A stretch of 64,000 bases of DNA from assembly GCA_014695195.1 (NCBI GenBank), contig JACJNW010000022.1, positions 124,001 through 188,000 of the forward strand. The letters are read 5' to 3'. The translations under genes were made by a program, and so were the position numbers. This document shows positions 1-64,000 of this stretch, piece after piece. Every line of letters begins with the position of its first letter. Position 1 is the stretch's first letter. Source of the stretch: Cyanobacteria bacterium FACHB-DQ100 (GTDB lineage Bacteria > Cyanobacteriota > Cyanobacteriia > Leptolyngbyales > Leptolyngbyaceae). Under the pieces are notes generated by a model, which searched no databases, was not told the DNA's origin, and worked only from the letters and a program-made list of their open reading frames with translations.

Positions 1-71
1 TGATTTTGGGTAAGGGCTTGAGCGAGTGGAAGCGCGGGACGGTAGCCCGATGATCTGCCGTAATATTGCAT
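1..71 (-). CDS. partial ORF running off the left edge
   Basis: An ATG at 71 on the minus strand opens a frame with no stop through 23 codons to the window edge; the peptide starts MQYYGRSSGY. It is on the same strand as dacB and begins about 70 bp after the dacB stop, so it could be the next gene of that run. Too little is present to name a family; a chance open frame is possible. Confidence 0.35.
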   Translation of the reverse strand, partial: MQYYGRSSGYRPALPLAQALTQN

Positions 72-141
72 TTTGCCAAATTACTAACAGAAAAGCGCGA
101 TCGCTAGATTGAAACGATCGCACTCTACCTTGCTAAGCTGA

Positions 142-1491
142 TTAACAATTCCGCAATCGAGTTAAAGCAACGACTAGACTGTCTACTGAAGCTCGAACCG
201 TTGAAGGAGAATGATTCGAGTTGACGATAATGCTAAAGACGATCGGCGAATAGTTCGGCGGGGTCACATAGCCCGAAAGCGCTACCACACCCGAAATGGT
301 TCCAGTTTTGGCAAACACAATTCCTTGTGCTGGGGTATTCCGAAATCGATTGCTTAAGGTTCCACTCACGCCACCAACGGGGAGCGATCGTCGAAATACA
401 TCCACATCGGGTCGTTGCGCCATTGCTTGCAAGGTCTGTACCAATGCTTCAGCACTGGCGCGATTGCGACCGGCAAGCCCGGAACCATCGACCATACTGA
501 ACCGATTCGGATTTACGCCTAGCTCGGTCAGAATCGATCGTACTGCCGCGACTCCGCTGGCTGTGGAGTCTGAACTATTTGGGTCTTGCAACCGTCCCAG
601 TGTCTTCAACAGCGCTTCTGCATAAGCATTATCGCTGTCTTGATTGGTTGTAAAGATTAAACGCGATAGGGGAGGAGAAATCACCGATGCGAGTTCAACT
701 TCTCCGGGGGGTGCGGGTGTCCGTTTTACCAGCGTTGAACTTTTAACTTGAACGCCTGCACCCGCTAATCGTTGGCGAAACTCACCCACAAAATAATTAC
801 CCGGATTGGAAACCGCACCCTCACCGATCACATTTTGATTCAACATTAGGCTATTGACTGGAGGGGCATATGCTTCCCCGCGATCGTCTGCATCCCAAAA
901 AAGATTGTAGTCGGCTCCCCGAAAAATGGTATCGTCTCCGATCAACTGTTGCACCTGACGAATCCCGCGCTGACGTAATTGTTGGGTGAGTGAATTGAGT
1001 TGCGCGGTTCCGAAGCTTGGATCACCTTGACCAATCACCCGCAGCGTTAATAGATCGGGACTATTGGTATTGCCAAAAACCGGAGTGCGAATTTGATGCT
1101 GTGCGCCTAATTTTGCGAGGGCTGCTGCGGTTGTAAAAATCTTGTTGTTAGACGCGGGAACCAATTGCGTAAACGGATTACGAGCATAAAGATTCTGGCG
1201 CGTACCGCGTGGTGCTTGGGTCTGCACCAACACACCCCAGTTGGCAGTTAAGCGATTAATAATTCCGTCTAAGGTTCCACCAAGTTGCGCTGGACAGATG
1301 CCCCCGTTGACCGGAGCCTGAACTGGGCGCGTCGGTGCTGGAGTTTGAGGCGGTTGAGGGAGCGGCGAGGGCTGTGTGGAAGGCGGAAATAGGGGAGCTT
1401 GAGCGCGGACAGGTGCGGTTAAACTTTCCAGTGAGACAGACAGAGCAAGCGTTGCACAAAACATTCCGTGAGACAACAGCGCGAACTTCAT
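142..1491 (-). CDS. dacB: D-alanyl-D-alanine carboxypeptidase/endopeptidase (PBP4, peptidase S13)
   Basis: Periplasmic serine peptidase that trims or cuts peptidoglycan stem peptides. The three active-site motifs of penicillin-binding proteins are present in order, numbered from the chosen start: SNNK at about residue 114, SDN at about 286 and KTG at about 395. The frame is open to 1554, but I start at 1491 because the protein then begins MKFALLSHG and has a normal hydrophobic signal peptide ending near VRAQA; the 21 upstream residues are basic and Cys-rich and would spoil it. A Pro/Thr/Gln-rich stretch follows the signal. Length (449 aa) fits the DacB family. It stands alone, with a MITE-like repeat upstream. 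Confidence 0.9.
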   Translation of the reverse strand: MKFALLSHGMFCATLALSVSLESLTAPVRAQAPLFPPSTQPSPLPQPPQTPAPTRPVQAPVNGGICPAQLGGTLDGIINRLTANWGVLVQTQAPRGTRQNLYARNPFTQLVPASNNKIFTTAAALAKLGAQHQIRTPVFGNTNSPDLLTLRVIGQGDPSFGTAQLNSLTQQLRQRGIRQVQQLIGDDTIFRGADYNLFWDADDRGEAYAPPVNSLMLNQNVIGEGAVSNPGNYFVGEFRQRLAGAGVQVKSSTLVKRTPAPPGEVELASVISPPLSRLIFTTNQDSDNAYAEALLKTLGRLQDPNSSDSTASGVAAVRSILTELGVNPNRFSMVDGSGLAGRNRASAEALVQTLQAMAQRPDVDVFRRSLPVGGVSGTLSNRFRNTPAQGIVFAKTGTISGVVALSGYVTPPNYSPIVFSIIVNSNHSPSTVRASVDSLVVALTRLRNC

Positions 1492-1615
1492 AGAGGGCAG
1501 TCCCGGGTAACATTTCCATCGGCATTGACTAGAACGCCGAGGAATTTGTTGCACGATCGATCCGCGAGTTAATGTCAGTCCGATTAAATTTTTGCTTCGT
1601 TGTTAGCGGATGTGT

Positions 1616-1720
1616 GCCCCCTAAATCCCCCACTCGTGGGGGATTTAGAAAAAAGATGTTCCCCAAAAGCGAAGGATTCCTTCACCTTCAAAGTCCCCCA
1701 GAATGGGGGATTTAGGGGGC
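1616..1720. repeat. MITE-like palindromic repeat, copy 1
   Basis: A 105-bp element with perfect 17-bp terminal inverted repeats (GCCCCCTAAATCCCCCA at 1616-1632, its reverse complement at 1704-1720). Just inside the left end the sequence folds back again through CCCCCACTCGTGGGGG. There is no ORF inside. Related copies lie at 19388-19474 and 49107-49271. It fills most of the gap between dacB and nadA and could also act as a transcriptional stop for nadA, whose 3' end faces it. Confidence 0.85.
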
Positions 1721-1808
1721 AATCCGAGGATATAAACGCAGCAAAGACCATTTTGCTGAACTCACATCATTGAATAACTGCGATCGATCGTGCAATAAAT
1801 CGCTGCCA

Positions 1809-2768
1809 TTATACGCTCATCGCCAGCATTTTCTCGATCGGTTGTAAAGCGGCAATCCGAGTCGATTCTGGCAAGGTGATTTCAGGCGTTTTGTGTTTCA
1901 TTGCTAGGTAAAGTTTTTCCAGCGTGTTTAGCCGCATATGGGGGCATTCGTTACACGCACAGTTGTTGAGCGGGGGAGCCGGAATAAATTGTTTATCCGG
2001 TGCAGCTTTCTGCATCTGGTGGATGATGCCGGGCTCAGTCACAACGATAAACGAGGTGCGATCGCTCTTTTGGCAGTATTTCAGCAATGCCGTCGTTGAT
2101 CCAATGTATTCAGCATGGCGCAGAACCGCTTCTTCACATTCCGGGTGAGCAATCACTTCGGCTTCTGGATATTGCATTTTTAACTGCACCATCTTCTTTT
2201 CGGAGAAGGTTTCATGCACCATGCAGCTTCCTTGCCACAGCACCATATCGCGTCCGGTTTGCTCCATCACGTATTTACCGAGGTTGCGATCGGGGGCAAA
2301 GATAATCGGCTGATCCGCAGGAATTTGATTGACGATCTTCACTGCATTGGCGCTAGTGCAGATAATGTCGCTCATTGCCTTGATTTCTGCGGTGCAATTT
2401 ATGTAGGAAATTACCAAATGATCTGAATATTTTGCTTTGAACTGCGCGAATTGATCCGGCGGACAACTATCCGCAAGGGAACAGCCTGCATTGAGATCGG
2501 GCAGTAGCACCAACTTATCGGGATTGAGAATCTTGGCGGTTTCTGCCATGAAGTGAACGCCTGCAAACACGATCACATCTGCATCGGTTTGAGCAGCTTG
2601 TTGGGAGAGTCCAAGTGAGTCTCCAAGATAATCTGCGGCATCTTGAATGTCTGGATCTTGGTAATAGTGCGCCAAAATCACAGCATTCATTTCGCGTTTG
2701 AGTTCCGCGATCGCACCCAATAAGTCACGCGGCAGGGAAGGTTTAGTCGGAGCAACAGTCGTAAACAT
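1809..2768 (-). CDS. nadA: quinolinate synthase A
   Basis: Condenses iminoaspartate with dihydroxyacetone phosphate to quinolinate, the second step of de novo NAD synthesis. The 319-aa protein has the NadA fold signatures: ILAHYYQ near residue 31, and the three cysteines expected to bind the [4Fe-4S] cluster at C96 (NAGCSLADS), C182 (GSCMVHETF) and within [11 protein letters not shown] (270-275). Length is normal. The partner enzyme NadB, which makes the unstable iminoaspartate, is encoded at 54626-56281, so the pathway is not an operon here. Upstream of the ATG at 2768 is a short AT-rich gap likely to hold the promoter. Confidence 0.96.
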
Positions 2769-2851
2769 AGCGCGATCGATCCGGTAGGGAGTTTCAATAA
2801 TTATAGTCTAAACTACCAAAAATAAAAGTATCTTTATGGCTGAAACTACCA

Positions 2852-3301
2852 ATGTCGATCGGTAAGGCGCGATCGCGCAAAGTGAGGGTGATCGTGGTTG
2901 GAGGGTTAGGCGTTTTGACGGAGGCGATTTCGCAGAGATCGACCTCCATCGACCTCAACGAGTCGATCGACAATACCGCGTCAACACACTCACATACAAA
3001 CTCGTCCCCGGCATCGGGAAATCGGACTCCATTGATTCAATACTGGCGGATGAAAGGTGTTTTTTGCCCAACGATGAGCTATTTCAGTGATCCGATGCAC
3101 TGTTTTAGTCCACGCGATCGCTGTTTTAGTGATCCGATGCACTATTCCAGTCCACGCGATCGCCGTTTTAGTTCACGCGATCGCTGTTTCAGTTCACCGA
3201 TGAGCTATTTTAGTTCTCTGATGAGCTATTCCAGTTCACCGATGAGCTGTTTTAGTTCACGCGATCACTGTTTCAGTTCACCGATGAGCTGTTTTTGCTA
3301 A
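2852..3301 (+). CDS. low-complexity ORF over a 21-bp tandem repeat, doubtful gene
   Basis: A 149-aa frame whose last 75 residues are heptapeptides alternating between PM[SH][YC]FS[SD] and RDRCFSS, because the DNA below is a 21-bp (seven-codon) tandem repeat. Only this frame is open through the repeat; the others contain TAG, TGA or TAA in every unit. The first half resembles no family I know. The frame ends one base before the convergent hydrolase gene. An open frame over a unit divisible by three can arise by chance, so I treat this as weakly supported. Confidence 0.2.
   Translation: MSIGKARSRKVRVIVVGGLGVLTEAISQRSTSIDLNESIDNTASTHSHTNSSPASGNRTPLIQYWRMKGVFCPTMSYFSDPMHCFSPRDRCFSDPMHYSSPRDRRFSSRDRCFSSPMSYFSSLMSYSSSPMSCFSSRDHCFSSPMSCFC
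3072..3301. repeat. 21-bp tandem repeat, about 11 units
   Basis: Ten full units and one partial unit start at 3072, 3093, 3114 and so on. A typical unit is CGATGAGCTATTTTAGTTCA plus C. Two unit types alternate: one begins CGATGAGC or CGATGCAC, the other GCGATCGC, so some units contain the HIP1 octamer. The unit length is exact throughout while the bases have diverged. The array sits immediately 3' of the hydrolase gene (minus strand). Confidence 0.92.
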
Positions 3302-4906
3302 TCAAGTACCTAGAGTCAGGGGCACTGGTGTTCCGGTTTCGGGGATGCGATCGAACTCAATTCGATACGTGCCAGTAAATCCTGTCCCCATCACATCAAA
3401 TTCCCAACCGCCCGGAACTTGACGCATCGGAGTCGCATTCCGCATTGGATCATCGCTGGCAAACTCCTCGCTGTTGTATAAATACAGTTCCAATGAAGGC
3501 TGTAAAACAGCACGAACATAGTATTGTTTCGCGAACACAATATTGTCAGAAAAACCAACCCCAAAGAGATCGCGCTCACCGACATAAAATTCCAGTCGCA
3601 TCACCAAATCGGTCTGCGACAAACTCGCTTTCAGGTTGAGATAGCCCTCCCAAATCAGCTTTTGGTCATCTGCCCAAGGCAACGACAAATCCGCATCGCT
3701 GAAGTCTCCAGTGCGGAACGGCCCGTAACAGTTTTCAGCCTCTCTACTTTGATGGAACAATTCAAAATCAACCCCTCGCGGCTTCACCGACACCCCGAAG
3801 AAAAACTCGCTCTTGCCGAAGAAGTCAAAGCCTCGTTTGACCTGTGCTCGTACTTGGCGCAGCCGAGTTCGCACATCTCCATAAAAGAAGCGGGTCGCAA
3901 TCTCAAACGATTCCCGCGACGTAATAATCGAATCAAAACCACCATGCGACTTATGAATAAACGTGCGAGGCGCACCGTCGATTTGGGCACAACTCAGTTT
4001 GACTAAACCATCACTCCGGTTGAAGTTCATTCCCATTTCACCCGCGATCGGTGAAAGTCGATTCAGCAATGCCGCCGCTTGATTGTTGTAAGCCCGATAG
4101 TTTGTGCCCACCACACAAAGCATACGATCGAGCGGAAAATGTCGCGCAAAGTTCACAGCAGAAGTGGGATTGCTAGGATCAGCTTGGTTGTCTGGGTTGA
4201 AATGTTCTAGCTCGTTTGCAGACTCGATCGGCAACCAGCGCAAATCTTTTAGCAGTTGGAATGACACCCCTTTATGCGGCGTTCCGAGCGTCACAATCTT
4301 ATTAATCGCTTCATCAGCCGCCGTTGCACTGCGTTTTGGATACGTGCGCTGAATCGCTTCCCGTACCACTAAACCACCCATTGAATGCGCGATGATATTG
4401 ACTTTGGGTTTTGCGCCTTGAGATTTAAGCGCACAGAGCGCCCGAATAAAATCGATTAACCGCACCAGCGCTTCACCGTAAACCGGAAAGGTACGATCGC
4501 ACAGATCGTAATAGCGAAACACCCACAAACTCTTCCACGGCTCATCCGATCGCAGAAAATGCAGCGCCATGGCTGGATCGATAATGATGCGACCGCTAAA
4601 GAAATGCGGATCAAAGACCTTGAGTTCCTCTGGAATCACAGGCGGCGTTGCCATTTGGCTCGGATAGTAGCCGACTACATTGGTGGCATCGTTGTAGCGC
4701 CAATCCGATTTGATAAACCGCAAAACCATTCCTTCGTAGATGTAGTTCTCACCCCGTTTCTGTGGATAGACACTGCCATCATTGAATCCCTGATAAGTTA
4801 ATCGCCGTTCGTCTGCACTATCCCCCGCCGCAAATCCACGAATCATAATGATCGGTAACGGTTGACGAGTTGGATCAGACCACATCACATTAGACATCAC
4901 AATCAA
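3302..4906 (-). CDS. alpha/beta hydrolase, lipase/PGAP1-like
   Basis: Predicted serine esterase or lipase of 534 aa. The nucleophile elbow is AHSMGG with Ser175; an Asp at NRSDG (about 299) and a His at KSHGG (about 321) complete a plausible triad, and IMIRGF near residue 22 could supply the oxyanion hole. GTPHKG near 208 is typical of LCAT/PGAP1-type lipases. Residues 335-534 form a separate beta-rich C-terminal domain I do not recognise. No signal peptide is visible, so it is probably cytoplasmic. MSNVMWSDP four codons in is an alternative start. It follows the AAA-WD40 gene on the same strand after 104 bp; substrate unknown. It may be an effector of that cluster (inference). Confidence 0.8.
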   Translation of the reverse strand: MIVMSNVMWSDPTRQPLPIIMIRGFAAGDSADERRLTYQGFNDGSVYPQKRGENYIYEGMVLRFIKSDWRYNDATNVVGYYPSQMATPPVIPEELKVFDPHFFSGRIIIDPAMALHFLRSDEPWKSLWVFRYYDLCDRTFPVYGEALVRLIDFIRALCALKSQGAKPKVNIIAHSMGGLVVREAIQRTYPKRSATAADEAINKIVTLGTPHKGVSFQLLKDLRWLPIESANELEHFNPDNQADPSNPTSAVNFARHFPLDRMLCVVGTNYRAYNNQAAALLNRLSPIAGEMGMNFNRSDGLVKLSCAQIDGAPRTFIHKSHGGFDSIITSRESFEIATRFFYGDVRTRLRQVRAQVKRGFDFFGKSEFFFGVSVKPRGVDFELFHQSREAENCYGPFRTGDFSDADLSLPWADDQKLIWEGYLNLKASLSQTDLVMRLEFYVGERDLFGVGFSDNIVFAKQYYVRAVLQPSLELYLYNSEEFASDDPMRNATPMRQVPGGWEFDVMGTGFTGTYRIEFDRIPETGTPVPLTLGT

Positions 4907-5010
4907 TTTGCCCTCTTCTAACTATGGGGAAAAGCCTGTGATAGTTATGTCTTATCTTGCAGGTTTTGCACCCCTTTAATTCAGAGGGATCTACAAGCAA
5001 GGGCGATCGA

Positions 5011-8000
5011 TTACGGATTGTGGCTACAGAGCGATCGAATCGATTCACTCAAGGCAGTGTTTGTCGAGAGATAATTCGCCACCCAGCCACAGGCTGAGGC
5101 TGAGGGATGCGTCTTCAAGACCTGCTCAAAGTTCCAGAGTATGACCGTGTGATCGCGGCTTCCGGAGGCTAACAACGTTCCATCCGGATTAAAGGCAACG
5201 CTGTGAACGCCATCGGTATGACCGCTCAAGGTTGCGATCAATTCGCCTGTGTTCGTCCAGATTTTGATCGTTTTATCTAAACTGGCTGAAGCGAGTAGGG
5301 TTCCATCTGGACTAAACGTCAGACTGTAGATTTGATCTTGATGTCCCAGTAACGTTTTGATTAGGGTGCCATCGAGCTTCCAAAGTTTAATCGTGCGATC
5401 GAGTCCACCCGTCGCCAGAATTAAACTCGAGAACGCGATCGCTCTAACTTCCCCATCATGTCCAACGAATGAAGTTAAGAATTTTCCGGTGTCGGCTTGC
5501 CAGAGTTTGACGCTGCCATCTAAACTCGAAGACGCGATCGAGCGACCATCGGGACTAAAAGCAACCTTTTGAATCGGCGCGCCGTGGGCAACCCAGGATT
5601 TCACAACGCCTCTTCGCAGATTCCAGATTCGCAAGCGTTTATCCTGTCCGGCAATGACAAGAAAAGTGCCGAGCGGATGATAGTCTAAGCTTTGGATCGC
5701 ACCAATGCTGAGATTTGGGATTGGTTTAATTGCTGTACCATCTAACTTCCAGCGCTCTACTATCCCGTCTAATCCAGTTGCGATAATCTCTTCACCCGTT
5801 GGACTAAATTTTGTATCCAATTTCCAACCGCCATCACTCTTCAAATCCCGGATAAAATTACCGCTTTGTGACCAGAGCTTCACCGATCGATCCTTGCTTG
5901 CCGACACCAGCCAATTCCCGTCGGGACTAAAAGCAACTTGATTCACATCACTTTGATGTCCTTCGAGGCGCGTCATTAACCCGTTGTTGAGTTGCCAAAT
6001 TCTGGCAGTTTTATCCGCACTGCCAGTGACGATCGTTTGTCCGCTTGGGTGGTAGGCTGCTGCCCAAATTCCATTTTCGTGTCCTGGCAGCGTTCGCACT
6101 AATGTTCCATTGCGCTGCCATAGCTTTAGGGTTTTATCAAATCCAACCGAGGCAAAGGTTTGCTGATGTCGATTCCACATGACGCAATTGACACCATCGC
6201 TTTGCGCTTCAATTCTGCGAATCAGGTTTCCCGATCGACTCCATAGCCCGATCGTATCGTCGAGGCTCGCTGAAGCAATTTCGCTTCCGTCTGGACTAAA
6301 GGCAACCGATCGCACCGAATCTTCATGCCCCGATAAGGTTTTGATCAAGCGACCTGTGCGCGTCCAGAGTTTGATCGTGCGATCGGCGCTGGCGGTTGCA
6401 ATCAACTCGCCATCTGGACTAAACGCGACCGCATTTACCCCTTGTTGATGCCCGTTCAGCGTCTGGATGAATTGACCCTGGCGCGACCAGAGTTTCACGG
6501 TACGATCGGCGCTGGCAGTTGCGATCGTGCGATTATCGGGACTAAATGCGACTCCATAAACTGTGTCCTCATGTCCGCTCAGCCGCTGTATTTGCCAACC
6601 ATCATGGCTCCACAACTGCACCATATTATCTGCACCCCCGGTCGCGATCAGTTCCCCATCAGGACTAAACGCGATCGCAAACACACTTCCGGTATGCTGC
6701 TTTAGGGTTGTAACCGGAGATCCATCTTTGTGCCAGAGCTTGACGGTTTGATCTTCAGATGCCGTGGCAATAAAATCTCCATCAGGACTAAAGCTCACGG
6801 CGCGAATTCCGCCGGTATGACCCGACAGCCGATTCGACTCAGCCGCCGTGTAAACAGCTTGCCCCAACACGCGATCGACTTGGGCCAAAACTTCACGATC
6901 CTGAATGTGCGATTCTTGCGCGATTGCACGGGCACGGAGCGCTTCGATCATGGCATCTAATCCATGCCCTAGAGCGTAAAGCAACTCGGAATTGCTGGTC
7001 ATCGCGATGATGCTGCTCCGAGTTGCCTGCTGATACTGCACAGACGCGATCGACCCCAGCGCGATCGCGATCACTAATACCGCGCTCAGCAACACTAAAA
7101 GTTGGCGCTGGAGCTTTGTATTTCTGCGCTCTAGTACCAGTCGTGCCGCGATCACTTGAGCGCGATCGGCTTCAAGATCGCGCAGCGTGGTCTGTTCTTG
7201 CAGCGTTTGACTGGCAGAGAGAAAGCGGTAATCGTCGTCACTGAGTTGTTTTCCGATCGACCAGTTTCGCGCATCGATTAGCGCTTGTCCCCGCAACAAT
7301 CGCGATTCATCTTCATAACCGGAATTTTTCCACTGTGTCAGTGCCTCGGAATACGGACGCAATTTGGCAAATTGTCGATCAATCCAGCTAAGATTAAACA
7401 CCGCTTCATACACGGGATTCTTAACGCGGAGATATCCGTCCGATCGCTTAACTAATCCAGACAGCAGTAAAGCGATTTGTTCGACGCTGTTATCGATTTC
7501 AATACCCTGATGTCGTTGCTGAAATAAAGGATAGTTTTGATCGATATCGAGCTTAGGCGATCGTAGAATTTGCTGATACAACTCCAATAGCCGTCCAATT
7601 CGGCCTTGATCAGCGACAATGCGATCGCGAATAGTTTTCAGATGTTCGGGGCGATCTTGCGCTTCCCAATTGTCGATCGCGCGCAGTTGAAACCAATACT
7701 CCAGCGTCAGTGGGGAAATCGCGACAGTTTCGCCTGGTTCTGTAGACTGCTCGGAAGCCTCGCGCACTACAATCTCGCAGAACTTCTGAGTCAGAAACGG
7801 CTGTCCGCCTGTCCACCTTAGAATCTGGTGCAGCACCAATTCTGGATTTTTCACCACTCGCCTTAAGCCTTCGATCAAAGGAGCTGATTCAGAAAACTGA
7901 AATCCTGCAAGCTCGATCGCTCTGCCAATATTAAACGGCGTTCTTTGTTTGTTGCTGATTAGTTCGGCAGGCGTTGTCACTCCAAACAGCGCAAAACTCA

Positions 8001-8532
8001 ACCGTCGAAATGCAGGATTTTCCGATCGCTGGTGATAACAAGAGCGAATCAACGCAAAAAAATCATCAGCGGGAAACTTGAGTGCCAGCACACTATCAAT
8101 TTCGTCGATTAAAATTGCAACGTTTTGCTGGATCTGCGCGAGCAAAACCGTCTCCAAAAACTGTTCTAACCGCTTCACAAACGTCAAATGCGCGCGATCG
8201 CGCCACCACCGCCCAAGCTCAATTTCTAAGTCAAAACTACTGACTAGCGCCGCCGCGATCGAGGCATACCACTGCTCTGCGCTCACCTGCTGCACGCCAA
8301 TTCCAGTCATATCGATCGTGCAGCACTGTACCCCTGCTTGCCGCAGCCGCTGCATCGATCGCACCCGCAAGCTCGACTTTCCCATCTGCCGCGAATTAAA
8401 CACATAGCAGAATTCACCCGCAAGCAGCGCTTGATATAGCTCCTCATCGGCTTTGCGCTCGACGTAACACGCCACATCCGGCGGCAAACTGCCCCCCACC
8501 TGATAGCGCGAATTCGAGCCTTGAACAGTCAC
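5011..8532 (-). CDS. AAA-like (AAA_35) ATPase with 14 C-terminal WD40 repeats
   Basis: 1173-aa sensor-like protein. An N-terminal AAA-like ATPase has a P-loop variant SRQMGKSS at 47-54 and Walker [10 protein letters not shown] at 138-146. A conserved helical region follows to about 460, then a basic/coiled segment and a hydrophobic helix at 478-498, probably membrane-spanning. From about 569 to 1140 there are 14 WD40 repeats of roughly 41 residues, ending in LW or IW, enough for two seven-bladed propellers. This architecture is common in cyanobacteria and resembles STAND-type signalling ATPases, with WD40 as the ligand-sensing part. The start ATGA overlaps the stop of the upstream HTH-AAA gene by 4 bp, so the two are translationally coupled. 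Ligand unknown. Confidence 0.9.
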
Positions 8533-9860
8533 AGTGTCGAAAGTGCTTGCTGAAAGAATTGACGATACAGTTCGCAGCTTGGCGAAATCAGAGAATTCTT
8601 CATTCGCACTAACCCTTTGCTCTGAAGCTTAAAGGCTTGAAGTGGTTCCACTTCTACGGGCGCGTCCGAGAACACCACCCGCCTTAATGCTGCCATTAAC
8701 TCTGGATATTTTTGCAGATCCCACAAAAGATTCCGTAAATGATTCCCATATACGCCATCACTGCTGGTCGATCGCAATAATTCCTCAAGGCTAACGCTCT
8801 GAAGGCTCAAGTGATGCAGACCCACCTGCACCAAATAAGGATTGCCGCCCGTTAAGTTCAATAGCGCCTCTGCCGCAGTTTCGAGATCCTCAAACCCATA
8901 GCGTTGCGCCAGATCAAGCACCTGTTCTGCATTCAGCGTTGGTAGCTCAACCAGCAACCCCGCATTAAACGGCGATTGATTCAGATGCAGCGGGACATAG
9001 ACTTCAATCGAGTGAATCAGCACCAGCCGTAGTTTCTGCCAAAGTTCACTTTTCGCATCGCCATAGCGCGATTTTTCATACCATGCCCGCAACATTCCAA
9101 AAAAATCAGCCGCGATTTCTGGATGCTCAAACACAGCATCCACTTCATCGAGCGCCAGCACGATCGGCTCGGTAATCTCGGTAAGAATGTAATTTTCAAA
9201 GTAGTTGGTGCAGTTGTAGCTGTTGCCAAACAAATCATCCCAGTGGCGATCGAGGTGATTGTGCAAGCCGAAATTTTGCGACACGATCGCGCAGAACCAC
9301 TGTAAAAATCGCCGCAAATCCGTTAATACAGACGCATCGGCTAGCTGCAAGCTAATAATCGCAGTGTGATAGTGCTGCTCTCTGAGCTGGGTGAGGACTC
9401 TCGACACGAGCGAGGTTTTTCCCATTTGCCGAGGCGCTTTGACGCGCACCAAGGCTCCAGGCTGCATCAACGCTTCATAGCACAGCGCTTCGATCGGCGG
9501 ACGGTAGACGTAAAACGGCGAATCGATCGGCAACTGCCCGTTTGCAAGCAGGCTCTGTCGGTTGAAGGGCGGACTGTCTGCATCAGTATAGTCTTCGGGG
9601 CTGAGCCTCAGGTCAAACGCCCGAAAGTAGTTCTCTAAAGTATGTTGATCAACGGCAACCTTGCGGCTCCGCACTCGTGCTAAGGTGTTTGGACTCAATT
9701 CCGTTCGTTCGCTTAGCTCTTGGAGTGTGTAAGGCTTACCAGAATGTTGCTGTTGATTGAATCTCGCTTCAGCAGCTTGGAGGCGTTGCCAGCCGCGAGC
9801 GCTAAGGATAACTCCTCGTTTGCGCTTCGCGGGCTGGCGTGGAGACGGTGCATTTGACAT
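8529..9860 (-). CDS. HTH (vMAP-like) AAA_35 ATPase
   Basis: 443 aa. Residues about 17-90 look like a helix-turn-helix domain ([19 protein letters not shown] reads as the helix-turn-helix), similar to the N-terminal domain seen in vWA-MoxR-associated proteins of predicted bacterial conflict systems. An AAA-like ATPase of the same family as the downstream gene follows: APRQMGKTS at 142-150 and Walker B VLALDEVD at 234-241. It heads the minus-strand cluster and overlaps the AAA-WD40 gene by 4 bp. More than 1 kb without genes lies upstream, so its promoter is its own. A role as DNA-binding regulator or sensor partner of the WD40 protein is inferred. Confidence 0.85.
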
Positions 9861-10937
9861 GGATAGACATTAACCTGACAAATAGAATAGGCTTTGGAAA
9901 TACACATAAGCAATAACGTGATTTCTAGCTTTTTAAGTAGAATAAAAGATTTTACCGGCAAAAAGCTTGCCGCTGAGTTAATTCAGTGAAAGGACTTCGG
10001 ACTAGATGATTGGATTCAGTCATCTCTAGCCAGTATAAGTTTGTCTAAAATTCTTGCCGCACAGCAAATTCACAAATTACTTTTTTTGGATTCATTTTAA
10101 CGACGAAAATCTAAATCATTATGCAAGTTTGCAGTGTAACTTTTGTGTATCCGCAAAATGGCGTGATTTGATACGGCAAATGGATGAATGATGAATCTGA
10201 ACCAATTTCAGCGAATTAGAGGTGAAGTAGTAAAATAATAAGCGCTCTGGCGCTTGACAGCTGCGCTATTCAGGCTATTTTCCGTAAGCGCCCAAATCGT
10301 TTAACTGTTGCTCAATCCCCCGATCGCAGCATTTTCGGCTTAAGTGGTGGACTTAAGTCGTGATCTTCAGTAGCCAATCGGGGTATTCAGAGGCAAACTA
10401 AGCAAAGGTAAAGTCTGCATTGCATCCGTATTTTCCCGGTTAAGTAGGATACGCAGTGCTGAGGCTCTTAGAGGTGAGTAAAAAGGCGATTCTGCTTCGA
10501 TCCAGATAGTAGAAATATTCAAATAGAAAATTACTTAATTCCGACTTAGCTGAAATTAAGTAATCAGGGTGCATGAGGGATGAGGATATGATGTCAACCC
10601 TATCTAGAACTTCGAGACAATGTTAATCCGAAACAAAGCGTTAACCCGAAACAAAGCGACCGAACTTAAAAGCCGCAGAGTTGAGGCGATCGTAATTGAT
10701 GGACAATCTCGCGTAAATAGGATAGGTTCTTGTGAGGTTAATTGCGGCCCTGCAAACTATTACACGGCTGATTAGTGCAGTTCGGGACTGAACAATTCTT
10801 TAGTTCCTCTCCACAATTTTTTGCCAGATAACGCTTTACAGTTTATTTTTACCTTCATACACTGCCCCATTACAATCTCGTTTGACATTCGTTTTTATTC
10901 GATCAGTTGATGAGTTGCGTAGGCTGATTTACTTCTA
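9861..10937. other. 1.08-kb gene-free region between divergent genes
   Basis: No convincing ORF on either strand. It separates the divergent HTH-AAA gene and the REC-GGDEF-EAL gene. Visible structure: a hairpin AAGCGC-TCTG-GCGCTT at 10240-10255, a nested fold at 10318-10383 (listed separately), and an 18-bp direct repeat GTTAAYCCGAAACAAAGC in tandem at 10622-10639 and 10640-10657 with one mismatch. The size is far above what two promoters need, so a small RNA gene or a decayed gene is likely. Confidence 0.7.
10318..10383 (+). ncRNA. candidate structured RNA or regulatory fold
   Basis: A 7-bp outer stem (10318-10324 with 10377-10383, CCCCGAT/ATCGGGG) encloses a hairpin CTTAAGT-GGTGG-ACTTAAG (10339-10345 with 10351-10357), which extends by one G-C and one G-U pair. 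It lies about 550 bp before the c-di-GMP-type gene at 10938. Strand is not determined. I do not recognise a known RNA family; its sequence does not fit the c-di-GMP riboswitch consensus I know. Confidence 0.3.
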
Positions 10938-12653
10938 ATGAAGACCATTCTTGTAATCGAAGACGATGAGCTGATCCGGAACAATCTGCTTGAAATTCTG
11001 GAACTCGAAGGATTCCGGGCGATCGAAGCAGAAAATGGTCAAGTCGGAATTCATAAAGCCAATGCCTATCTTCCGGATCTTGTGCTTTGCGATATCTGTA
11101 TGCCAGAGCTTGATGGCTATGGTGTTTTAGAGTCGCTGCGATCGACTTCGCAGACTTCGACCATTCCGGTTGTGTTTCTGACAGCAAAAAGCGAACAGCG
11201 CGATATGCGCTATGGAATGAATTTAGGCGCAGATGACTATCTCGTTAAACCGTGTTCGGTGAATGAGCTAGTCGGCGCGATTTCAACCCGCCTGAAGAAG
11301 CAGGCAGCCTTCATTCAACGGTATGCTGCTCAACAACATCAGGCAACCGCAGCCTTCCGTCGCGGTGCAATGCTCGATCCGTTGACCAACTTACCGACTC
11401 GCGGCTTGTTGTATCAGCATCTGCAAAACCTACTGACTCTGCAGTCTGATACTCAGTCTTCTATTGCAGTGCTGTGTCTGAATCTGCGGCGCTTCCATGT
11501 GATTAATTCCAGCTTTGGGCACACGGTTGGCGATATCGTGCTGCAAATGATTGCTAACCGTCTGAGCAAGATTGTGCAATCGAATGGATTTTTAGCGCGG
11601 CTCAATGGGGATCAGTTTGGGATTGTGCTGAGAGATGTGTCGGGAGTGGAACTCGAAGCCTATGCTCAGATGCTGCTCGATCGCGTGACGCTGCCCTGTG
11701 TGATCGACGGTCGCGAGATTCGATTGAACATCAGCCTTGGAATGACCTGGACGGATCAGGCGGAGGGAACGCCGCAGGACTTATTAACTCAAGCGGAAAC
11801 AGCCCAACATTGGTGTCAGCAGCCCACTATATCCGCTTATCGGCGCTATGATGCTGAGTTGGATGCGCTGGAGATGGAGCGGCGCTTGATCGAGATGGAT
11901 TTGGTCAAAGCGATCGAGCGGGCTGAGTTTCGGGTGTATTATCAGCCGCAAGTGGATTTGAGGAGGGGGCAGATCGTTGGGGTGGAGTCGCTGGTGCGGT
12001 GGCATCATCCAACGCGAGGCATTGTATCTCCGGACACGTTTATTCCGATCGCGGAAGAGCTGGGTTTGATTGTGCCGCTAGGGGAATGGGTGCTGAGAAC
12101 GGCGTGTCAACATGCAAAACAGTGGCAAGACTTCTATTTGCAGCCGCTGCAAGTGTCAGTCAATTTGTCGATGCGACAGTTTCAGCAGCAGGATCTACCA
12201 AAGCGAGTGGAAGCGATTCTGGAGGAAACGGGGATTGATCCAAAATTGCTGATTTTGGAGTTGACGGAAAGCTGTGTGATGCAGGATGTGCAGATGACAA
12301 TCTGTACTTTAAAGGCGCTCAAAGCATTAGGAATTGAGATTTCGATCGATGATTTTGGTACGGGCTATTCGTCGCTGAATTATCTGTATCAGTTGCCGAT
12401 CGATGCGTTGAAGATCGATCGAACGTTTGTGAAGCAAATTCATTCGAGCGAGGGTGCAGTTGCGATTTCTGATGCCATTATCAGCATGGCAAAAGGGTTA
12501 AGGTTGCACATTGTGGCGGAGGGAATCGAGAACCAAAATCAGTTGGAGTTCTTCCGCGATCGAGGATGTGATGCAATTCAAGGATATTTCTATAGTCCGC
12601 CGATTTCGGCAGAGGAAATGCAATCTCTTCTGAAGAAAGATCGACGACTTTAA
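10938..12653 (+). CDS. response regulator with GGDEF and EAL domains
   Basis: 571-aa cytoplasmic cyclic-di-GMP signalling protein. The receiver domain (1-120) has acidic residues D9/D10, phosphoacceptor D52 and K104. The GGDEF domain (about 145-300) has NGDQF instead of GGDEF at 223-227, so diguanylate cyclase activity is probably lost. The EAL domain (about 318-570) keeps ESLVRW at 350-355, NLSMRQF, ELTES and DDFGTGYSS at 471-479, the residues expected of an active c-di-GMP phosphodiesterase. The likely reading is phosphorylation-controlled c-di-GMP breakdown. No histidine kinase is adjacent. It ends in a 4-bp tail-to-tail overlap with the DUF547 gene. Confidence 0.93.
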   Translation: MKTILVIEDDELIRNNLLEILELEGFRAIEAENGQVGIHKANAYLPDLVLCDICMPELDGYGVLESLRSTSQTSTIPVVFLTAKSEQRDMRYGMNLGADDYLVKPCSVNELVGAISTRLKKQAAFIQRYAAQQHQATAAFRRGAMLDPLTNLPTRGLLYQHLQNLLTLQSDTQSSIAVLCLNLRRFHVINSSFGHTVGDIVLQMIANRLSKIVQSNGFLARLNGDQFGIVLRDVSGVELEAYAQMLLDRVTLPCVIDGREIRLNISLGMTWTDQAEGTPQDLLTQAETAQHWCQQPTISAYRRYDAELDALEMERRLIEMDLVKAIERAEFRVYYQPQVDLRRGQIVGVESLVRWHHPTRGIVSPDTFIPIAEELGLIVPLGEWVLRTACQHAKQWQDFYLQPLQVSVNLSMRQFQQQDLPKRVEAILEETGIDPKLLILELTESCVMQDVQMTICTLKALKALGIEISIDDFGTGYSSLNYLYQLPIDALKIDRTFVKQIHSSEGAVAISDAIISMAKGLRLHIVAEGIENQNQLEFFRDRGCDAIQGYFYSPPISAEEMQSLLKKDRRL

Positions 12654-13321
12654 TAAGTGGGGATTTGATTTAGGCTCCAGTCATAATCCAGATAAGAAAT
12701 TCTGGCGTTTTTAGGGATTGCTGGGTTAATGTATTCGGCGATCGAGGGGGCAACGTTGAGAAAATCTTGGCGATACCATTTGAAAATTTTGCTACAGTGC
12801 AAAACATTGCGATCGGCATCGTATTTTACTTTTTCGGGGTTTTGAATAAATCGATTTTTGTCGGCTTCAAGTTGCTGATTCACGCGATTGGGAAAATAGG
12901 CTTCATTTCTTAACAACGGGCAGCCGATCGAGGCGCAGACGATCGCAAAATGAATGCGCGGATCTTGAAATTGTTTTCTCAAGCGTTCGTTTTCGATTTG
13001 TCCTAAGCTGAATTTCTGATTGAATGCAGTGCGATCGCGATTGAAAAAGAATTGAAAAAAGGCAATCCAATTGGGAATGCCGAGAATTTTAGGCTGAATT
13101 GATCGGATCGGATAGCGCGGCAGAATTTTTTCAATGACAAAGGCATTGTAGAGGTTAATCCACAAACTTAATTGCTCATCGGGTGTGGGATCGCTCCATT
13201 CTAGAGATGAGATCCATTCTGTGACTGCGTTAGGCTGTTCTTGTTTCCAACGAACGTAATCGACTTGTCCGCGATCGTTTACATATGTCTGTAAGAGCTT
13301 GTTCCAGGGTTCAAAATCCAT
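12650..13321 (-). CDS. DUF547 domain-containing protein
   Basis: 223 aa, almost entirely one DUF547 domain: the LWINLYNAFVIEKIL block near residue 50, the FSLGQIENERLR block near 104 and the HFAIVCASIGCPLLRNEAY block near 127 are diagnostic. The biochemical role of the family is not established. No signal peptide or membrane segment is visible. The gene begins 2 bp after the stop of the ABC-F gene on the same strand, suggesting co-transcription. Its last bases overlap the REC-GGDEF-EAL gene from the other strand. Confidence 0.88.
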   Translation of the reverse strand: MDFEPWNKLLQTYVNDRGQVDYVRWKQEQPNAVTEWISSLEWSDPTPDEQLSLWINLYNAFVIEKILPRYPIRSIQPKILGIPNWIAFFQFFFNRDRTAFNQKFSLGQIENERLRKQFQDPRIHFAIVCASIGCPLLRNEAYFPNRVNQQLEADKNRFIQNPEKVKYDADRNVLHCSKIFKWYRQDFLNVAPSIAEYINPAIPKNARISYLDYDWSLNQIPTY

Positions 13322-13323
13322 TG

Positions 13324-15216
13324 TTATCCCTCAATTTCAGAGAGTTCCATCCAGCGAATCGTAGACGTTTCGATTTGTTCTTCTAGCTTTGCTAATTGTT
13401 CAGAAAGTTTCTGAACTTCGGTAAATCCAGCGGGTGGATTGTTGTAGAGTTTTTTCTCGATCGCTGCTTTTTCCGCTTCGAGTTCAGGAATTTTCGTTTC
13501 TAGAGTTTCAAGTTCGCGCTTCTCTTTGAAAGATAATTTACGCGGTTTATTAGAAACAGATTTTGCTGCGATTGGCTTCGGTTCTGGTGCTTTTTCGACA
13601 GTAACTTCTTCATCCTTTTTGTAATCTAGATAAATCGAGTAATTTCCTGGATACTCGCGCACGTTGCCGCCTGATTCGAGGGCGAAGATTTTATCAACGG
13701 TACGATCGAGAAAATAACGATCGTGCGACACCACTATGACGCAGCCGTTAAAATCTTCTAGATAGTCTTCTAAAACCGCTAAAGTTTGCACATCTAAATC
13801 GTTAGTCGGTTCGTCGAGAATTAGAACATTCGGTGCGCTCATCAATACTCGGAGTAAGAATAAACGCCGTCTTTCTCCACCCGATAACTTATTGATTGGC
13901 GCATATTGCTGATTTGGTGGAAACAGAAAGCGCTCTAACATTTGAGACGCGGTGATCACTTCACCTTCTGAGGTTTTGACTAGTTCCGCCACGTCTTTTA
14001 GATACTCGATCACGCGCTGATTTTCGTTGATCAAAAGATCGTCAGAATGCTGATCAAAGTAGCCAAAATGAATTGTACTTCCGGTTTCGATCGTGCCCGA
14101 ATCCGGCTCAAGTCTGCCTGTAATTAAATTGAGAAGCGTCGATTTTCCTGCACCATTTCCGCCGATGATCCCAACTCGATCTTCAGGGTTGAAATTATAG
14201 GTGAAATCTTTGATTAGGGTACGATCGCCAAACCCTTTCGCGACGTGATCCAGTTCAACAACCTTTTTACCAATGCGCCGTCCTGCAGTTGAGATCTGCA
14301 CTTTAGTCTGAGCTTGTCTAAACTCAGTTTCCTGCATATCGTGAACGCGATCGATCCGGGCTTTCTGTTTGGTGCTGCGGGCTTTGGCTCCTCGTTTGAG
14401 CCATTCTAATTCTCGTCGTAATACGCCTTGATGCTTGCGTTGTGAACTCGCCTCAGAAGCTTCTTGCGCGGCTTTCTTCTCCAGATAGTAAGAATAATTG
14501 CCGTTATAGCTGTAGAGTTCGCCGCGATCGAGTTCGATGATTCGATTGGTGACGCGATCGAGGAAATAGCGATCGTGCGTTACGAGGAGCAATGCACCCC
14601 GAAATCTGCTGAGATAGCTTTGCAACCATTCGATCGACAGTGCATCTAAATGGTTGGTCGGCTCGTCCATTAATAAGACATCCGGCTCTGATAACAATGC
14701 AGTCGCCAGCGCAATTCGTTTCCGATAGCCTCCGGAGAGCTGTTCAATTTTGGCGTTGAGATCTTGAATTCCGAGCTTCGTTAAAATGATCTTCGCTTTG
14801 GTTTCCAGTTCCCAAGCGTTGAGCGAATCCATCCTCTGCGTCACCTGCGACAATTGCGCCATAGTCGCATCAGAATTGCCGTTTGCATGGGCTAACTGCT
14901 CAGATAGCTGCTCGTATTCTTTCACCAGCGACATCTGATCGCCGCTATCTGCAAAAACTTGTTCTAAAACCGTTCGCTCTGGGTCAAGATCAGGCTGCTG
15001 CGGCAGGTAGATCATCCGGCTGCCTGAAGTTTTCGTCAGCTCGCCTGCGTCGATCGATTCCAATCCGCCGATCATCTTCAGCAAAGTCGATTTTCCTGAT
15101 CCATTCGTTCCAATCAGTCCGACTTTTTCGCCTGCTTCTAGCGTAAAACTGGCATCGCGCACAATTTCTTTGATGCCGAAATCTTTTTTGACCGATCGTA
15201 GCGTTAGAACACTCAT
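13324..15216 (-). CDS. ABC-F family ATP-binding protein (Uup-like)
   Basis: 630-aa soluble protein with two ABC ATPase domains and no membrane domain. Walker A sequences GTNGSGKST (about 36-44) and GGNGAGKST (about 355), signatures LSGGYRKRIALA and LSGGERRRLFLL, and Walker B LLMDEPTNHLD and LILDEPTNDLD are all intact. The linker between the domains is basic. A charged coiled-coil C-terminal extension of about 90 residues (EKRELETLETKIPELEAEK) is typical of the Uup branch. ABC-F proteins act on ribosomes; Uup-type members also affect DNA transposon excision and ribosome assembly. It heads a likely two-gene unit with DUF547. Confidence 0.92.
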   Translation of the reverse strand: MSVLTLRSVKKDFGIKEIVRDASFTLEAGEKVGLIGTNGSGKSTLLKMIGGLESIDAGELTKTSGSRMIYLPQQPDLDPERTVLEQVFADSGDQMSLVKEYEQLSEQLAHANGNSDATMAQLSQVTQRMDSLNAWELETKAKIILTKLGIQDLNAKIEQLSGGYRKRIALATALLSEPDVLLMDEPTNHLDALSIEWLQSYLSRFRGALLLVTHDRYFLDRVTNRIIELDRGELYSYNGNYSYYLEKKAAQEASEASSQRKHQGVLRRELEWLKRGAKARSTKQKARIDRVHDMQETEFRQAQTKVQISTAGRRIGKKVVELDHVAKGFGDRTLIKDFTYNFNPEDRVGIIGGNGAGKSTLLNLITGRLEPDSGTIETGSTIHFGYFDQHSDDLLINENQRVIEYLKDVAELVKTSEGEVITASQMLERFLFPPNQQYAPINKLSGGERRRLFLLRVLMSAPNVLILDEPTNDLDVQTLAVLEDYLEDFNGCVIVVSHDRYFLDRTVDKIFALESGGNVREYPGNYSIYLDYKKDEEVTVEKAPEPKPIAAKSVSNKPRKLSFKEKRELETLETKIPELEAEKAAIEKKLYNNPPAGFTEVQKLSEQLAKLEEQIETSTIRWMELSEIEG

Positions 15217-15273
15217 GATTGATTGAACGAAACCCGCTCATCAACGGTAGCACTGATTGAGGTGGGGAGTGGG

Positions 15274-15312
15274 GAGTAGGGAGAATTAACAATCTACCCC
15301 TGCTCCCTACTC
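15274..15312. terminator. hairpin repeat downstream of HU
   Basis: Perfect 10-bp stem GAGTAGGGAG (15274-15283) with CTCCCTACTC (15303-15312), loop 19 nt, directly after the HU stop codon. The purine-rich left arm is preceded by a further GGGGAGTGGG copy, and the right arm is followed by a partial repeat CTCTACTC. This GGGAGTAGGGAG type of palindrome is frequent between cyanobacterial genes. There is no U-run, so termination is inferred. Confidence 0.55.
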
Positions 15313-15313
15313 T

Positions 15314-15595
15314 CTACTCTTGCGGTGCCACTCGGTCTTTGAATCCTTTTCCTGCTGCAAATACCGGAACTCGTGTCGCTGGAATTTGAATTGCCGCCCC
15401 GGTTGCCGGGTTGCGTCCTTCACGGGCTTGACGTTCCCGCGCTTCAAAGCTACCAAATCCTACGATCGTCACTTTATCCCCACTGGCAACAGTTTCCAAA
15501 ATGGTATCGACCATCGCCGTTAAGATTGCATCTGCTTCTTTCTTAGTTACGCTTGCCTTTTGAGCGATCGCGTCTACTAATTCACCTTTGTTCAT
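15314..15595 (-). CDS. hup: HU family DNA-binding protein
   Basis: 93-aa histone-like DNA-bending protein. MNKGELVDAIAQKASVTKKE at the start, GFGSFEAR in the middle and the DNA-binding arm RNPATGAAIQIPATRVPVF are standard HU. The frame is open upstream to 15679, but the extra 28 residues are Trp/Arg repeats encoded by a 12-bp tandem repeat and are not part of the family; ATG at 15595 gives the normal length. The gene is single, with its own upstream region on the minus strand, and a hairpin follows the stop. Confidence 0.96.
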   Translation of the reverse strand: MNKGELVDAIAQKASVTKKEADAILTAMVDTILETVASGDKVTIVGFGSFEARERQAREGRNPATGAAIQIPATRVPVFAAGKGFKDRVAPQE

Positions 15596-15613
15596 TTGTG
15601 TGTCCTCACAATA

Positions 15614-15649
15614 ATTCCAACGTAAATTCCAACGTAGATTCCAACATAA
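15614..15649. repeat. 12-bp direct repeat x3 in the HU leader
   Basis: ATTCCAACGTAA, ATTCCAACGTAG and ATTCCAACATAA follow one another without spacers, 19 bp upstream of the HU start codon. Spacing of 12 bp is about one helical turn. They lie where the 5' untranslated region or promoter should be, so they could be binding sites or only a replication-slippage array. Confidence 0.75.
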
Positions 15650-15737
15650 TCCGCTGCATTGTAGTGCAAGATTTTGCAAAGTTCAATCGTACTATGCAAT
15701 TTCCTAACACAAAGTATCATTAGAGTGTAGAACTCAA

Positions 15738-16322
15738 GTGTCAGTTATGCTGCTTTCAGCGTTCGATCTTAAACCCGTGATTGATCTAACCGACGAGCAG
15801 TTTTACCAACTCTGTCGGGCAAATCCCGATGTCAAGTTTGAACGGGATGCAACCGGAAAGATTTTAATTATGTCTCCTTCAGGCGGAACCACCGGAAATC
15901 GTAACTTTGAGATAGCTGCTGAATTCGGTATCTGGAATCGTCAAGCTCAGTTAGGTGTTTGTTTTGATTCTTCAACGGGATTCAAGTTGCCGAATGGAGC
16001 AACTAGAGCGCCCGATGTCGCGTGGATTGAGCGATCGCGTTGGGATGCCCTCACCCCTGAACAGCAGGAAAAATTTCCTCCGATCGCACCCGATTTTGTG
16101 CTGGAACTGATGTTCCCGTCTGACACTTTAGAAGAAACTCAAGCCAAGCTGCGAGAGTACATCGAGAATGGCGTGAGATTAGGTTGGTTGATCGATCGTA
16201 AAACCCGCCGCGTGGAGATTTATCGCTCGGATCAATCGGTTGAAGTGTTAGATAATCCGACTTCACTAGAGGGTGAAAATGTTTTACCGGGATTTGTGCT
16301 GAATTTGGCGATCGTCTGGTAG
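15738..16322 (+). CDS. Uma2 family (DUF820) endonuclease-like protein
   Basis: 194 aa. The Uma2 pattern is clear: LTDEQFYQLCRANPD near residue 17, FERDATGKILIMSPSGGTTG, RAPDVAWI (the catalytic Asp region), FVLELMFPSDTLEETQAKLREYIENGVRLGWLID with the E-x-hydrophobic-S/P-x-D element, and the VLPGF tail. The family has a PD-(D/E)XK nuclease fold and is massively expanded in cyanobacteria, with cellular role unknown. Translation may start at GTG 15738 or ATG 15747. It is unrelated in detail to the other two Uma2 genes of this window. Confidence 0.88.
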   Translation: MSVMLLSAFDLKPVIDLTDEQFYQLCRANPDVKFERDATGKILIMSPSGGTTGNRNFEIAAEFGIWNRQAQLGVCFDSSTGFKLPNGATRAPDVAWIERSRWDALTPEQQEKFPPIAPDFVLELMFPSDTLEETQAKLREYIENGVRLGWLIDRKTRRVEIYRSDQSVEVLDNPTSLEGENVLPGFVLNLAIVW

Positions 16323-16355
16323 GGTCTATTCTTGAAGCATTTTGGCAAGTGAAAC

Positions 16356-17720
16356 ATGGTTGTACCCGCGACGTGCCAGCCCGGAATTGCGGCAGGAATG
16401 GCAGCTTTACAGATGTTTTACAACACGGGTACGGGCTTGTGGGATACCTCGAACTGGTGGAATGCGGCAAATGCGCTGGAAGCAACGATCGAATATTCGC
16501 GCCTAACCGATTCCCTCACGTATCGCGGCAATATTTTTAATACGTTCTATCAGAAGCCGAGGTATGCGAATTTTATCAATCCTTGGTTTCGGGATGATGA
16601 TGGCTGGTGGGCGATCGCTTGGATTCGAGCCTATGATCTCACAGGTGAACAGAAGTATTTAGACCAAGCCAAGTTCATCTTCTGGGACATGACCAAAGGT
16701 TGGGATAACGTTTGTAATGGCGGATTGTACTGGCACAAACGCGAGTTAAATTACAAAAATGCGATTACTAACGGATTATTACTTTCGGTTGCAGCAAAGT
16801 TAAATCTACGTGAACCAAACGATAAACGCTATTTAGAATGGTCGCAAAAGATTTGGAACTGGTATCAGCAAAGCGGAATGATCAATGCTGAGAACTTAGT
16901 GAATGATGGTTTAGATAGCAACTGCCGCAACAATGGAAAAACAATCTGGACATACAATCAAGGCGTTTTGATCGGTGCATTAGTGGATTTGTATCGAGGC
17001 ACAAAAGATGCGGAGTTATTGAAGCAGGCGGAAGCGATCGCGGATGCGTCGATCGTAAAACTCGCCCGCAATGGCATTCTGCGCGAACCTTGCGAAGACA
17101 ACAATGACTGCGGCAATGATGGGCCGCAATTCAAAGGAATTTTTATGCGGAATTTGACGGACTTGTATCGCGTCAGTCCCAAGCCAGCTTATCGCGAATT
17201 CATTGCCAGAAATGCAGAGTCGATCTGGGCAAATCGCAATGCGAAAAATCAGTTTGGTTTGAATTGGGCAGGAACGATCGATAAAGCCGATGCAACTCGA
17301 CAAACAAGCGCGATCGATGCTCTGAATGCTGCAATTTCACTTTCGACCGCAAGAACTGTTCAAGCCGAGAATTTCGTCGCAACTAGCGTTCAGCCAAATT
17401 ATGTAATGAGTCAGACTGAGAATGATTTGACTCGGTTTAAGGTGTCGATCGGTTGTTCGGGTCGGTATGATTTGGTGTTTCGATACGCATCCCCCCAAAG
17501 CGCAGTTCGGTATGTCTATGTGAATGGTCGAAGTTTGATCGATCGACAAGCGTTTCCAGCAACAGGTGGCTGGAATCAGTGGCAGTCGATCAAAATCGAA
17601 AATGTCTGGCTAAATGCAGGTGATAATTCTGTTTCGGTGATTTTCAATTCGAGTAAAGGCAGCCAGAATCCTTTAGCGCTGGATGCTTTATCGATCGATG
17701 TTTCTCGTAGTTTGAAATGA
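16356..17720 (+). CDS. glycoside hydrolase family 76 with C-terminal carbohydrate-binding module
   Basis: 454 aa. Residues 1-330 match GH76 (alpha-1,6-mannanase fold, alpha/alpha barrel): NWWNAANALEATIEYSRL near 33 and FRDDDGWWAIAWIRAYD at 78-94, whose adjacent aspartates are the expected catalytic pair. Residues about 340-450 look like a beta-sandwich CBM6/35-type module (QAENFVATSV, VSIGCSGRYDLVFRYA, NSVSVIFNS). No signal peptide is visible from ATG 16356, odd for a polysaccharide hydrolase; a wrong start or other export route is possible. It overlaps the SGNH esterase gene by 4 bp (ATGA), forming an operon likely to act on a mannose-containing glycan. Confidence 0.85.
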   Translation: MVVPATCQPGIAAGMAALQMFYNTGTGLWDTSNWWNAANALEATIEYSRLTDSLTYRGNIFNTFYQKPRYANFINPWFRDDDGWWAIAWIRAYDLTGEQKYLDQAKFIFWDMTKGWDNVCNGGLYWHKRELNYKNAITNGLLLSVAAKLNLREPNDKRYLEWSQKIWNWYQQSGMINAENLVNDGLDSNCRNNGKTIWTYNQGVLIGALVDLYRGTKDAELLKQAEAIADASIVKLARNGILREPCEDNNDCGNDGPQFKGIFMRNLTDLYRVSPKPAYREFIARNAESIWANRNAKNQFGLNWAGTIDKADATRQTSAIDALNAAISLSTARTVQAENFVATSVQPNYVMSQTENDLTRFKVSIGCSGRYDLVFRYASPQSAVRYVYVNGRSLIDRQAFPATGGWNQWQSIKIENVWLNAGDNSVSVIFNSSKGSQNPLALDALSIDVSRSLK

Positions 17721-18397
17721 ATGTGATTCAGAAAGTTACACATCGCTTAAATCAGATTAAATCTCTGAGCGTTTACGGTTTTGATCTGATTCAAGAGCGA
17801 ATGACTGATTTTTCTCAGTTACAGCACTATGATCAAGCCAATACTAAATTGATTCCAGATTTCGATCGCGTCATTTTCTTTGGTGATTCAATTACTGATT
17901 TTTGGGATTTACAGAGCTATTTTCAAAATCAGTCTTATGTCAATCGCGGAATTGCTGGACAAACGACACCGCAGATGTTGATTCGGTTTCGTTCAGATGC
18001 GATCGCGCTTCGTCCCAAAGCCGTGATTCTTCTCGCTGGAACGAATGACATTGCAGGCAATACAGGCAGCGCGACGATCGCTCAAATTCAGGATAATCTG
18101 ATGTCGATCGTCGAGCTTGCAAAATATCACCAAATCCGCGTGATTCTGGCTTCACTACTCCCAGTGAGTGAACTGGTTTCCGCTACTCGTCCTCTCGACA
18201 AAATTGCGGCACTCAACGATTGGATTCAGAACTATTGCGCAGAAAATGACTGCGTTTATCTCGATTACCACAGCCAGATGGTAGACGATCGAGGTTTCCT
18301 ACAATCTCATCTTTCGGTTGATGGGTTACATCCAAACGACGCAGGTTATAAAATCATGGCTCCACTCGCAGAAGCCGCAATTCAAGGGGTGATATGA
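17717..18397 (+). CDS. SGNH/GDSL hydrolase
   Basis: 226 aa. Block I FFGDSITDFW carries the nucleophile Ser58, block III is LLAGTNDIAG with the conserved Asn, and block V VDGLHPNDAGY gives the Asp and His. These are the complete SGNH catalytic residues. No signal peptide. Position between GH76 (4-bp overlap) and the PrmA-like gene (4-bp overlap) suggests deacetylation or other ester hydrolysis on the same sugar substrate as GH76; the substrate is inferred from context only. Confidence 0.88.
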   Translation: MNVIQKVTHRLNQIKSLSVYGFDLIQERMTDFSQLQHYDQANTKLIPDFDRVIFFGDSITDFWDLQSYFQNQSYVNRGIAGQTTPQMLIRFRSDAIALRPKAVILLAGTNDIAGNTGSATIAQIQDNLMSIVELAKYHQIRVILASLLPVSELVSATRPLDKIAALNDWIQNYCAENDCVYLDYHSQMVDDRGFLQSHLSVDGLHPNDAGYKIMAPLAEAAIQGVI

Positions 18398-19275
18398 CGA
18401 TCGAATTCAGTTTAGATGCCAACCGTGAAGCGATCGATTGGATTCGATCTCTTTTAGCAACGGTTAATTTTGAAGGGAATCTACAAATCGAATCCGCTTC
18501 TGAGCCTTGGGCATTCCATGTTTGCTTTTATTTGCCGAACGACGATCGCAGCAAAATTAATCAAATCGAAACAGCATTGTCATCGCTTCATCGCACTGGA
18601 ATGACAACAGAATTAGAAATGATGGTCGTTGAACAAGAATCAGAAAACATCGTTACTACACATCGAATCGGTGATAGATTTGTGATTGTGAATGGAAATT
18701 ATGAAGCACAATCAAATGAAATTGCCTTAAACATCGAGGAAAGCCTAGCATTTGGTAGCGGCTTTCATCCCACAACAACACTGTGTTTACGATCGATTGA
18801 ACGCCACGTTAAGCCAGACTTAGAGATTTTAGATCTGGGTTGTGGAACTGGAATCTTGAGTGTGGCAATGGCGAAATTAGGCGCACAGGTTCATGCGATC
18901 GATAACGACGCGATCGCAGTTGAAGCTACTGAACGCGCGATCGATCGAAATTCGGTTGATGTTAAAGTCGATCGCGCCAGTCTCGGCAAAGGCAGCGATT
19001 TAGGGCATTGGATGGGCGGCGAGGCTCCGGAAACATTGTCGATCGAGCCTGCTCAGAACTTTGATCTGATTGTTGCCAATATGTTTGCTCGAATCCTGAT
19101 TGACTTGAGCGAAGATTTGAAAGCAGCACTCCGACCAACGGGACGATTAATCTTATCGGGATTCACGATCGAATACGAAGAAGAATTAACCGAAACGCTC
19201 ACACCCTTGGGATTTGAACGAATCGATCGAGAACAACTCGGAGACTGGATTGCGATCGTCTATCAGCTTCATTGA
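18394..19275 (+). CDS. PrmA-like class I methyltransferase (ribosomal protein L11 methyltransferase family)
   Basis: 293 aa. The SAM-binding motif is LEILDLGCGTGILSVAMAKLG near residue 143. The preceding ESLAFGSGFHPTTTLCLR corresponds to the PrmA AFGTGxHPTT element, and LIVANMFARIL takes the place of the catalytic N-I-L-A-x-x-L loop. The N-terminal 110 residues (IGDRFVIVN) resemble the PrmA substrate-recognition domain but are diverged, and an insertion (WMGGEAPETLSIEP) sits in the catalytic domain. A genuine L11 methyltransferase is possible; the glycan-operon context leaves another substrate open. Confidence 0.8.
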   Translation: MTIEFSLDANREAIDWIRSLLATVNFEGNLQIESASEPWAFHVCFYLPNDDRSKINQIETALSSLHRTGMTTELEMMVVEQESENIVTTHRIGDRFVIVNGNYEAQSNEIALNIEESLAFGSGFHPTTTLCLRSIERHVKPDLEILDLGCGTGILSVAMAKLGAQVHAIDNDAIAVEATERAIDRNSVDVKVDRASLGKGSDLGHWMGGEAPETLSIEPAQNFDLIVANMFARILIDLSEDLKAALRPTGRLILSGFTIEYEEELTETLTPLGFERIDREQLGDWIAIVYQLH

Positions 19276-19639
19276 GTTTGACAAGAAGAATTCGCTTCGA
19301 TGCTGAAACCAGGATCGCTGCCTAAATTCGCCATATAGAGGGGCTTTGAGTGATACCGAATCAATTTATTAATGCGACAGATCCTTCGCCCCCTAAATCC
19401 TCCATACTGGGGGACTTTGAGAATCCGAAACAGATTTGGCTTGAAGTCCCCCACTCGTGGGGGATTTAGGGGGCTTCCAAGATCTGTAGCACTCAAAAAT
19501 CAATTTGGTATTACACCTTGCACAAGAGGTAGATACTTTTCATCAATCCGATGCGATCGTAGACCTTCACCTCTAGAAACTGCTTGGCTAGGTGAAACCA
19601 ATCAAACCAAAGCGAAAAAACCTCACACCGGCACCCGCC
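19276..19639. other. intergenic region with repeat copy 2
   Basis: No supported gene. It separates the PrmA-like gene from the convergent antiporter gene and holds the MITE-like repeat at 19388-19474. A short related piece, GAGGGGCTTTGAGTG, lies at 19337-19351. Nothing else recognised. Confidence 0.7.
19388..19474. repeat. MITE-like palindromic repeat, copy 2
   Basis: 87 bp. The left end GCCCCCTAAATCCTCCA (19388-19404) pairs with TGGGGGATTTAGGGGGC (19458-19474) with one mismatch. The right half CCCCCACTCGTGGGGGATTT is the same as in copy 1, but the order of the half-elements is inverted. It lies between the 3' ends of convergent genes. Confidence 0.85.
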
Positions 19640-21523
19640 TCAAACCAAATCAGAATTAACTTCCAATTCTTCTGGAATTTCCTCAATCTCAGGCAGCTTT
19701 TCTAACGTTAATCGCGTTTGATTCGAGCCGCCCAAGATCTTGAGCAATTTCGGTTTTGGATCATGCAGTAAGTAAATTAATCGATCGCCCACTTGCCAAG
19801 TTAGATCTGCGAGACAAACCTGTAAACTCTGATCACGCTCCAACAATACAGGCAACAGCGTTTCTGCTTCAGCCATTGCTCTAAGTCGGGCTTGCTGCGC
19901 CTCAAAATTCTCTGATTTGAACTCAGTTTCACCCAGCTTAACGGCACTGTCTGACAAAAATTGATTCCAGGTTTTCAGGTTAAATTGTGGGGTAAATGCA
20001 GGCTGAATCTTCACTGAAGCGGCAGAATCCGCCGGAAAAACCGAGACAACACGCGGCGGCGCAAACTCTTCGATCGCCCGTTGCGCCAGCACTAAATTCA
20101 CTTCACCATTGTTCGTCATCGCTAGGAAGGTTCCCACAGATGCCAGTCCCGCTTCTTCTAAGACATCGGTATCTAACGCACTGCTGATAAATACTCTGAG
20201 ATCTGCATCGGTGGGATAAGAGTCAGGATCAGTATCAATCAGCGCAACAGACTCACCCCGATCGCGGAACAATCGCGCAATCAGCAAACTTAGCGGACTA
20301 CACCCAACAATCACCGCACCTGTTGTATCTTCTGCGGTAATTTTTAATAGGTTCGCGATCGTTTGTGCGCTCACAGACTGCAATACGACCGTTAATATAA
20401 TCGTCAAAAATACCAGCGCTTTAATCGAATCACCGCCGTTAATTCCTCGTTGCGTTAACAAAATTGCAAAAATCGATGCCACAGAAGCCGCAATAATTCC
20501 ACGAGGCGCAACCCAACTGAGAAAGATTTTTTGTCGCCAATTCAAATCGCTATTCCACGTACAAGCAAATACATTCAAGGGGCGCACAACGAACATCAGC
20601 ACGAATACCGTTAACAATCCACCCCAACCCAGCGCAAAAATCCCTGGAATGGATAAATCTGCTGACAATAAGATAAACAATACCGAAACCGCTAGCGTGG
20701 TTAACTGTCCCTTAAATCGCTTGAGCAATCGTTCTTCCGGTAGCGCAAATGCACGTAATACAATCCCTGCAACCACCGTCGCCATCAATCCCGCTTCACC
20801 GCGAATCGTTTGCGCTAACCCAAACAACCCCCACAATCCTGCTAGTACCACCAGCGTTTTGAGATCGTCGGATAAAAATGTCGCTCTCCTCAACAAAGCG
20901 CCCATTAATCCTGCCCCAATCGCCCCAATTCCCGCCCCAATCCCCAACCGCACAATCAAATCGATCGCAACACCGATTAAATCGGACTGCCCATTCAGCA
21001 CCACATTCAGCACCACCACTGCTAGAATCGCGCCGATCGGATCAATCAACACCCCCTCTCCTTCTAAAAGCGTTGCCACCTGTCGATCGACTCTCACATA
21101 CCGCAGTAGCGAGTTAATCACCACAGGCCCCGTCACCACTACTAATGCCGCATACACAAACGCGATCGACCAGGGAAATTCACTCAACGTATGTGCTGCG
21201 ATCGCGCCCCCCAAAATCGAAATCAGCACCCCGATCGTCACCAAATTCCGCAAGCTGCCCGACACGCGATCGAGTTCCCGCAATTGCAGATTAAACCCAC
21301 CCTCAAACAAAATCACCGCCACTAACAGCGCGATCAGCACCTCTAATCCGGTGCCCAACTGATCCGGGTGCAGCCAATTCAGCCCACTCGCCCCCAGAAT
21401 TACCCCAAACAGCAGCAAAAACACGATCGCTGGAATTTTTAGCCATTCTGCCACCACCTGAGCGCCAATTCCCGCCATCACGGTCACGACGATCTGCAAA
21501 GTAAGTTCAAGCGTGGCATCCAT
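19640..21523 (-). CDS. cation:proton antiporter (CPA1 type) with C-terminal TrkA-like domain
   Basis: 627-aa inner-membrane Na+(K+)/H+ exchanger. About twelve hydrophobic segments cover residues 5-390 with the CPA features LLLFGVILG, GVLIDPIGAILAVVV and SWVAPRGIIAASVASIF. A Rossmann-like TrkA-N domain follows (AVIVGCSPLSLLIARLF near 400), then a TrkA-C-like region ending QVGDRLIYLLHDP, which suggests nucleotide-regulated transport. The frame is open to 21637; the ATG at 21523 (MDATLELTLQ) is preferred because the family starts with this first helix. Likely role in pH and salt homeostasis. Confidence 0.9.
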   Translation of the reverse strand: MDATLELTLQIVVTVMAGIGAQVVAEWLKIPAIVFLLLFGVILGASGLNWLHPDQLGTGLEVLIALLVAVILFEGGFNLQLRELDRVSGSLRNLVTIGVLISILGGAIAAHTLSEFPWSIAFVYAALVVVTGPVVINSLLRYVRVDRQVATLLEGEGVLIDPIGAILAVVVLNVVLNGQSDLIGVAIDLIVRLGIGAGIGAIGAGLMGALLRRATFLSDDLKTLVVLAGLWGLFGLAQTIRGEAGLMATVVAGIVLRAFALPEERLLKRFKGQLTTLAVSVLFILLSADLSIPGIFALGWGGLLTVFVLMFVVRPLNVFACTWNSDLNWRQKIFLSWVAPRGIIAASVASIFAILLTQRGINGGDSIKALVFLTIILTVVLQSVSAQTIANLLKITAEDTTGAVIVGCSPLSLLIARLFRDRGESVALIDTDPDSYPTDADLRVFISSALDTDVLEEAGLASVGTFLAMTNNGEVNLVLAQRAIEEFAPPRVVSVFPADSAASVKIQPAFTPQFNLKTWNQFLSDSAVKLGETEFKSENFEAQQARLRAMAEAETLLPVLLERDQSLQVCLADLTWQVGDRLIYLLHDPKPKLLKILGGSNQTRLTLEKLPEIEEIPEELEVNSDLV

Positions 21524-21669
21524 AGCGGCAGAAAAGGGGGACAAAATAAAAACGTTTTCCCGAACTTCTGTCCTCATTGTGCGACCAACGTGACGCAAAA
21601 AGTTGCCGCGATCGCAAATTAGATTGCGAAATTGCAACGAAATCGCGGGTTTTACTCAATATTTTGTAA

Positions 21670-22713
<1,044 letters not shown>

Positions 22714-22722
22714 TGGATAGTA

Positions 22723-22761
22723 GGCGATCGCTAAGATGCTTTTTGTGTTTTGGCGATCGCC
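22723..22761 (+). terminator. hairpin built from two HIP1 cores after por
   Basis: GGCGATCGC at 22723-22731 pairs with GCGATCGCC at 22753-22761; loop 21 nt containing TTTTTGTGTTTT. It begins 10 bp after the por stop. Could stop transcription, but both arms are HIP1-type sequences that occur for other reasons in this genome. Confidence 0.4.
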
Positions 22762-23043
22762 CTTCATAATTAGCTTAGCGATCGATGCCGAGTTAACATA
22801 CTCATCATTGAGCTAGTTCCTAGCATTGGAACAATGGGACTCCACAAGTCAAGGGGAGATTGGGGGAGGGCGCGATCGTGCCTATGCTAAAGGTTTGTTG
22901 AAGAAATAGAAACGCTCTTCACCAACGAGGCTATTATCAAGCAGTTGTTCTGGATGATGTACTAATTTGGGAGAAGTCATAGCTTCTCCAAGATTCGGAT
23001 TCATGCTGAACCATACTCTGACAAGAAATGTTGAACAGTTAGT
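22762..23043. other. intergenic region before the HEPN gene
   Basis: No supported gene. A small hairpin GGAGAAG-TCATAG-CTTCTCC lies at 22970-22989, 54 bp before the HEPN-gene start. This region marks the left border of an AT-rich island that extends to about 24.9 kb. Confidence 0.5.
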
Positions 23044-24608
23044 ATGCTTGATTTTGATGAGATTTTAGTTAGCATAAGAAACCCGCAGATTCAGAAATAC
23101 GTAGAAGAAGCCATCAAAAGCTACCGAATTGGCAATTACCGCAGTGCGATCCTCGCAGTATGGGTCGCAACAATGTTTGACCTTGTTAAGAAGTTTGAAA
23201 TTTTGGTAGAACAGCGTAAACCTAATGCTATCCAAAAATGGGGGACCTAGAACCCAAAATAAGAAACCATCAAAATTGGGAGCAGGCACTTATTCAGGCA
23301 GCTAAGGCAGTTGCCATGATTAGTCGATATGAAGCAGATACCTTGGAATCCCTTAGTAGAACTCGAAATCGTTATGCACATCCTTCATTTGATGAAGTAG
23401 GAGCTTTATTTGATCCAACACCCGAAGAAGTTCGCTACTTTATTAGAACACTTTATGACATTGTTCTTTCTCAACCTGCTCAACTAGGCGCATTCTATGT
23501 TAACCAACTACTTGAATTGATAAAAAGTCCCACCTTCTTTTCTAATCAACCATTTTCAGATGAGCTAACACAATTAAAAGTTCATGTAGTCGAGAAGGTA
23601 AATCGAATAAATTCTAAGCAAATTCCACGCCTCACTAAAGAACTCTTTAAAGCTCTTAGTTCACCTATTAATAAAGAACATGAACTTAATATTCTTTGTT
23701 TTCTAGTTAATGTGTGGGGTGCAAAAGCTGAATTACAACTTTCGGCTGAACTCTCTACACATTGGGATGAGTATGTTCTAGAGCAAGGGCTAAATTTTAC
23801 TACTCTAGAAGGAATTTTCAACTATCCAAACTGTATTAATGAACTTTCTGAACAAGCTCAACGAGTAGTTAGTTCAGCTTTTAGAGACGAAATCTTCAGG
23901 CGGGGAAGAACATCAGAGCCAGTCATCAAATTCCTCGCGTCTGCGGATACTGTTCCTCTTGCCCAGGCTCTGTTAAATGAAGCACCAAACTTAATTCCGC
24001 TAGATAAGGTAATTGAAAAAAGCTCGCATTACGCAGATTTGTTTGGAAATAACTTCACAGAACTATTTGGTCAAGATATTCTTAAAGAGACAAGGCGAGT
24101 GCTGAAGACACGAGATGGATATCAGGTAAATCCTAAACTTGCTACTCTTCGTAAATGCCGGATTTGGGATTTAGCAAATGCTCTTCCAGAACTAGAACAA
24201 GTAAACTTTGCAAATGAATTAATTGAATCGCTTAATTCAAATAGCTGGGAGACTATGAGCTTATTAAGCTTTGATAATCGAGAAGAAATTCCTATTAAAT
24301 GGGTGAGACTATTGCTCAAGCAATGGTCAAACAGTTTATCTAACAATTCTCAATCTCAGAGAAGATCGCTTTCTTATCTAGAGCACTATTTGGGCTTAGT
24401 TGAGCGTTATACCTGTGAGCTTGGTAATGATGAAGAATTGAAGGAAGCTGTTAAAACTATTGTTGAATTAGTCAATCAGCACTTTCGTGATTCTCAAATT
24501 ATTGCAGAGCCAGAGATTGACGACGAGCTTGCGAGGGCATTTTGGCAAGACCTACTTACAAGGTATAACGACGAGCAGTTGCATAATGAACCAGTTGGCT
24601 CGGATTGA
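23044..24608 (+). pseudogene. HEPN-motif protein, interrupted by a frameshift at a G5 run
   Basis: Two overlapping frames, 23044-23250 (68 aa) and 23238-24608 (456 aa), join into one 521-aa protein if one base is added, or read twice (-1 slip), at the G run 23240-23244. The joined N-terminus is helical (YVEEAIKSYRIGNYRSAIL) and then has RNRYAH at fused residues 108-113, the R-N-x-x-x-H signature of HEPN ribonucleases. The remaining 400 residues are helical and Leu-rich with no motif I recognise. Codons are AT-rich and there is no GCGATCGC octamer, unlike the neighbours, suggesting acquisition by transfer. A toxin or defence role is inferred. It may be broken, programmed, or a sequencing error. 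Confidence 0.75.
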
Positions 24609-24782
24609 TATGAGATTGAATACGAAATTGTTAGCGTAGAAGCAAAAATTGTTGGCAGCCGCTCAACCACGCTATGAAGGCTGATGCTACAAAGTTGGCT
24701 GTATTCTTGCGTAGCAGATCGATCAATGATGCTTCAAAATCATCCCCAGAAACCCTCGTCGTCGTACAATCTCACTATTTCC

Positions 24783-24911
24783 ATGTACGACGACACCTGC
24801 CGTTTCCTTGCCGAACACTTTTCTGCTGACTTTGCCAGTTGGCTGCTTGGGGAATCGATCGAAGAAGTCCAACAACTACAACAACAGCTACCCGATTCCG
24901 AACAAAGTTAA
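24783..24911 (+). pseudogene. N-terminal remnant of an Rpn-type (PD-(D/E)XK) nuclease/transposase
   Basis: 42 codons from ATG 24783: MYDDTCRFLAEHFSADFASW followed by LLGESIEEV. The start closely resembles the N-terminus of Rpn/DUF4351 family recombination-promoting nucleases that are abundant in cyanobacteria, but the catalytic region is absent and the frame ends in a Gln-rich tail. The frame is open upstream to 24684 without homology. Its end overlaps the ccmO stop by 4 bp from the other strand. Probably a relic of a deleted mobile-associated gene, although a short functional protein cannot be excluded. Confidence 0.5.
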
Positions 24912-25789
24912 GCCTGCTCGTTGTTCTCGTCGAATGGCTCCGCTTCCAATTCAATTGCTTTTTCCTCAGTAGGCTCGATCATCTGTTCAACCTCGATTGC
25001 TTCCTTCTCCTCTGGCTCAAACTCAACTGCTTGTGCTTGCGGTAATGCCCTTTCAACCTGTGCAGGCAACTCTAACGGCTGAAGCTCGACCAACTCTGGC
25101 AAAGCCACCAGCGGCTTCTCGACTTCTTTGACCGTGATTGGAATTTGGAGCGGTTTGAGTTCCTCGACCCAACAGGTTGCGATCGGTAACGTCTGATCCA
25201 AATCGTCCAGCGCTCTCGGAATCACCATCACAGAATGCAGTTCTCCGACTCGTTCCGCCTCTTGCATTCCGACCTCGACCGCCATCGCCACGTTCGCCAC
25301 GGTTCCGCGAATGATCGCAGTACACAAGCCATCGCCGATCGTATGATATGCCGTCAAAGTCACATCGGCAGACTTGAGCATCGCGTCGGCTGCCGCCACC
25401 ATCGCCGGAAAGCCGCGAGTTTCAAGCAGTCCGACTGCGAGATTACTAAACTGATTGGTACTATGTTTGCCAATCATTGCGGCAAGCTTACTGCCGATCG
25501 GTAACACTTCATCCAAATTTGGCATCGGGCGCGGAATAATCACCGTCGAAACCTTCATGCCGAATTGCTCAACGGTTTCGGCTCCCACTTCCACCGCCAA
25601 CCGCACATCCGAAATGCCGCCGCGCACCACCGCCGTACAGTAACCGCCGCCGATCATTTCATAGCCAACCAGCGTCACACCGGATGACTTCAGCATCATG
25701 TCAGCAGTGCCCACGATCGCGGGGAAGCTTTGGGTCGAGACAAGCCCAAGGGCTGAATCGAGAAACGGGTCTTGGCGGTTCATTGGCAC
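24908..25789 (-). CDS. ccmO: carboxysome shell protein CcmO (two BMC domains)
   Basis: 293 aa with tandem BMC domains. The first (about 13-95) starts ALGLVSTQSFPAIVGTADMM, the second (about 118-200) starts AVGLLETRGFPAMVAAADAM; each contains the T/A-x-x-R-G pore-loop region (VVRGGISDV, IIRGTVANV). The long acidic, Glu/Leu/Val-rich tail (about 220-293) is typical of cyanobacterial CcmO. It forms part of the beta-carboxysome shell facet. It is alone here, as is common: the ccmKLMN genes are elsewhere. Confidence 0.93.
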   Translation of the reverse strand: MPMNRQDPFLDSALGLVSTQSFPAIVGTADMMLKSSGVTLVGYEMIGGGYCTAVVRGGISDVRLAVEVGAETVEQFGMKVSTVIIPRPMPNLDEVLPIGSKLAAMIGKHSTNQFSNLAVGLLETRGFPAMVAAADAMLKSADVTLTAYHTIGDGLCTAIIRGTVANVAMAVEVGMQEAERVGELHSVMVIPRALDDLDQTLPIATCWVEELKPLQIPITVKEVEKPLVALPELVELQPLELPAQVERALPQAQAVEFEPEEKEAIEVEQMIEPTEEKAIELEAEPFDENNEQA

Positions 25790-25916
25790 AGGGAGGTAAC
25801 TGTCCCTTTCATCTTACTCTGTCGGAATTTCCTTGCAAGCGCCAACCTTCCGGTAACAAGGCTGTAATGCAGTTAAAGCGGCGAGATTGGGCTTGCTCAA
25901 TCTCGCCACTCCCGGT

Positions 25917-28166
25917 TTATGCCGTCACGATGTACGGAGAATCGACTGATGCAACTCGTCCATCTCTGAGCAACGTTTGATAAACCATTGCCGAAACATC
26001 GGCGCGGGTCGCTTCTCGGTTCGGGTTAAACTGCTTCTGATTTGGATAGTTCACGACGATATCTGCCTGAACTGCTGCGGCTACTCGGTCTTGCACCGAT
26101 TGCGGAATCGCACTGCGATCGTCCAACACCGCCAAGATATTTGCATTGGCAGACGGAATGCCAAACCCACTTGTCAGCGACAAGACTAATTGCAGCCGCG
26201 TGACATTTTGATTTGGCTTGAAGGTTCCATCTGGGAAGCCGGAAATAAATCCAGCGCGGTAAGCTTGGTCGATCGCACTCCTCGCCCAAAAATCTCCAGG
26301 CACATCCGGGAAGCTGACTCCTGCTCGCTTTGGCGCTGGATTGAATGCCCGCGCAATCAAGGTGGCATACTGAGCGCGAGTCATCGCTGCATCGGGCTTA
26401 AAGGTGCCATCTGCAAATCCTTGAATCAAGCTCTGATTGGATAAGCCCAGAATGAAATCTTTTGCCCAATGATTGGTTACATCAATAAAGGCGATGTTGG
26501 TTGCATCAGGATTGACAATGTAAGCGGATGCGATCGTCGGTGCTTGACTCAGTGCCACTAGCGATTGATAAATAAACGTCGTCACTTCAGCACGGGTAAT
26601 TTCCTGCAAAGGGCGCAGTTGTGACAAGTTTGGGTAGTTCACCACTAAGCGGCGCTGCGTTGCGGCAGCGACTTTATCAGTGGCAAAGCTCGGAATCTGA
26701 GCGCGATCGCTATACAGTGCTAGCAGATTTTGCGTTCCACCAGATAGCCCTAACCCATTGACAAGGGCAACGATCGCTTGCGTCCGAGTGAGATTTAAGC
26801 CAGGTCGGAAAGTCCCATCTGGGAATCCAGTAATAAAGCCCATGCGATTCGCTTTTGTGATCGCTTCTGCTGCCCAGAAATTTGAGGGCACATCAGAGAA
26901 GTTTGTTGCAGGTTGCTTCAGCGGCAGATTAAAGCTTTTCGCCACGATCGCAGCAAACTGAGCGCGAGTTAATGAATTCTCTGGCTTAAAGGTATTGTCT
27001 GGAAATCCAGTGACCAGATTTCGACTCACGAGCGATTGGATAAATGCTTCTGCCCAATGCCCTCTGATATCCGTCAATCCAGCCGTCGGGGTTGGAGTCG
27101 GAGTCGGTGTGGGACTGGGAACTGGCGTGGGAGTCGGAGTCGGTGTGGGACTGGGAACTGGCGTGGGGGTCGGGGTTGGAGTCGGAGTCGGCGTGGGAGT
27201 GGGAACTGGCGTGGGAGTCGGACTCGGAGTCGGGGTTGGAGTCGGAGTCGGCGTGGGAGTTGGAGTTGGGGTTGGAACTTGACTCACCACGAAATCGACT
27301 GCGCCTTGAACTCTCGATGCATTTAATTGATTCCCGACAGAGACGATCGTAATTTGGGGATTCGTCGCATTCTGAAGATCGAACTCGCCGTTATCGCGGA
27401 TGGTATTACCGCCGGGATCTTGACTGCTGCCTAAATTCGGGGCGCTGCTTGCTAAGATGACAACGCCGGTTTCGGTATTTCGCTCGATCGTATTGCCCCG
27501 CAACACTGGACGCGCTGCATTACTCAACACGATACCGGCGCGGTTCTGAAACACTCGGTTTTCAAGGATTAATGGTGCTGCATCATCGCCGATCGCAAGT
27601 CCAAACCCGGTGTTCTGACAGACATTGCGCCGGAATTCCCCTTTGGCATTGCGAGAAAAAGAAGCACCATTGGCATCGTTTTGTACAAATACGCAATCGG
27701 TCACGATCGGATTTGCCGTTCCCGTAGCAAACACACCCTCACGTTTGCAGTTAGTGAAGGTGCAATTGGCGATCGTCGGAGCCGTTGATTCTACCCAAGC
27801 GCCTGTTCCGCGTGAATTCGGATTTGTCACCGTCACACCGCGTACCTGAGCATTGGTTTCGAGCCGGAAGGTGATATTCTGTCCTGCCCAAGACGGACTC
27901 AAGAAGTTCCCGCCTCCTTGAACTAAAATCCCACTGCCTTTATTCGACTCGTTGCCGATCACCGTCACTCCAGACGGGATCACGATCGGGAAAAATTCAC
28001 CGCTTTCTGTGCTGTAAGTTCCGGGAGCGAGTTGAATCGTAGTGCCAGAGCGGGCTTGTTGAAGAGCGCGGGCGATCGTTTTGAGCGGAGCCGATGACGT
28101 TCCGGCAGCACCATCGTTACCGCTACTAGGATTGACAAAGAGAATGGGAGAGCCTGCTTGAACCAT
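25917..28166 (-). CDS. DUF1565 beta-helix protein with Thr-Pro linker and S-layer homology domains
   Basis: 749 aa. Residues 8-285 form a right-handed beta-helix of the DUF1565 type ([33 protein letters not shown], then repeated N/V-rich coils). Residues about 297-365 are almost pure PT/TP repeats. Residues about 370-749 hold SLH domains in two similar blocks ([40 protein letters not shown] and repeats of FPDGTFKP or FADGTFKP). SLH domains usually bind cell-wall polymers and imply a surface location. No signal peptide is visible at the N-terminus ([10 protein letters not shown]), so export is unexplained. It precedes ccmO on the same strand, with a 127-bp gap. Confidence 0.88.
27088..27277. 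repeat. low-complexity repeat coding for the Thr-Pro linker
   Basis: Repeats of GGAGTCGGAGTCGGTGTGGG-like units on the plus strand, coding for (TP)n on the minus strand with occasional VPS or SPT breaks. Longer blocks such as GGGACTGGGAACTGGCGTGG are duplicated, showing growth by slippage. The linker separates beta-helix and SLH domains. Confidence 0.85.
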
Positions 28167-28539
28167 AACGTTTTAAGCGTGAATAGGTAATCTTGTGAAA
28201 TGCAACAGAAAGTAAATCAGCGATTCCAGGAAGCTTCAAAAGTAATTCATGATACTCATTTGCGCCCAAGTCGCACACAGATTTGTTAAGAAACTTCGAG
28301 TAAGAGAATATTGAAGTCAAATCTGCACTTCTCTGCCTTTCTCTAGATGGATTTTTGGATCAAATGCTTACGTTATGGTTTTGGGGCACTTGTGATTTTC
28401 AAACCACGGAATTTTCAAACCACCGAATTTTCAAACCACCAATTAACTCATAAAGATTAAAACATTGCTAAGGAGCGCACAACTCCAGCGCGATCGCCTT
28501 TCAAGTTATTCCTAGTGTCGTTTGTACCTTTGAGAACTC
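28167..28539. other. intergenic region between divergent surface-protein and oxidase genes
   Basis: Contains the three 16-bp repeats at 28395-28442 and presumably promoters for both flanking transcription units. No supported gene. Confidence 0.6.
28395..28442. repeat. 16-bp direct repeat x3 upstream of the ARTO operon
   Basis: ATTTTCAAACCACGGA, ATTTTCAAACCACCGA and ATTTTCAAACCACCAA occur head to tail without gaps. They end about 98 bp before the first start codon of the oxidase operon, a suitable place for an operator array bound by a regulator. Confidence 0.8.
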
Positions 28540-29040
28540 GTGCTTGACTCTCTTCTCCCACCGCTCAACGAGCATAATTTGCCGTATCCCGATACCATCC
28601 ATCCGATCGTGGTGCATTTTGTCATCGCGATGGTATTGTTCGCGTTCGTCTGCGATACGGTTAGCTACTTCACGCGCAATCCAAAATTGGCAGAGGTCAG
28701 CTGGTGGAACTTGGTATTTGCTACAGTCTCTATCTTTATTGCAGTCATTTTTGGACAAATTGAAGCGGGACTTGCAGAGCCTTATGATGCAGCCGTCTCG
28801 ACGTTGAATCTACATTCCATCCTGGGTTGGTCGCTGTCTGGAGTTTTGGCAGCCGTGACCGGATGGCGCTATGTCCTTCGACTGCAGAACAAACCCCAGC
28901 TTCCAACCCCTTATATTGTTGCCAGTGTTGCGCTGGTGGGACTGGTCATTGCTCAGACCTACTTAGGGGACTTATTGGTATGGGTTTATGGGCTCCATTC
29001 TGTTCCCGTCGTAGAAGCCACAAGAGGAGGACAACTGTGA
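28540..29040 (+). CDS. DUF2231 domain membrane protein
   Basis: 166 aa, starting at GTG 28540. Four hydrophobic segments; the DUF2231 hallmark is IHPIVVHFVIAMVLFAFVCD near residue 20, with a conserved His pair. Such proteins are frequently found just before ARTO/cox genes in cyanobacteria and may bind haem or help oxidase assembly; the role is not established. Its stop overlaps the next gene's GTG start, so the two are coupled. AGGAGG of the next gene's ribosome site lies inside its 3' end. Confidence 0.82.
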   Translation: MLDSLLPPLNEHNLPYPDTIHPIVVHFVIAMVLFAFVCDTVSYFTRNPKLAEVSWWNLVFATVSIFIAVIFGQIEAGLAEPYDAAVSTLNLHSILGWSLSGVLAAVTGWRYVLRLQNKPQLPTPYIVASVALVGLVIAQTYLGDLLVWVYGLHSVPVVEATRGGQL

Positions 29041-29645
29041 CGACCAAAACAGAACTCCTAGATCAAATGGCGGGTCAGCTAGGAGCGAATCATTTACCGT
29101 ATGTGATCCCAATCCATCCCAATCTGGTGCATTTAACCTTGGGACTGTTCATTGTGGCGATTTCGTTTGATATTGTCGGGGTGCTATTTCCGGTGGATAA
29201 AGCCCTATTTAAGTATCTGGCGATTCCGGTCACGCGATCGGGCTTGTTTGATGTGGGTTGGTTCAATATGGTAGGAGCGGCTGTGATTACCTTCTTCACC
29301 GTTGCTTCTGGCTTTTATGAAATGCTGCTCGCTGATCCGATCCCCGATGTTAAAAGCGTTTGGGGGCTACAGGCACTCGAAACAATGGTCTGGCATGGCG
29401 TGGGTGGCGTATTGCTGCTGACTCTGATCGTGGGCATGACCGTGTGGCGAGGATTTCAGCGCTTCGCTTGGCGAAAAGACATGGCGCGCCAAGTGCAGTG
29501 GAGCTACATTGCGGTGGGTCTTCTGATCTTTCTGATTATGTTTGTTCAAGGAACATTGGGAGCGCACTTAGGCGGCGAATTTGGCATTCACACCACAGCG
29601 GATCAATTGATTAAAGCAGGCGAAAACCCCGATCTTAAACTGTAG
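29037..29645 (+). CDS. DUF2231 domain membrane protein, second copy
   Basis: 202 aa. I start at GTG 29037 (VTTKTELLDQ), which has a strong AGAGGAGG ribosome site at the right distance and a 4-bp overlap with the previous stop; the frame itself is open further upstream to 28827 but that part is out-of-frame coding sequence of the first DUF2231 gene. The signature IPIHPNLVHLTLGLFIVAIS near residue 24 is the same as in its neighbour. Four membrane segments. Subunit II of the oxidase follows 6 bp later. Confidence 0.85.
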   Translation: MTTKTELLDQMAGQLGANHLPYVIPIHPNLVHLTLGLFIVAISFDIVGVLFPVDKALFKYLAIPVTRSGLFDVGWFNMVGAAVITFFTVASGFYEMLLADPIPDVKSVWGLQALETMVWHGVGGVLLLTLIVGMTVWRGFQRFAWRKDMARQVQWSYIAVGLLIFLIMFVQGTLGAHLGGEFGIHTTADQLIKAGENPDLKL

Positions 29646-29651
29646 AAGCTC

Positions 29652-30590
29652 ATGAAACTCCGCCCGATTTTAGTAATTAGTGCCTTTGTCGCTTTTCTAA
29701 CGACTGCCAGTTTCTGGATGGCAAAGCAGGCGTACTCCTGGTTTCCGCCGCAGGCTTCGGCTGAGGCAAAACTGTATGATGGACTATTCAGCATTCTGAC
29801 GGGGATCGGAACGTTTATTCTGCTCGGCATTTCGTTAGTTGTGTTGTATTCGGTGTTGTTTCAACGTGCCGAAAAGTATGACTTTAGCGATGGCCCGCAC
29901 ATTGAAGGCAATACGACGATCGAAATCGTCTGGACAGCAGCTCCCTTACTGTTAGTGCTGTGGATTGCAACCTATAGCTATCAAATCTATGATGCAATGG
30001 CAATTCGCGGCCCGATGGAACTGGTGCATCTTCACAATCCCATGGAGATGCAAGCCGCTTATGCTATGAACTTGAATGAAGTGAAGCCAGCGCTCCCGAC
30101 CGAGAACATTGATGTCACTGCGAAACAATGGGCTTGGGTGTTCCGCTATCCCGATCAGAACCTTACTAGCACAGAGCTACACTTGCCTGTCGATCATCGC
30201 ATTCATCTCACCTTGCACTCAGATGATGTGCTACACGGATTCTATGTGCCTGCATTCCGGTTAAAGCAAGATGTGATTCCGAGTAAAACGATCGACTTTG
30301 AGTTCACGCCGATTCGAGTTGGTAAATATCGATTGCGCGATTCGCTCTACAGTGGCACTTACTTTGCCTCGAATCAAGCCGATGTTATGGTTGAATCCCA
30401 GGAAGACTACGATCGCTGGTTAGCCACGGCTGCGAGTCAATCTCCCACTCCCGCCTTTAATCCCGCTGCCGCAGAACACGCCCGCAGTGCTGAGAAAAAT
30501 GTGGTTCGAGGTTGGAAAACGGTAGAACCTGCGCCGCCTCCGGTTGTGAACTTTGCACCCAAACAAGAACCGACTAGCCCTGCTGCTTAG
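29652..30590 (+). CDS. ctaC2: terminal oxidase subunit II, ARTO type without CuA ligands
   Basis: 312 aa. Two N-terminal transmembrane helices (about 7-27 and 50-73) precede a periplasmic cupredoxin domain with WTAAPLLLVLW, KQWAWVFRYP and DDVLHGFYVPAFRLKQDVIP. The first CuA histidine position (VLHGF) remains, but the loop that normally reads C-x-E-x-C-G-x-x-H-x-x-M is replaced by RDSLYSGTYFASNQADVMV with no cysteine. Loss of CuA is a known feature of cyanobacterial alternative respiratory terminal oxidases, thought to take electrons from quinol rather than cytochrome c. Second structural step of the operon. Confidence 0.9.
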   Translation: MKLRPILVISAFVAFLTTASFWMAKQAYSWFPPQASAEAKLYDGLFSILTGIGTFILLGISLVVLYSVLFQRAEKYDFSDGPHIEGNTTIEIVWTAAPLLLVLWIATYSYQIYDAMAIRGPMELVHLHNPMEMQAAYAMNLNEVKPALPTENIDVTAKQWAWVFRYPDQNLTSTELHLPVDHRIHLTLHSDDVLHGFYVPAFRLKQDVIPSKTIDFEFTPIRVGKYRLRDSLYSGTYFASNQADVMVESQEDYDRWLATAASQSPTPAFNPAAAEHARSAEKNVVRGWKTVEPAPPPVVNFAPKQEPTSPAA

Positions 30591-30617
30591 CAAATTAAAA
30601 TAACTGGATAAATTGCG

Positions 30618-32306
30618 ATGACGAATGTTCCTGTAGAAGCGATCGAGGTCGCCCGCCAGCAACCGTATCCTGGTGCGCCCGATAACTGGAAGCGATTTTT
30701 CACCTTCAGCACCGATCATAAGGTGATTGGGATTCAGTACATTGTGACAGCGTATGTCTTCTTTTTGATCGGCGGATTGCTGTCGATGATCATGCGCGGT
30801 GAATTGATTACACCCGAAGCAGATTTGGTCGATCGAACAGTCTATAACGCATTGTTCACGATGCATGGTTCGATCATGCTATTTATGTGGACGTTTCCCG
30901 TGTTGGTGGGATTGAGTAACTATCTGGTGCCATTGATGATCGGGGCGCGAGATATGGCATTCCCAAGGCTGAATGCGGTTTCGTTCTGGATGATCCCTGT
31001 GGTTGGGATTTTGATGATCGTCAGCTTTTTTGTTCCGGGTGGCCCCTCTCAATCCGGCTGGTGGGCTTATCCGCCTGTGAGCTTGCAGAATCCGACTGCA
31101 AATCTGATTAATGGGCAGGTGTTATGGATTCTTGCGGTCGCGATTTCGGGTGTGTCCTCGATCCTGGGCGGCGTGAACTTTGTCACGACGATCGTGAGAA
31201 TGCGTGCGCCCGGAATGACTTGGTATAGAACGCCTGCGTTTGTCTGGTCAGTGTTAGCTGCACAGCTCATTCAGCTTTATGGACTGCCTGCCCTGACTGC
31301 CGGAGCCGTGATGCTCTTGTTCGATTTAACTTTGGGAACGAGCTTCTTTGCGCCAGAGCGGGGCGGAAATCCATTGCTGTACCAGCACTTTTTCTGGTTC
31401 TATTCCCATCCTGCCGTGTATGTCATGGTGCTTCCCGTGTTTGGGATATTCTCCGAGGTGCTTCCGGTTTATGCGAGAAAACCTTTGTTTGGGTATCGAG
31501 TGATTGCCACTTCATCACTCATGATCACCTTCATTAGCGGCTTAGTGTGGGTGCATCATATGTATGCCAGCGGGACTCCCGGATGGATGCGAATTCTGTT
31601 TATGTTTACCACGCTGCTTGTTTCTGTTCCAACTGGAATTAAGGTTTTTGGTTGGGTGGCAACGATTTGGGGTGGAAAGCTGCGGCTGACGACTTCGATG
31701 CTGTTTGCTCTCGCTGGAATCACAAATTTTGTGTTTGCTGGCATTACTGGAGTGATGTTGGGATCAGTGCCGATCGATATCCACGTCAACAATACCTACT
31801 TTGTCGTCGCGCACTTTCATTACGTGATTTACGGCACGATCGTCTTTGGTATCTATGCAGGTTTGTATCATTGGTTCCCGAAAATGACCGGGAGAATGTA
31901 TTACGAAGGACTTGGAAAGCTACACTTTGCGCTGACTTTCATTGGTACAACCTTATGTTTCTTCCCGATGCACTTTGCGGGACTGATGGGAATGCCGCGC
32001 CGAGTTGCTTCTTATGATCCTGAGTTTGCGCTGTGGAATGTGATGGCAAGTATCGGTGGATTTTTGCTCGGAATCTCGGTGTTGCCCTTCATTCTGAACG
32101 TGGTGAGTTCTTGGATTCAGGGGGAAAAAGCACCGAACAATCCGTGGCGTGCGATCGGTCTCGAATGGCTCACTACTTCCCCGCCTCCGGTCGAGAACTT
32201 TGAAAAAATTCCTGTGGTGATTTCACCGCCTTATCAGTACGGCAAAAGTCAACCGCTTATCGAGAATCAGTCCGAGATTGTCCCCGCTGATGGAGTAACG
32301 ACATGA
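30618..32306 (+). CDS. ctaD2: haem-copper terminal oxidase subunit I
   Basis: 562 aa with about 12 transmembrane helices. The low-spin haem His is in TMHGSIMLFMW (H83). CuB and cross-linked Tyr are in FYSHPAVYVMVLP, further CuB histidines in WVHHMYASG, and the haem a3/a His pair in VVAHFHYVIYG, so the catalytic core is complete. Proton-channel elements of A-type oxidases (NxxxP region NYLVPLMIGARDMAFPRLN) are visible. Catalyses O2 reduction to water with proton translocation. Follows subunit II by 27 bp. Confidence 0.95.
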   Translation: MTNVPVEAIEVARQQPYPGAPDNWKRFFTFSTDHKVIGIQYIVTAYVFFLIGGLLSMIMRGELITPEADLVDRTVYNALFTMHGSIMLFMWTFPVLVGLSNYLVPLMIGARDMAFPRLNAVSFWMIPVVGILMIVSFFVPGGPSQSGWWAYPPVSLQNPTANLINGQVLWILAVAISGVSSILGGVNFVTTIVRMRAPGMTWYRTPAFVWSVLAAQLIQLYGLPALTAGAVMLLFDLTLGTSFFAPERGGNPLLYQHFFWFYSHPAVYVMVLPVFGIFSEVLPVYARKPLFGYRVIATSSLMITFISGLVWVHHMYASGTPGWMRILFMFTTLLVSVPTGIKVFGWVATIWGGKLRLTTSMLFALAGITNFVFAGITGVMLGSVPIDIHVNNTYFVVAHFHYVIYGTIVFGIYAGLYHWFPKMTGRMYYEGLGKLHFALTFIGTTLCFFPMHFAGLMGMPRRVASYDPEFALWNVMASIGGFLLGISVLPFILNVVSSWIQGEKAPNNPWRAIGLEWLTTSPPPVENFEKIPVVISPPYQYGKSQPLIENQSEIVPADGVTT

Positions 32307-32938
32307 CCGCAGAAAGTTCGTTTAGCGCAACGCGCAACGCCGACGGCACCGCAAAATCTATAGAAGCCGAGATTCGCTCCGAGCAGGCACATGAGGAAGC
32401 AGAAAATAGTAAGTTCGGCTTTATTGTGTTCCTGCTGTCTGAGAGTGTGATTTTTCTCAGCTTCTTTGTTGGCTACAGTGTTTTCAAAACCAGTAATTCT
32501 GATTGGTATCCGCCTGGAGTCACTCATCTAGAGACAAGAGAGCCGTTGATCAACACGATCGTTCTTGTTTCCAGTAGCTTTGTGATCTATGTCGCTGAAC
32601 GATATCTGCATGATAAAAAGCTCTGGGGCTTTCGACTATTTCTGCTAGCAACAATGGCAATGGGGGGTTACTTCCTTTATGGTCAAGCCGTTGAATGGAG
32701 TCAACTGAGCTTTGGACTGACCTCTGGCGTATTCGGTGGATTGTTTTATCTATTAACCGGATTTCATGGCTTGCACGTTCTCAGTGGAATTTTGCTGCAA
32801 ACGGTGATGATTGGTCGATCGTTTATTCCCGGTAACTACGACAGTGGTTACTTTGGCGTAGAAGCGACCTCTTTGTTCTGGCACTTTGTCGATGTCATCT
32901 GGATTATTCTGTATGTTCTGATTTACGTCTGGCAGTAG
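32303..32938 (+). CDS. ctaE2: haem-copper terminal oxidase subunit III
   Basis: 211 aa. Five hydrophobic helices from about residue 38. Diagnostic segments: FIVFLLSESVIFLSFFVGYS, FYLLTGFHGLHVLSGILLQ and ATSLFWHFVDVIWIILYVLI. Start ATGA overlaps the ctaD stop by 4 bp, showing tight coupling. The protein supports the assembly and stability of subunit I. Confidence 0.93.
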   Translation: MTAESSFSATRNADGTAKSIEAEIRSEQAHEEAENSKFGFIVFLLSESVIFLSFFVGYSVFKTSNSDWYPPGVTHLETREPLINTIVLVSSSFVIYVAERYLHDKKLWGFRLFLLATMAMGGYFLYGQAVEWSQLSFGLTSGVFGGLFYLLTGFHGLHVLSGILLQTVMIGRSFIPGNYDSGYFGVEATSLFWHFVDVIWIILYVLIYVWQ

Positions 32939-32948
32939 GAGCAGCGCC

Positions 32949-34451
32949 ATGATTATTGATGATCAATTCTATGATGTGATTATTGTCGGCACAGGCGCAG
33001 GAGGCGGCACTCTGGCGCGTAAGCTTGCTCCTACAGGCAAAAAGATTCTAGTTCTAGAGCGTGGCTTTTTCCCGGTGCGAGAAAGCTCCCAAACTCAGGA
33101 CATCGAACTGTTTAAAAAAGAACAGTTTCACGCCCCGGAACAATGGTACGACGAGAATGGAGAGCCGTTTTATCCGCAAACCAGCTATTGTGTCGGCGGT
33201 AATACAAAGATCTATAGCGGAGTCTTGATGCGAATGCGCGATCGAGACTTTGAAGCCGTTGAACATCAAGACGGCATTTCTCCAGAATGGGGCGTAAAAT
33301 ACTCAGACTTCGAGCCTTACTACACCGAGGCTGAAAAGCTATACCAAGTTCACGGCAAGCTAGGCGACGACCCGACAGAACCCACGCACAGCGAAGACTA
33401 TCCATTTTCTGAAGTTGCACATGAATCGCACATCCAAACCGTGTGTGATGGACTTTCCAAACAAGGCTTACATCCCGCTTATTTACCTCTGGGCATCAAT
33501 CAGCAAGGGAGAACTGATGCCGAAGATACAGGGATTACTCCGATTCTAGACTATGAGAATGTGACGCTGAAGACTTCTGCTCAAGTTGTTTGTTTACATA
33601 CCAATCCTTCTGGCACAGAAATCAAAGCTGTTGAAGCTAAGGTTGGTGAACAATCGTATCTCTTCCTTGGGCATATCATTGTGTTGTCTTGTGGTGCGAT
33701 CAACTCTGCGGCATTGCTATTACGATCGCAAAACGAAAAGCACCCAAACGGCATTGCGAACCATTCCAATCAAGTCGGACGCAATCTAATGAAGCAACAG
33801 CTATCGGTTGTGGTGCAACTGATGGCAGACGCGAACTCTGGACTATTCCAGCGCACCCTTGGAATCAATGATTTTTACTGGGGCAATGGTGATTACACCT
33901 ATCCAATGGGTCATGTCCAGAACTCAGGTGGCATCTTGCAAGATGTGATTTTTACCGAAGCACCTCCGGTTCTCTCTGCGATTTCGCGAGTGCTGCCCGG
34001 ATTTGGAATTCGCCAATTGGCAACGCGATCGCTCGGTTGGTGGTTACAAACTGAAGACTTACCGAATCCCGACAATCGCCTCCGCTTTGTCGGAGATAAG
34101 CTGCACATCGACTACACCGCCAACAATGTCGAAGCACACGATCGCTTAGTCCATCGCTGGATTGATGCGCTCAAACAAGTCGAAGCTTCCCAGCCTTCAA
34201 TGTTCAATCGTGCTGCCCATCCTCGCAGTGATATGCCGATTCAGGTAGTGGCGCATCAATGCGGCACCTGTCGATTTGGCGAAGATCCCAATACTTCCGT
34301 GTTAGATCTCAACTGTCGCGCTCATGAGGTTGATAATCTCTATGTTGTTGATAGTAGCTTCTTTCCATCGAATGCGAGTGTGAGTCCGTCGCTTACTGTG
34401 ATGGCGAATGCGTTGCGAGTGGGCGATCACCTGGTTGAGCGGTTGAAATAA
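32949..34451 (+). CDS. GMC family FAD oxidoreductase
   Basis: 500 aa. FAD-binding motif VIIVGTGAGGGTLARKLA at 10-27, the GMC block YCVGGNTKIYSGVLMRMR near 79, and a C-terminal GMC domain with VAHQCGTCRFGEDP and DSSFFPSNASVSPSLTVMANAL, including the catalytic His/Asn region. Only 10 bp separate it from ctaE, so it is a member of the oxidase operon. GMC enzymes oxidise alcohols or sugars; feeding electrons to the quinone pool used by ARTO is a reasonable inference. Substrate unknown. Confidence 0.88.
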   Translation: MIIDDQFYDVIIVGTGAGGGTLARKLAPTGKKILVLERGFFPVRESSQTQDIELFKKEQFHAPEQWYDENGEPFYPQTSYCVGGNTKIYSGVLMRMRDRDFEAVEHQDGISPEWGVKYSDFEPYYTEAEKLYQVHGKLGDDPTEPTHSEDYPFSEVAHESHIQTVCDGLSKQGLHPAYLPLGINQQGRTDAEDTGITPILDYENVTLKTSAQVVCLHTNPSGTEIKAVEAKVGEQSYLFLGHIIVLSCGAINSAALLLRSQNEKHPNGIANHSNQVGRNLMKQQLSVVVQLMADANSGLFQRTLGINDFYWGNGDYTYPMGHVQNSGGILQDVIFTEAPPVLSAISRVLPGFGIRQLATRSLGWWLQTEDLPNPDNRLRFVGDKLHIDYTANNVEAHDRLVHRWIDALKQVEASQPSMFNRAAHPRSDMPIQVVAHQCGTCRFGEDPNTSVLDLNCRAHEVDNLYVVDSSFFPSNASVSPSLTVMANALRVGDHLVERLK

Positions 34452-34492
34452 CGATCGCGCCATAATAGTCCTATCGAGTTGGGGAATTGTCG

Positions 34493-35301
34493 ATGTCTCA
34501 AGATCTGCTAAACGACGAAGACATCATCACGGAACTGGACATCAGCCATCTGACGATCGAGGACGATACCCCGGTGGACAACTTTCAATCTGAAGAACAG
34601 CAACGGCTCTTAGTCGAACCGCTCTATAGTTCCAGAGCGCTGTCCGCCCCCTTCCTAGCGGCTGCAAATGTTGGATTATTCTACAAGCTCAAGGGCGATC
34701 CGATCGTACCGGATGCGATGCTTAGCCTCGGAGTCCAACGTGCTGACTTCTCCGAACGGCGAAACCGCTCCTACTTCGTGTGGGAGTTTGGTAAAGTTCC
34801 CGAAGCTTGCATCGAGATTGTGTCTAACCAGGAAGGGGATGAAGTCACCCTTAGCCAGAAGTCTCGACAGAAAGGGAAAACGACGGCGAAAAAAGATATT
34901 TATGCTCAAATCGGTGTTCGTTGCTATGTGGTGTTCGATCCGCTTCAACAGATTCAAGCTGATATGAATGGGGCATTGCTGCGCGTGTGGGCGATCGCAC
35001 AAAGCGGTTATGTGGAATTGACCCCCCGGAGGGACTCTCCCAGCCGGGGCAATTTGTCTGGCTAGAAGCCGTTGGATTGGGTTTGTCGCTCTGGGAAGGA
35101 CAGTTTGAAGACGAAGTGATGCGGCTGTGGTTGCGGTGGTGCGATCGTTCTGGTCAGGTGATTCCGACGGGAGCCGAAGGTCTAGAAATCGAGCGTCAAC
35201 GCGCCGAAATCGAACGCCATCAAGCCGAAGCAGAACGCCAACGTGCCGAACGACTAGCTGAGCGACTCCGGGCACTAGGGATTGATCCCGATGAAGGCTA
35301 G
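34493..35301 (+). pseudogene. Uma2 family protein, frameshifted at a C6 run
   Basis: Two frames, 34493-35065 and a downstream one ending at 35301, together match the intact paralogue at 37243-38040 over its full length. The break is at the C run 35022-35027: with seven C the sequence reads ELTPPEGLSQPGQ, as in the paralogue's ELTPPQGITQIGQ; with six it terminates at 35065. The coiled tail IERHQAEAERQRAERLAERL is kept, and both halves look otherwise undamaged, so the mutation is recent or a sequencing miscount. TTG 34487 is an alternative start. Confidence 0.8.
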
Positions 35302-35342
35302 GGAAGAAGTAGCGATCGCACTCACGATCGCTACTTCCCACC

Positions 35343-36128
35343 TCAAAACTGAAACGTCGCCCAATCTGGCTCTCGTAAATATTCCGCCATGTTATTAAAC
35401 TTGCGGAACTCTGCTTGATGAATCCAGAACTCATTATCGGGATAGTTGTCTAACCAGTCTTGGTTCAACTGATCAAACGTTTGACTTAATTGAGCGCGAT
35501 CGAGATCCGGTGGCAGCTTGCCAAAATAACCCAGCGTAATATGTGGCGTAAAGTAATATTGCTGCTCGATGCCAATCTCGATTAGGTCTGGATTTTGATA
35601 AATGGATCGCCGGAATTTCAAAATCCGCTCGTATCCTGAACTATCCACCGTTGCCAGACAAACCGCGATCGCTCTTGCCATCACCATCAATCCGACCACC
35701 TGGAATCGAATCGCCTCTCCGATGCCAATCGGCTGAGACTGACGGAAACTACTCGCCACACGATCACGCAATCGCTCATCAAATCCCGGCGATTCTGCCG
35801 CATGAAGATATGCGCCATTCCAGATAAGATCCGCGACCGTCACATGAAAACTGTCTGCTGGAATCGGCGCAAACATCTCAGCCCCTAGCGTTTGGGCAAT
35901 CCGATTCTGGTAATGTTTCAGAGACTCATAGAGACCCCGATTTTTGCCGTCTTCAGATCCAGGCGGCGTAATCACCGTGTAGCCGGGAAACGCAGTCGGA
36001 AGCCATACACCCTCCGGGGAGCGCTGAAACTTTGGGGACTTTTGGATGTGCTGCACCTGAGACTTGTAAGTGTCCGGCAGGGTTAACCGCATCACGCGAT
36101 TGAGGAAAGTTTGATAATTCTCGTCCAA
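35343..36128 (-). CDS. DUF1868 / 2H phosphoesterase superfamily protein
   Basis: 261 aa. Two H-x-T motifs, FHVTVADL near residue 104 and PHITLGYFG near 200, are the catalytic signature of 2H phosphoesterases (2'-5' RNA ligase and cyclic phosphodiesterase fold). The N-terminal region with PTAFPGYTVITPPG is typical of DUF1868. No signal or membrane segment. Likely acts on cyclic nucleotides or RNA 2',3'-ends; substrate is not known. It converges with the frameshifted Uma2 gene and diverges from holA. Confidence 0.82.
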   Translation of the reverse strand: MDENYQTFLNRVMRLTLPDTYKSQVQHIQKSPKFQRSPEGVWLPTAFPGYTVITPPGSEDGKNRGLYESLKHYQNRIAQTLGAEMFAPIPADSFHVTVADLIWNGAYLHAAESPGFDERLRDRVASSFRQSQPIGIGEAIRFQVVGLMVMARAIAVCLATVDSSGYERILKFRRSIYQNPDLIEIGIEQQYYFTPHITLGYFGKLPPDLDRAQLSQTFDQLNQDWLDNYPDNEFWIHQAEFRKFNNMAEYLREPDWATFQF

Positions 36129-36259
36129 TGTGCGATCGCCTCGCGCCGTAAATCGATAAATTAGAAATCCATTCTTAAATCTAACGGTAAAGTGTCATCC
36201 TACTACGAGAGATTTAATGATCGGGTATTACTCTAGGGCAGCGGGAAGCGAAGATCAGT

Positions 36260-37246
36260 ATGGGGATTTACTTTTATTGGGGCGAGGATAGCTTTGCGCT
36301 CTCTCAAGCCGTGAAGCGCTTGAAACAAAAGACACTTGACCCAATGTGGGAAAGTTTTAATTTTGATAAATTCTCGTCGGATCAAAGTGATGCGATCGCT
36401 CAAGCGCTGAATCAGGCGATGACTCCTCCATTTGGTGCGGGGAATCGCCTCGTCTGGCTCTCAGAAACAACTCTAGCGCAACGCTGCCCTGAAGATGTCC
36501 TAACTGAACTCGATCGCACCCTCATCGCCTTGCCTGAAACGACAACGCTTCTATTGACCAGTTCGACCAAACCCGATGGACGACTAAAATCAACCAAACT
36601 GCTCCAGAAGTACGCGACCCTTGAAGAATTCGCCCTCATTCCACCTTGGAAAACTGAACTAATTAGCAAACAAGTGCAGCGAGTTGCACAGGAATTAGAT
36701 CTGAAACTCACGCAAGGCGCGATCGACTACATTACCGAAGCTGTCGGCAACGATACGCGCCAACTTTACAGCGAACTCGAAAAGCTCAAAATGTTCGCAG
36801 GTGAATCCAAAAAGCCGCTGAATGAAAGCGCGATCGCGCCGTTAATCACTGCCAGTACACAAAGTTCACTGCAACTGCTGACAGCAATTCGGCAGGGAAA
36901 AACAGCAGAAGCATTAGAGCTGGTGAGCGATTTACTGCGGCAAAATGAGCCAGCTTTGCGAATTGTGAGTACGCTGGTTGGGCAGTTTCGCCTGCGACTC
37001 TGGATCAAGCTGATGCTGGAATCAGGAGAGCGAGACGATCGAGAAATTGCTAAAGCTGCGGAGCTAAACAACCCAAAGCAGCTTTACTATCTCAAACAAG
37101 AACTCTTCTCAACTTCACTCACCCAACTGCAAAGCGCTCTACCCTTGCTGCTCAATCTAGAATTCAGCCTCAAGCGGGGTCACGATGAAACGATCGCCCT
37201 TCAAACCAAAACGATCGAACTGTGTCAAATTTTCCGAAGCCGCTAA
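36260..37246 (+). CDS. holA: DNA polymerase III subunit delta
   Basis: 328 aa. Subunit of the clamp loader that opens the sliding clamp. Recognised by the N-terminal YFYWGEDSFALSQAVKRLKQ, the degenerate AAA-type domain, the central LLLTSSTKPDGRLKSTKLLQ and the C-terminal collar region LTAIRQGKTAEALELVSDLL and LEFSLKRG. There is no functional Walker A, as expected for delta. The gene is monocistronic and its stop overlaps the stop of the minus-strand Uma2 gene by 4 bp. Confidence 0.92.
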   Translation: MGIYFYWGEDSFALSQAVKRLKQKTLDPMWESFNFDKFSSDQSDAIAQALNQAMTPPFGAGNRLVWLSETTLAQRCPEDVLTELDRTLIALPETTTLLLTSSTKPDGRLKSTKLLQKYATLEEFALIPPWKTELISKQVQRVAQELDLKLTQGAIDYITEAVGNDTRQLYSELEKLKMFAGESKKPLNESAIAPLITASTQSSLQLLTAIRQGKTAEALELVSDLLRQNEPALRIVSTLVGQFRLRLWIKLMLESGERDDREIAKAAELNNPKQLYYLKQELFSTSLTQLQSALPLLLNLEFSLKRGHDETIALQTKTIELCQIFRSR

Positions 37247-38040
37247 ACTTCATCGGGATCAATTCCCAGTGCTCTCAGGCGCTCTGCTAAGCGTTGCGCT
37301 TTTGATTCGGCTTCATCTGCTCTCAGACGCTCGTTTTCCGCTCGCTCTGCACCTGTCGGAATCACTTGCCCAGATCGATCGCACCACCGCAACCATAATC
37401 GCGTAATCTCTTCCTCAAACTGTCCTGACCAAAGCGTGAGACCTAATCCCACTTCCTCTAACCAAATCGACTGTCCGATCTGGGTGATTCCTTGCGGTGG
37501 TGTTAATTCCGTACACCGACCTGCAAAATTTGACCAGATTCGCAGTAAGGCTCCATTCATTTCGGTTTCACCCTGAATTTGTCGGAGCGGGTCAAACACC
37601 ACATAGTAGGGAATGCGGATTTGGGAATAGAGATCTTTTTTAGTCATCGTCTTTCCCTTCTGCTGCGATTTTCGACTCAGAATCAGTTCATCGCCCTCTT
37701 GATTCGAGACAATTTCGATGCAAACTTCTGGCAGCTTGCCAAACTCCCACACAAAATAAGAGCGGTTCTCTTTTTGAGAAAAGTCCTCAGCACATTGCAC
37801 ATCTAAACTGAGCATGACATCGGGAACGACTGGGTCGCCCTTCAGCTTATAGAACAGCCCGACATTCGCCGCCACAAAAAACGGGGACGGTAACGCTTTA
37901 GAACTGTAGAGCGGCTCGACTAACAGCCGTTGCTGTTTTTCAGATTGAATATTGTCCACCGGCATATCGTCCTCGATCGTCAAATGGCTAATGTCTAGCT
38001 CCGTGACGATTTCATCCGTATTGAGAAGTTGACCCGTCAT
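37243..38040 (-). CDS. Uma2 family (DUF820) protein with coiled C-terminal tail
   Basis: 265 aa. VPDVMLSLDVQ, RSYFVWEFGKLPEVCIEIVS with the E-x-V-S element, KKDLYSQIRIPYYVVFDP and VGLGLTLWSGQFEEEITRLW identify a cyanobacterial Uma2 subgroup. The tail from about 225 (ERAENERLRADEAESKAQRL) is a charged coiled coil ending LGIDPDE. It is about three-quarters identical to the frameshifted copy at 34493-35301 in opposite orientation. Nuclease fold is known for the family; function is not. Confidence 0.87.
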   Translation of the reverse strand: MTGQLLNTDEIVTELDISHLTIEDDMPVDNIQSEKQQRLLVEPLYSSKALPSPFFVAANVGLFYKLKGDPVVPDVMLSLDVQCAEDFSQKENRSYFVWEFGKLPEVCIEIVSNQEGDELILSRKSQQKGKTMTKKDLYSQIRIPYYVVFDPLRQIQGETEMNGALLRIWSNFAGRCTELTPPQGITQIGQSIWLEEVGLGLTLWSGQFEEEITRLWLRWCDRSGQVIPTGAERAENERLRADEAESKAQRLAERLRALGIDPDEV

Positions 38041-38274
38041 GAGTAGTCATCAAACTCGATAATTCATTATTGTCCAATCCTGACTGTAAATCGGGCGCAT
38101 CTGAAAGTTGGGCAGTGAAGATCCGGGTGAACGGCGACAAAAATCATGGGAGTAGAGCCATCCGCTCGAACTTTTTTAACCTTCTTCCCGTTTTCTGGAA
38201 CTTCTTGCAAGTAAAATAATTCAGATTCCTTGTACCTCTCTTGTGTGCTAGTTCCCCGAATGTCACACCGTCTT

Positions 38275-38772
38275 ATGATGAACCGTGATCTCTCTTCTCT
38301 CTCTCGTTGGTTAATCAAACGCTCGATCGTGTTAGGAGCATTCTCCTCGATCGCAGTTTTAGCAGGCTGGGCACCGAATCTATCGGCTCCCTCGATCGCC
38401 CAGATGTTTGATTCTTCCGCATCGGCTCAGGAATCTTCATTCACTCGATATGTCCGTTCTGCAGTTGCCCTAGAACAACGTAGACAAGCCCTGCAAAGTC
38501 AACTCCAACAAGCCACAGGCGGAAATGTGCCCAGTGGCGTTTGCCAAAACATCAATCAAGTCAACGGAGGGGCGCGGGATCGAGTTCGTGGCTTGTGTCA
38601 GCAGTTTCGCCAGAGTTTTTACGATATTCTCGCAAGCCAAAATCCCAAACTCACGCCGGAAGAATTTAATTCGTTCCAAAGCCAAGTTGGAAGTCGTCAG
38701 ATGTGCGATCGTGTTGCCCAAGAAGCTCGTCGCCTAAAGCTTGGTGAGATTAGCTGCAAAGACGCAAAATAG
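38275..38772 (+). CDS. secreted hypothetical protein, DUF4168-like
   Basis: From ATG 38275 the protein is 165 aa: MMNRDLSSLSRWLIKRSIVL begins a basic, then hydrophobic N-terminus (VLGAFSSIAVLAGW), a probable signal peptide cleaved near SAPSIAQ or SASAQ. The mature part is helical (FTRYVRSAVALEQRRQALQ) with three or four Cys residues that could form disulfides. The FTRYVRSAVALE segment recalls DUF4168 proteins, but the match is partial. Starts at ATG 38260 or TTG 38230 are also in frame. Function unknown. Confidence 0.6.
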   Translation: MMNRDLSSLSRWLIKRSIVLGAFSSIAVLAGWAPNLSAPSIAQMFDSSASAQESSFTRYVRSAVALEQRRQALQSQLQQATGGNVPSGVCQNINQVNGGARDRVRGLCQQFRQSFYDILASQNPKLTPEEFNSFQSQVGSRQMCDRVAQEARRLKLGEISCKDAK

Positions 38773-38883
38773 CAAACCTCTTTATCACTAAACACGGTAG
38801 AAGAAATCCCCTTCTAGCGTGTTTTGTATTAATTTACACGCCGTGGTTTAAATCGGAGTACGATCGCAGCGGCGATTCGAGCA

Positions 38884-39030
38884 ATGCAGAATGAAGACAG
38901 CAAAAACGGCGAAGCTGGAATCATTCACACAGCACCGAAAGCTGGCGTAAAAATATCACCCGACTTAGAAGCTTATCTAAATCGGGTGGAAGATGAGATC
39001 GAGCTTATGGTTGCTCGACCACTAAAATAG
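38884..39030 (+). CDS. small ORF, 48 aa
   Basis: ATG 38884 to TAG 39030, starting MQNEDSKNGEAG and ending EDEIELMVARPLK. The composition is protein-like (acidic, with an amphipathic C-terminal helix), but no ribosome site is obvious and I know no homologue. It occupies most of the gap between the DUF4168-like gene and thrC (opposite strand). Confidence 0.3.
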   Translation: MQNEDSKNGEAGIIHTAPKAGVKISPDLEAYLNRVEDEIELMVARPLK

Positions 39031-39039
39031 GTACTTTAA

Positions 39040-40161
39040 TTAGAATCCCATTGCTCCCGCAACCGCACTTAAATCAGGGTCAATTCCTTGCTTGAAGTTA
39101 TTTTCGCTGAACTTGATTGCTGAATCCGGGTCTTTCAAACCGTTTCCAGTCAGGACACAAACGACAGTTGCCCCAGTTGGAACTTGATCTTTCACCTTTA
39201 GCAATCCTGCTACTGATGCAGCACTCGCAGGCTCACAGAAAATGCCTTCATTTGCTGCCAGCATTCGATAAGCTGTCAGAATTTCTTCATCAGTCACGGC
39301 ATTAAAGCTACTTTGGCTTGCATCTCGAACCGCGATCGCTCGATTCCAGTTCGCCGGATTCCCAATCCGAATCGCCGTCGCTAAGGTTTCTGGATGCGTA
39401 AATGGTTCTCCCTTGACCAGCGGAGATGCACCTGCCGCTTGGAACCCCATCATTTTTGGCAATTTCGACGATCGACCTTCCTGGTGGTACTGACAAAATC
39501 CCATCCAGTACGCGCTAATATTTCCGGCATTGCCCACCGGAATACAAAGCCAGTCGGGGGCATCACCCAAGACATCAACGACTTCAAATGCCGCCGTTTT
39601 TTGTCCTTCCAGACGATAGGGATTTACCGAATTGACCAAAGTAACGGGATAATTCTGAGACATTTCGCGCACGATTTCTAAGGCGCGATCGAAGTTGCCT
39701 TTAATCGATAAAACTTCGGCTCCATATAACAGCGCTTGTGCCAGTTTACCCAAAGCTACATAGCCATCAGGAATCAGTACAAACGCCCGCATTCCACCGC
39801 GACGAGCGTAAGCTGCCGCCGCTGCTGAAGTATTTCCGGTACTCGCACAGATCACCGCTTCTGCCCCTGCCTCCTTCGCCTTTGAGATCGCCATTGTCAT
39901 ACCGCGATCTTTGAAGCTTCCCGTCGGATTTAAGCCGTCGTACTTGACAAAAACTTGCACCTGACGACCGATCGCTTGCGAGATTGCAGGCACCGGGATC
40001 AAGGGCGTATTGCCTTCGTGCAGGGTCACAACAGGCGTTTGATCGGTTACGGGCAGGTAGCGTCGATAGCCGTGAATTAAACCGCGCCAGGGTTGGACTC
40101 TAGGCAGTTCTTCAGAGGGAGAGGGATTTGCAAGAGACAGGCGTAAGGTCACAGGAATCAA
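39040..40161 (-). CDS. thrC: threonine synthase
   Basis: 373-aa PLP enzyme converting O-phosphohomoserine to threonine. The PLP lysine is K84 in [14 protein letters not shown]; phosphate-binding [15 protein letters not shown] and the [15 protein letters not shown] loop are typical. Length fits the class without the SAM-binding N-terminal extension of plant enzymes. The first 40 residues ([14 protein letters not shown]) match cyanobacterial ThrC. Single gene; divergent from the 80-aa protein gene, sharing a 225-bp promoter region. Confidence 0.95.
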
Positions 40162-40386
40162 TCTTTAGAGGGTGAAATACAGTGGCAATATTCTAGTGTA
40201 CTGTGTTTAGCGGCTTCAAATGCAGCCAGATTTTAATCGTTAATCACCAGATTCTGTGATTTCGGAATTTCTTCTGGAACTGAGGGAATCTGCTATCGTC
40301 TAAAAGTGGATACCAGAATACAAACTTCTGTTAAGTTTGAGTTAAGATCTTCTGGTGGTGTGAGTAAGTACAAATTACTAATCAAT

Positions 40387-40629
40387 ATGAACGCTTCAAA
40401 CGGACAACTTAGTAACACTGCGGTCTGCGGTTCTCAGCGGGGTGCATCTGAAATCACGAACACGTACTCGTGTAGCGTGGCTATCGCGCAGGAGAAGATC
40501 AAATTGCTCTATCCTGTTGATCAACAAGCCAAGTTCTTCGACCTGCAAGCGGAGGCTGATCTGCTCCTCAAACAGCTTCAAGCCCTCAAACAGCAGCGAA
40601 CAGAGCAACCGGTTAGCCCAGTTTCATAG
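40387..40629 (+). CDS. small conserved-looking hypothetical protein, 80 aa
   Basis: ATG 40387 (MNASNGQLSNTAVCGSQRGA) is chosen over the in-frame upstream start at 40306, whose 27 extra residues look like noncoding DNA. A C-terminal helix, AEADLLLKQLQALKQQR, is predicted to be a coiled coil. No membrane segment. A very strong terminator hairpin follows 6 bp after the stop, which supports an expressed gene. Function not recognised. Confidence 0.65.
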   Translation: MNASNGQLSNTAVCGSQRGASEITNTYSCSVAIAQEKIKLLYPVDQQAKFFDLQAEADLLLKQLQALKQQRTEQPVSPVS

Positions 40630-40635
40630 AGTTCC

Positions 40636-40688
40636 GAAGAGGTGAGAAATAGAGAGAAACTGTAACACTCTCTATTTCTCACCTCTTC
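40636..40688 (+). terminator. perfect 21-bp stem hairpin
   Basis: GAAGAGGTGAGAAATAGAGA plus G (40636-40656) is exactly complementary to 40668-40688, with an 11-nt loop. No U-run follows. It ends the 80-aa protein gene and stands before the membrane protein gene at 40736; it may act on both strands. Confidence 0.75.
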
Positions 40689-40735
40689 CACTTTGAACGA
40701 TATACTGATTCAGTCATTACTACGAACGTTTTAAT

Positions 40736-41335
40736 ATGCGATCGTTTTGGGCTGATCCGTATTTGTGGATTCATCTTGCAGGGATTGCAGCCGTGCCGCT
40801 GTCCCTGCTTGTTTGTTTATTAGGGTTGGCAGCAGGTGATCCGATTTTGCCGCCTTGGTTGGAACTAGGACTCGTTGCGATCGCGGGCATTGCGCCGATC
40901 GCCTGGATGCAGCTTCAAAAACCCTTCTATATCTATAGTCTGCTAGCAGTGGCGCTCCGTCCTTCTCAGCTAACCGAAGCACAAAGAAAGATTTTGGCAA
41001 TGTTTGTCGCTCGTCGCAATCCGATCGCGGTTGGAGTTGCGGCGTTTGTTTTATTTCTGGCACTGAAGCAGATTTACGCAATCGCGCCGATCGCAGAAGC
41101 AATCACCCCGATTCCAGCTAGAGGCTCAGGGCTAATTGTGGCAGCGCTTGGATTTTTTGCAGCTAACTTATTTCTACAAGTGCCGCTTAGCGTTCTGCTG
41201 GTGATGCTATCGAGCGAGGCAGAAGTGGCGCAGATTCAGCCGATCGAGGTTGATCAGATTCCCAACCGTCTCTTCGTGTTCGGATTTCCGGTTAATGCGA
41301 TCGTCCCGCCGCTTAGAGTGGATTCCACGACTTAA
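40736..41335 (+). CDS. cyanobacterial low-complexity-tail membrane protein
   Basis: 199 aa. It starts MRSFWADPYLWIHLAGIAAV and has four or five hydrophobic helices (about 10-30, 43-60, 96-115, 132-160). The opening W-x-DPYLWIHLAG and ILPPWLELGLV are characteristic of a cyanobacteria-specific family with a variable tail; here the tail (EVAQIQPIEVDQIPNRLFVF) is short. Probably in the thylakoid or plasma membrane. Function unknown. Confidence 0.72.
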   Translation: MRSFWADPYLWIHLAGIAAVPLSLLVCLLGLAAGDPILPPWLELGLVAIAGIAPIAWMQLQKPFYIYSLLAVALRPSQLTEAQRKILAMFVARRNPIAVGVAAFVLFLALKQIYAIAPIAEAITPIPARGSGLIVAALGFFAANLFLQVPLSVLLVMLSSEAEVAQIQPIEVDQIPNRLFVFGFPVNAIVPPLRVDSTT

Positions 41336-41431
41336 AAAGATCGTCTGGATTAGAGCAAATCGACTTAGGATAAAGAAAGGAACTTTACAGCAAAGCTCCG
41401 GCTCTATCCGCGATCGTCTCTGCTTAAAATC

Positions 41432-41671
41432 ATGGCTTTTTTTCGTCAATACATTGCCCCGCTGATTGTCGTTTTGGTGTTTGTGTTCTCGCTGGTTGTC
41501 GTCAGTGCGCGGATTTTCCTGCCGAATGATATGGCAGCCCCCGCTCCGATCGAGGAAGCGAACCCGGCCAGCGATAAGGCTCAGATTCCTGATGCCGATG
41601 CAGTCGCAGGGTTACCGCCGAACCTTGCACCCTTTATTCAAGGGTTGCCCAACGATCCGACCCAACTCTAA
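41432..41671 (+). CDS. small single-pass membrane protein
   Basis: 79 aa: MAFFRQYIAPLIVVLVFVFS forms one N-terminal membrane helix, followed by a Pro/Ala-rich acidic part. It precedes the GNAT gene by 5 bp on the same strand, so both are probably co-transcribed. Not recognised as a named family. Confidence 0.6.
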   Translation: MAFFRQYIAPLIVVLVFVFSLVVVSARIFLPNDMAAPAPIEEANPASDKAQIPDADAVAGLPPNLAPFIQGLPNDPTQL

Positions 41672-41676
41672 AGGCA

Positions 41677-42147
41677 GTGACGGAATTCATTCCAGGGTAT
41701 TCGCTTGAACGCGGCACAGGCTCTAGACGCGAACGTGATCGTCTACTAAGCTTTATGCAGTCTACCTATCGTGAACTCTTCAAGGGTGAATTTTCTCAGC
41801 TTGAAGACGCGATCGACCGATTTTTTTCACCCGAAACGCCGCTCGTCTGGGTGCAAGGATCGAATGAATCAAGCTGGAACCCGATCGCTGGACTGTGGCT
41901 CGGAAGCGCGATCGATCAGGGCAGTGGTGATCGACAGGCTCATATTTTGTTGCTGTATGTCATGCCAGATCATCGACGGAAGGGAATAGGAGCGGCGCTA
42001 GTGCGCTACGCTGAAACATGGGCAAAGTTACGCGGCGATCGGCAAATCGGGCTGCAAGTGTTTGAAACAAATTTGCCTGCACTCGGACTTTACCGCGTTC
42101 TGGGATACGAAACTCAGTCGCGGTGGATGACCAAATCGATCGAATAG
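41677..42147 (+). CDS. GNAT family N-acetyltransferase
   Basis: 156 aa, GTG start at 41677. The acetyl-CoA binding motif is VMPDHRRKGIGAALVRYAET near residue 90, followed by the GNAT motif B QVFETNLPALGLYRVLGYE. Substrate unknown. It appears in a row with the small membrane protein and the HEAT-repeat gene (18-bp gap), suggesting one transcription unit. Confidence 0.85.
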   Translation: MTEFIPGYSLERGTGSRRERDRLLSFMQSTYRELFKGEFSQLEDAIDRFFSPETPLVWVQGSNESSWNPIAGLWLGSAIDQGSGDRQAHILLLYVMPDHRRKGIGAALVRYAETWAKLRGDRQIGLQVFETNLPALGLYRVLGYETQSRWMTKSIE

Positions 42148-42165
42148 CTGGATAAAATACTTCTT

Positions 42166-42921
42166 ATGTATAGCGATGACGATTTAACCGTTCTAGATAT
42201 TGAAGCGGATTTGGAAGACCCGTTGGATCACATTCCGGCAATCGCTGATGAAGTCACGCCGAAACCGGATGCGGATGCGATGTTGCCGTTGCTGGACGCA
42301 TCCGATATTCAGCAGCGAATGCTAGCGGCGCGGGTGTTTTGCGATGTGCAGGACGATCGGGCGATTCCGCAGTTAATTACGCTGTTAAGCGATCCCTGTC
42401 CGCTGGTGCGAGTAAGTGCAGCGTATGCGCTGGGTCGAAATCCGAGTCCTGATGCGGTTGAGCCGTTAATCGATCGCTATCGTCAAGATTGGAATGGCTA
42501 TGTGCGAAAAGGAATTGTCTGGGCATTGGGAAATTGTCGCGATCGCCGATCGCTCGATACGTTAATCGAGGCGCTGAAAACGGATATCTCTGCGGTTAGG
42601 TTGTGGGCGGCGAGTTCTTTGGCACAGATGGCAACGTTGGGATATGAGGTTGTAGTTGCGGCTGTACCGCCATTAATTGAGGCGTTGCGGCGCGATCCAG
42701 TGGCGGCGATTCGCAGTAATTGCGCGTGGTCGCTGGGTGAGTTATGCCGCGAAATGCCCTCGAATGTGGTATACGCAACCGCGATCGATGCCTTGATTGA
42801 AGCGTTTGCGGAAGACGAAGATAGCGGAGTGCGTGAGGATGCAAAAGCCTCAATGCTGAAGGTTGGCGATGCACGAGGCTTGCAGGTGATTGAGACGCTA
42901 GAGCAAGAGGATTGGTTCTAG
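42166..42921 (+). CDS. HEAT-repeat protein (phycobilisome lyase-like family)
   Basis: 251 aa with an acidic N-terminal 45 residues and five or six HEAT/PBS-lyase repeats (LVRVSAAYALGRNPSPDAVE, YVRKGIVWALGNCRDRRSLD, AVRLWAASSLAQM, AIRSNCAWSLGEL, GVREDAKASMLKVGD). Such repeats mediate protein binding, and in cyanobacteria they occur in bilin lyases CpcE/F and in NblB. There is no clear sign of a CpcE-type catalytic partner beside it. Its end overlaps the M41-like gene on the other strand by 4 bp. Confidence 0.82.
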   Translation: MYSDDDLTVLDIEADLEDPLDHIPAIADEVTPKPDADAMLPLLDASDIQQRMLAARVFCDVQDDRAIPQLITLLSDPCPLVRVSAAYALGRNPSPDAVEPLIDRYRQDWNGYVRKGIVWALGNCRDRRSLDTLIEALKTDISAVRLWAASSLAQMATLGYEVVVAAVPPLIEALRRDPVAAIRSNCAWSLGELCREMPSNVVYATAIDALIEAFAEDEDSGVREDAKASMLKVGDARGLQVIETLEQEDWF

Positions 42922-43595
42922 TCTGCGTTTTGAATCGCGCGGCAGCACTGTTCGATCGATTGCCTTTCCCGCAGTGCTGTCACAAGCGCATCGTAAGCCG
43001 CTTGATGGTTCTGCAAAAGCTCTTTGGCTCTGAGAATCGATAATCGCTCACGTTGGGGCAGCTCAGAAGCGGGAATGCCTAACTTCACTAACGTCTGACG
43101 AAATTTTTGGCGATCGTCCGTCCCGCCCTCAGAATTTCCAAAGGCTAACTGCTCTGCCGCAATTCCCGCCATCCACACCGTACAATAACGCTCGATCAGT
43201 TGAGCCGACAGCTTGCCTTGCTTTAATTCCGATTCAAGTTCTTGCGTGTCAAACTGCACGCCGCCTTGCCCGGATCGACCTTGTCGAAAGGCTTCCCAAG
43301 CGTTCAAGGTATAGCTCACAACCGGAATTTCAAGCTGTTGCGCTGTAAGAAAATGTCCGGCTTCGTGGCGTAGAACGCGATCGCGATATTCTGGTGAAAA
43401 ACTGGCGAACCAGTCGAGCGCGATTGAGCCAAATTTCCCCTGCAATTGAAACGAATCCAGCGTCGCCAGTCCCAAAATGCTGAAGGCTGCGATCGCGGGA
43501 ACCGCAGGTGGAATGTGCAGCAGTGGACTGAGCAACGTCGAAAGCGTCATGCCAAAAATACCAATGGCAACGAGATTTAGAGCCGTTTGATTCAT
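42918..43595 (-). CDS. FtsH-peptidase-like (M41) protein without AAA domain
   Basis: 225 aa. Two hydrophobic N-terminal helices (about 5-25, 28-48) precede a zinc peptidase region with HEAGHFLTAQQLEIPVVSYT near residue 77; HEAGH is the M41 zinc site. The third ligand is expected around GNSEGGTDDRQKF near 153. The AAA ATPase part of FtsH is lacking. A cyanobacterial/plastid family with this layout exists; substrates are not known. Start ATGA overlaps the stop of the M15 carboxypeptidase gene by 4 bp. Confidence 0.78.
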   Translation of the reverse strand: MNQTALNLVAIGIFGMTLSTLLSPLLHIPPAVPAIAAFSILGLATLDSFQLQGKFGSIALDWFASFSPEYRDRVLRHEAGHFLTAQQLEIPVVSYTLNAWEAFRQGRSGQGGVQFDTQELESELKQGKLSAQLIERYCTVWMAGIAAEQLAFGNSEGGTDDRQKFRQTLVKLGIPASELPQRERLSILRAKELLQNHQAAYDALVTALRERQSIEQCCRAIQNAD

Positions 43596-44407
43596 GGTGA
43601 GGGACTGGGAGAAGGGGAAGCTTGCTGTTGCTGAAACTCTTTCGATTTGTAGAAGGTTTCTAAACTGGCTTTATCTCCGACAAACCGCCAATGCCAGGGT
43701 TCATAAGTTACCCCCTGCTTGTTTCCTTTGGGAAAAGACAACTCAAAGTTAAATCGGGTAGCATTCTTGCTGAGCCACTGAAACGCGGGCGTTTTTTCAA
43801 AATCTGGACTGAGATTCGTGGCAGGAACATTGCCATCCCCGATGTCGATCGCATAACCCGTGTGATGTTCACTGTATCCGGGTGGGGCGCTCACTAAAGC
43901 CCGCTCCTGTAGCGTTTGCGATCGCTCTGCTTTGATCTCGAAATAAATTTGCTGTTGTGCGCTAATTGATCGAAATGCTGAAATCGGATTCAGAATGACT
44001 TCTTCTGCACTCGCTGCTGCCGCCATCTCTCGAAACGCTCTTGCAGCAGGACTCCGCATCTTCATGGCTCCATCGGCGCTGATGGGTTCTAACTCAGATT
44101 TTGGCGCTTCAGGATAGGCAAAATGATTGAGAAGGCGCTCATCTGCGGATTGGGGACTGAGCGAAGCAGCCGGAGAAGGAGATGCTGCGACAGTGGGATT
44201 GCTGCGAGTTTGTGCAGCTTGATACGCAAACCAGCCGCCGCCAGACAGCAGCGCGATCGTACCGAATCCCCCCAGCCCCCATAGCCAGGGAAGCAGTTGA
44301 GATTTCGGTTTAGCTAATTCAACCACCGTTTCACGTTCCGCGATCGGGATATCGTCAAACGATGGCGGATCCTGCTGCGACTTTCCCGGTTGGCTGGCGT
44401 TACTCAA
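43592..44407 (-). CDS. D-alanyl-D-alanine carboxypeptidase, peptidase M15 (VanY-like)
   Basis: 271 aa. An N-terminal Pro/Lys-rich cytoplasmic stretch and one membrane helix (about 39-60) anchor it; the periplasmic domain has SEHHTGYAIDIGDG near residue 181 with the zinc His/Asp, and YEPWHWRFVG near 244 with the last His and base. These are the VanY/DacY motifs. Cleaves the terminal D-Ala of peptidoglycan. Its coupling with the M41-like gene suggests a joint role at the envelope (inference). Confidence 0.87.
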   Translation of the reverse strand: MSNASQPGKSQQDPPSFDDIPIAERETVVELAKPKSQLLPWLWGLGGFGTIALLSGGGWFAYQAAQTRSNPTVAASPSPAASLSPQSADERLLNHFAYPEAPKSELEPISADGAMKMRSPAARAFREMAAAASAEEVILNPISAFRSISAQQQIYFEIKAERSQTLQERALVSAPPGYSEHHTGYAIDIGDGNVPATNLSPDFEKTPAFQWLSKNATRFNFELSFPKGNKQGVTYEPWHWRFVGDKASLETFYKSKEFQQQQASPSPSPSP

Positions 44408-44511
44408 AACGTCATCTCCTCAACGTTACTTTACATAGTATGTCAGGTGAACGAATGATCGCACATTAGAGACGCGCCAAGAAGCCGTAGTTCCCCGTAC
44501 AACGCTGCCAA

Positions 44512-45828
44512 TTATTGTCCTGTATACTGAACCCGATAAATTCGATTGTTTGCTTCGTCGGTAAATAAAAGACTGCCATCATTTAGAACGAGCAATCCAA
44601 CCGGCCTACCCCAAGTCGTTGGGATTTTTGGATCAAGTAGAAATCCAGTGAGAAAGTCTTCGTACTGCCCTTGAGGCCGACCCTCGCTAAACGGCACGAA
44701 CACGATTTTATACCCGGTTCCTTGTGAACGATTCCACGATCCTCGGAAGGCGACAAACGCACCGTTGCGATACTTTTCTGGAAAGGTATTGCCTGTATAA
44801 AAGCGCAGTCCTAATGCAGCAGAATGCGCCTCAAATAAAACATCAGGAGTGCGAGTCTTTGCCGCGAGATCAGGACGAGTGCTCTTACCATCGGCTTTCA
44901 GGTGACGGGGATCTAGACGATCGGGGCTGAGATAAGCGTAGGGCCAGCCGTAGAATGCGCCCGCTTCGACCTGAGTGAGATAATCGGGGACTAAGCCATC
45001 TCCGAGGTTGTCACGTTCGTTTACCGTGGCGAATAATGTTCCAGTTTGGGGGTTGAAGTCGAGTCCAACTGGATTTCTCAGCCCAGCGGCAAAGGTCTGC
45101 CGATCGCTCCCGTCTAAATTCATCACCTGAATCGAGGCGCGGGGTAAAGGTTCTTCATCGGCATTTGATCGCGATCCGACAGAAACGTAAAGCTTCTGTC
45201 CGTCAGGGGATGCTACAACATTTCTCGTCCAGTGCTGGTTATACCCTTGTCCTGGAAGCTCTGTAATTTTTTCGCCTCGTCCTGAAATTTGATTATTTAC
45301 GTAGGGAAACCGTAGAACTGCGTCAGTGTTGCCGACAAAAAACGAATCACCTGCAAACGTCATTCCAAGCGGTAAATTTAATCCGTTTTCGGCGGTGGCA
45401 AAGGGTCTACGGCTAAACACAGCACCATCTCGGTGCTGAAGCAGCATAATCCGGTTTTGGCGAGTTTCAGTCACCAAGACCTCGCCGTTCGGAGTAAGTG
45501 CTAGCCAGCGCGGTCGATCGAGTCCTTCGGCAAAGACATTGACCGTGAATCCTGCCGGAACCCGCAGCACCGGATTGTCTGGAACGGGCACGACAGATGG
45601 AGGCTTTGAAGCTCTATCTGGCTGACTCGGCGGTGGAAGTTGCGCCAAATTCACTCGGAGCGGCTGCGGTTCAAGCACTTCTGTGCGAATTGTGCGGCTT
45701 GGGGTAGAAGAAGCCTGTGCGGGTCGAGGCTCGCTTCCCGTTTCAGAAGGTTGCGTTGTGCAGGCACTTAATGCTGCGATCGCCAGCAGCATTGCAGCGA
45801 AGGCACTTTTAGAAGAACGAATCAGCAT
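44512..45828 (-). CDS. lipoprotein PQQ-dependent sugar (sorbosone) dehydrogenase-like beta-propeller
   Basis: 438 aa. The signal peptide ends in a lipobox ALSAC near residue 22. The mature part is a six-bladed propeller of the glucose/sorbosone dehydrogenase family: VNVFAEGLDRPRWLALTPNG near 115, LNLPLGMTFAGD, LRNPVGLDFNPQTGTLFATV with NERDNLGDGLVPDYL, and FVAFRGSWNRSQGTGYKIVF. It would oxidise sugars in the periplasm if PQQ is available; many cyanobacterial members have no known substrate. Monocistronic. Confidence 0.83.
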   Translation of the reverse strand: MLIRSSKSAFAAMLLAIAALSACTTQPSETGSEPRPAQASSTPSRTIRTEVLEPQPLRVNLAQLPPPSQPDRASKPPSVVPVPDNPVLRVPAGFTVNVFAEGLDRPRWLALTPNGEVLVTETRQNRIMLLQHRDGAVFSRRPFATAENGLNLPLGMTFAGDSFFVGNTDAVLRFPYVNNQISGRGEKITELPGQGYNQHWTRNVVASPDGQKLYVSVGSRSNADEEPLPRASIQVMNLDGSDRQTFAAGLRNPVGLDFNPQTGTLFATVNERDNLGDGLVPDYLTQVEAGAFYGWPYAYLSPDRLDPRHLKADGKSTRPDLAAKTRTPDVLFEAHSAALGLRFYTGNTFPEKYRNGAFVAFRGSWNRSQGTGYKIVFVPFSEGRPQGQYEDFLTGFLLDPKIPTTWGRPVGLLVLNDGSLLFTDEANNRIYRVQYTGQ

Positions 45829-46061
45829 GAAGGCAGGAAAACAGTGCAGTTTCTAGCGTACAGATAGAAACACAATTTGACATCTTTGACGAGGTAGATG
45901 TTGCTAATCCTGAAGCCTTTTGCAGAACTGATTGGGAATCGCACATAAACCGCTCAACAAAGTGGGGATTCTTCTTGCATTCTTGCCGGTTCCCCGATAC
46001 GATGAGAATCGAAGAAAAATACGTAAACATTAGCGACAAACCGTAGAATAAGGAGAACACA

Positions 46062-47204
46062 ATGAAGGGTTGGCGGTTCCAGACACAGTGGGCGAAGACT
46101 GCCCAAAGATTTCAAGCATTTTGGACACCTCGATCGCTACGCAAATCAGTCTCACTCTTTGTGATTGGGGTGAGCTTGAGCTTTGCGATCGCGGCTTGCG
46201 GGGGTGGCAATGATGCTTCAACGCCTGCTGCTGGAGGAAATGCCAGTCCGGTTTCCAATTCAGCAAAAGATGTTGAATTGACGCTAGTAAGCTACGCGAT
46301 TCCGAAAGCGGCGCACGATGCAATTATTCCTAAATTTGTCGAGCAGTGGAAAAGAGAGAAAGGTCAAAACGTTACCTTTAAGCAAAGTTATGGGGGTTCT
46401 GGTTCTCAAACCCGCGCGGTGATCGACGGTTTAGAAGCCGACATTACGCATTTGGCGTTAGCCGCCGACACCGAGAAGCTGGTCAAAGCTGGACTGGTGA
46501 ATTCAGGCTGGGAAGCCAGAGTGTCGAATAATGGCACGGTGGCGAAAACGGTAGCAGCGATCGTCGTGCGTCCCGGCAATCCCAAAAATGTTAAAACCTT
46601 CCAAGATTTGACCCGCGATGATGTGAAATGGGTCACGGCTGATCCGAAAACCTCAGGTGGCGCACGCTGGAATTTCCTAGTGTTGTGGAATGATGCCCTC
46701 AAACGCAACAATAATGATGAAGCGAAAGCGAAAGAGTTTGTGACTCAGGCCTACAAGAATGTGGCAGTGTTGGCGAAAGATGCTCGCGAATCAACTGACG
46801 CTTTTGCGAAACAAGGTCAAGGGGATGCGTTGATTCAGTATGAAAACGAAGTCATTCTGGCGAAGCAAAAGGGAGAAGCGCTCGATTATGTTGCGCCCGA
46901 CGTGAATATCTCGATCGATACTCCGGTGGCTATCGTGGATAAAAACGTAGACAAGCATGGAACCCGCGAGGTGGCTGAAGCCTTTGCAAAGTTCTTGTTT
47001 ACTCCCGAAGCCCAGGCTGAATTTCTCAAGCTCGGCTTCCGTCCGCTCGATAGTGCTGCTGGAACGAAAGCGGATACGGCAAAACTGCCTCCTGTAACGA
47101 AATTGTCATCCATTCAGGATTTTGGTGGCTGGAGCAACGTGCAGACGAAATTCTTTGAAGATGGCGGCGTATTTGATCAGACGCTCGCTGCCTCCAAACA
47201 ATAG
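46062..47204 (+). CDS. sbpA: sulfate ABC transporter substrate-binding protein
   Basis: 380-aa lipoprotein. Signal sequence LFVIGVSLSFAIAACGGGND gives a lipobox Cys near residue 46. The family motifs are VELTLVSYAIPKAAHDAIIP, VTFKQSYGGSGSQTRAVIDG, ADITHLALAADTEKLVKAGL, VTADPKTSGGARWNFLVLW and the C-terminal FLKLGFRPLD. AAGGAGA before ATG 46062 is a good ribosome site. Binds periplasmic sulfate or thiosulfate for the CysT-CysW permease encoded next. A hairpin separates it from cysT. Confidence 0.93.
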   Translation: MKGWRFQTQWAKTAQRFQAFWTPRSLRKSVSLFVIGVSLSFAIAACGGGNDASTPAAGGNASPVSNSAKDVELTLVSYAIPKAAHDAIIPKFVEQWKREKGQNVTFKQSYGGSGSQTRAVIDGLEADITHLALAADTEKLVKAGLVNSGWEARVSNNGTVAKTVAAIVVRPGNPKNVKTFQDLTRDDVKWVTADPKTSGGARWNFLVLWNDALKRNNNDEAKAKEFVTQAYKNVAVLAKDARESTDAFAKQGQGDALIQYENEVILAKQKGEALDYVAPDVNISIDTPVAIVDKNVDKHGTREVAEAFAKFLFTPEAQAEFLKLGFRPLDSAAGTKADTAKLPPVTKLSSIQDFGGWSNVQTKFFEDGGVFDQTLAASKQ

Positions 47205-47220
47205 TAGAGTTGATAGTTGA

Positions 47221-47268
47221 TCCGCGATCGCGAAGCGTAGTGTAACTCTCGCTCTTGACGATCGCGGA
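47221..47268 (+). promoter_or_regulatory. intra-operon hairpin between sbpA and cysT
   Basis: TCCGCGATCG (47221-47230) pairs perfectly with CGATCGCGGA (47259-47268) across 28 nt. It lies 16 bp after the sbpA stop and 22 bp before cysT. Such hairpins often raise binding-protein expression over permease genes by mRNA stabilisation or partial termination; here that is inferred. Confidence 0.5.
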
Positions 47269-47289
47269 ATTTCTCATTTGGAGTGATTG

Positions 47290-48183
47290 ATGATGGTTGC
47301 TTCCAGTCCTACAGGATCTGAGAAAGTCCCAGTTTGGAAAATGATGGTTCGATCGATTGTGCAAGCTCCATGGACGTGGCGCATCATGATCGGGTATCTC
47401 GCCGTGATGCTGTTTGTGCCTGTTACCGCAATGTTCTTAAGGGCATCGACGGTTGGCGTGGAGAGATTTTGGCAAATTGCAACCAGTCCGATCGCGCTTG
47501 CTACGTATGACATTACGTTTACAACTTCACTGATTGCAGCATTAATCAATGGTGTGTTTGGCACATTGATTGCTTGGGTGTTAGTTCGCTATGACTTTCC
47601 GCTCAAGCGATTTATTGATGCGTCGGTTGATTTACCGTTTGCGTTGCCCACTGCGGTAGCGGGGTTAACGTTAGCCACGGTTTACAGCGAGAATGGCTGG
47701 ATCGGTTCGCTGCTTACACCCTTTGGAATCAAAGTCGCATTCACACGATTAGGAGTGGGAGTTGCGATGATCTTTATCTCATTACCGTTTGTGATTCGCA
47801 CCGTGCAGCCTGTACTCGCTGAAATGGAAAAAGAAATCGAGGAAGCGGCTTGGAGCTTGGGCGCGTCAGATTGGCAAACGTTTCGGTATGTGATTCTGCC
47901 GCCGTTGTTGCCTGCAATCATAACGGGTGTGGCGCTAGGATTCTCGCGTGCAGTCGGTGAATATGGCTCAACGGTGATCATTGCTTCAAATACACCGTTT
48001 AAAGATCTAATTGCGCCTGTGTTAATTTTCCAGCGTCTTGAGCAATACGATTATGCGGGCGCAACTGTGATCGGAATTGTGTTGCTGTTTATTTCGTTAG
48101 TGATGCTGTTGGGCTTGAACCTCTTGCAAGCTTGGGGTCGTCGCTACGATACAGGTTCTTCAACTCGACGAGTAGGACATTAA
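47290..48183 (+). CDS. cysT: sulfate ABC transporter permease CysT
   Basis: About 297 aa from ATG 47290 with GGAG 9 bp upstream; TTG 47287 and ATG 47293 are also possible. Six membrane helices; the permease EAA loop is [20 protein letters not shown] near residue 195 and contacts the ATPase. [20 protein letters not shown] and [17 protein letters not shown] are typical of CysT. It forms the channel with CysW, whose gene begins 2 bp after its stop. Confidence 0.92.
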
Positions 48184-48185
48184 TC

Positions 48186-49046
48186 ATGAGTACGATCGTT
48201 TCTTCGCCCCGCTCTAAATCAGGAGCGAAAAAGAAAACTGAGTGGGTGCCGATCGTGCTGATTACGATCGCGATCGGGTTTCTCGCTCTGATTATTTACA
48301 TTCCTGCGATTAACGTTTTTTACCAAGCGTTTAGGAAGGGAATGGGGCCATTTCTGGCAAATATACGGCAGCCGAATTTTATTACTGCGGTGAGATTAAC
48401 GATCGCACTGGCAGCCATCTCAGTCCCGCTGAATACCATTTTTGGACTGTGTGCAGCCTGGGCACTGGCGCGGAAACAGTTTCGCGGTCGTACACTGTTG
48501 CTTAGCATCATCGATTTGCCGTTTGCCATCTCGCCTGTGGTTGCTGGGTTAATGCTGGTGTTGCTGTATGGGCGAAATGGTTGGTTTGGACCTGCCCTGC
48601 AAGCGGCAGATATCAAGATTATCTTTGCGTTTCCGGGGATGGTGTTGGCGACGATGTTTGTGAGCTTGCCGTTTGTGGCGCGGGAAGTGATCCCGGTGCT
48701 AGAGGAAATTGGTCCAGAGCAAGAAGAAGCAGCAAGCACACTGGGAGCTAGTAACTGGCAGACTTTTTGGCGGGTCACATTACCCAGTATTCGTTGGGGA
48801 TTGCTTTATGGGTTGATTTTGACCAACGCAAGGGCAATGGGCGAATTTGGTGCGGTGTCGGTTGTGTCTGGGAACTTAGCTGGAAAGACGCAGAGTTTGC
48901 CGTTGTTTGTGGAAGAAGAGTACAAGCAATATGCGACTGAATCAGCTTACTCGGCGGCGGTATTGTTGGCGCTGTTAGCAGTAGTAACGTTGGTGGTGAA
49001 GGAGATTATGCAGCGTAAAACGCGGGTTCAAGATGAGCAGGAATAG
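48186..49046 (+). CDS. cysW: sulfate ABC transporter permease CysW
   Basis: 286 aa from ATG 48186 (MSTIVSSPRSKSGAKKK). The open frame extends into cysT but the MSTIV start lies right after the cysT stop. Six helices, EAA loop QEEAASTLGASNWQTFWRVT, and NARAMGEFGAVSVVSGNLAG are CysW-specific. No cysA ATPase gene follows; the next 300 bp hold a repeat, and then genes run on the opposite strand. Confidence 0.92.
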   Translation: MSTIVSSPRSKSGAKKKTEWVPIVLITIAIGFLALIIYIPAINVFYQAFRKGMGPFLANIRQPNFITAVRLTIALAAISVPLNTIFGLCAAWALARKQFRGRTLLLSIIDLPFAISPVVAGLMLVLLYGRNGWFGPALQAADIKIIFAFPGMVLATMFVSLPFVAREVIPVLEEIGPEQEEAASTLGASNWQTFWRVTLPSIRWGLLYGLILTNARAMGEFGAVSVVSGNLAGKTQSLPLFVEEEYKQYATESAYSAAVLLALLAVVTLVVKEIMQRKTRVQDEQE

Positions 49047-49356
49047 GAAATCATCGCGCTAAGTGTTCTTCAATCAAGCATTGGTGCTTCGTTTTAGGCG
49101 GTCTCAGCCCCCTGGATCTTTTATTCTGGGGGATTTTGAGAAAGATGAAGAAGGCTCGATCTCTAGAACGCTCTAATCGCAAAGTTGAGAAATGCTTTCT
49201 CAAGCAGAATCGAGCCAATGAAAGTCTTAATTAATCTCCTTAAAGTTCCCCACTCGTGGGGGATTTGGGGGTACAATCCACCCAAACCGAAGCAAAAAAA
49301 ATCAGGGCGTAATACCCTGATCCATGTGAAGCGTTTATCAACGGAAACCTAAAAAT
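49047..49356. other. intergenic region holding repeat copy 3
   Basis: Between the cysW end and the convergent small gene at 49357. Except for the MITE-like repeat 49107-49271 nothing is recognised; no part of a cysA gene is left. Confidence 0.65.
49107..49271. repeat. MITE-like palindromic repeat, copy 3 (diverged, expanded)
   Basis: 165 bp. Left end GCCCCCTGGATC followed by TCTGGGGGATTTTGAG; right end CCCCACTCGTGGGGGATTT followed by GGGGGT. The ends are degenerate copies of the 17-bp inverted repeats of copies 1 and 2. The interior is longer and unrelated. Confidence 0.7.
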
Positions 49357-49572
49357 CTATAAAAACATCCGAGAAGCGAACTTCTCAAAATTTGCTTGTG
49401 TTTGATGAAGGAGCTGTTCTCGACTATCTGGCGTATTCGTTAAGCTAGGAACTAGATTCCGGGCTTGAAGCGCCATATGCAATTGGAGATGAGCAACATA
49501 CTCGCTGAATTCTTCTTGGGAAGCTGATTGTGTCAACGAGGTTTTTAATAACTCTGATGTGCGCGAATCCAA
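49357..49572 (-). CDS. small hypothetical protein, 71 aa
   Basis: MDSRTSELLKTSLTQSASQE begins a helical, soluble protein ending FEKFASRMFL. The ATG at 49572 is preceded on its strand by AGGAGAGAACACTTTGG, an acceptable ribosome site. Composition and helix pattern look real, but I do not recognise the family. Confidence 0.6.
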   Translation of the reverse strand: MDSRTSELLKTSLTQSASQEEFSEYVAHLQLHMALQARNLVPSLTNTPDSREQLLHQTQANFEKFASRMFL

Positions 49573-49697
49573 AGTGTTCTCTCCTAGACGATCGACAAAT
49601 TACCGTCGGTGGTAGTCGAACGAAGCTGAATCATCCGACAGATTGATTATTCCAGCAAAGTTAGGGTTTGCGCCACACTTCTTCAAAGATGTTTACG

Positions 49698-51026
49698 TTA
49701 TTCATTAAATTTTCTGATCAAACCTTCGATTCCTTCAACGATCAAGATCTTCGTGCTTAACTTTTGCTCAAGTTCTTCGACGCTCATATCGTCGAGAAAT
49801 ACAGCCTCACCCTGCTTGAGCATCACAGACGGCAACAGAATGCCATCGCCTAAATTCTGCCCCTGAAGCGCAATCAAGATGTCTCGACCCGTGAGCAATC
49901 CGGTTACAGTAATGCTTTGCCCCCAGTAATCGCTGTTGAGGGCAACCATGCGAACGGTTAAGCCTTCGACTTGATTGAAGCGATCGAGCAGTGGCATAAA
50001 GGCTTTCTCAACTGCATTTCCCAGAACCCAAATATAACTTCGACTACGTGTAACTTTCTTTGGCAATCGTTTTGCTGCCGTCTCAAATTCTTTTAAAAAC
50101 AGACGAATGGAACCGACTCCGTTTCCAATCTGCGGATAGTCTCCGTAGTCTGCTTCAGGCGGTAAGTCCATTCCCGCGATCAAAAACCACTCGTCGGCTA
50201 ACCAAACGATCGTCGCTCCGTATTCTTTCCGAAATCGGGCTTGCAGTGCTTGAACTTGGGCGATCACCTCTCGCGCCTTCTCTGGTGAAACGGGAATTAA
50301 TTCATCTTCAGTTGGGCGAAATCGAGTTAAACCGACCGGGACAACCGCGATCGATGCCACCGCCGGAATTTCTTCTTTATGAAACTGGGCGAGATCTTCG
50401 ATCGTCCGGGTGAGATGTTCGCCGTCATTAATTCCAGGACACAATACAACTTGAGCATGAACCTGTAAAAGCCGCTCTTGGAACCAGTGCAATTGCTCCA
50501 AGATTTGCCCTGCGCGGAGGTTCTTGAGCAAGCGAATTCTCACCTCTGGCTCCGTCGCATGAACCGAAACATAGAGCGGCGAAAGCCTCATGCGCTCAAT
50601 TCGACTCCATTCGCGCTGAGTCAGGTTGGTTAGGGTGAGATAGCTTCCGTAGAGAAAGCTCAGTCGATAGTCATCATCTTTGAAGTAAAGACTTTCCCGC
50701 TTTCCGGGGGGCTGTTGGTCAATAAAGCAGAATGGACAGCGATTTGTACACTGCATCAAGCCATCAAACAAGGCTGTGTCGAACTCTAAGCCCAGATCCT
50801 CATCGTAATCTTTCTCGATCTCGATGTGATGGGTTTTGCCTTTCTGATCCAGCACTTCGAGTTCTATGAATTCGTCTGCACATAGAAACTGATAATCAAT
50901 CAAATCGCGGGGCTTTTCACCGTTGATCGACACAACTCGATCGCCCGCTTCAAACCCAATTTCTTCTGCGATCGACCCTGATAATACACGGGTGATTAAA
51001 GCTGGACGGATAGAAAGCTCGCTCAT
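49698..51026 (-). CDS. cyanobacterial radical SAM protein with PDZ domain (TIGR03279/DUF512 family)
   Basis: 442 aa. Residues 1-60 form a PDZ-like domain (SIAEEIGFEAGDRVVSINGE). The iron-sulfur Cys motif is CTNRCPFCFIDQQPPGKRES near residue 93, unusual in spacing (C-x3-C-x2-C) but radical SAM type. DUF512 follows (VASIAVVPVGLTRFR, TVRMVALNSDYWGQSITVTG, ILLPSVMLKQGEAVFLDD). Present in nearly all cyanobacteria as a lineage-specific gene; reaction unknown. It is 27 bp upstream-facing to uppP on the same strand. Confidence 0.9.
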   Translation of the reverse strand: MSELSIRPALITRVLSGSIAEEIGFEAGDRVVSINGEKPRDLIDYQFLCADEFIELEVLDQKGKTHHIEIEKDYDEDLGLEFDTALFDGLMQCTNRCPFCFIDQQPPGKRESLYFKDDDYRLSFLYGSYLTLTNLTQREWSRIERMRLSPLYVSVHATEPEVRIRLLKNLRAGQILEQLHWFQERLLQVHAQVVLCPGINDGEHLTRTIEDLAQFHKEEIPAVASIAVVPVGLTRFRPTEDELIPVSPEKAREVIAQVQALQARFRKEYGATIVWLADEWFLIAGMDLPPEADYGDYPQIGNGVGSIRLFLKEFETAAKRLPKKVTRSRSYIWVLGNAVEKAFMPLLDRFNQVEGLTVRMVALNSDYWGQSITVTGLLTGRDILIALQGQNLGDGILLPSVMLKQGEAVFLDDMSVEELEQKLSTKILIVEGIEGLIRKFNE

Positions 51027-51053
51027 GACTCGAAATTACACGGCTTTTCTAGT

Positions 51054-51911
51054 CTAAACTTCCTTCAAAACCTTTGTGGCGATCGCAAGCAACAACGTAA
51101 TACCCAACGCCAAACGATACCAAACAAAGACCCAGGTACTCTGACGCTGAAGGAATTTCAACAACCAAGCGATCGATAAATACGAAAAGATAAACGCCGA
51201 TACAACGCCCACAAGCAGCGGTAAACCTTTATCGGCTTCTTGTAGCACGTCTTGCGCTTGAACGAGAGTTGCAATTGCTAGCGTTGGAATGCCTAGTAAA
51301 AATGAAAATCGTGCGGCGGTCTCTCGACGCAATCCAAGAAATAACGCTGCGGTTAAAGTCGAACCCGATCGCGAAGCTCCGGGCAGCAAAGCAATCATTT
51401 GTCCTAAACCTACGAGAATTCCATCTTTAATCTCCAGTTCATCAAAGCCGCGTTTCCGAGTTCCAATTTTCTCTGCCAATCCAAGTAAAAGCGACATGAC
51501 GATCGACATCGTGGCGATAATCATCACGCTTTCTGGCAGCATATTTAATTTCTTCAGCACAAAGCCCACTCCCAGTGCTGGAATTGTGCCGATCGCAATA
51601 CCGACCAAAATTTTCCATTCCTCGCGATTCCAGTCTTTGCGCTTAAATGCCGTCAATGCGCCTGACAGAATTGCCCGGATATCTTTCCAGAAGTAAATCA
51701 CTACGGCAATCACGCTGCCGAATTGAATCGCATCGATCGCGGCTTTATTCCATTGATTCTGCCAGCCGAAGATGTCTGTAAAAATAATCAAATGAGCGGT
51801 ACTACTAATTGGCAAAAACTCTGTAATGCCTTGAACCAAGCCCAGCACAATGCCTTGAAACAAAGCAAAAAGACCATCGACCTGATTTGCGACGAGAAAA
51901 ACTGGCATCAT
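51054..51911 (-). CDS. uppP: undecaprenyl-diphosphate phosphatase
   Basis: 285-aa membrane enzyme that removes a phosphate from undecaprenyl pyrophosphate to recycle the lipid carrier for peptidoglycan and polysaccharide synthesis. The conserved GLVQGITEFLPISSTAHL motif is near residue 25 and LLPGASRSGSTLTAALFLG near 180, both required for catalysis. About eight hydrophobic helices. Starts with MMPVFLVANQ, two candidate ATGs. It is co-directional with the radical SAM/PDZ gene. Confidence 0.95.
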   Translation of the reverse strand: MMPVFLVANQVDGLFALFQGIVLGLVQGITEFLPISSTAHLIIFTDIFGWQNQWNKAAIDAIQFGSVIAVVIYFWKDIRAILSGALTAFKRKDWNREEWKILVGIAIGTIPALGVGFVLKKLNMLPESVMIIATMSIVMSLLLGLAEKIGTRKRGFDELEIKDGILVGLGQMIALLPGASRSGSTLTAALFLGLRRETAARFSFLLGIPTLAIATLVQAQDVLQEADKGLPLLVGVVSAFIFSYLSIAWLLKFLQRQSTWVFVWYRLALGITLLLAIATKVLKEV

Positions 51912-52151
51912 GCGCTTCCTTAAACCTACTGAGGGACAACACTCTCGCTGTGAGTTTACAGCCTTTCTAAAAAATGCTGATGATCAATTCCGAAATTCTT
52001 CAGCGATTTCCGTAAAATTCCACTACGATTAGAGGTATCCCCCCAGGGGGTATCCGCCGAAAGGAATGATTCAGCCTTTTCGATTGACAGCCTGAAGATT
52101 TCCTATGGTAGTGTTAAGTTAAGTTAACAAAATTAACAGGTTTAAGAATCC

Positions 52152-52880
52152 TTGCTTACCTATCCGCCCCATTCCAAAACCACCTACTCTCCAGAGGCTG
52201 AAGTGATTGCGGTTTCTGAATCTTCTTTCGTTGAGTGCTCTGCTCCCCCCCGTGGGCTTCTCATTTTCGGTGCATCGGTCTTTTTAGTTTCGGTTCCCGT
52301 TTTTTTTGAAGCTCCCCTTGTACGATCGCTCCCTCTCCTCTGCCTGATGCTAACTTCAGTCTGGGTTTGGCTCTCGATCGCACTTTCCGCAAAACCTCAC
52401 ACAAAGCACTGGGGCGAACTCCTCACAGGATTTACCTGGACTTGGTTGGCTGGATCGCTCTACTGGGGCTGGATGCGCTGGGAACCGACGCTGCACCTTC
52501 CGATCGAAGCGATTGGATTACCGATCGCGATTTGGGGTCTCAGACAAAATTGGTGCAAGCTGGGAAACTTCTTCTACTTAGGCTCGCTGTTTGGGACTGC
52601 ACTCACCGATCTTTACTTTTATCTTACGGATCTAATTCCCTACTGGCGCAAACTCATGCAGGTTGAACCCGATGCCGTTCAGCCTGTCTTTCAGCAAGCT
52701 CTGATTCAGATGTACACACCGTCGGGTATCTTCTGGGTGATTGTACTAGCAGCTTCATTACTCATTGTTGGTATGGCTTCGCTACGAATGAAAACAGCAC
52801 CTTGGATTGCGTTTGGTGGCGCGGTGCTGAGTACAATCTTGGTTGACAGCTTATTTTGGGTTGCAGCGACCCTGGCATAG
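52152..52880 (+). CDS. DUF3120 membrane protein
   Basis: 242 aa; the frame starts at TTG 52152 (LTYPPHSKTT) and no ATG is available before the first helix. Six hydrophobic segments from about residue 35. LLTGFTWTWLAGSLYWGWMR, LPIAIWGLRQNWCKLGNFFY and TALTDLYFYLTDLIPYWRKL are typical of DUF3120, a cyanobacteria-specific family of unknown function. Upstream is a GTTAA-rich palindrome (about 52107-52138) that could be an operator. Confidence 0.82.
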   Translation: MLTYPPHSKTTYSPEAEVIAVSESSFVECSAPPRGLLIFGASVFLVSVPVFFEAPLVRSLPLLCLMLTSVWVWLSIALSAKPHTKHWGELLTGFTWTWLAGSLYWGWMRWEPTLHLPIEAIGLPIAIWGLRQNWCKLGNFFYLGSLFGTALTDLYFYLTDLIPYWRKLMQVEPDAVQPVFQQALIQMYTPSGIFWVIVLAASLLIVGMASLRMKTAPWIAFGGAVLSTILVDSLFWVAATLA

Positions 52881-53020
52881 CTACTTAGAGTTCATGAATT
52901 TCTTCTAAGTAGCTACGCCAGAATTGCGGAAATTACGGGCAAAAATAATTTACCTTACTTTCATATTCCAAGCGCTACTACTGAAACATTTCCGCGTTGA
53001 GCGTTGCATCATAAGGGAGG

Positions 53021-54040
53021 ATGCACTCTTTCCTTGTTGAGCCTGTGGTCATTCTCCAACCCATTCCCCACCTTGTGCTGCACAGCAGCGATCTGAATAG
53101 CCGCCAGCTTCCGTTGGTGGGAAACAATTGCTGGACGATCGGACGGAGCGAAGACAATACCTTTGTGATTCCCGATCGCTGGATTTCTCGAAATCACGCA
53201 ATGCTGCAATCGATGGAAACCGGGGAATTTTACCTGATCGATTTGGGCAGTCGGAATGGAACTTTTGTCAATGGGCGACGAGTGAGTATCCCGGTCACTT
53301 TGCGGAATGGCGATCGTTTAACCTTTGGGCAAACTGAACTGGATTTTGTTTGCCCCCAAAATCGCCCAACCGCCAACGCTGACGATTCTGACTCTAGAGA
53401 CTTCACAGCGACCGCAACCCTTCATGTCCGCCGTTTAATCTCAGTTTTGGTGATTGATATTCGAGACTTTACGGTTCTGACGCGCCAACTCGACGAGAAG
53501 GTGCTGTCTGAAGTGATCGGGACTTGGTTTCGGCAAGCAGGCAATATTATTCGGGAGTATGGAAGCTGGGTTGACAAGTATATTGGCGATGCGGTGATGG
53601 CAGTCTGGACGCACGGAGCGCAGGGAGTCGATCGAGATGAAGCACTGCGGATTTGTCAGGCGATCGCTGCACTACACCAGATGACCAGTAATCTGTATCA
53701 TCAATACCCGCTACCCTTTCCGTTAAAGATTGGGGCAGGGGTGAATACGGGATTTGCGATGGTGGGCAACACTGGAAGCGGCGATCGACCAGACTATACA
53801 GCATTAGGCGACACGGTAAACGCTGCATTTCGGCTGGAATCCGCGACCAAGCAGCTTGGACTAGATATTGCTTTAGGTGAGCGAACTTATCAACATCTCG
53901 CGGAACAAATCGGCAATGTGCAGTTTTTGGAGCGCTACTGCGTTGACCTCAAAGGATATGACACGCCGACTCCGACTCATGCTTGCTCGTTTGCCGATCT
54001 CGATCGCTTCCTCCGAGCAACGCTAGGGACTGTCCGTTGA
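53021..54040 (+). CDS. FHA domain-containing class III adenylate cyclase
   Basis: 339 aa. An FHA phosphothreonine-binding domain covers about 35-110 (IGRSEDNTFVIPDRWISRNH, LGSRNGTFVNGRRV). The cyclase domain from about 138 has metal-binding D146 in LVIDIRDFT and D190 in VDKYIGDAVMAVW, with a Lys (K186 region) at the purine-selecting position, and TALGDTVNAAFRLE for catalysis. All residues for activity seem present, favouring cAMP production under control of a Ser/Thr kinase signal. GGGAGG lies directly before the ATG, which is unusually close; GTG 53045 is an alternative start. Confidence 0.9.
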   Translation: MHSFLVEPVVILQPIPHLVLHSSDLNSRQLPLVGNNCWTIGRSEDNTFVIPDRWISRNHAMLQSMETGEFYLIDLGSRNGTFVNGRRVSIPVTLRNGDRLTFGQTELDFVCPQNRPTANADDSDSRDFTATATLHVRRLISVLVIDIRDFTVLTRQLDEKVLSEVIGTWFRQAGNIIREYGSWVDKYIGDAVMAVWTHGAQGVDRDEALRICQAIAALHQMTSNLYHQYPLPFPLKIGAGVNTGFAMVGNTGSGDRPDYTALGDTVNAAFRLESATKQLGLDIALGERTYQHLAEQIGNVQFLERYCVDLKGYDTPTPTHACSFADLDRFLRATLGTVR

Positions 54041-54139
54041 TTTCGATGCAGCAAGATTCTCCGATCGTATCCGCAAGATGATAGGCTCTAATAAAAGCTG
54101 TGTATTGCGTTTGCTCGATCCAGTTGGGAGGGACTAACA

Positions 54140-54547
54140 ATGAAACGTTTGATTCGCTTTTTGGCGGTTTTTAGTTTGGTGGTGGGCTGTCTGGGTTGGT
54201 TATCCCAAACCGCAGTCGCAGCAAACTTGAATAGAGTGACGGTGTTAGCGGCAGACTACCGCAACGTCGTGGAAGATAAAATGGCGACCGAGTTCGGTAA
54301 GAAGCTCGATTTGAACAACACGAATGTTCGTGCTTTCCGCCAACTGCCGGGATTGTATCCGACTTTGGCAGGCTTGATTGTGAAAAATGCGCCTTATGAA
54401 TCGGTAGAGGATGTACTCAACATTCCAGGCTTGAGCGACAAGCAAAAGGAACTTCTAGAAGCGAATTTAGATAACTTCGTGGCGACTGAAGTGTCTAAAG
54501 AGCTAGTGGAAGGGGGCGATCGCTATAACAACGGCATTTACCGCTAA
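54140..54547 (+). CDS. psbU: photosystem II extrinsic 12 kDa protein
   Basis: 135-aa precursor. Signal peptide [20 protein letters not shown] ends at TAVAA, sending it to the thylakoid lumen. The mature protein has [20 protein letters not shown], a helix-hairpin-helix-like fold, and [20 protein letters not shown]. It stabilises the oxygen-evolving manganese cluster, also in heat. GGGAGG stands at a good distance upstream. An ideal intrinsic terminator follows. Confidence 0.96.
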
Positions 54548-54571
54548 TATAGTTTTCACTTTGTAGGCTGA

Positions 54572-54609
54572 CGCTCTATGCAGGGTTTAATCTGCATAGA
54601 GCGATTTTT
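54572..54609 (+). terminator. rho-independent terminator of psbU
   Basis: Stem CGCTCTATGCAG (54572-54583) with CTGCATAGAGCG (54592-54603), loop GGTTTAAT, followed by ATTTTTTAT. A textbook intrinsic terminator between psbU and nadB; the first nadB start follows 16 bp later, so the terminator overlaps its leader. Confidence 0.92.
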
Positions 54610-54625
54610 TATTTCAGGGAAAGCG

Positions 54626-56281
54626 ATGTTGCAATCTGCGTATGATGTGTTGGTGGTCGGGGCAGGCGCGGCAGGGTTATACACAGCGCTCTCGCTGCCC
54701 CAGCATTACCGAGTCGGTTTGATTACGAAAGATAGTGTGGCTCGCTCTGCCAGTGATTGGGCGCAGGGTGGGATTGCGGCGGTGATCGACCCACAAGACT
54801 CGGCTTCGCTCCATATTACCGATACATTAGTTGCGGGAGCGGGCTTATGTGACGAGGATGCGGTTAAGTTTTTAGTTGAAAATGCGGCGGAATGTATTCA
54901 TCATCTGGTTGATTTGGGGGTGGCGTTCGATCGTCACAATCATCAACTAGCGCTGACCTTAGAAGCAGCTCATTCCCGGCGGCGAGTGCTTCATGCGGCA
55001 GATACGACTGGGCGAGCCGTAGTGAGTGTTTTAGCCGAACGGGTGCTAGAACGACAGAATATTCAGGTTTTAGACCAAACCTTTGTGCTGGATTTGTGGT
55101 TGGATTCGGAAAATCAGTGTCAAGGCGTTTGTTTGATTTACAAATCTGAGGTGCATTGGGTTCGTGCTCAGGCAGTGATTTTGGCAACTGGGGGAGGGGG
55201 ACAGGTTTTTGCTCAGACGACCAATCCGGCGGTGAGTACCGGGGATGGAGTGGCGATCGCGCATCGAGCCGGAGCGATTCTGCGCGATTTAGAATTTATG
55301 CAGTTTCATCCGACGGCGTTGACCAAACCAGGTGCGCCAAGATTTTTGATTAGTGAAGCAGTGCGGGGAGAAGGGGCGCATTTGATCGATCGCTCCGGGT
55401 ATCGGTTTGCGTTTGATTATCATCCTTCGGGTGAATTGGCTCCCCGTGATGTGGTGAGCCGCGCTATTTTCAATCACATTCAAAAAACTGAAGCCGATCC
55501 TGCGACTGCTACCGTTTGGCTGGATTTGCGCCCGATTCCCACCGAAACGATTCAGCATCGATTCCCAAACATTATTCAGGTTTGCCAAAAGTGGGGAGTC
55601 GATGTGTTCAAAGAGCCGATTCCTGTTGCACCCGCAGCACATTACTGGATGGGGGGAATTGGGACGGATTTAGAGAACCAGACTTCGATCGCGCATCTCT
55701 ATGCCGTAGGTGAAACTGCAAGTACCGGAGTTCATGGAGCCAATCGCTTGGCAAGCAATTCGCTGTTGGAATGTTTGGTGTTTGGAGCGCAGTTCCGATC
55801 GCTATCGCTAGACCCGATTTCCGCAGCCCCTCTAAAAGCGGTTGAAACCTTATCAGTTGAGTTCGACCCGGAGCCAATTGAGCAATTCCGTGCTGCTTTA
55901 CGTCGGTTGGTTTGGCAGAGTGCAGGAATTTCGCGAGAGCAGAAAACGCTAGATGCTGCGATCGCTCAAGTTCAATCTTGGCAGCAGGAATTTCTGCAAC
56001 TGCCGCTGAGCCAGCTTTTATGCAATTTCAAGCTCGATCGCGCTCTTAAGCTGAATCTTTCTGCTCAAGATCTTCGATCTTGGGGTGAACTGTACAACTT
56101 ATTCGATATTGCGGTGTTGATCCTAAAAAGTGCAGCGCTCAGAACGGAAAGTCGCGGCGGACATTACCGATCGGACTTTCCTCAAACGTCTGAAACTTGG
56201 CGAGTCCATACGATCGTCAAGCAAAATCACTGGACAACTGCGCCCGTTAGAGATATTTCTGCACCACCTGCCAACCCGTGA
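54626..56281 (+). CDS. nadB: L-aspartate oxidase
   Basis: 551-aa flavoprotein that oxidises aspartate to iminoaspartate for NadA. FAD motif VLVVGAGAAGLYTALSLP near residue 7; SASDWAQGGIAAVIDPQDSA, HAADTTGRAVV, GGGGQVFAQTTNPAVSTGDG, LEFMQFHPTAL and YAVGETASTGVHGANRLASN are NadB/succinate-dehydrogenase-type blocks. ATG 54626 (MLQSAYDVLV) is chosen because the upstream in-frame ATG at 54578 lies inside the psbU terminator stem. Its 3' end overlaps the DUF4079 gene (opposite strand) by 35 bp. Confidence 0.94.
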   Translation: MLQSAYDVLVVGAGAAGLYTALSLPQHYRVGLITKDSVARSASDWAQGGIAAVIDPQDSASLHITDTLVAGAGLCDEDAVKFLVENAAECIHHLVDLGVAFDRHNHQLALTLEAAHSRRRVLHAADTTGRAVVSVLAERVLERQNIQVLDQTFVLDLWLDSENQCQGVCLIYKSEVHWVRAQAVILATGGGGQVFAQTTNPAVSTGDGVAIAHRAGAILRDLEFMQFHPTALTKPGAPRFLISEAVRGEGAHLIDRSGYRFAFDYHPSGELAPRDVVSRAIFNHIQKTEADPATATVWLDLRPIPTETIQHRFPNIIQVCQKWGVDVFKEPIPVAPAAHYWMGGIGTDLENQTSIAHLYAVGETASTGVHGANRLASNSLLECLVFGAQFRSLSLDPISAAPLKAVETLSVEFDPEPIEQFRAALRRLVWQSAGISREQKTLDAAIAQVQSWQQEFLQLPLSQLLCNFKLDRALKLNLSAQDLRSWGELYNLFDIAVLILKSAALRTESRGGHYRSDFPQTSETWRVHTIVKQNHWTTAPVRDISAPPANP

Positions 56282-56684
56282 TCGATACCCAGACGAGGCT
56301 CAAACACAGCAAGAAGTTTACGCCTACATGCACTGATCGCGCCCAAGGCTGGCTCGGAATTTGCACCGCGCTCCAAGCCGAGAGAAATATGAGTTCTACC
56401 ACTGCCAGCCCTGACCAAAGATGGTTAGAATGCCCTAAACTGCCGTAGTGACCTAGCGTTCCAACGATCCCAATGCCAAGCAAAACTAGAACGAGAACCG
56501 CGATCGCAATTCCCACACCGATATGGATCGATCGCAGTCGTTTCGCTCCAAACAGCAATTCTGATCCAGTCGCAACTTGAACCAGATACGCGGCGATCGT
56601 TAGACCCATTGCCCAAGCTGCAATCCGCCACAGCCAAATAAAAGAAGGTAAATCCAAAGCCTTCACCGAACTTGTCTTCTTCAT
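56247..56684 (-). CDS. DUF4079 membrane protein
   Basis: 145 aa. Four hydrophobic helices at about 15-40, 55-80, 88-107 and 117-142. RSIHIGVGIAIAVL, GTLGHYGSLGHSNHLWSGL and ARSVHVGVNFLL contain conserved His residues that could bind haem, as in DUF4079/cytochrome b561-like proteins. Function unknown, cyanobacteria- and plastid-related. The 35-bp tail overlap with nadB implies convergent transcription. Confidence 0.78.
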   Translation of the reverse strand: MKKTSSVKALDLPSFIWLWRIAAWAMGLTIAAYLVQVATGSELLFGAKRLRSIHIGVGIAIAVLVLVLLGIGIVGTLGHYGSLGHSNHLWSGLAVVELIFLSAWSAVQIPSQPWARSVHVGVNFLLCLSLVWVSITGWQVVQKYL

Positions 56685-56809
56685 TGTGCAAAAAAACAGC
56701 CACGATCGGTCATGGCGATCGTGGCTATTGATTTGAAATCAGTCTTTTAACCCGTAAGCGGTACTCTTAAGCAATGACTAATCTTAAAGAAATGTAAGTA
56801 TACAAAGCT

Positions 56810-57127
56810 TTATGAGTCTGTCGAAGCCATTGCTAATCCTAGAGGTTTGGAAAACGGTTCGTCCTCGCCCTCCTCGCTCACCATCAAGCTTGAACAGGGA
56901 ATAGTGTCCGACAAGATCGCGCTTGCCATCATTCCTGTGTGAATCTCAAGTTGAGCGTTAGCCATCGCTTCAAAAAGCAACCGTTGCCCCGGAAAAACTA
57001 CACGCTCAAAATACCAATTTGGCACATTTGTAATCCGAGCAATTTGAATTTGACTTGTTGCATTCACATAACAACAAAGAATGGGATCAGATCCACCCAA
57101 TGGTAGAGGATCAAGAGTTTGAGGCAT
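56810..57127 (-). CDS. DUF1830 protein
   Basis: 105 aa from ATG 57127 (MPQTLDPLPLGGSDPI); the longer open frame to 57214 adds 29 unrelated residues. The core CCYVNATSQIQIARITNVPN then WYFERVVFPGQRLLFEA and LEIHTGMMASAILSDTIPCS is the DUF1830 signature. Small soluble cyanobacteria-specific protein of unknown function. Confidence 0.86.
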   Translation of the reverse strand: MPQTLDPLPLGGSDPILCCYVNATSQIQIARITNVPNWYFERVVFPGQRLLFEAMANAQLEIHTGMMASAILSDTIPCSSLMVSEEGEDEPFSKPLGLAMASTDS

Positions 57128-57488
57128 GGCAGTTAAAGACCCTACGTTAAATAACAGGCTGTTTCTGAACACTAACACTGGGTGATCCCTGACGACTGTA
57201 AACGCGATTACCAATGTTGCTTTTTAAGACGATTTGTGCGTTGAAATTGAGCCATATCAAGCGATTAACAAACAATTAAGTCTGCTTAATCTCTGAATAC
57301 TGAATACAACAAACTTGCATTCAATATTTAGTGAGAAGAATTAATCATGATTGACGACTGCGCTCCTGGAGATAAAACTGGCGCTTAGCCATGCAGAGAA
57401 CTGAAGTCAGTGATATCGTAAAGTTATGTGAAATAAATTCAGGATCTCGATGCGGGATCTTGCCTCGGGCGACTGTGAGTAAAATGCT
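57128..57488. other. intergenic region, nothing recognised
   Basis: About 360 bp between divergent DUF1830 and radical SAM genes. AT-rich, no supported ORF, no hairpin of note. Presumably two promoters. Confidence 0.5.
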
Positions 57489-59060
57489 ATGGAAACTCGA
57501 ATTCTCTACGTTCGACTGCCTTGTAATCCCATTTTTCCGATCGGTGTAGTTTATCTTGCCGATCACGTTCATAAACAGTTTCCAAACATTACGCAAAAGA
57601 TTTTTGATTTAGGCACGGTTCCGCCCCTGGATTATGTCTCAGCGCTGGATGCTTGCATTGATGAGTTTCAGCCTACTTTGCTGGTGTACTCTTGGCGCGA
57701 TATTCAGATTTACGCTCCGGTGGGTGGGCGGGGCGGCAACCCGCTTCAGTACACCTTTGAATACTATTACGCCCTGAATCCACTTCTGAAAGCGCGAGGC
57801 GCTCTGGGCTTACTCCGAATTGCGTCGGGCTATTACGGTGAACTGTGGCGCAATTCTAATCTGATTCGACGGGGGGTAAAACGCGCTAAACGATACAATC
57901 CCGATGCGAAAGTGGTTGTAGGTGGCGGTGCGGTGAGCGTGTTTTATGAGCAAGTGGCGAAAAGCTTGCCAAAGGGCACGATCGTCTCAGTCGGTGAAGA
58001 TGAAACACTGCTAGAGAAATTGCTGCGGGGTCAGGATTTTCTCGATGAACGCTGCTATATCGTGGGTGAAACGAAGCCCCGCGATCGCATGATTCATGAG
58101 TTTCCAACTCCGATCGAAAAAACTGCCTGCAACTACGGTTACATCTCTCAGATTTGGAAAGAGTTTGAATATTACTTTCAGTCTCAGGATTTCTACATCG
58201 GAGTGCAAACGAAGCGCGGCTGTCCGCATAACTGCTGCTACTGCGTTTACACGGTAATTGAAGGGAAGCAAGTGCGGATCAATCCCGCCGATGAAGTTGT
58301 TAAAGAAATGAAGCAACTTTACGACAAAGGCATTCGTAATTTCTGGTTTACCGATGCTCAGTTTATTCCAGCTCGGAAATACATGGATGATGCGATCGAA
58401 CTGCTGCAAAAAATTGTCGATGCAGGCATGACGGATATTCACTGGGCAGCCTACATTAGGGCGGACAATCTCACGCCGCAGCTTGCGGATTTGATGGTCA
58501 AAACCGGAATGAATTACTTTGAAATCGGCATCACGAGCGGATCTCAAGAACTCGTTCGTAAAATGAGAATGGGCTACAACCTCAGAACCGTTCTAGAGAA
58601 TTGTCGCGATCTCAAAGCCGCCGGATTTAACGATCTCGTTTCGGTGAACTATTCGTTTAACGTAATCGATGAGCGACCGGAAACGATTCGACAAACGATC
58701 GCCTATCACCGTGAACTCGAACGCATTTTTGGAGCAGATAAAGTTGAGCCTGCAATCTTCTTTATCGGTCTGCAACCGCACACCCATCTAGAAGAGTACG
58801 CCTTCAAAAGCGGCATTCTTGAGCCAGGATACGACCCAATGAACGTCAAACCCTGGACAGTCCGAAAACTGCTTTGGAATCCAGAACCGCTCGGCTCATT
58901 CTTTGGGGAAGTGTGTTTGCAAGCATGGAAACGCAATCCCAATGATTTTGGGCGCGAAGTTATGGATATTCTAGAAGAAAGACTCGGATGCGCCGACCTT
59001 GAAGAAGCGTTAACCGCGCCGATCGACAAGCCCAACTCTCAACTCGTTACCGCCTCGTAA
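57489..59060 (+). CDS. radical SAM protein with N-terminal B12-binding-like domain (PSII high-light acclimation family)
   Basis: 523 aa. The N-terminal 190 residues have a Rossmann-like layout of the cobalamin-binding type (LYVRLPCNPIFPIGVVYLAD, VVVGGGAVSVFYEQ, SVGEDETLLEKLL). The radical SAM cluster motif is CPHNCCYCVY (C-x3-C-x2-C) near residue 246. The following TIM-barrel blocks include FWFTDAQFIPARKYMDDAIE and YFEIGITSGSQELVRKMRMG. It matches a cyanobacterial family linked by name to photosystem II high-light acclimation; the reaction is unknown. The DICT gene starts 30 bp downstream. Confidence 0.85.
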   Translation: METRILYVRLPCNPIFPIGVVYLADHVHKQFPNITQKIFDLGTVPPLDYVSALDACIDEFQPTLLVYSWRDIQIYAPVGGRGGNPLQYTFEYYYALNPLLKARGALGLLRIASGYYGELWRNSNLIRRGVKRAKRYNPDAKVVVGGGAVSVFYEQVAKSLPKGTIVSVGEDETLLEKLLRGQDFLDERCYIVGETKPRDRMIHEFPTPIEKTACNYGYISQIWKEFEYYFQSQDFYIGVQTKRGCPHNCCYCVYTVIEGKQVRINPADEVVKEMKQLYDKGIRNFWFTDAQFIPARKYMDDAIELLQKIVDAGMTDIHWAAYIRADNLTPQLADLMVKTGMNYFEIGITSGSQELVRKMRMGYNLRTVLENCRDLKAAGFNDLVSVNYSFNVIDERPETIRQTIAYHRELERIFGADKVEPAIFFIGLQPHTHLEEYAFKSGILEPGYDPMNVKPWTVRKLLWNPEPLGSFFGEVCLQAWKRNPNDFGREVMDILEERLGCADLEEALTAPIDKPNSQLVTAS

Positions 59061-59090
59061 TTCCCCCGCTTTCTTACTTCTCCCACTGAT

Positions 59091-60485
59091 ATGCTGGAAG
59101 GTTCGATTCTCAATGATCTCCGAGTGGCTCACCAACCGGGAGCGCTCGGCAAGCGCCCCCTTAATTTTGGTGTGTACTACAAAAACACGCTCGTTTCGCT
59201 CTGTCACGCGCTGGAAGACTGCATTCTCAGTTGCTCTAGTGCGCCGCTAGTGGTTACTGCCTTCCAACGGGGAAAATGGTACCTCGCAGAAGCCGATCGC
59301 TACGGTGAAATCGCCGATCATGCTCAACAGATTGTGATTATGGCTTCTGGAGATACAGGCTTTGCGGAACACCCCACTAGCCAGCGATCGAATGTGGCAC
59401 TGGTTGAACTGGAAAAATCCGACCCGGTGGCGCAAGAATGGCACTTGATGATTCTGGCTCCTTCGTATACTGCGATGGTGCTGTGTCAGGAGCTGACACC
59501 GGAAGATTACGGGGTGCAAGGCGTTCCAACTGAAGATCTAGAGCGGAAATTTTACGGATTCTGGACATTCGAGGCGGGGTTAGTCGAGGAGACGGTTAAT
59601 ATTGCGATCGCTCATATCGAGCGGTACAATCCCAGCTTGGCAAATCAACTGCGATCGCGAGTGGCTGAAATTTCTGTTCAAACTAGCGAACAAGACGAGA
59701 TTTATCAAGCCGTTTCGATGGTCGTGAACTATCTTCAGGTGGGACAGGAAGATTTGCGAGCGCGCTCAAAGCACGAAGCATTGGATAACAATCTGACTTC
59801 CAATGAGCTTCAAGCCTTTCTCCGACTGGCTCAACTGATCGATCAAACCGATATCAGCAATCCAAATGCGGCGGCTGAAGTGGCAACCTTGTCTGAGGCA
59901 ATGGCGCAACTGCTCGATCTTCCCGCGTGGCAGTTGAATCGATTAAAACTCTCAGCCTTGCTGCACCGATTAGCATTCCTGCGGCGAGCGGATAGTGTTT
60001 TGAGCCCAGGAAGTTTTGGACGAATTTCTGAGCAGCAAACCGAAGAAGCGCCTTGCTGCCCGATCGTTCCCGGTGCTCAAATTTTGCGGAATATGGGACG
60101 AATGAACGCGATCGCCACGATCGTCACGCACCAATCTGAGCAATGGAACGGGCAAGGACAACCCGCCGGACTTGCAGGCGATGAGATTCCCCTAGAATCA
60201 AGAATTCTCGGGTTACTGGCAGAGTTTCAGCAGCGAGTCACCCAGGAGCAATCAACGAATCCTGAGACGGCTTTGAACCATGCCCTTGCTCAATGTCAGG
60301 CAGAAGCAGGCGATCGCTGGGATAGCAAGCTGGTTGAAGCTTTGGGTCTTTTAGTCAGTGCCATGCAGCAAGGATTGAGCTTACCGATTCAAACTCCCAA
60401 AATCGCGGCTGGAATGTGGCTTCTGGATTCACACTCGGATGACGAGCTGTTAGATTTGTCTGACAAAGTAACGGAGCAGGTGTGA
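59091..60485 (+). CDS. DICT sensory domain protein with degenerate HD-GYP-like domain
   Basis: 464 aa. The DICT domain covers about 1-170 (SILNDLRVAHQPGALGKRPL, LVSLCHALEDCI, MILAPSYTAMVLCQELTPED, YGFWTFEAGLVEETVNIAI); it is linked to light or c-di-GMP signalling in cyanobacteria. From about 275 an HD-type domain follows: LSALLHRLAFLR has His but no following Asp, and HQSEQWNGQGQPAGLAGDEI corresponds to HHERWDGxGYP with GYP changed to GQP. It is therefore probably a non-catalytic sensor or binding protein. Overlaps the pentapeptide gene (TGATG). Confidence 0.85.
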   Translation: MLEGSILNDLRVAHQPGALGKRPLNFGVYYKNTLVSLCHALEDCILSCSSAPLVVTAFQRGKWYLAEADRYGEIADHAQQIVIMASGDTGFAEHPTSQRSNVALVELEKSDPVAQEWHLMILAPSYTAMVLCQELTPEDYGVQGVPTEDLERKFYGFWTFEAGLVEETVNIAIAHIERYNPSLANQLRSRVAEISVQTSEQDEIYQAVSMVVNYLQVGQEDLRARSKHEALDNNLTSNELQAFLRLAQLIDQTDISNPNAAAEVATLSEAMAQLLDLPAWQLNRLKLSALLHRLAFLRRADSVLSPGSFGRISEQQTEEAPCCPIVPGAQILRNMGRMNAIATIVTHQSEQWNGQGQPAGLAGDEIPLESRILGLLAEFQQRVTQEQSTNPETALNHALAQCQAEAGDRWDSKLVEALGLLVSAMQQGLSLPIQTPKIAAGMWLLDSHSDDELLDLSDKVTEQV

Positions 60486-61153
60486 TGGACATTGGGGCAA
60501 TTCGATCGGGGAAAGTCAAACAGCTTGCAGGTGCGGATCTCCAGGATGAAGATCTCTCGAAAGCTGAATTAAGTGGTGCGAATCTTGCAGGTGCAAAGCT
60601 CTCTGGCGTAGATTTCACAAACGCAAAGTTATCTGGTGCCGTACTAGACGGTGCGAACCTAGTCGGGTGTCAATTGATTGGCACAGATTTGCGGGCGACC
60701 TTGACAGGTGCGAACTTGATGCAGGCAGATTTAACCGAGGCGGATCTGCGCGGGAGTAACTTGCGGGGTGCGAACTTGATGCGATCGCGCCTCACTCGTG
60801 CCAACTTAGCGGGTGCATTCCTCAGTGGCACAAATTTAATGGGAGTCAGTTTACAAGGCGTTGATCTGCGTGGGGCTGACCTGCGGGGTGCGAACCTGAG
60901 CGGCGTTAACTTGCACGGAGCAAACTTGTGCCAAGCCGATCTGCAAGGCGCACAACTCACCGAAGCAAACTTAGAGGAAGCTGACTTACAGGGTGCGAAC
61001 CTAGCAGGCGCAAACTTGGCAGGCGCAAATTTACTTTGTGCTGACCTCCAGGACGCAAATCTTGAAGGCGTGAACTTGATCGGAGCTTGTACGGTCGGAA
61101 CAGCGATCGATCAAGCGAGCAATCAAGGCGCGATCGCCTCCAAGATCTCTTAG
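60485..61153 (+). CDS. pentapeptide repeat protein
   Basis: 222 aa from ATG 60485 (GTG 60482 also possible). About 36 tandem A(D/N)LxG pentapeptides from residue 17 to 205 (GADLQDEDLSKAELSGANLA) predict a right-handed square beta-helix. The short ends are not repetitive. No signal peptide. It follows the DICT gene with a one-base overlap, so it is probably made with it. Role unknown; some such proteins mimic DNA and inhibit gyrase, but most cyanobacterial ones are uncharacterised. Confidence 0.88.
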   Translation: MDIGAIRSGKVKQLAGADLQDEDLSKAELSGANLAGAKLSGVDFTNAKLSGAVLDGANLVGCQLIGTDLRATLTGANLMQADLTEADLRGSNLRGANLMRSRLTRANLAGAFLSGTNLMGVSLQGVDLRGADLRGANLSGVNLHGANLCQADLQGAQLTEANLEEADLQGANLAGANLAGANLLCADLQDANLEGVNLIGACTVGTAIDQASNQGAIASKIS

Positions 61154-61347
61154 CTATCGGTTGGTAAGCTGGTTACAGGCTGCATACTTACGAGACCAAG
61201 GTGGAATAGCGCATCTTGAATAATTAGCTCCGGAGAGATTTCTGTAAACATCTGCACGCTTTGCCGAACTTGGTCGATCGCTTTGGGATTGTCGAGCAAA
61301 TCGCGAATTTCTTCACAGAACGGGAGCGATCGCCGAATCTCGTAATT
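61150..61347 (-). pseudogene. C-terminal fragment of an unidentified protein
   Basis: A 65-residue minus-strand frame between an upstream TGA (61348-61350) and TAA (61150-61152). FCEEIRDLLDNPKAIDQVRQ and MFTEISPELIIQDALFHLGL read like a natural helical protein, and CGATCG sites are in frame. There is no ATG in its first 32 codons; only TTG occurs earlier. It overlaps the end of the pentapeptide gene and faces it. Either the remnant of a decayed gene or a small protein with an unusual start. Family unknown. Confidence 0.35.
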
Positions 61348-61412
61348 TCACCCCTAAGGTGGAATCGCTTAGATGGAACGGGAAGCTTAGAACAGTTGGC
61401 AACAGTTCAGAA

Positions 61413-62411
61413 ATGTTTATGCCTATCTCTTCCCGTCTTTTATCGATTACAGGCTGGAGCTATTTGGTGAGTCTTTTGCTGTGGTTGAGCTTTCGTTTGC
61501 TGTTTTTCGATCGCTTCTGGTGGTTAGCGCTGCTCAATACAACTGCACCATATCTGTTCTTGCCGTTAGTCATCCTTCTGCCTTTGGCGCTTTGGCATCG
61601 AAGGCGAACACTATTTTTTGGGATGATTCTGGGTTGTCTGCTGTTTGTGATGTGGGTACAACCTCGACTGCACTTTTTCTCTAAGGCTGTACCCACAACT
61701 CCAGCAGGTTCACTGCTTAAAGTGATGACGTTTAACATACTGTGGAGCAATCAAGACTACGACAAGATTGCACAGATGATTCGTCAAACAAAACCAGATT
61801 TGATTGGGGTACAGGAGCTACAACCGAATCAGCTATCCAACTTGCTCAAAGCGATCGCTCCAGACTACCCGCATCACACAATTCATCCGGTCGATCGCTT
61901 TCATACCGTTGCATTGTTTAGTCGCTTGCCCATTGAAACCGCTAAACCCTTACCTGAACCGCCGATAGAACGCGGAATTCAAGCGATAGTCCGCATCGGG
62001 GATCAGCACCTCAATGTTTTAGTCACGCATCTTGCTCCGAATAATATGCCACTATTGCCGATCGATCAATTTATTGCTGAAACTCGCGATCGCTATGCAC
62101 GCCGAGCCGCAGAAGCAACTTATCTCAAAGAACTGGTACAACAGCGCTCGCTGCCCACCCTGATGTTGTGCGACTGTAATCTAACCGACACTTCTGAGGC
62201 TTACCAACAGCTACGCAAGCACCTCAAAGATAGTTTTCAGGAGCGAGGTCAGGGATTAGGACACACACTCTTTATCAGGGGTGTACCCTTTCCAGTTCAA
62301 CGAATTGATTACATTTGGCACAGTAAGGAGCTTGAAGCGATCAATGCCTCTGTTGCTCCCGACGGCGGCTCGGATCATCTCCCAGTCGTCGCGACCCTAA
62401 AGATTCGCTAG
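61413..62411 (+). CDS. endonuclease/exonuclease/phosphatase (EEP) family protein, membrane-anchored
   Basis: 332 aa from ATG 61413 (MFMPISSRLLS); ATG 61419 is an alternative, and the open frame extends to 61359. Three N-terminal hydrophobic helices (about 10-30, 36-55, 63-80 in this numbering) place the enzyme at the membrane. The EEP domain has VMTFNILWSN with Asn, GVQELQ with Glu, THLAPNNMP, LMLCDCNLTD and GGSDHLPVVATL with the Ser-Asp-His. Such proteins hydrolyse phosphodiesters of DNA, lipids or sugars; the target is unknown. It faces a glycosyltransferase gene 3 bp away. Confidence 0.86.
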   Translation: MFMPISSRLLSITGWSYLVSLLLWLSFRLLFFDRFWWLALLNTTAPYLFLPLVILLPLALWHRRRTLFFGMILGCLLFVMWVQPRLHFFSKAVPTTPAGSLLKVMTFNILWSNQDYDKIAQMIRQTKPDLIGVQELQPNQLSNLLKAIAPDYPHHTIHPVDRFHTVALFSRLPIETAKPLPEPPIERGIQAIVRIGDQHLNVLVTHLAPNNMPLLPIDQFIAETRDRYARRAAEATYLKELVQQRSLPTLMLCDCNLTDTSEAYQQLRKHLKDSFQERGQGLGHTLFIRGVPFPVQRIDYIWHSKELEAINASVAPDGGSDHLPVVATLKIR

Positions 62412-62414
62412 GGA

Positions 62415-63602
62415 TTATTTCAAATCAGCGTGTCTGCTGAAATGAGTTCCAACTGATGCAGTTAGCTCGCTGATTGCTTGCTTCACTTCGTTTAAGAACA
62501 ATGTTTGTCGATCGTAATACCACTGCTGAGCTTCTTGAGCGGCTTCTGGTGATTGTTCAGCGTTAATCGCTGCCATCAACTGTTGAGCAAAGCTTCGCGG
62601 CAGATCCGCGATCGCCACAGTTTGCGGCGGATTAGCAATGCCTCGCAGCGCGATCGCAGTCGCCACAATATGAGATCCCGAAGCGATCGCGTCCAACGTC
62701 TTGATTTGAATTCCACCGCCGCTCAAGGTCGGAATCGCCATCACTCGCGCCTGCATCATAAACACCTGCGAATCTTCGACAAATCCTTGATAGACCAGAT
62801 TCGGATAGCGATCGCTCAGCCAATCTGCTCCTCGACCCGCGACGTGAATAGTGAGCGACTCTGGAAGCAGTGGATACACCGCCTCTAAAAACCATCGCAA
62901 CCCTTCTTCGTTTGGCTTCCATGCCCAGCTACCAATAATGCCAATGTCAAACATCTTCGCAACAGTTTCAGTCTGTCTGCTGACAAACCCCGAAGGCAAG
63001 CTCAGCGTTCTTGCCTTTGTGAATTGAGCAAAATAGTTCGCATCATGCTGCGTCAACGCCCAGACTTCTGCGACTGAAGCTGCCGTTTTTGCTTCTAGCG
63101 CCTCAACGGTTGCAGCTTCACGTCCGTAAACCCACTTTGCCAGCCTATTGCTCGATCGCTGATAGTGTTGGCGATACATATCATGTTCTAGATTGTGAGC
63201 CACTAAAATCACTCTGGGATGATCAATTACATCGAGCAACCAGCCAAGCTGGGCGTGATCAATCACGATCGCATCATACACCTCAGCTGACAACAGCGAC
63301 TGAACTTGCTTGATATAGCGGCGTGTGAGATATTTCGCGGCAGAATAAGGCATCTGCTTGATCAGGCTCAGCGCAAACCAGCCCATTGCTTTGAACTTTG
63401 CTTTTTTCGTCTCAACAGCACGATCGGCAACGAGTACCTCATGCGCTGCCTTATGTAATGCACCATCCTCTTTTCGACCATAGCCCAGCACAGTGACCAT
63501 GCATCCCGCTTGCTGCAGCGCCTCGACGATGTTTTGAGACGCAATTTCACTGCCATGCAGCTTACGAGCAGGAAGTACAGTGGTGAGAAACAGAACGTTC
63601 AT
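62415..63602 (-). CDS. glycosyltransferase family 4-like
   Basis: 395 aa. N-terminal GT-B half MNVLFLTTVLPARKLHGSEI with ASQNIVEALQQAGCMVTVLG; donor-binding half with IGIIGSWAWKPNEEGLRWFL and SGGGIQIKTLDAIASGSHIV, where E of the E-x7-E motif has become K/D-like variants. Cytoplasmic or membrane-associated transfer of a sugar to a polysaccharide precursor is expected. The O-antigen ligase-like gene precedes it on the same strand by 49 bp, suggesting one exopolysaccharide locus. Confidence 0.85.
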   Translation of the reverse strand: MNVLFLTTVLPARKLHGSEIASQNIVEALQQAGCMVTVLGYGRKEDGALHKAAHEVLVADRAVETKKAKFKAMGWFALSLIKQMPYSAAKYLTRRYIKQVQSLLSAEVYDAIVIDHAQLGWLLDVIDHPRVILVAHNLEHDMYRQHYQRSSNRLAKWVYGREAATVEALEAKTAASVAEVWALTQHDANYFAQFTKARTLSLPSGFVSRQTETVAKMFDIGIIGSWAWKPNEEGLRWFLEAVYPLLPESLTIHVAGRGADWLSDRYPNLVYQGFVEDSQVFMMQARVMAIPTLSGGGIQIKTLDAIASGSHIVATAIALRGIANPPQTVAIADLPRSFAQQLMAAINAEQSPEAAQEAQQWYYDRQTLFLNEVKQAISELTASVGTHFSRHADLK

Positions 63603-63651
63603 GATGATTTAGCTTGGTGAATATAAAGGACAGAAAAGACGGTCAAGGCAA

Positions 63652-64000
63652 CTACGATCGCTGAGGATAAGGGTTCGGAGACAATGCAGCCTTCTGGTCA
63701 AAGTCCGAGGAAGGACTGCCTAAACGATCGTCGATCTTGAGGCGGCGATACTGCAGCGCGATCGCGATCGCAAAAGAGACAAAGATACTCCATTCTCCCC
63801 CGGCGCTCGCCACGCTGAAGCTATCCGCGGAATTAATGCAAGCTGCAAGAATGAGCGATTGAAACACCCAAAACAGTTCTACAGTTTTGAGCCGCAACAG
63901 CAAGTAAAACGTTCTGAAAAACAGCGTACACAAGCTAATGAGATAAAGCGTGAGTCCCACAATACCTAACTGTAGAAATAGTTCAAGAAAACCATTGTGA
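63652..64000 (-). CDS. O-antigen ligase/ExoQ family protein, C-terminal part, cut by the window edge
   Basis: The frame is open to the right edge. Its visible 116 residues begin HNGFLELFLQLGIVGLTLYL, the typical C-terminal periplasmic-to-membrane element of O-antigen ligases and exopolysaccharide polymerases (HN-x-hydrophobic-L-x-LG). Three hydrophobic segments follow (about residues 10-34, 40-60, 71-85), then a polar tail. GTG 63960 is an internal codon, not the start. Located just upstream of the GT4 gene in the same direction, in line with a polysaccharide cluster. Confidence 0.75.
   Translation of the reverse strand, partial: HNGFLELFLQLGIVGLTLYLISLCTLFFRTFYLLLRLKTVELFWVFQSLILAACINSADSFSVASAGGEWSIFVSFAIAIALQYRRLKIDDRLGSPSSDFDQKAALSPNPYPQRS

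Follow-up and report, generated by a model that had tools for sequence, protein, structure and literature searches.

Organization of the ARTO locus

Within the 64,000-nucleotide stretch of cyanobacterial DNA analysed here (the window), positions 28,540 to 34,451 hold six genes in the order DUF2231-DUF2231-cox2-cox1-cox3-GMC, all of them, like every feature given below, on the plus strand. The leading pair encodes DUF2231 proteins A (28,540-29,040; 166 aa; Pfam PF09990, 140 bits) and B (29,037-29,645; 202 aa; PF09990, 123 bits). Both are read from a GTG start; that of B, a start codon chosen by us, overlaps the stop of A. Next come cox2 (29,652-30,590; Pfam COX2_TM and COX2), encoding an ARTO subunit II without CuA, cox1 (30,618-32,306; Pfam COX1, 529 bits), encoding subunit I with its haem and CuB histidines present, and cox3 (32,303-32,938; Pfam COX3, 116 bits), encoding subunit III and overlapping cox1 by 4 nt. 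A 10-nt spacer (32,939-32,948) separates cox3 from the gene for a 500-aa GMC-fold flavoprotein lacking a Cys loop (32,949-34,451; Pfam GMC_oxred_N and GMC_oxred_C), termed GMC1; in 92 related loci the median of this gap is 62 nt.

This layout recurs across genomes, which excludes chance. The preliminary description of the locus had given the gene order, with the DUF2231 pair upstream and the GMC gene 10 nt behind cox3. These are borne out by the ORF coordinates and Pfam matches. The DUF2231 pair recurs in 111 of the 114 cox2 loci whose upstream sequence spans 1.6 kb or more (some genomes being counted twice). Among the named loci, 61 extend 6.5 kb or more upstream, and in 59 of these all five genes precede the GMC gene. 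Promoter and terminator scans have no bearing on co-transcription: they gave 3 promoters against 7.7 in shuffled sequences and 10 terminators against 6.3, none of the latter on the plus strand between cox3 and GMC.

Absence of the known electron entry sites

The absence of the CuA cysteines from subunit II and the two PF09990 ORFs directly before cox2 mark the window operon as ARTO. As read from the sequence, subunit II retains the His of VLHGF (codon 30,234-30,236), as do all 132 distinct relatives. At the place of the CuA ligands stands the Cys-free segment DSLYSGTYFASN (30,339-30,374), according to alignments with solved structures and with subunit II of the CuA oxidase encoded in this genome. 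In the alignment, both Cys of CAELCGAYHGAM from the genome's own CuA oxidase correspond to D and S, and the His and Met positions of that oxidase to F and N. None of the 132 distinct ARTO subunit II sequences has a loop Cys, so a subunit II that keeps VLHGF and lacks CuA, as first described for the window, is common to all of them.

In A2-type haem-copper oxidases, a YSHPxV motif replaces the D-channel Glu. The window subunit I carries this motif, within FWFYSHPAVY, and falls into this type; Ala occupies the E286 position in 111 of 111 distinct ARTO cox1 sequences. At R71, D75, H98 and Q101, which we take to be the quinol-site residues of bo3 subunit I, the window protein has I, L, V and A. 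That none of the four, at these presumed positions, is kept in any of the 111 sequences, and that the genome's CuA oxidase carries the same or similar residues there, makes it improbable that ARTO is a plastoquinol oxidase of the bo3 type with the DUF2231 proteins as mere structural subunits, although such a role would agree with the absence of CuA and plastoquinol is given as the ARTO electron donor, by likeness to bo3, in an excerpt of a review (PMC6616624).

The DUF2231 pair as candidate electron entry

As ARTO shows neither CuA nor the bo3 quinol site, the two textbook routes of electron entry, the two conserved DUF2231 proteins are concrete candidates for a replacement. Protein A has invariant His residues at 21, 26, 92 and 153 (42 of 42 sequences, then 113 of 113 rows, 109 of them distinct), and protein B at 27, 32, 120 and 185 (43 of 43). 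Four TM helices are predicted for protein B (AF2 mean pLDDT 88), and all four invariant His fall on a single face of the membrane, predicted to be periplasmic by the positive-inside rule. This makes the pair, by inference, our leading candidate for the point at which electrons enter ARTO. Electrons would pass through the pair, and a His cluster on the P-side, acting as a haem b, metal or quinol site, would replace CuA, a proposal that is held tentatively and at somewhat less than even odds.

The nature of such a centre is not indicated by fold. Neither Foldseek searches of PDB and viral structures nor VIA-align yielded a match to the DUF2231 model above the helical-bundle background. The matches include STEAP4, cytochrome b561 and cytochrome b6, but alongside numerous four-helix bundles unrelated to them, and are not taken as a sign of haem. 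Against PDB sequences, protein A matched only small photosystem I subunits at E of about 0.05 or worse, and protein B matched none. The four His as a set were also considered as an ARTO-specific mark and rejected, as 23 further DUF2231 proteins from the phylum share His at two of the four positions. These proteins have extra His nearby (KHPLHP, RHK) and a charge pattern opposite to that of the ARTO-linked ones. Only His32 is clearly specific to ARTO-linked DUF2231 proteins. Stand-alone DUF2231 proteins likewise bear several His.

Linkage of GMC1 to ARTO

GMC1 was found in 48 of 386 cyanobacterial genomes, at the same 48 places by two scans, one with a single protein and one with a profile. Because each genome was scored on its best 3-4 candidates only, a presence is more certain than an absence. 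Of the 48 genes, 47 share the strand of an ARTO cox2 and start no more than 6 kb downstream of it; the remaining one (genome G195) lies behind cox1-cox3, and the contig breaks before cox2. Association with ARTO in other cyanobacteria, the absence of which had been named as a refutation of the initial proposal, held: among the best 3-4 candidates per genome, GMC1 occurs in 48 of 97 genomes with ARTO vs 0 of 289 without it (Fisher p 2e-34, genomes treated as independent). Two named loci, L164 and L187, have GMC1 without ARTO within 9 kb upstream.

GMC1 is missing beside 56 of 58 ARTO copies in family f7 and 5 of 9 in f6, and was found in 0 of 16 f7 stretches read directly. ARTO can therefore work without GMC1. 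The f7 copies would suit a neighbour of ARTO inherited by chance and having no functional link to it, but linkage in 48 of 48 cases over 14 families, with cox3 upstream of GMC1 in 67 of 69 named loci having at least 3 kb of upstream sequence, leaves very little room for this. Model strains such as Synechocystis and Anabaena may lack GMC1, to judge from the f7 and part of the f6 genomes, and would then not reveal the link. No link between ARTO and GMC proteins was found in the portions of open-licence papers covered.

GMC1, a flavoprotein with a decaying active site

The window GMC1 is modelled with an AF2 pTM of 0.91, and its nearest fold is fructose dehydrogenase (Foldseek E 3.8e-41, TM 0.81). 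The catalytic His of GMC proteins is conserved throughout the family and acts as a base in P2O, according to an excerpt of one paper (PMC3541233). In the window this residue, His436 (codon 34,254-34,256; equivalent to fructose dehydrogenase H1147), is kept, and Ser479 (codon 34,383-34,385) stands at the place of N1190, the second residue of the catalytic pair, which is His or Asn in active GMC enzymes.

Counts rest on 143 distinct GMC proteins, 121 without the catalytic Asn (the ARTO type) and 22 with it, after 13 identical sequences of 156 were dropped; pieces shorter than 450 aa, which include L077 and L192 (frame-broken), were left out. In the ARTO type the Asn is lost in all 121 proteins (its place is taken by Ser in 88, Gly in 27, Pro in 4 and Thr in 2, and never by His); 65 of the 121 have also lost the base His, and 114 the Cys loop. 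The FAD motifs are conserved, each GxGxxG glycine in 120 of 121 and GGN in 121 of 121. Values of dN/dS between 0.035 and 0.124 in 14 pairs of closely related GMC1 genes, some of them His-less, denote purifying selection. For 12 of these pairs cox1 could be compared, and in 10 its value is the lower; the other two gave none for cox1.

The nearest relatives found for GMC1 are the cyanobacterial paralogues here termed GMC2, 46-56% identical to the window protein (11 sequences). All 22 GMC2 proteins keep the His, Asn and Cys loop, and 0 of 22 lie directly behind cox3; 113 of the 143 distinct proteins lie there, with Asn in 0 of 113, and the remaining 8 are cut or unlinked. In a tree from which rows more than 88% identical were removed, the Asn-less type forms one clade (SH-aLRT 100) nested in GMC2, with the fewest changes being one for the Asn, one for the loop and six for the His. 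No column of the window protein separates GMC1 from GMC2 at 90/80%, so the differences between them are the loop and the catalytic pair. GMC2 genes are often beside SDR, GH63/MGH1-like, SMP-30 or MIP genes, and given these sugar genes the ancestor may well have oxidised sugars. The order ARTO-GMC1-GH63-GMC2 occurs in 9 of 19 regions of family f19 with enough downstream sequence (L073, L083, L112, L113, L115, L121, L123, L124 and L126).

Function of GMC1

The preliminary description had taken the GMC protein for an alcohol- or sugar-oxidising enzyme. The losses of Asn, His and Cys loop weaken this claim, and we infer that GMC1 has ceased to be an ordinary sugar or alcohol dehydrogenase and was re-used as a flavin partner for ARTO. 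The reading preferred here, with a probability of roughly one half, is a conserved cyanobacterial respiratory unit composed of ARTO, two four-helix DUF2231 proteins and a soluble GMC1 re-used in this way. In that role GMC1 could serve in electron transfer to or from quinone, in redox sensing or in assembly. A soluble flavoprotein on the N-side cannot directly reach the His cluster on the P-side, so quinone or another carrier would be needed between them.

It is possible, if rather doubtful, that GMC1 instead dehydrogenates sugars or polyols by means of an altered catalytic pair, and that the plastoquinone it reduces is re-oxidised by ARTO. The fructose and glucose dehydrogenases are its nearest folds, the His is kept in 56 of 121 ARTO-type proteins including that of the window, and both the gene neighbours of GMC2 and the f19 gene order point the same way. 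With His kept and Ser at the Asn place, residual activity in the window protein is conceivable; a distant GMC outgroup, L209, has Ser at the Asn position together with the His and Cys loop, so Ser alone need not abolish activity. Against an active dehydrogenase stand the three losses across the type and the absence of the small subunit, PF13618 having no match in the genome.

An unlikely, though overlapping, alternative to the re-used flavin partner is a non-redox or sensing accessory of ARTO, concerned with assembly, stability or sensing of the FAD state, for which catalysis is irrelevant. A conserved fold and FAD motifs beside a decaying catalytic pair, and the strict linkage to ARTO, would be expected of it, as would L080, where GMC1 stays with the oxidase genes although cydAB intervenes. 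However, the conserved FAD motifs suggest that the flavin still matters, and binding of GMC1 to ARTO is putative.

Taking the re-used flavin partner and the DUF2231 pair together, a third mode of feeding a haem-copper oxidase can be imagined, using neither CuA nor a bo3 quinol site but the DUF2231 pair, with a His/haem centre on the periplasmic side and a flavoprotein to serve it that arose from a sugar dehydrogenase and gave up the active site. This remains speculative and is put well below even odds. If true, the DUF2231-GMC1 module could also be the route by which ARTO supports reduction of Fe(III) at the cell surface. What would be annotated as a "GMC oxidoreductase" in many cyanobacterial genomes may in fact oxidise neither sugars nor alcohols.

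Comparison with known systems

The large subunits of membrane-bound fructose dehydrogenase and FAD glucose dehydrogenase share the fold and FAD motifs of GMC1, which differs in having no Cys loop, no Asn equivalent to N1190 and often no H1147. With neither the Cys loop in the window protein nor PF13618 in the genome, it does not belong to the Fe-S type fructose/gluconate dehydrogenases. GMC2 has retained what GMC1 has lost and never occupies its place directly behind cox3.

Like ARTO, cytochrome bo3 of E. coli is a haem-copper oxidase without CuA in its subunit II. The two differ in subunit I, where ARTO lacks R71, D75, H98 and Q101 and has Ala for E286 and the YSHPAVY motif.

The ARTO gene set is described in low-iron Prochlorococcus and in Synechococcus in a paper whose main text contains neither 'GMC' nor 'glucose-methanol-choline' (PMC10119275). 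A CuA-less ARTO with two upstream ORFs has already been published, and the Cox3 operon of Anabaena PCC 7120 (alr2729-alr2730-coxB3-coxA3-coxC3) resembles that of the window in its two ORFs in front, its order cox2-cox1-cox3 and its subunit II without CuA (excerpt of PMC6616624). From their position, alr2729 and alr2730 are probably DUF2231 genes. As printed in that excerpt, the Anabaena operon has no GMC gene, whereas in the window GMC1 follows directly behind cox3.

Conservation of the ARTO–GMC unit

In this cyanobacterium, the operon of the cyanobacterial haem-copper oxidase ARTO consists of six plus-strand genes, all identified by Pfam and separated by gaps or overlaps of at most 27 nt: DUF2231 A (28540-29040), DUF2231 B (29037-29645), cox2 (29652-30590), cox1 (30618-32306), cox3 (32303-32938) and a GMC-fold flavoprotein (32949-34451). 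A divergent gene (25917-28166) encodes an S-layer-homology protein with a right-handed beta-helix and a long PT-repeat linker. On the other side lie two similar Uma2-like genes (34487-35065, from Pfam; 37243-38040, by eye), the first starting 35 nt past the GMC stop. The 5.5-Mb genome (44 contigs) holds one COX1-family match outside the operon, on contig C23. That oxidase has the CuA motif CAELCGAYHGAM in its subunit II, and the 1.5-kb flanks examined contain neither a DUF2231 nor a GMC match. The operon GMC, which shares 97% identity with its counterpart in Cyanobacteria bacterium FACHB-63, is the sole GMC_oxred_C match in the genome, and one of three DUF2231 matches lies outside the operon, on contig C19.

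Scans of 386 genomes of the phylum used the window GMC protein (E ≤1e-40), PF09990 and ARTO cox2 (at least 223 bits; next match 185 bits), the last giving 115 copies in 97 genomes. The GMC matches were of two main sorts: GMC1 (n = 48; at least 45% identity, one-piece alignment) and GMC2, in which the alignment is broken by an insert near residue 185. One distant one-piece match (L209, in genome G360) had 35% identity. A GMC1-profile rescan recovered the identical 48 places, each scoring at least 727 bits (next 634), both GMC scans scoring the top three to four candidates per genome only. GMC1 is present in 48 of the 97 ARTO genomes versus none of the 289 others. It accompanies all 24 ARTO copies of f19, a family judged picocyanobacteria-like from its genome sizes of 1.7-3.7 Mb, 2/58 in family f7 and 22/33 in all other families. 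The latter include G195, a genome where cox1 and cox3 precede GMC1 on a contig starting within the operon, and cox2 lies near the end of another contig. Beyond the 2/58, the automated count scored as adjacent a GMC2 piece lying at 5,991 nt from one more f7 copy, in genome G385; 16 f7 ARTO stretches of 10 kb each, read directly, contained no GMC match.

A profile search of genome contigs, based on 24 aligned ARTO-linked GMC proteins, returned 398 relatives, the best 80 of which represent 79 loci, biased to close relatives and, judged by title or genus name, cyanobacterial except for one Gracilibacteria MAG. Among these loci, cox3 lies upstream on the same strand in 67 of 69 with at least 3 kb of upstream sequence. 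The ARTO–GMC unit proposed in the preliminary description is real and conserved: 47 of the 48 GMC1 genes, all but that of G195, begin no more than 6 kb downstream of a same-strand ARTO cox2, and the DUF2231 pair and the three cox genes all stand in front at 59 of 61 loci with at least 6.5 kb upstream. The two exceptions among the 69 and among the 61 loci are L164 and L187, and no oxidase gene was seen by eye among their near neighbours. In the L071-L208 set, 92 of 100 ARTO-type GMC proteins have an upstream cox3 ORF, with a median gap of 62 nt (≤50 nt in 43, >1 kb in 9). Genes for cytochrome bd oxidase, cydA and cydB, occur within or beside the unit at two of 141 loci searched, between cox3 and GMC in L080 (5711-8317) and immediately before the DUF2231 pair in L140. 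The GMC reading frame of the Gracilibacteria-named MAG (L192) is in two pieces, and this locus is probably a mis-binned cyanobacterial contig.

Erosion of the GMC active site

The GMC protein had been suggested to be an alcohol- or sugar-oxidising flavoenzyme coupled to O2 reduction. According to the literature, His is the family-wide catalytic base of GMC enzymes, in His-His or His-Asn pairs (PMC3541233). HMM alignment to structures of fructose dehydrogenase, some of them titled as the variants N1146A, H1147A and N1190A, puts the catalytic His at residue 436 and the Asn at residue 479 of the window protein. The alignment comprised the 143 distinct sequences among 156 GMC proteins with a length of 450 aa or more. 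Asn is present in 22, all with the His and a loop of 3-5 Cys (CIRCxxCDGFPC-like), which corresponds in position to CCGNNNCMPIC of fructose and glucose dehydrogenase. The other 121 carry Ser (88), Gly (27), Pro (4) or Thr (2) at the Asn place. His is retained in 56 of them and replaced by Asn, Tyr, Phe, Gly, Ser or Leu in 65; the loop persists in seven (Scytonema, Brasilonema, Drouetiella and kin) and is absent in 114. Gene position and residue state coincide: the Asn is absent from all 113 proteins encoded directly behind cox3, a place occupied by none of the 22 that have it. The remaining Asn-less proteins comprise six with <1.5 kb of upstream sequence and two (L164, L187) without cox3.

As judged from these alignments, the ARTO-type clade is losing the parts by which GMC enzymes oxidise alcohols, though its FAD motifs are intact. 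The enzyme label thus needs caution: the Asn is lost throughout the 121, the His in 65 and the loop in 114. For the window's own lineage, an active GMC enzyme with an altered pair is a real rival. The window protein combines His436 with Ser479 and lacks the Cys loop.

A tree of the 102 GMC proteins left after thinning at 88% identity and of four outgroup rows, with pair and loop columns excluded, was built by a quick method with SH-aLRT support in place of bootstrap. ARTO-type proteins form a single clade (82 rows, SH-aLRT 100) nested within GMC2. Loop-bearing members occupy basal positions in it, though support there is modest (83-89), and loop-less ones form one clade (support 100). With outgroup rows left out, the fewest changes are one for Asn, one for the loop and six for His. 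The outgroup L209, on a long branch, combines His and a Cys loop with Ser in the Asn position, which counts against a simple story. GMC1 dN/dS is 0.035-0.124 in 14 close pairs, far from neutral, so GMC1 genes, including His-less ones, are not pseudogenes; it exceeds that of cox1 in 10 of 12 comparable pairs.

Many GMC2 loci hold varying sets of SDR, GH63/MGH1-like hydrolase, SMP-30 lactonase, aquaporin-type MIP, DoxX and VOC genes. The order ARTO-GMC1-GH63-GMC2 occurs in 9 of 19 f19 regions with enough downstream sequence; these runs, with a GH63/MGH1-like gene, are those of L073 (7549-13444), L083 (2210-8114), L112, L113, L115, L121, L123, L124 and L126. Since many GMC2 genes lie among sugar genes and some follow ARTO-GMC1-GH63, the ancestor of GMC1 likely oxidised sugars. 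In genomes with these runs, sugar oxidation near ARTO may proceed through GMC2, possibly linking compatible-solute breakdown to respiration. L071 and L081 have a second, more distant ARTO copy clustered with an NDH-2-like flavoprotein, SDR, lactonase, DoxX and GMC2.

Candidate electron entry into ARTO

Both DUF2231 genes precede ARTO cox2 at 111 of 114 loci with enough sequence upstream, some genes being counted in two loci; in L077, one of the three exceptions, the second copy is shortened. An AF2 model of DUF2231 B (mean pLDDT 88) has four TM helices, whose ends place the invariant His 27, 32, 120 and 185 on one membrane face. K+R residues per protein number 4.7 in the two loops opposite this face versus 0.8 (loop) and 1.3 (termini) on it, and in DUF2231 A 3.5 versus 0.5 and 1.4. 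Because the charges lie on the opposite face, the His residues are predicted to be periplasmic, and they constitute a candidate haem, metal or quinol site. The stand-alone DUF2231 on C19 (L213, 4203-4724) and 22 similar loci show the opposite loop charges, and are therefore probably inverted in the membrane relative to the ARTO pair. With moderate confidence, we favour GMC1 as a flavoprotein that would have been re-used as a partner of ARTO and, with less confidence, the DUF2231 pair as the best candidate for electron entry into the oxidase.

In all 132 distinct ARTO subunit II sequences, the CuA loop is free of Cys, D and S occupy the Cys positions and the first His (VLH) is retained. F takes the place of the second His ligand in 131, and the CuA Met persists in 94. 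The 111 distinct subunit I sequences retain the examined haem and CuB His and K-channel Lys, and none has any of the four quinol-site residues of the E. coli bo3 oxidase, which we take to be R71, D75, H98 and Q101 of CyoB (MG1655 reference). A review describes ARTO as a quinol oxidase of the bo3 type that receives its electrons from plastoquinol (PMC6616624); at the level of sequence, a bo3-type quinol site in ARTO is unsupported. At the quinol-site positions, ARTO is closer to the CuA oxidase of its own genome than to bo3.
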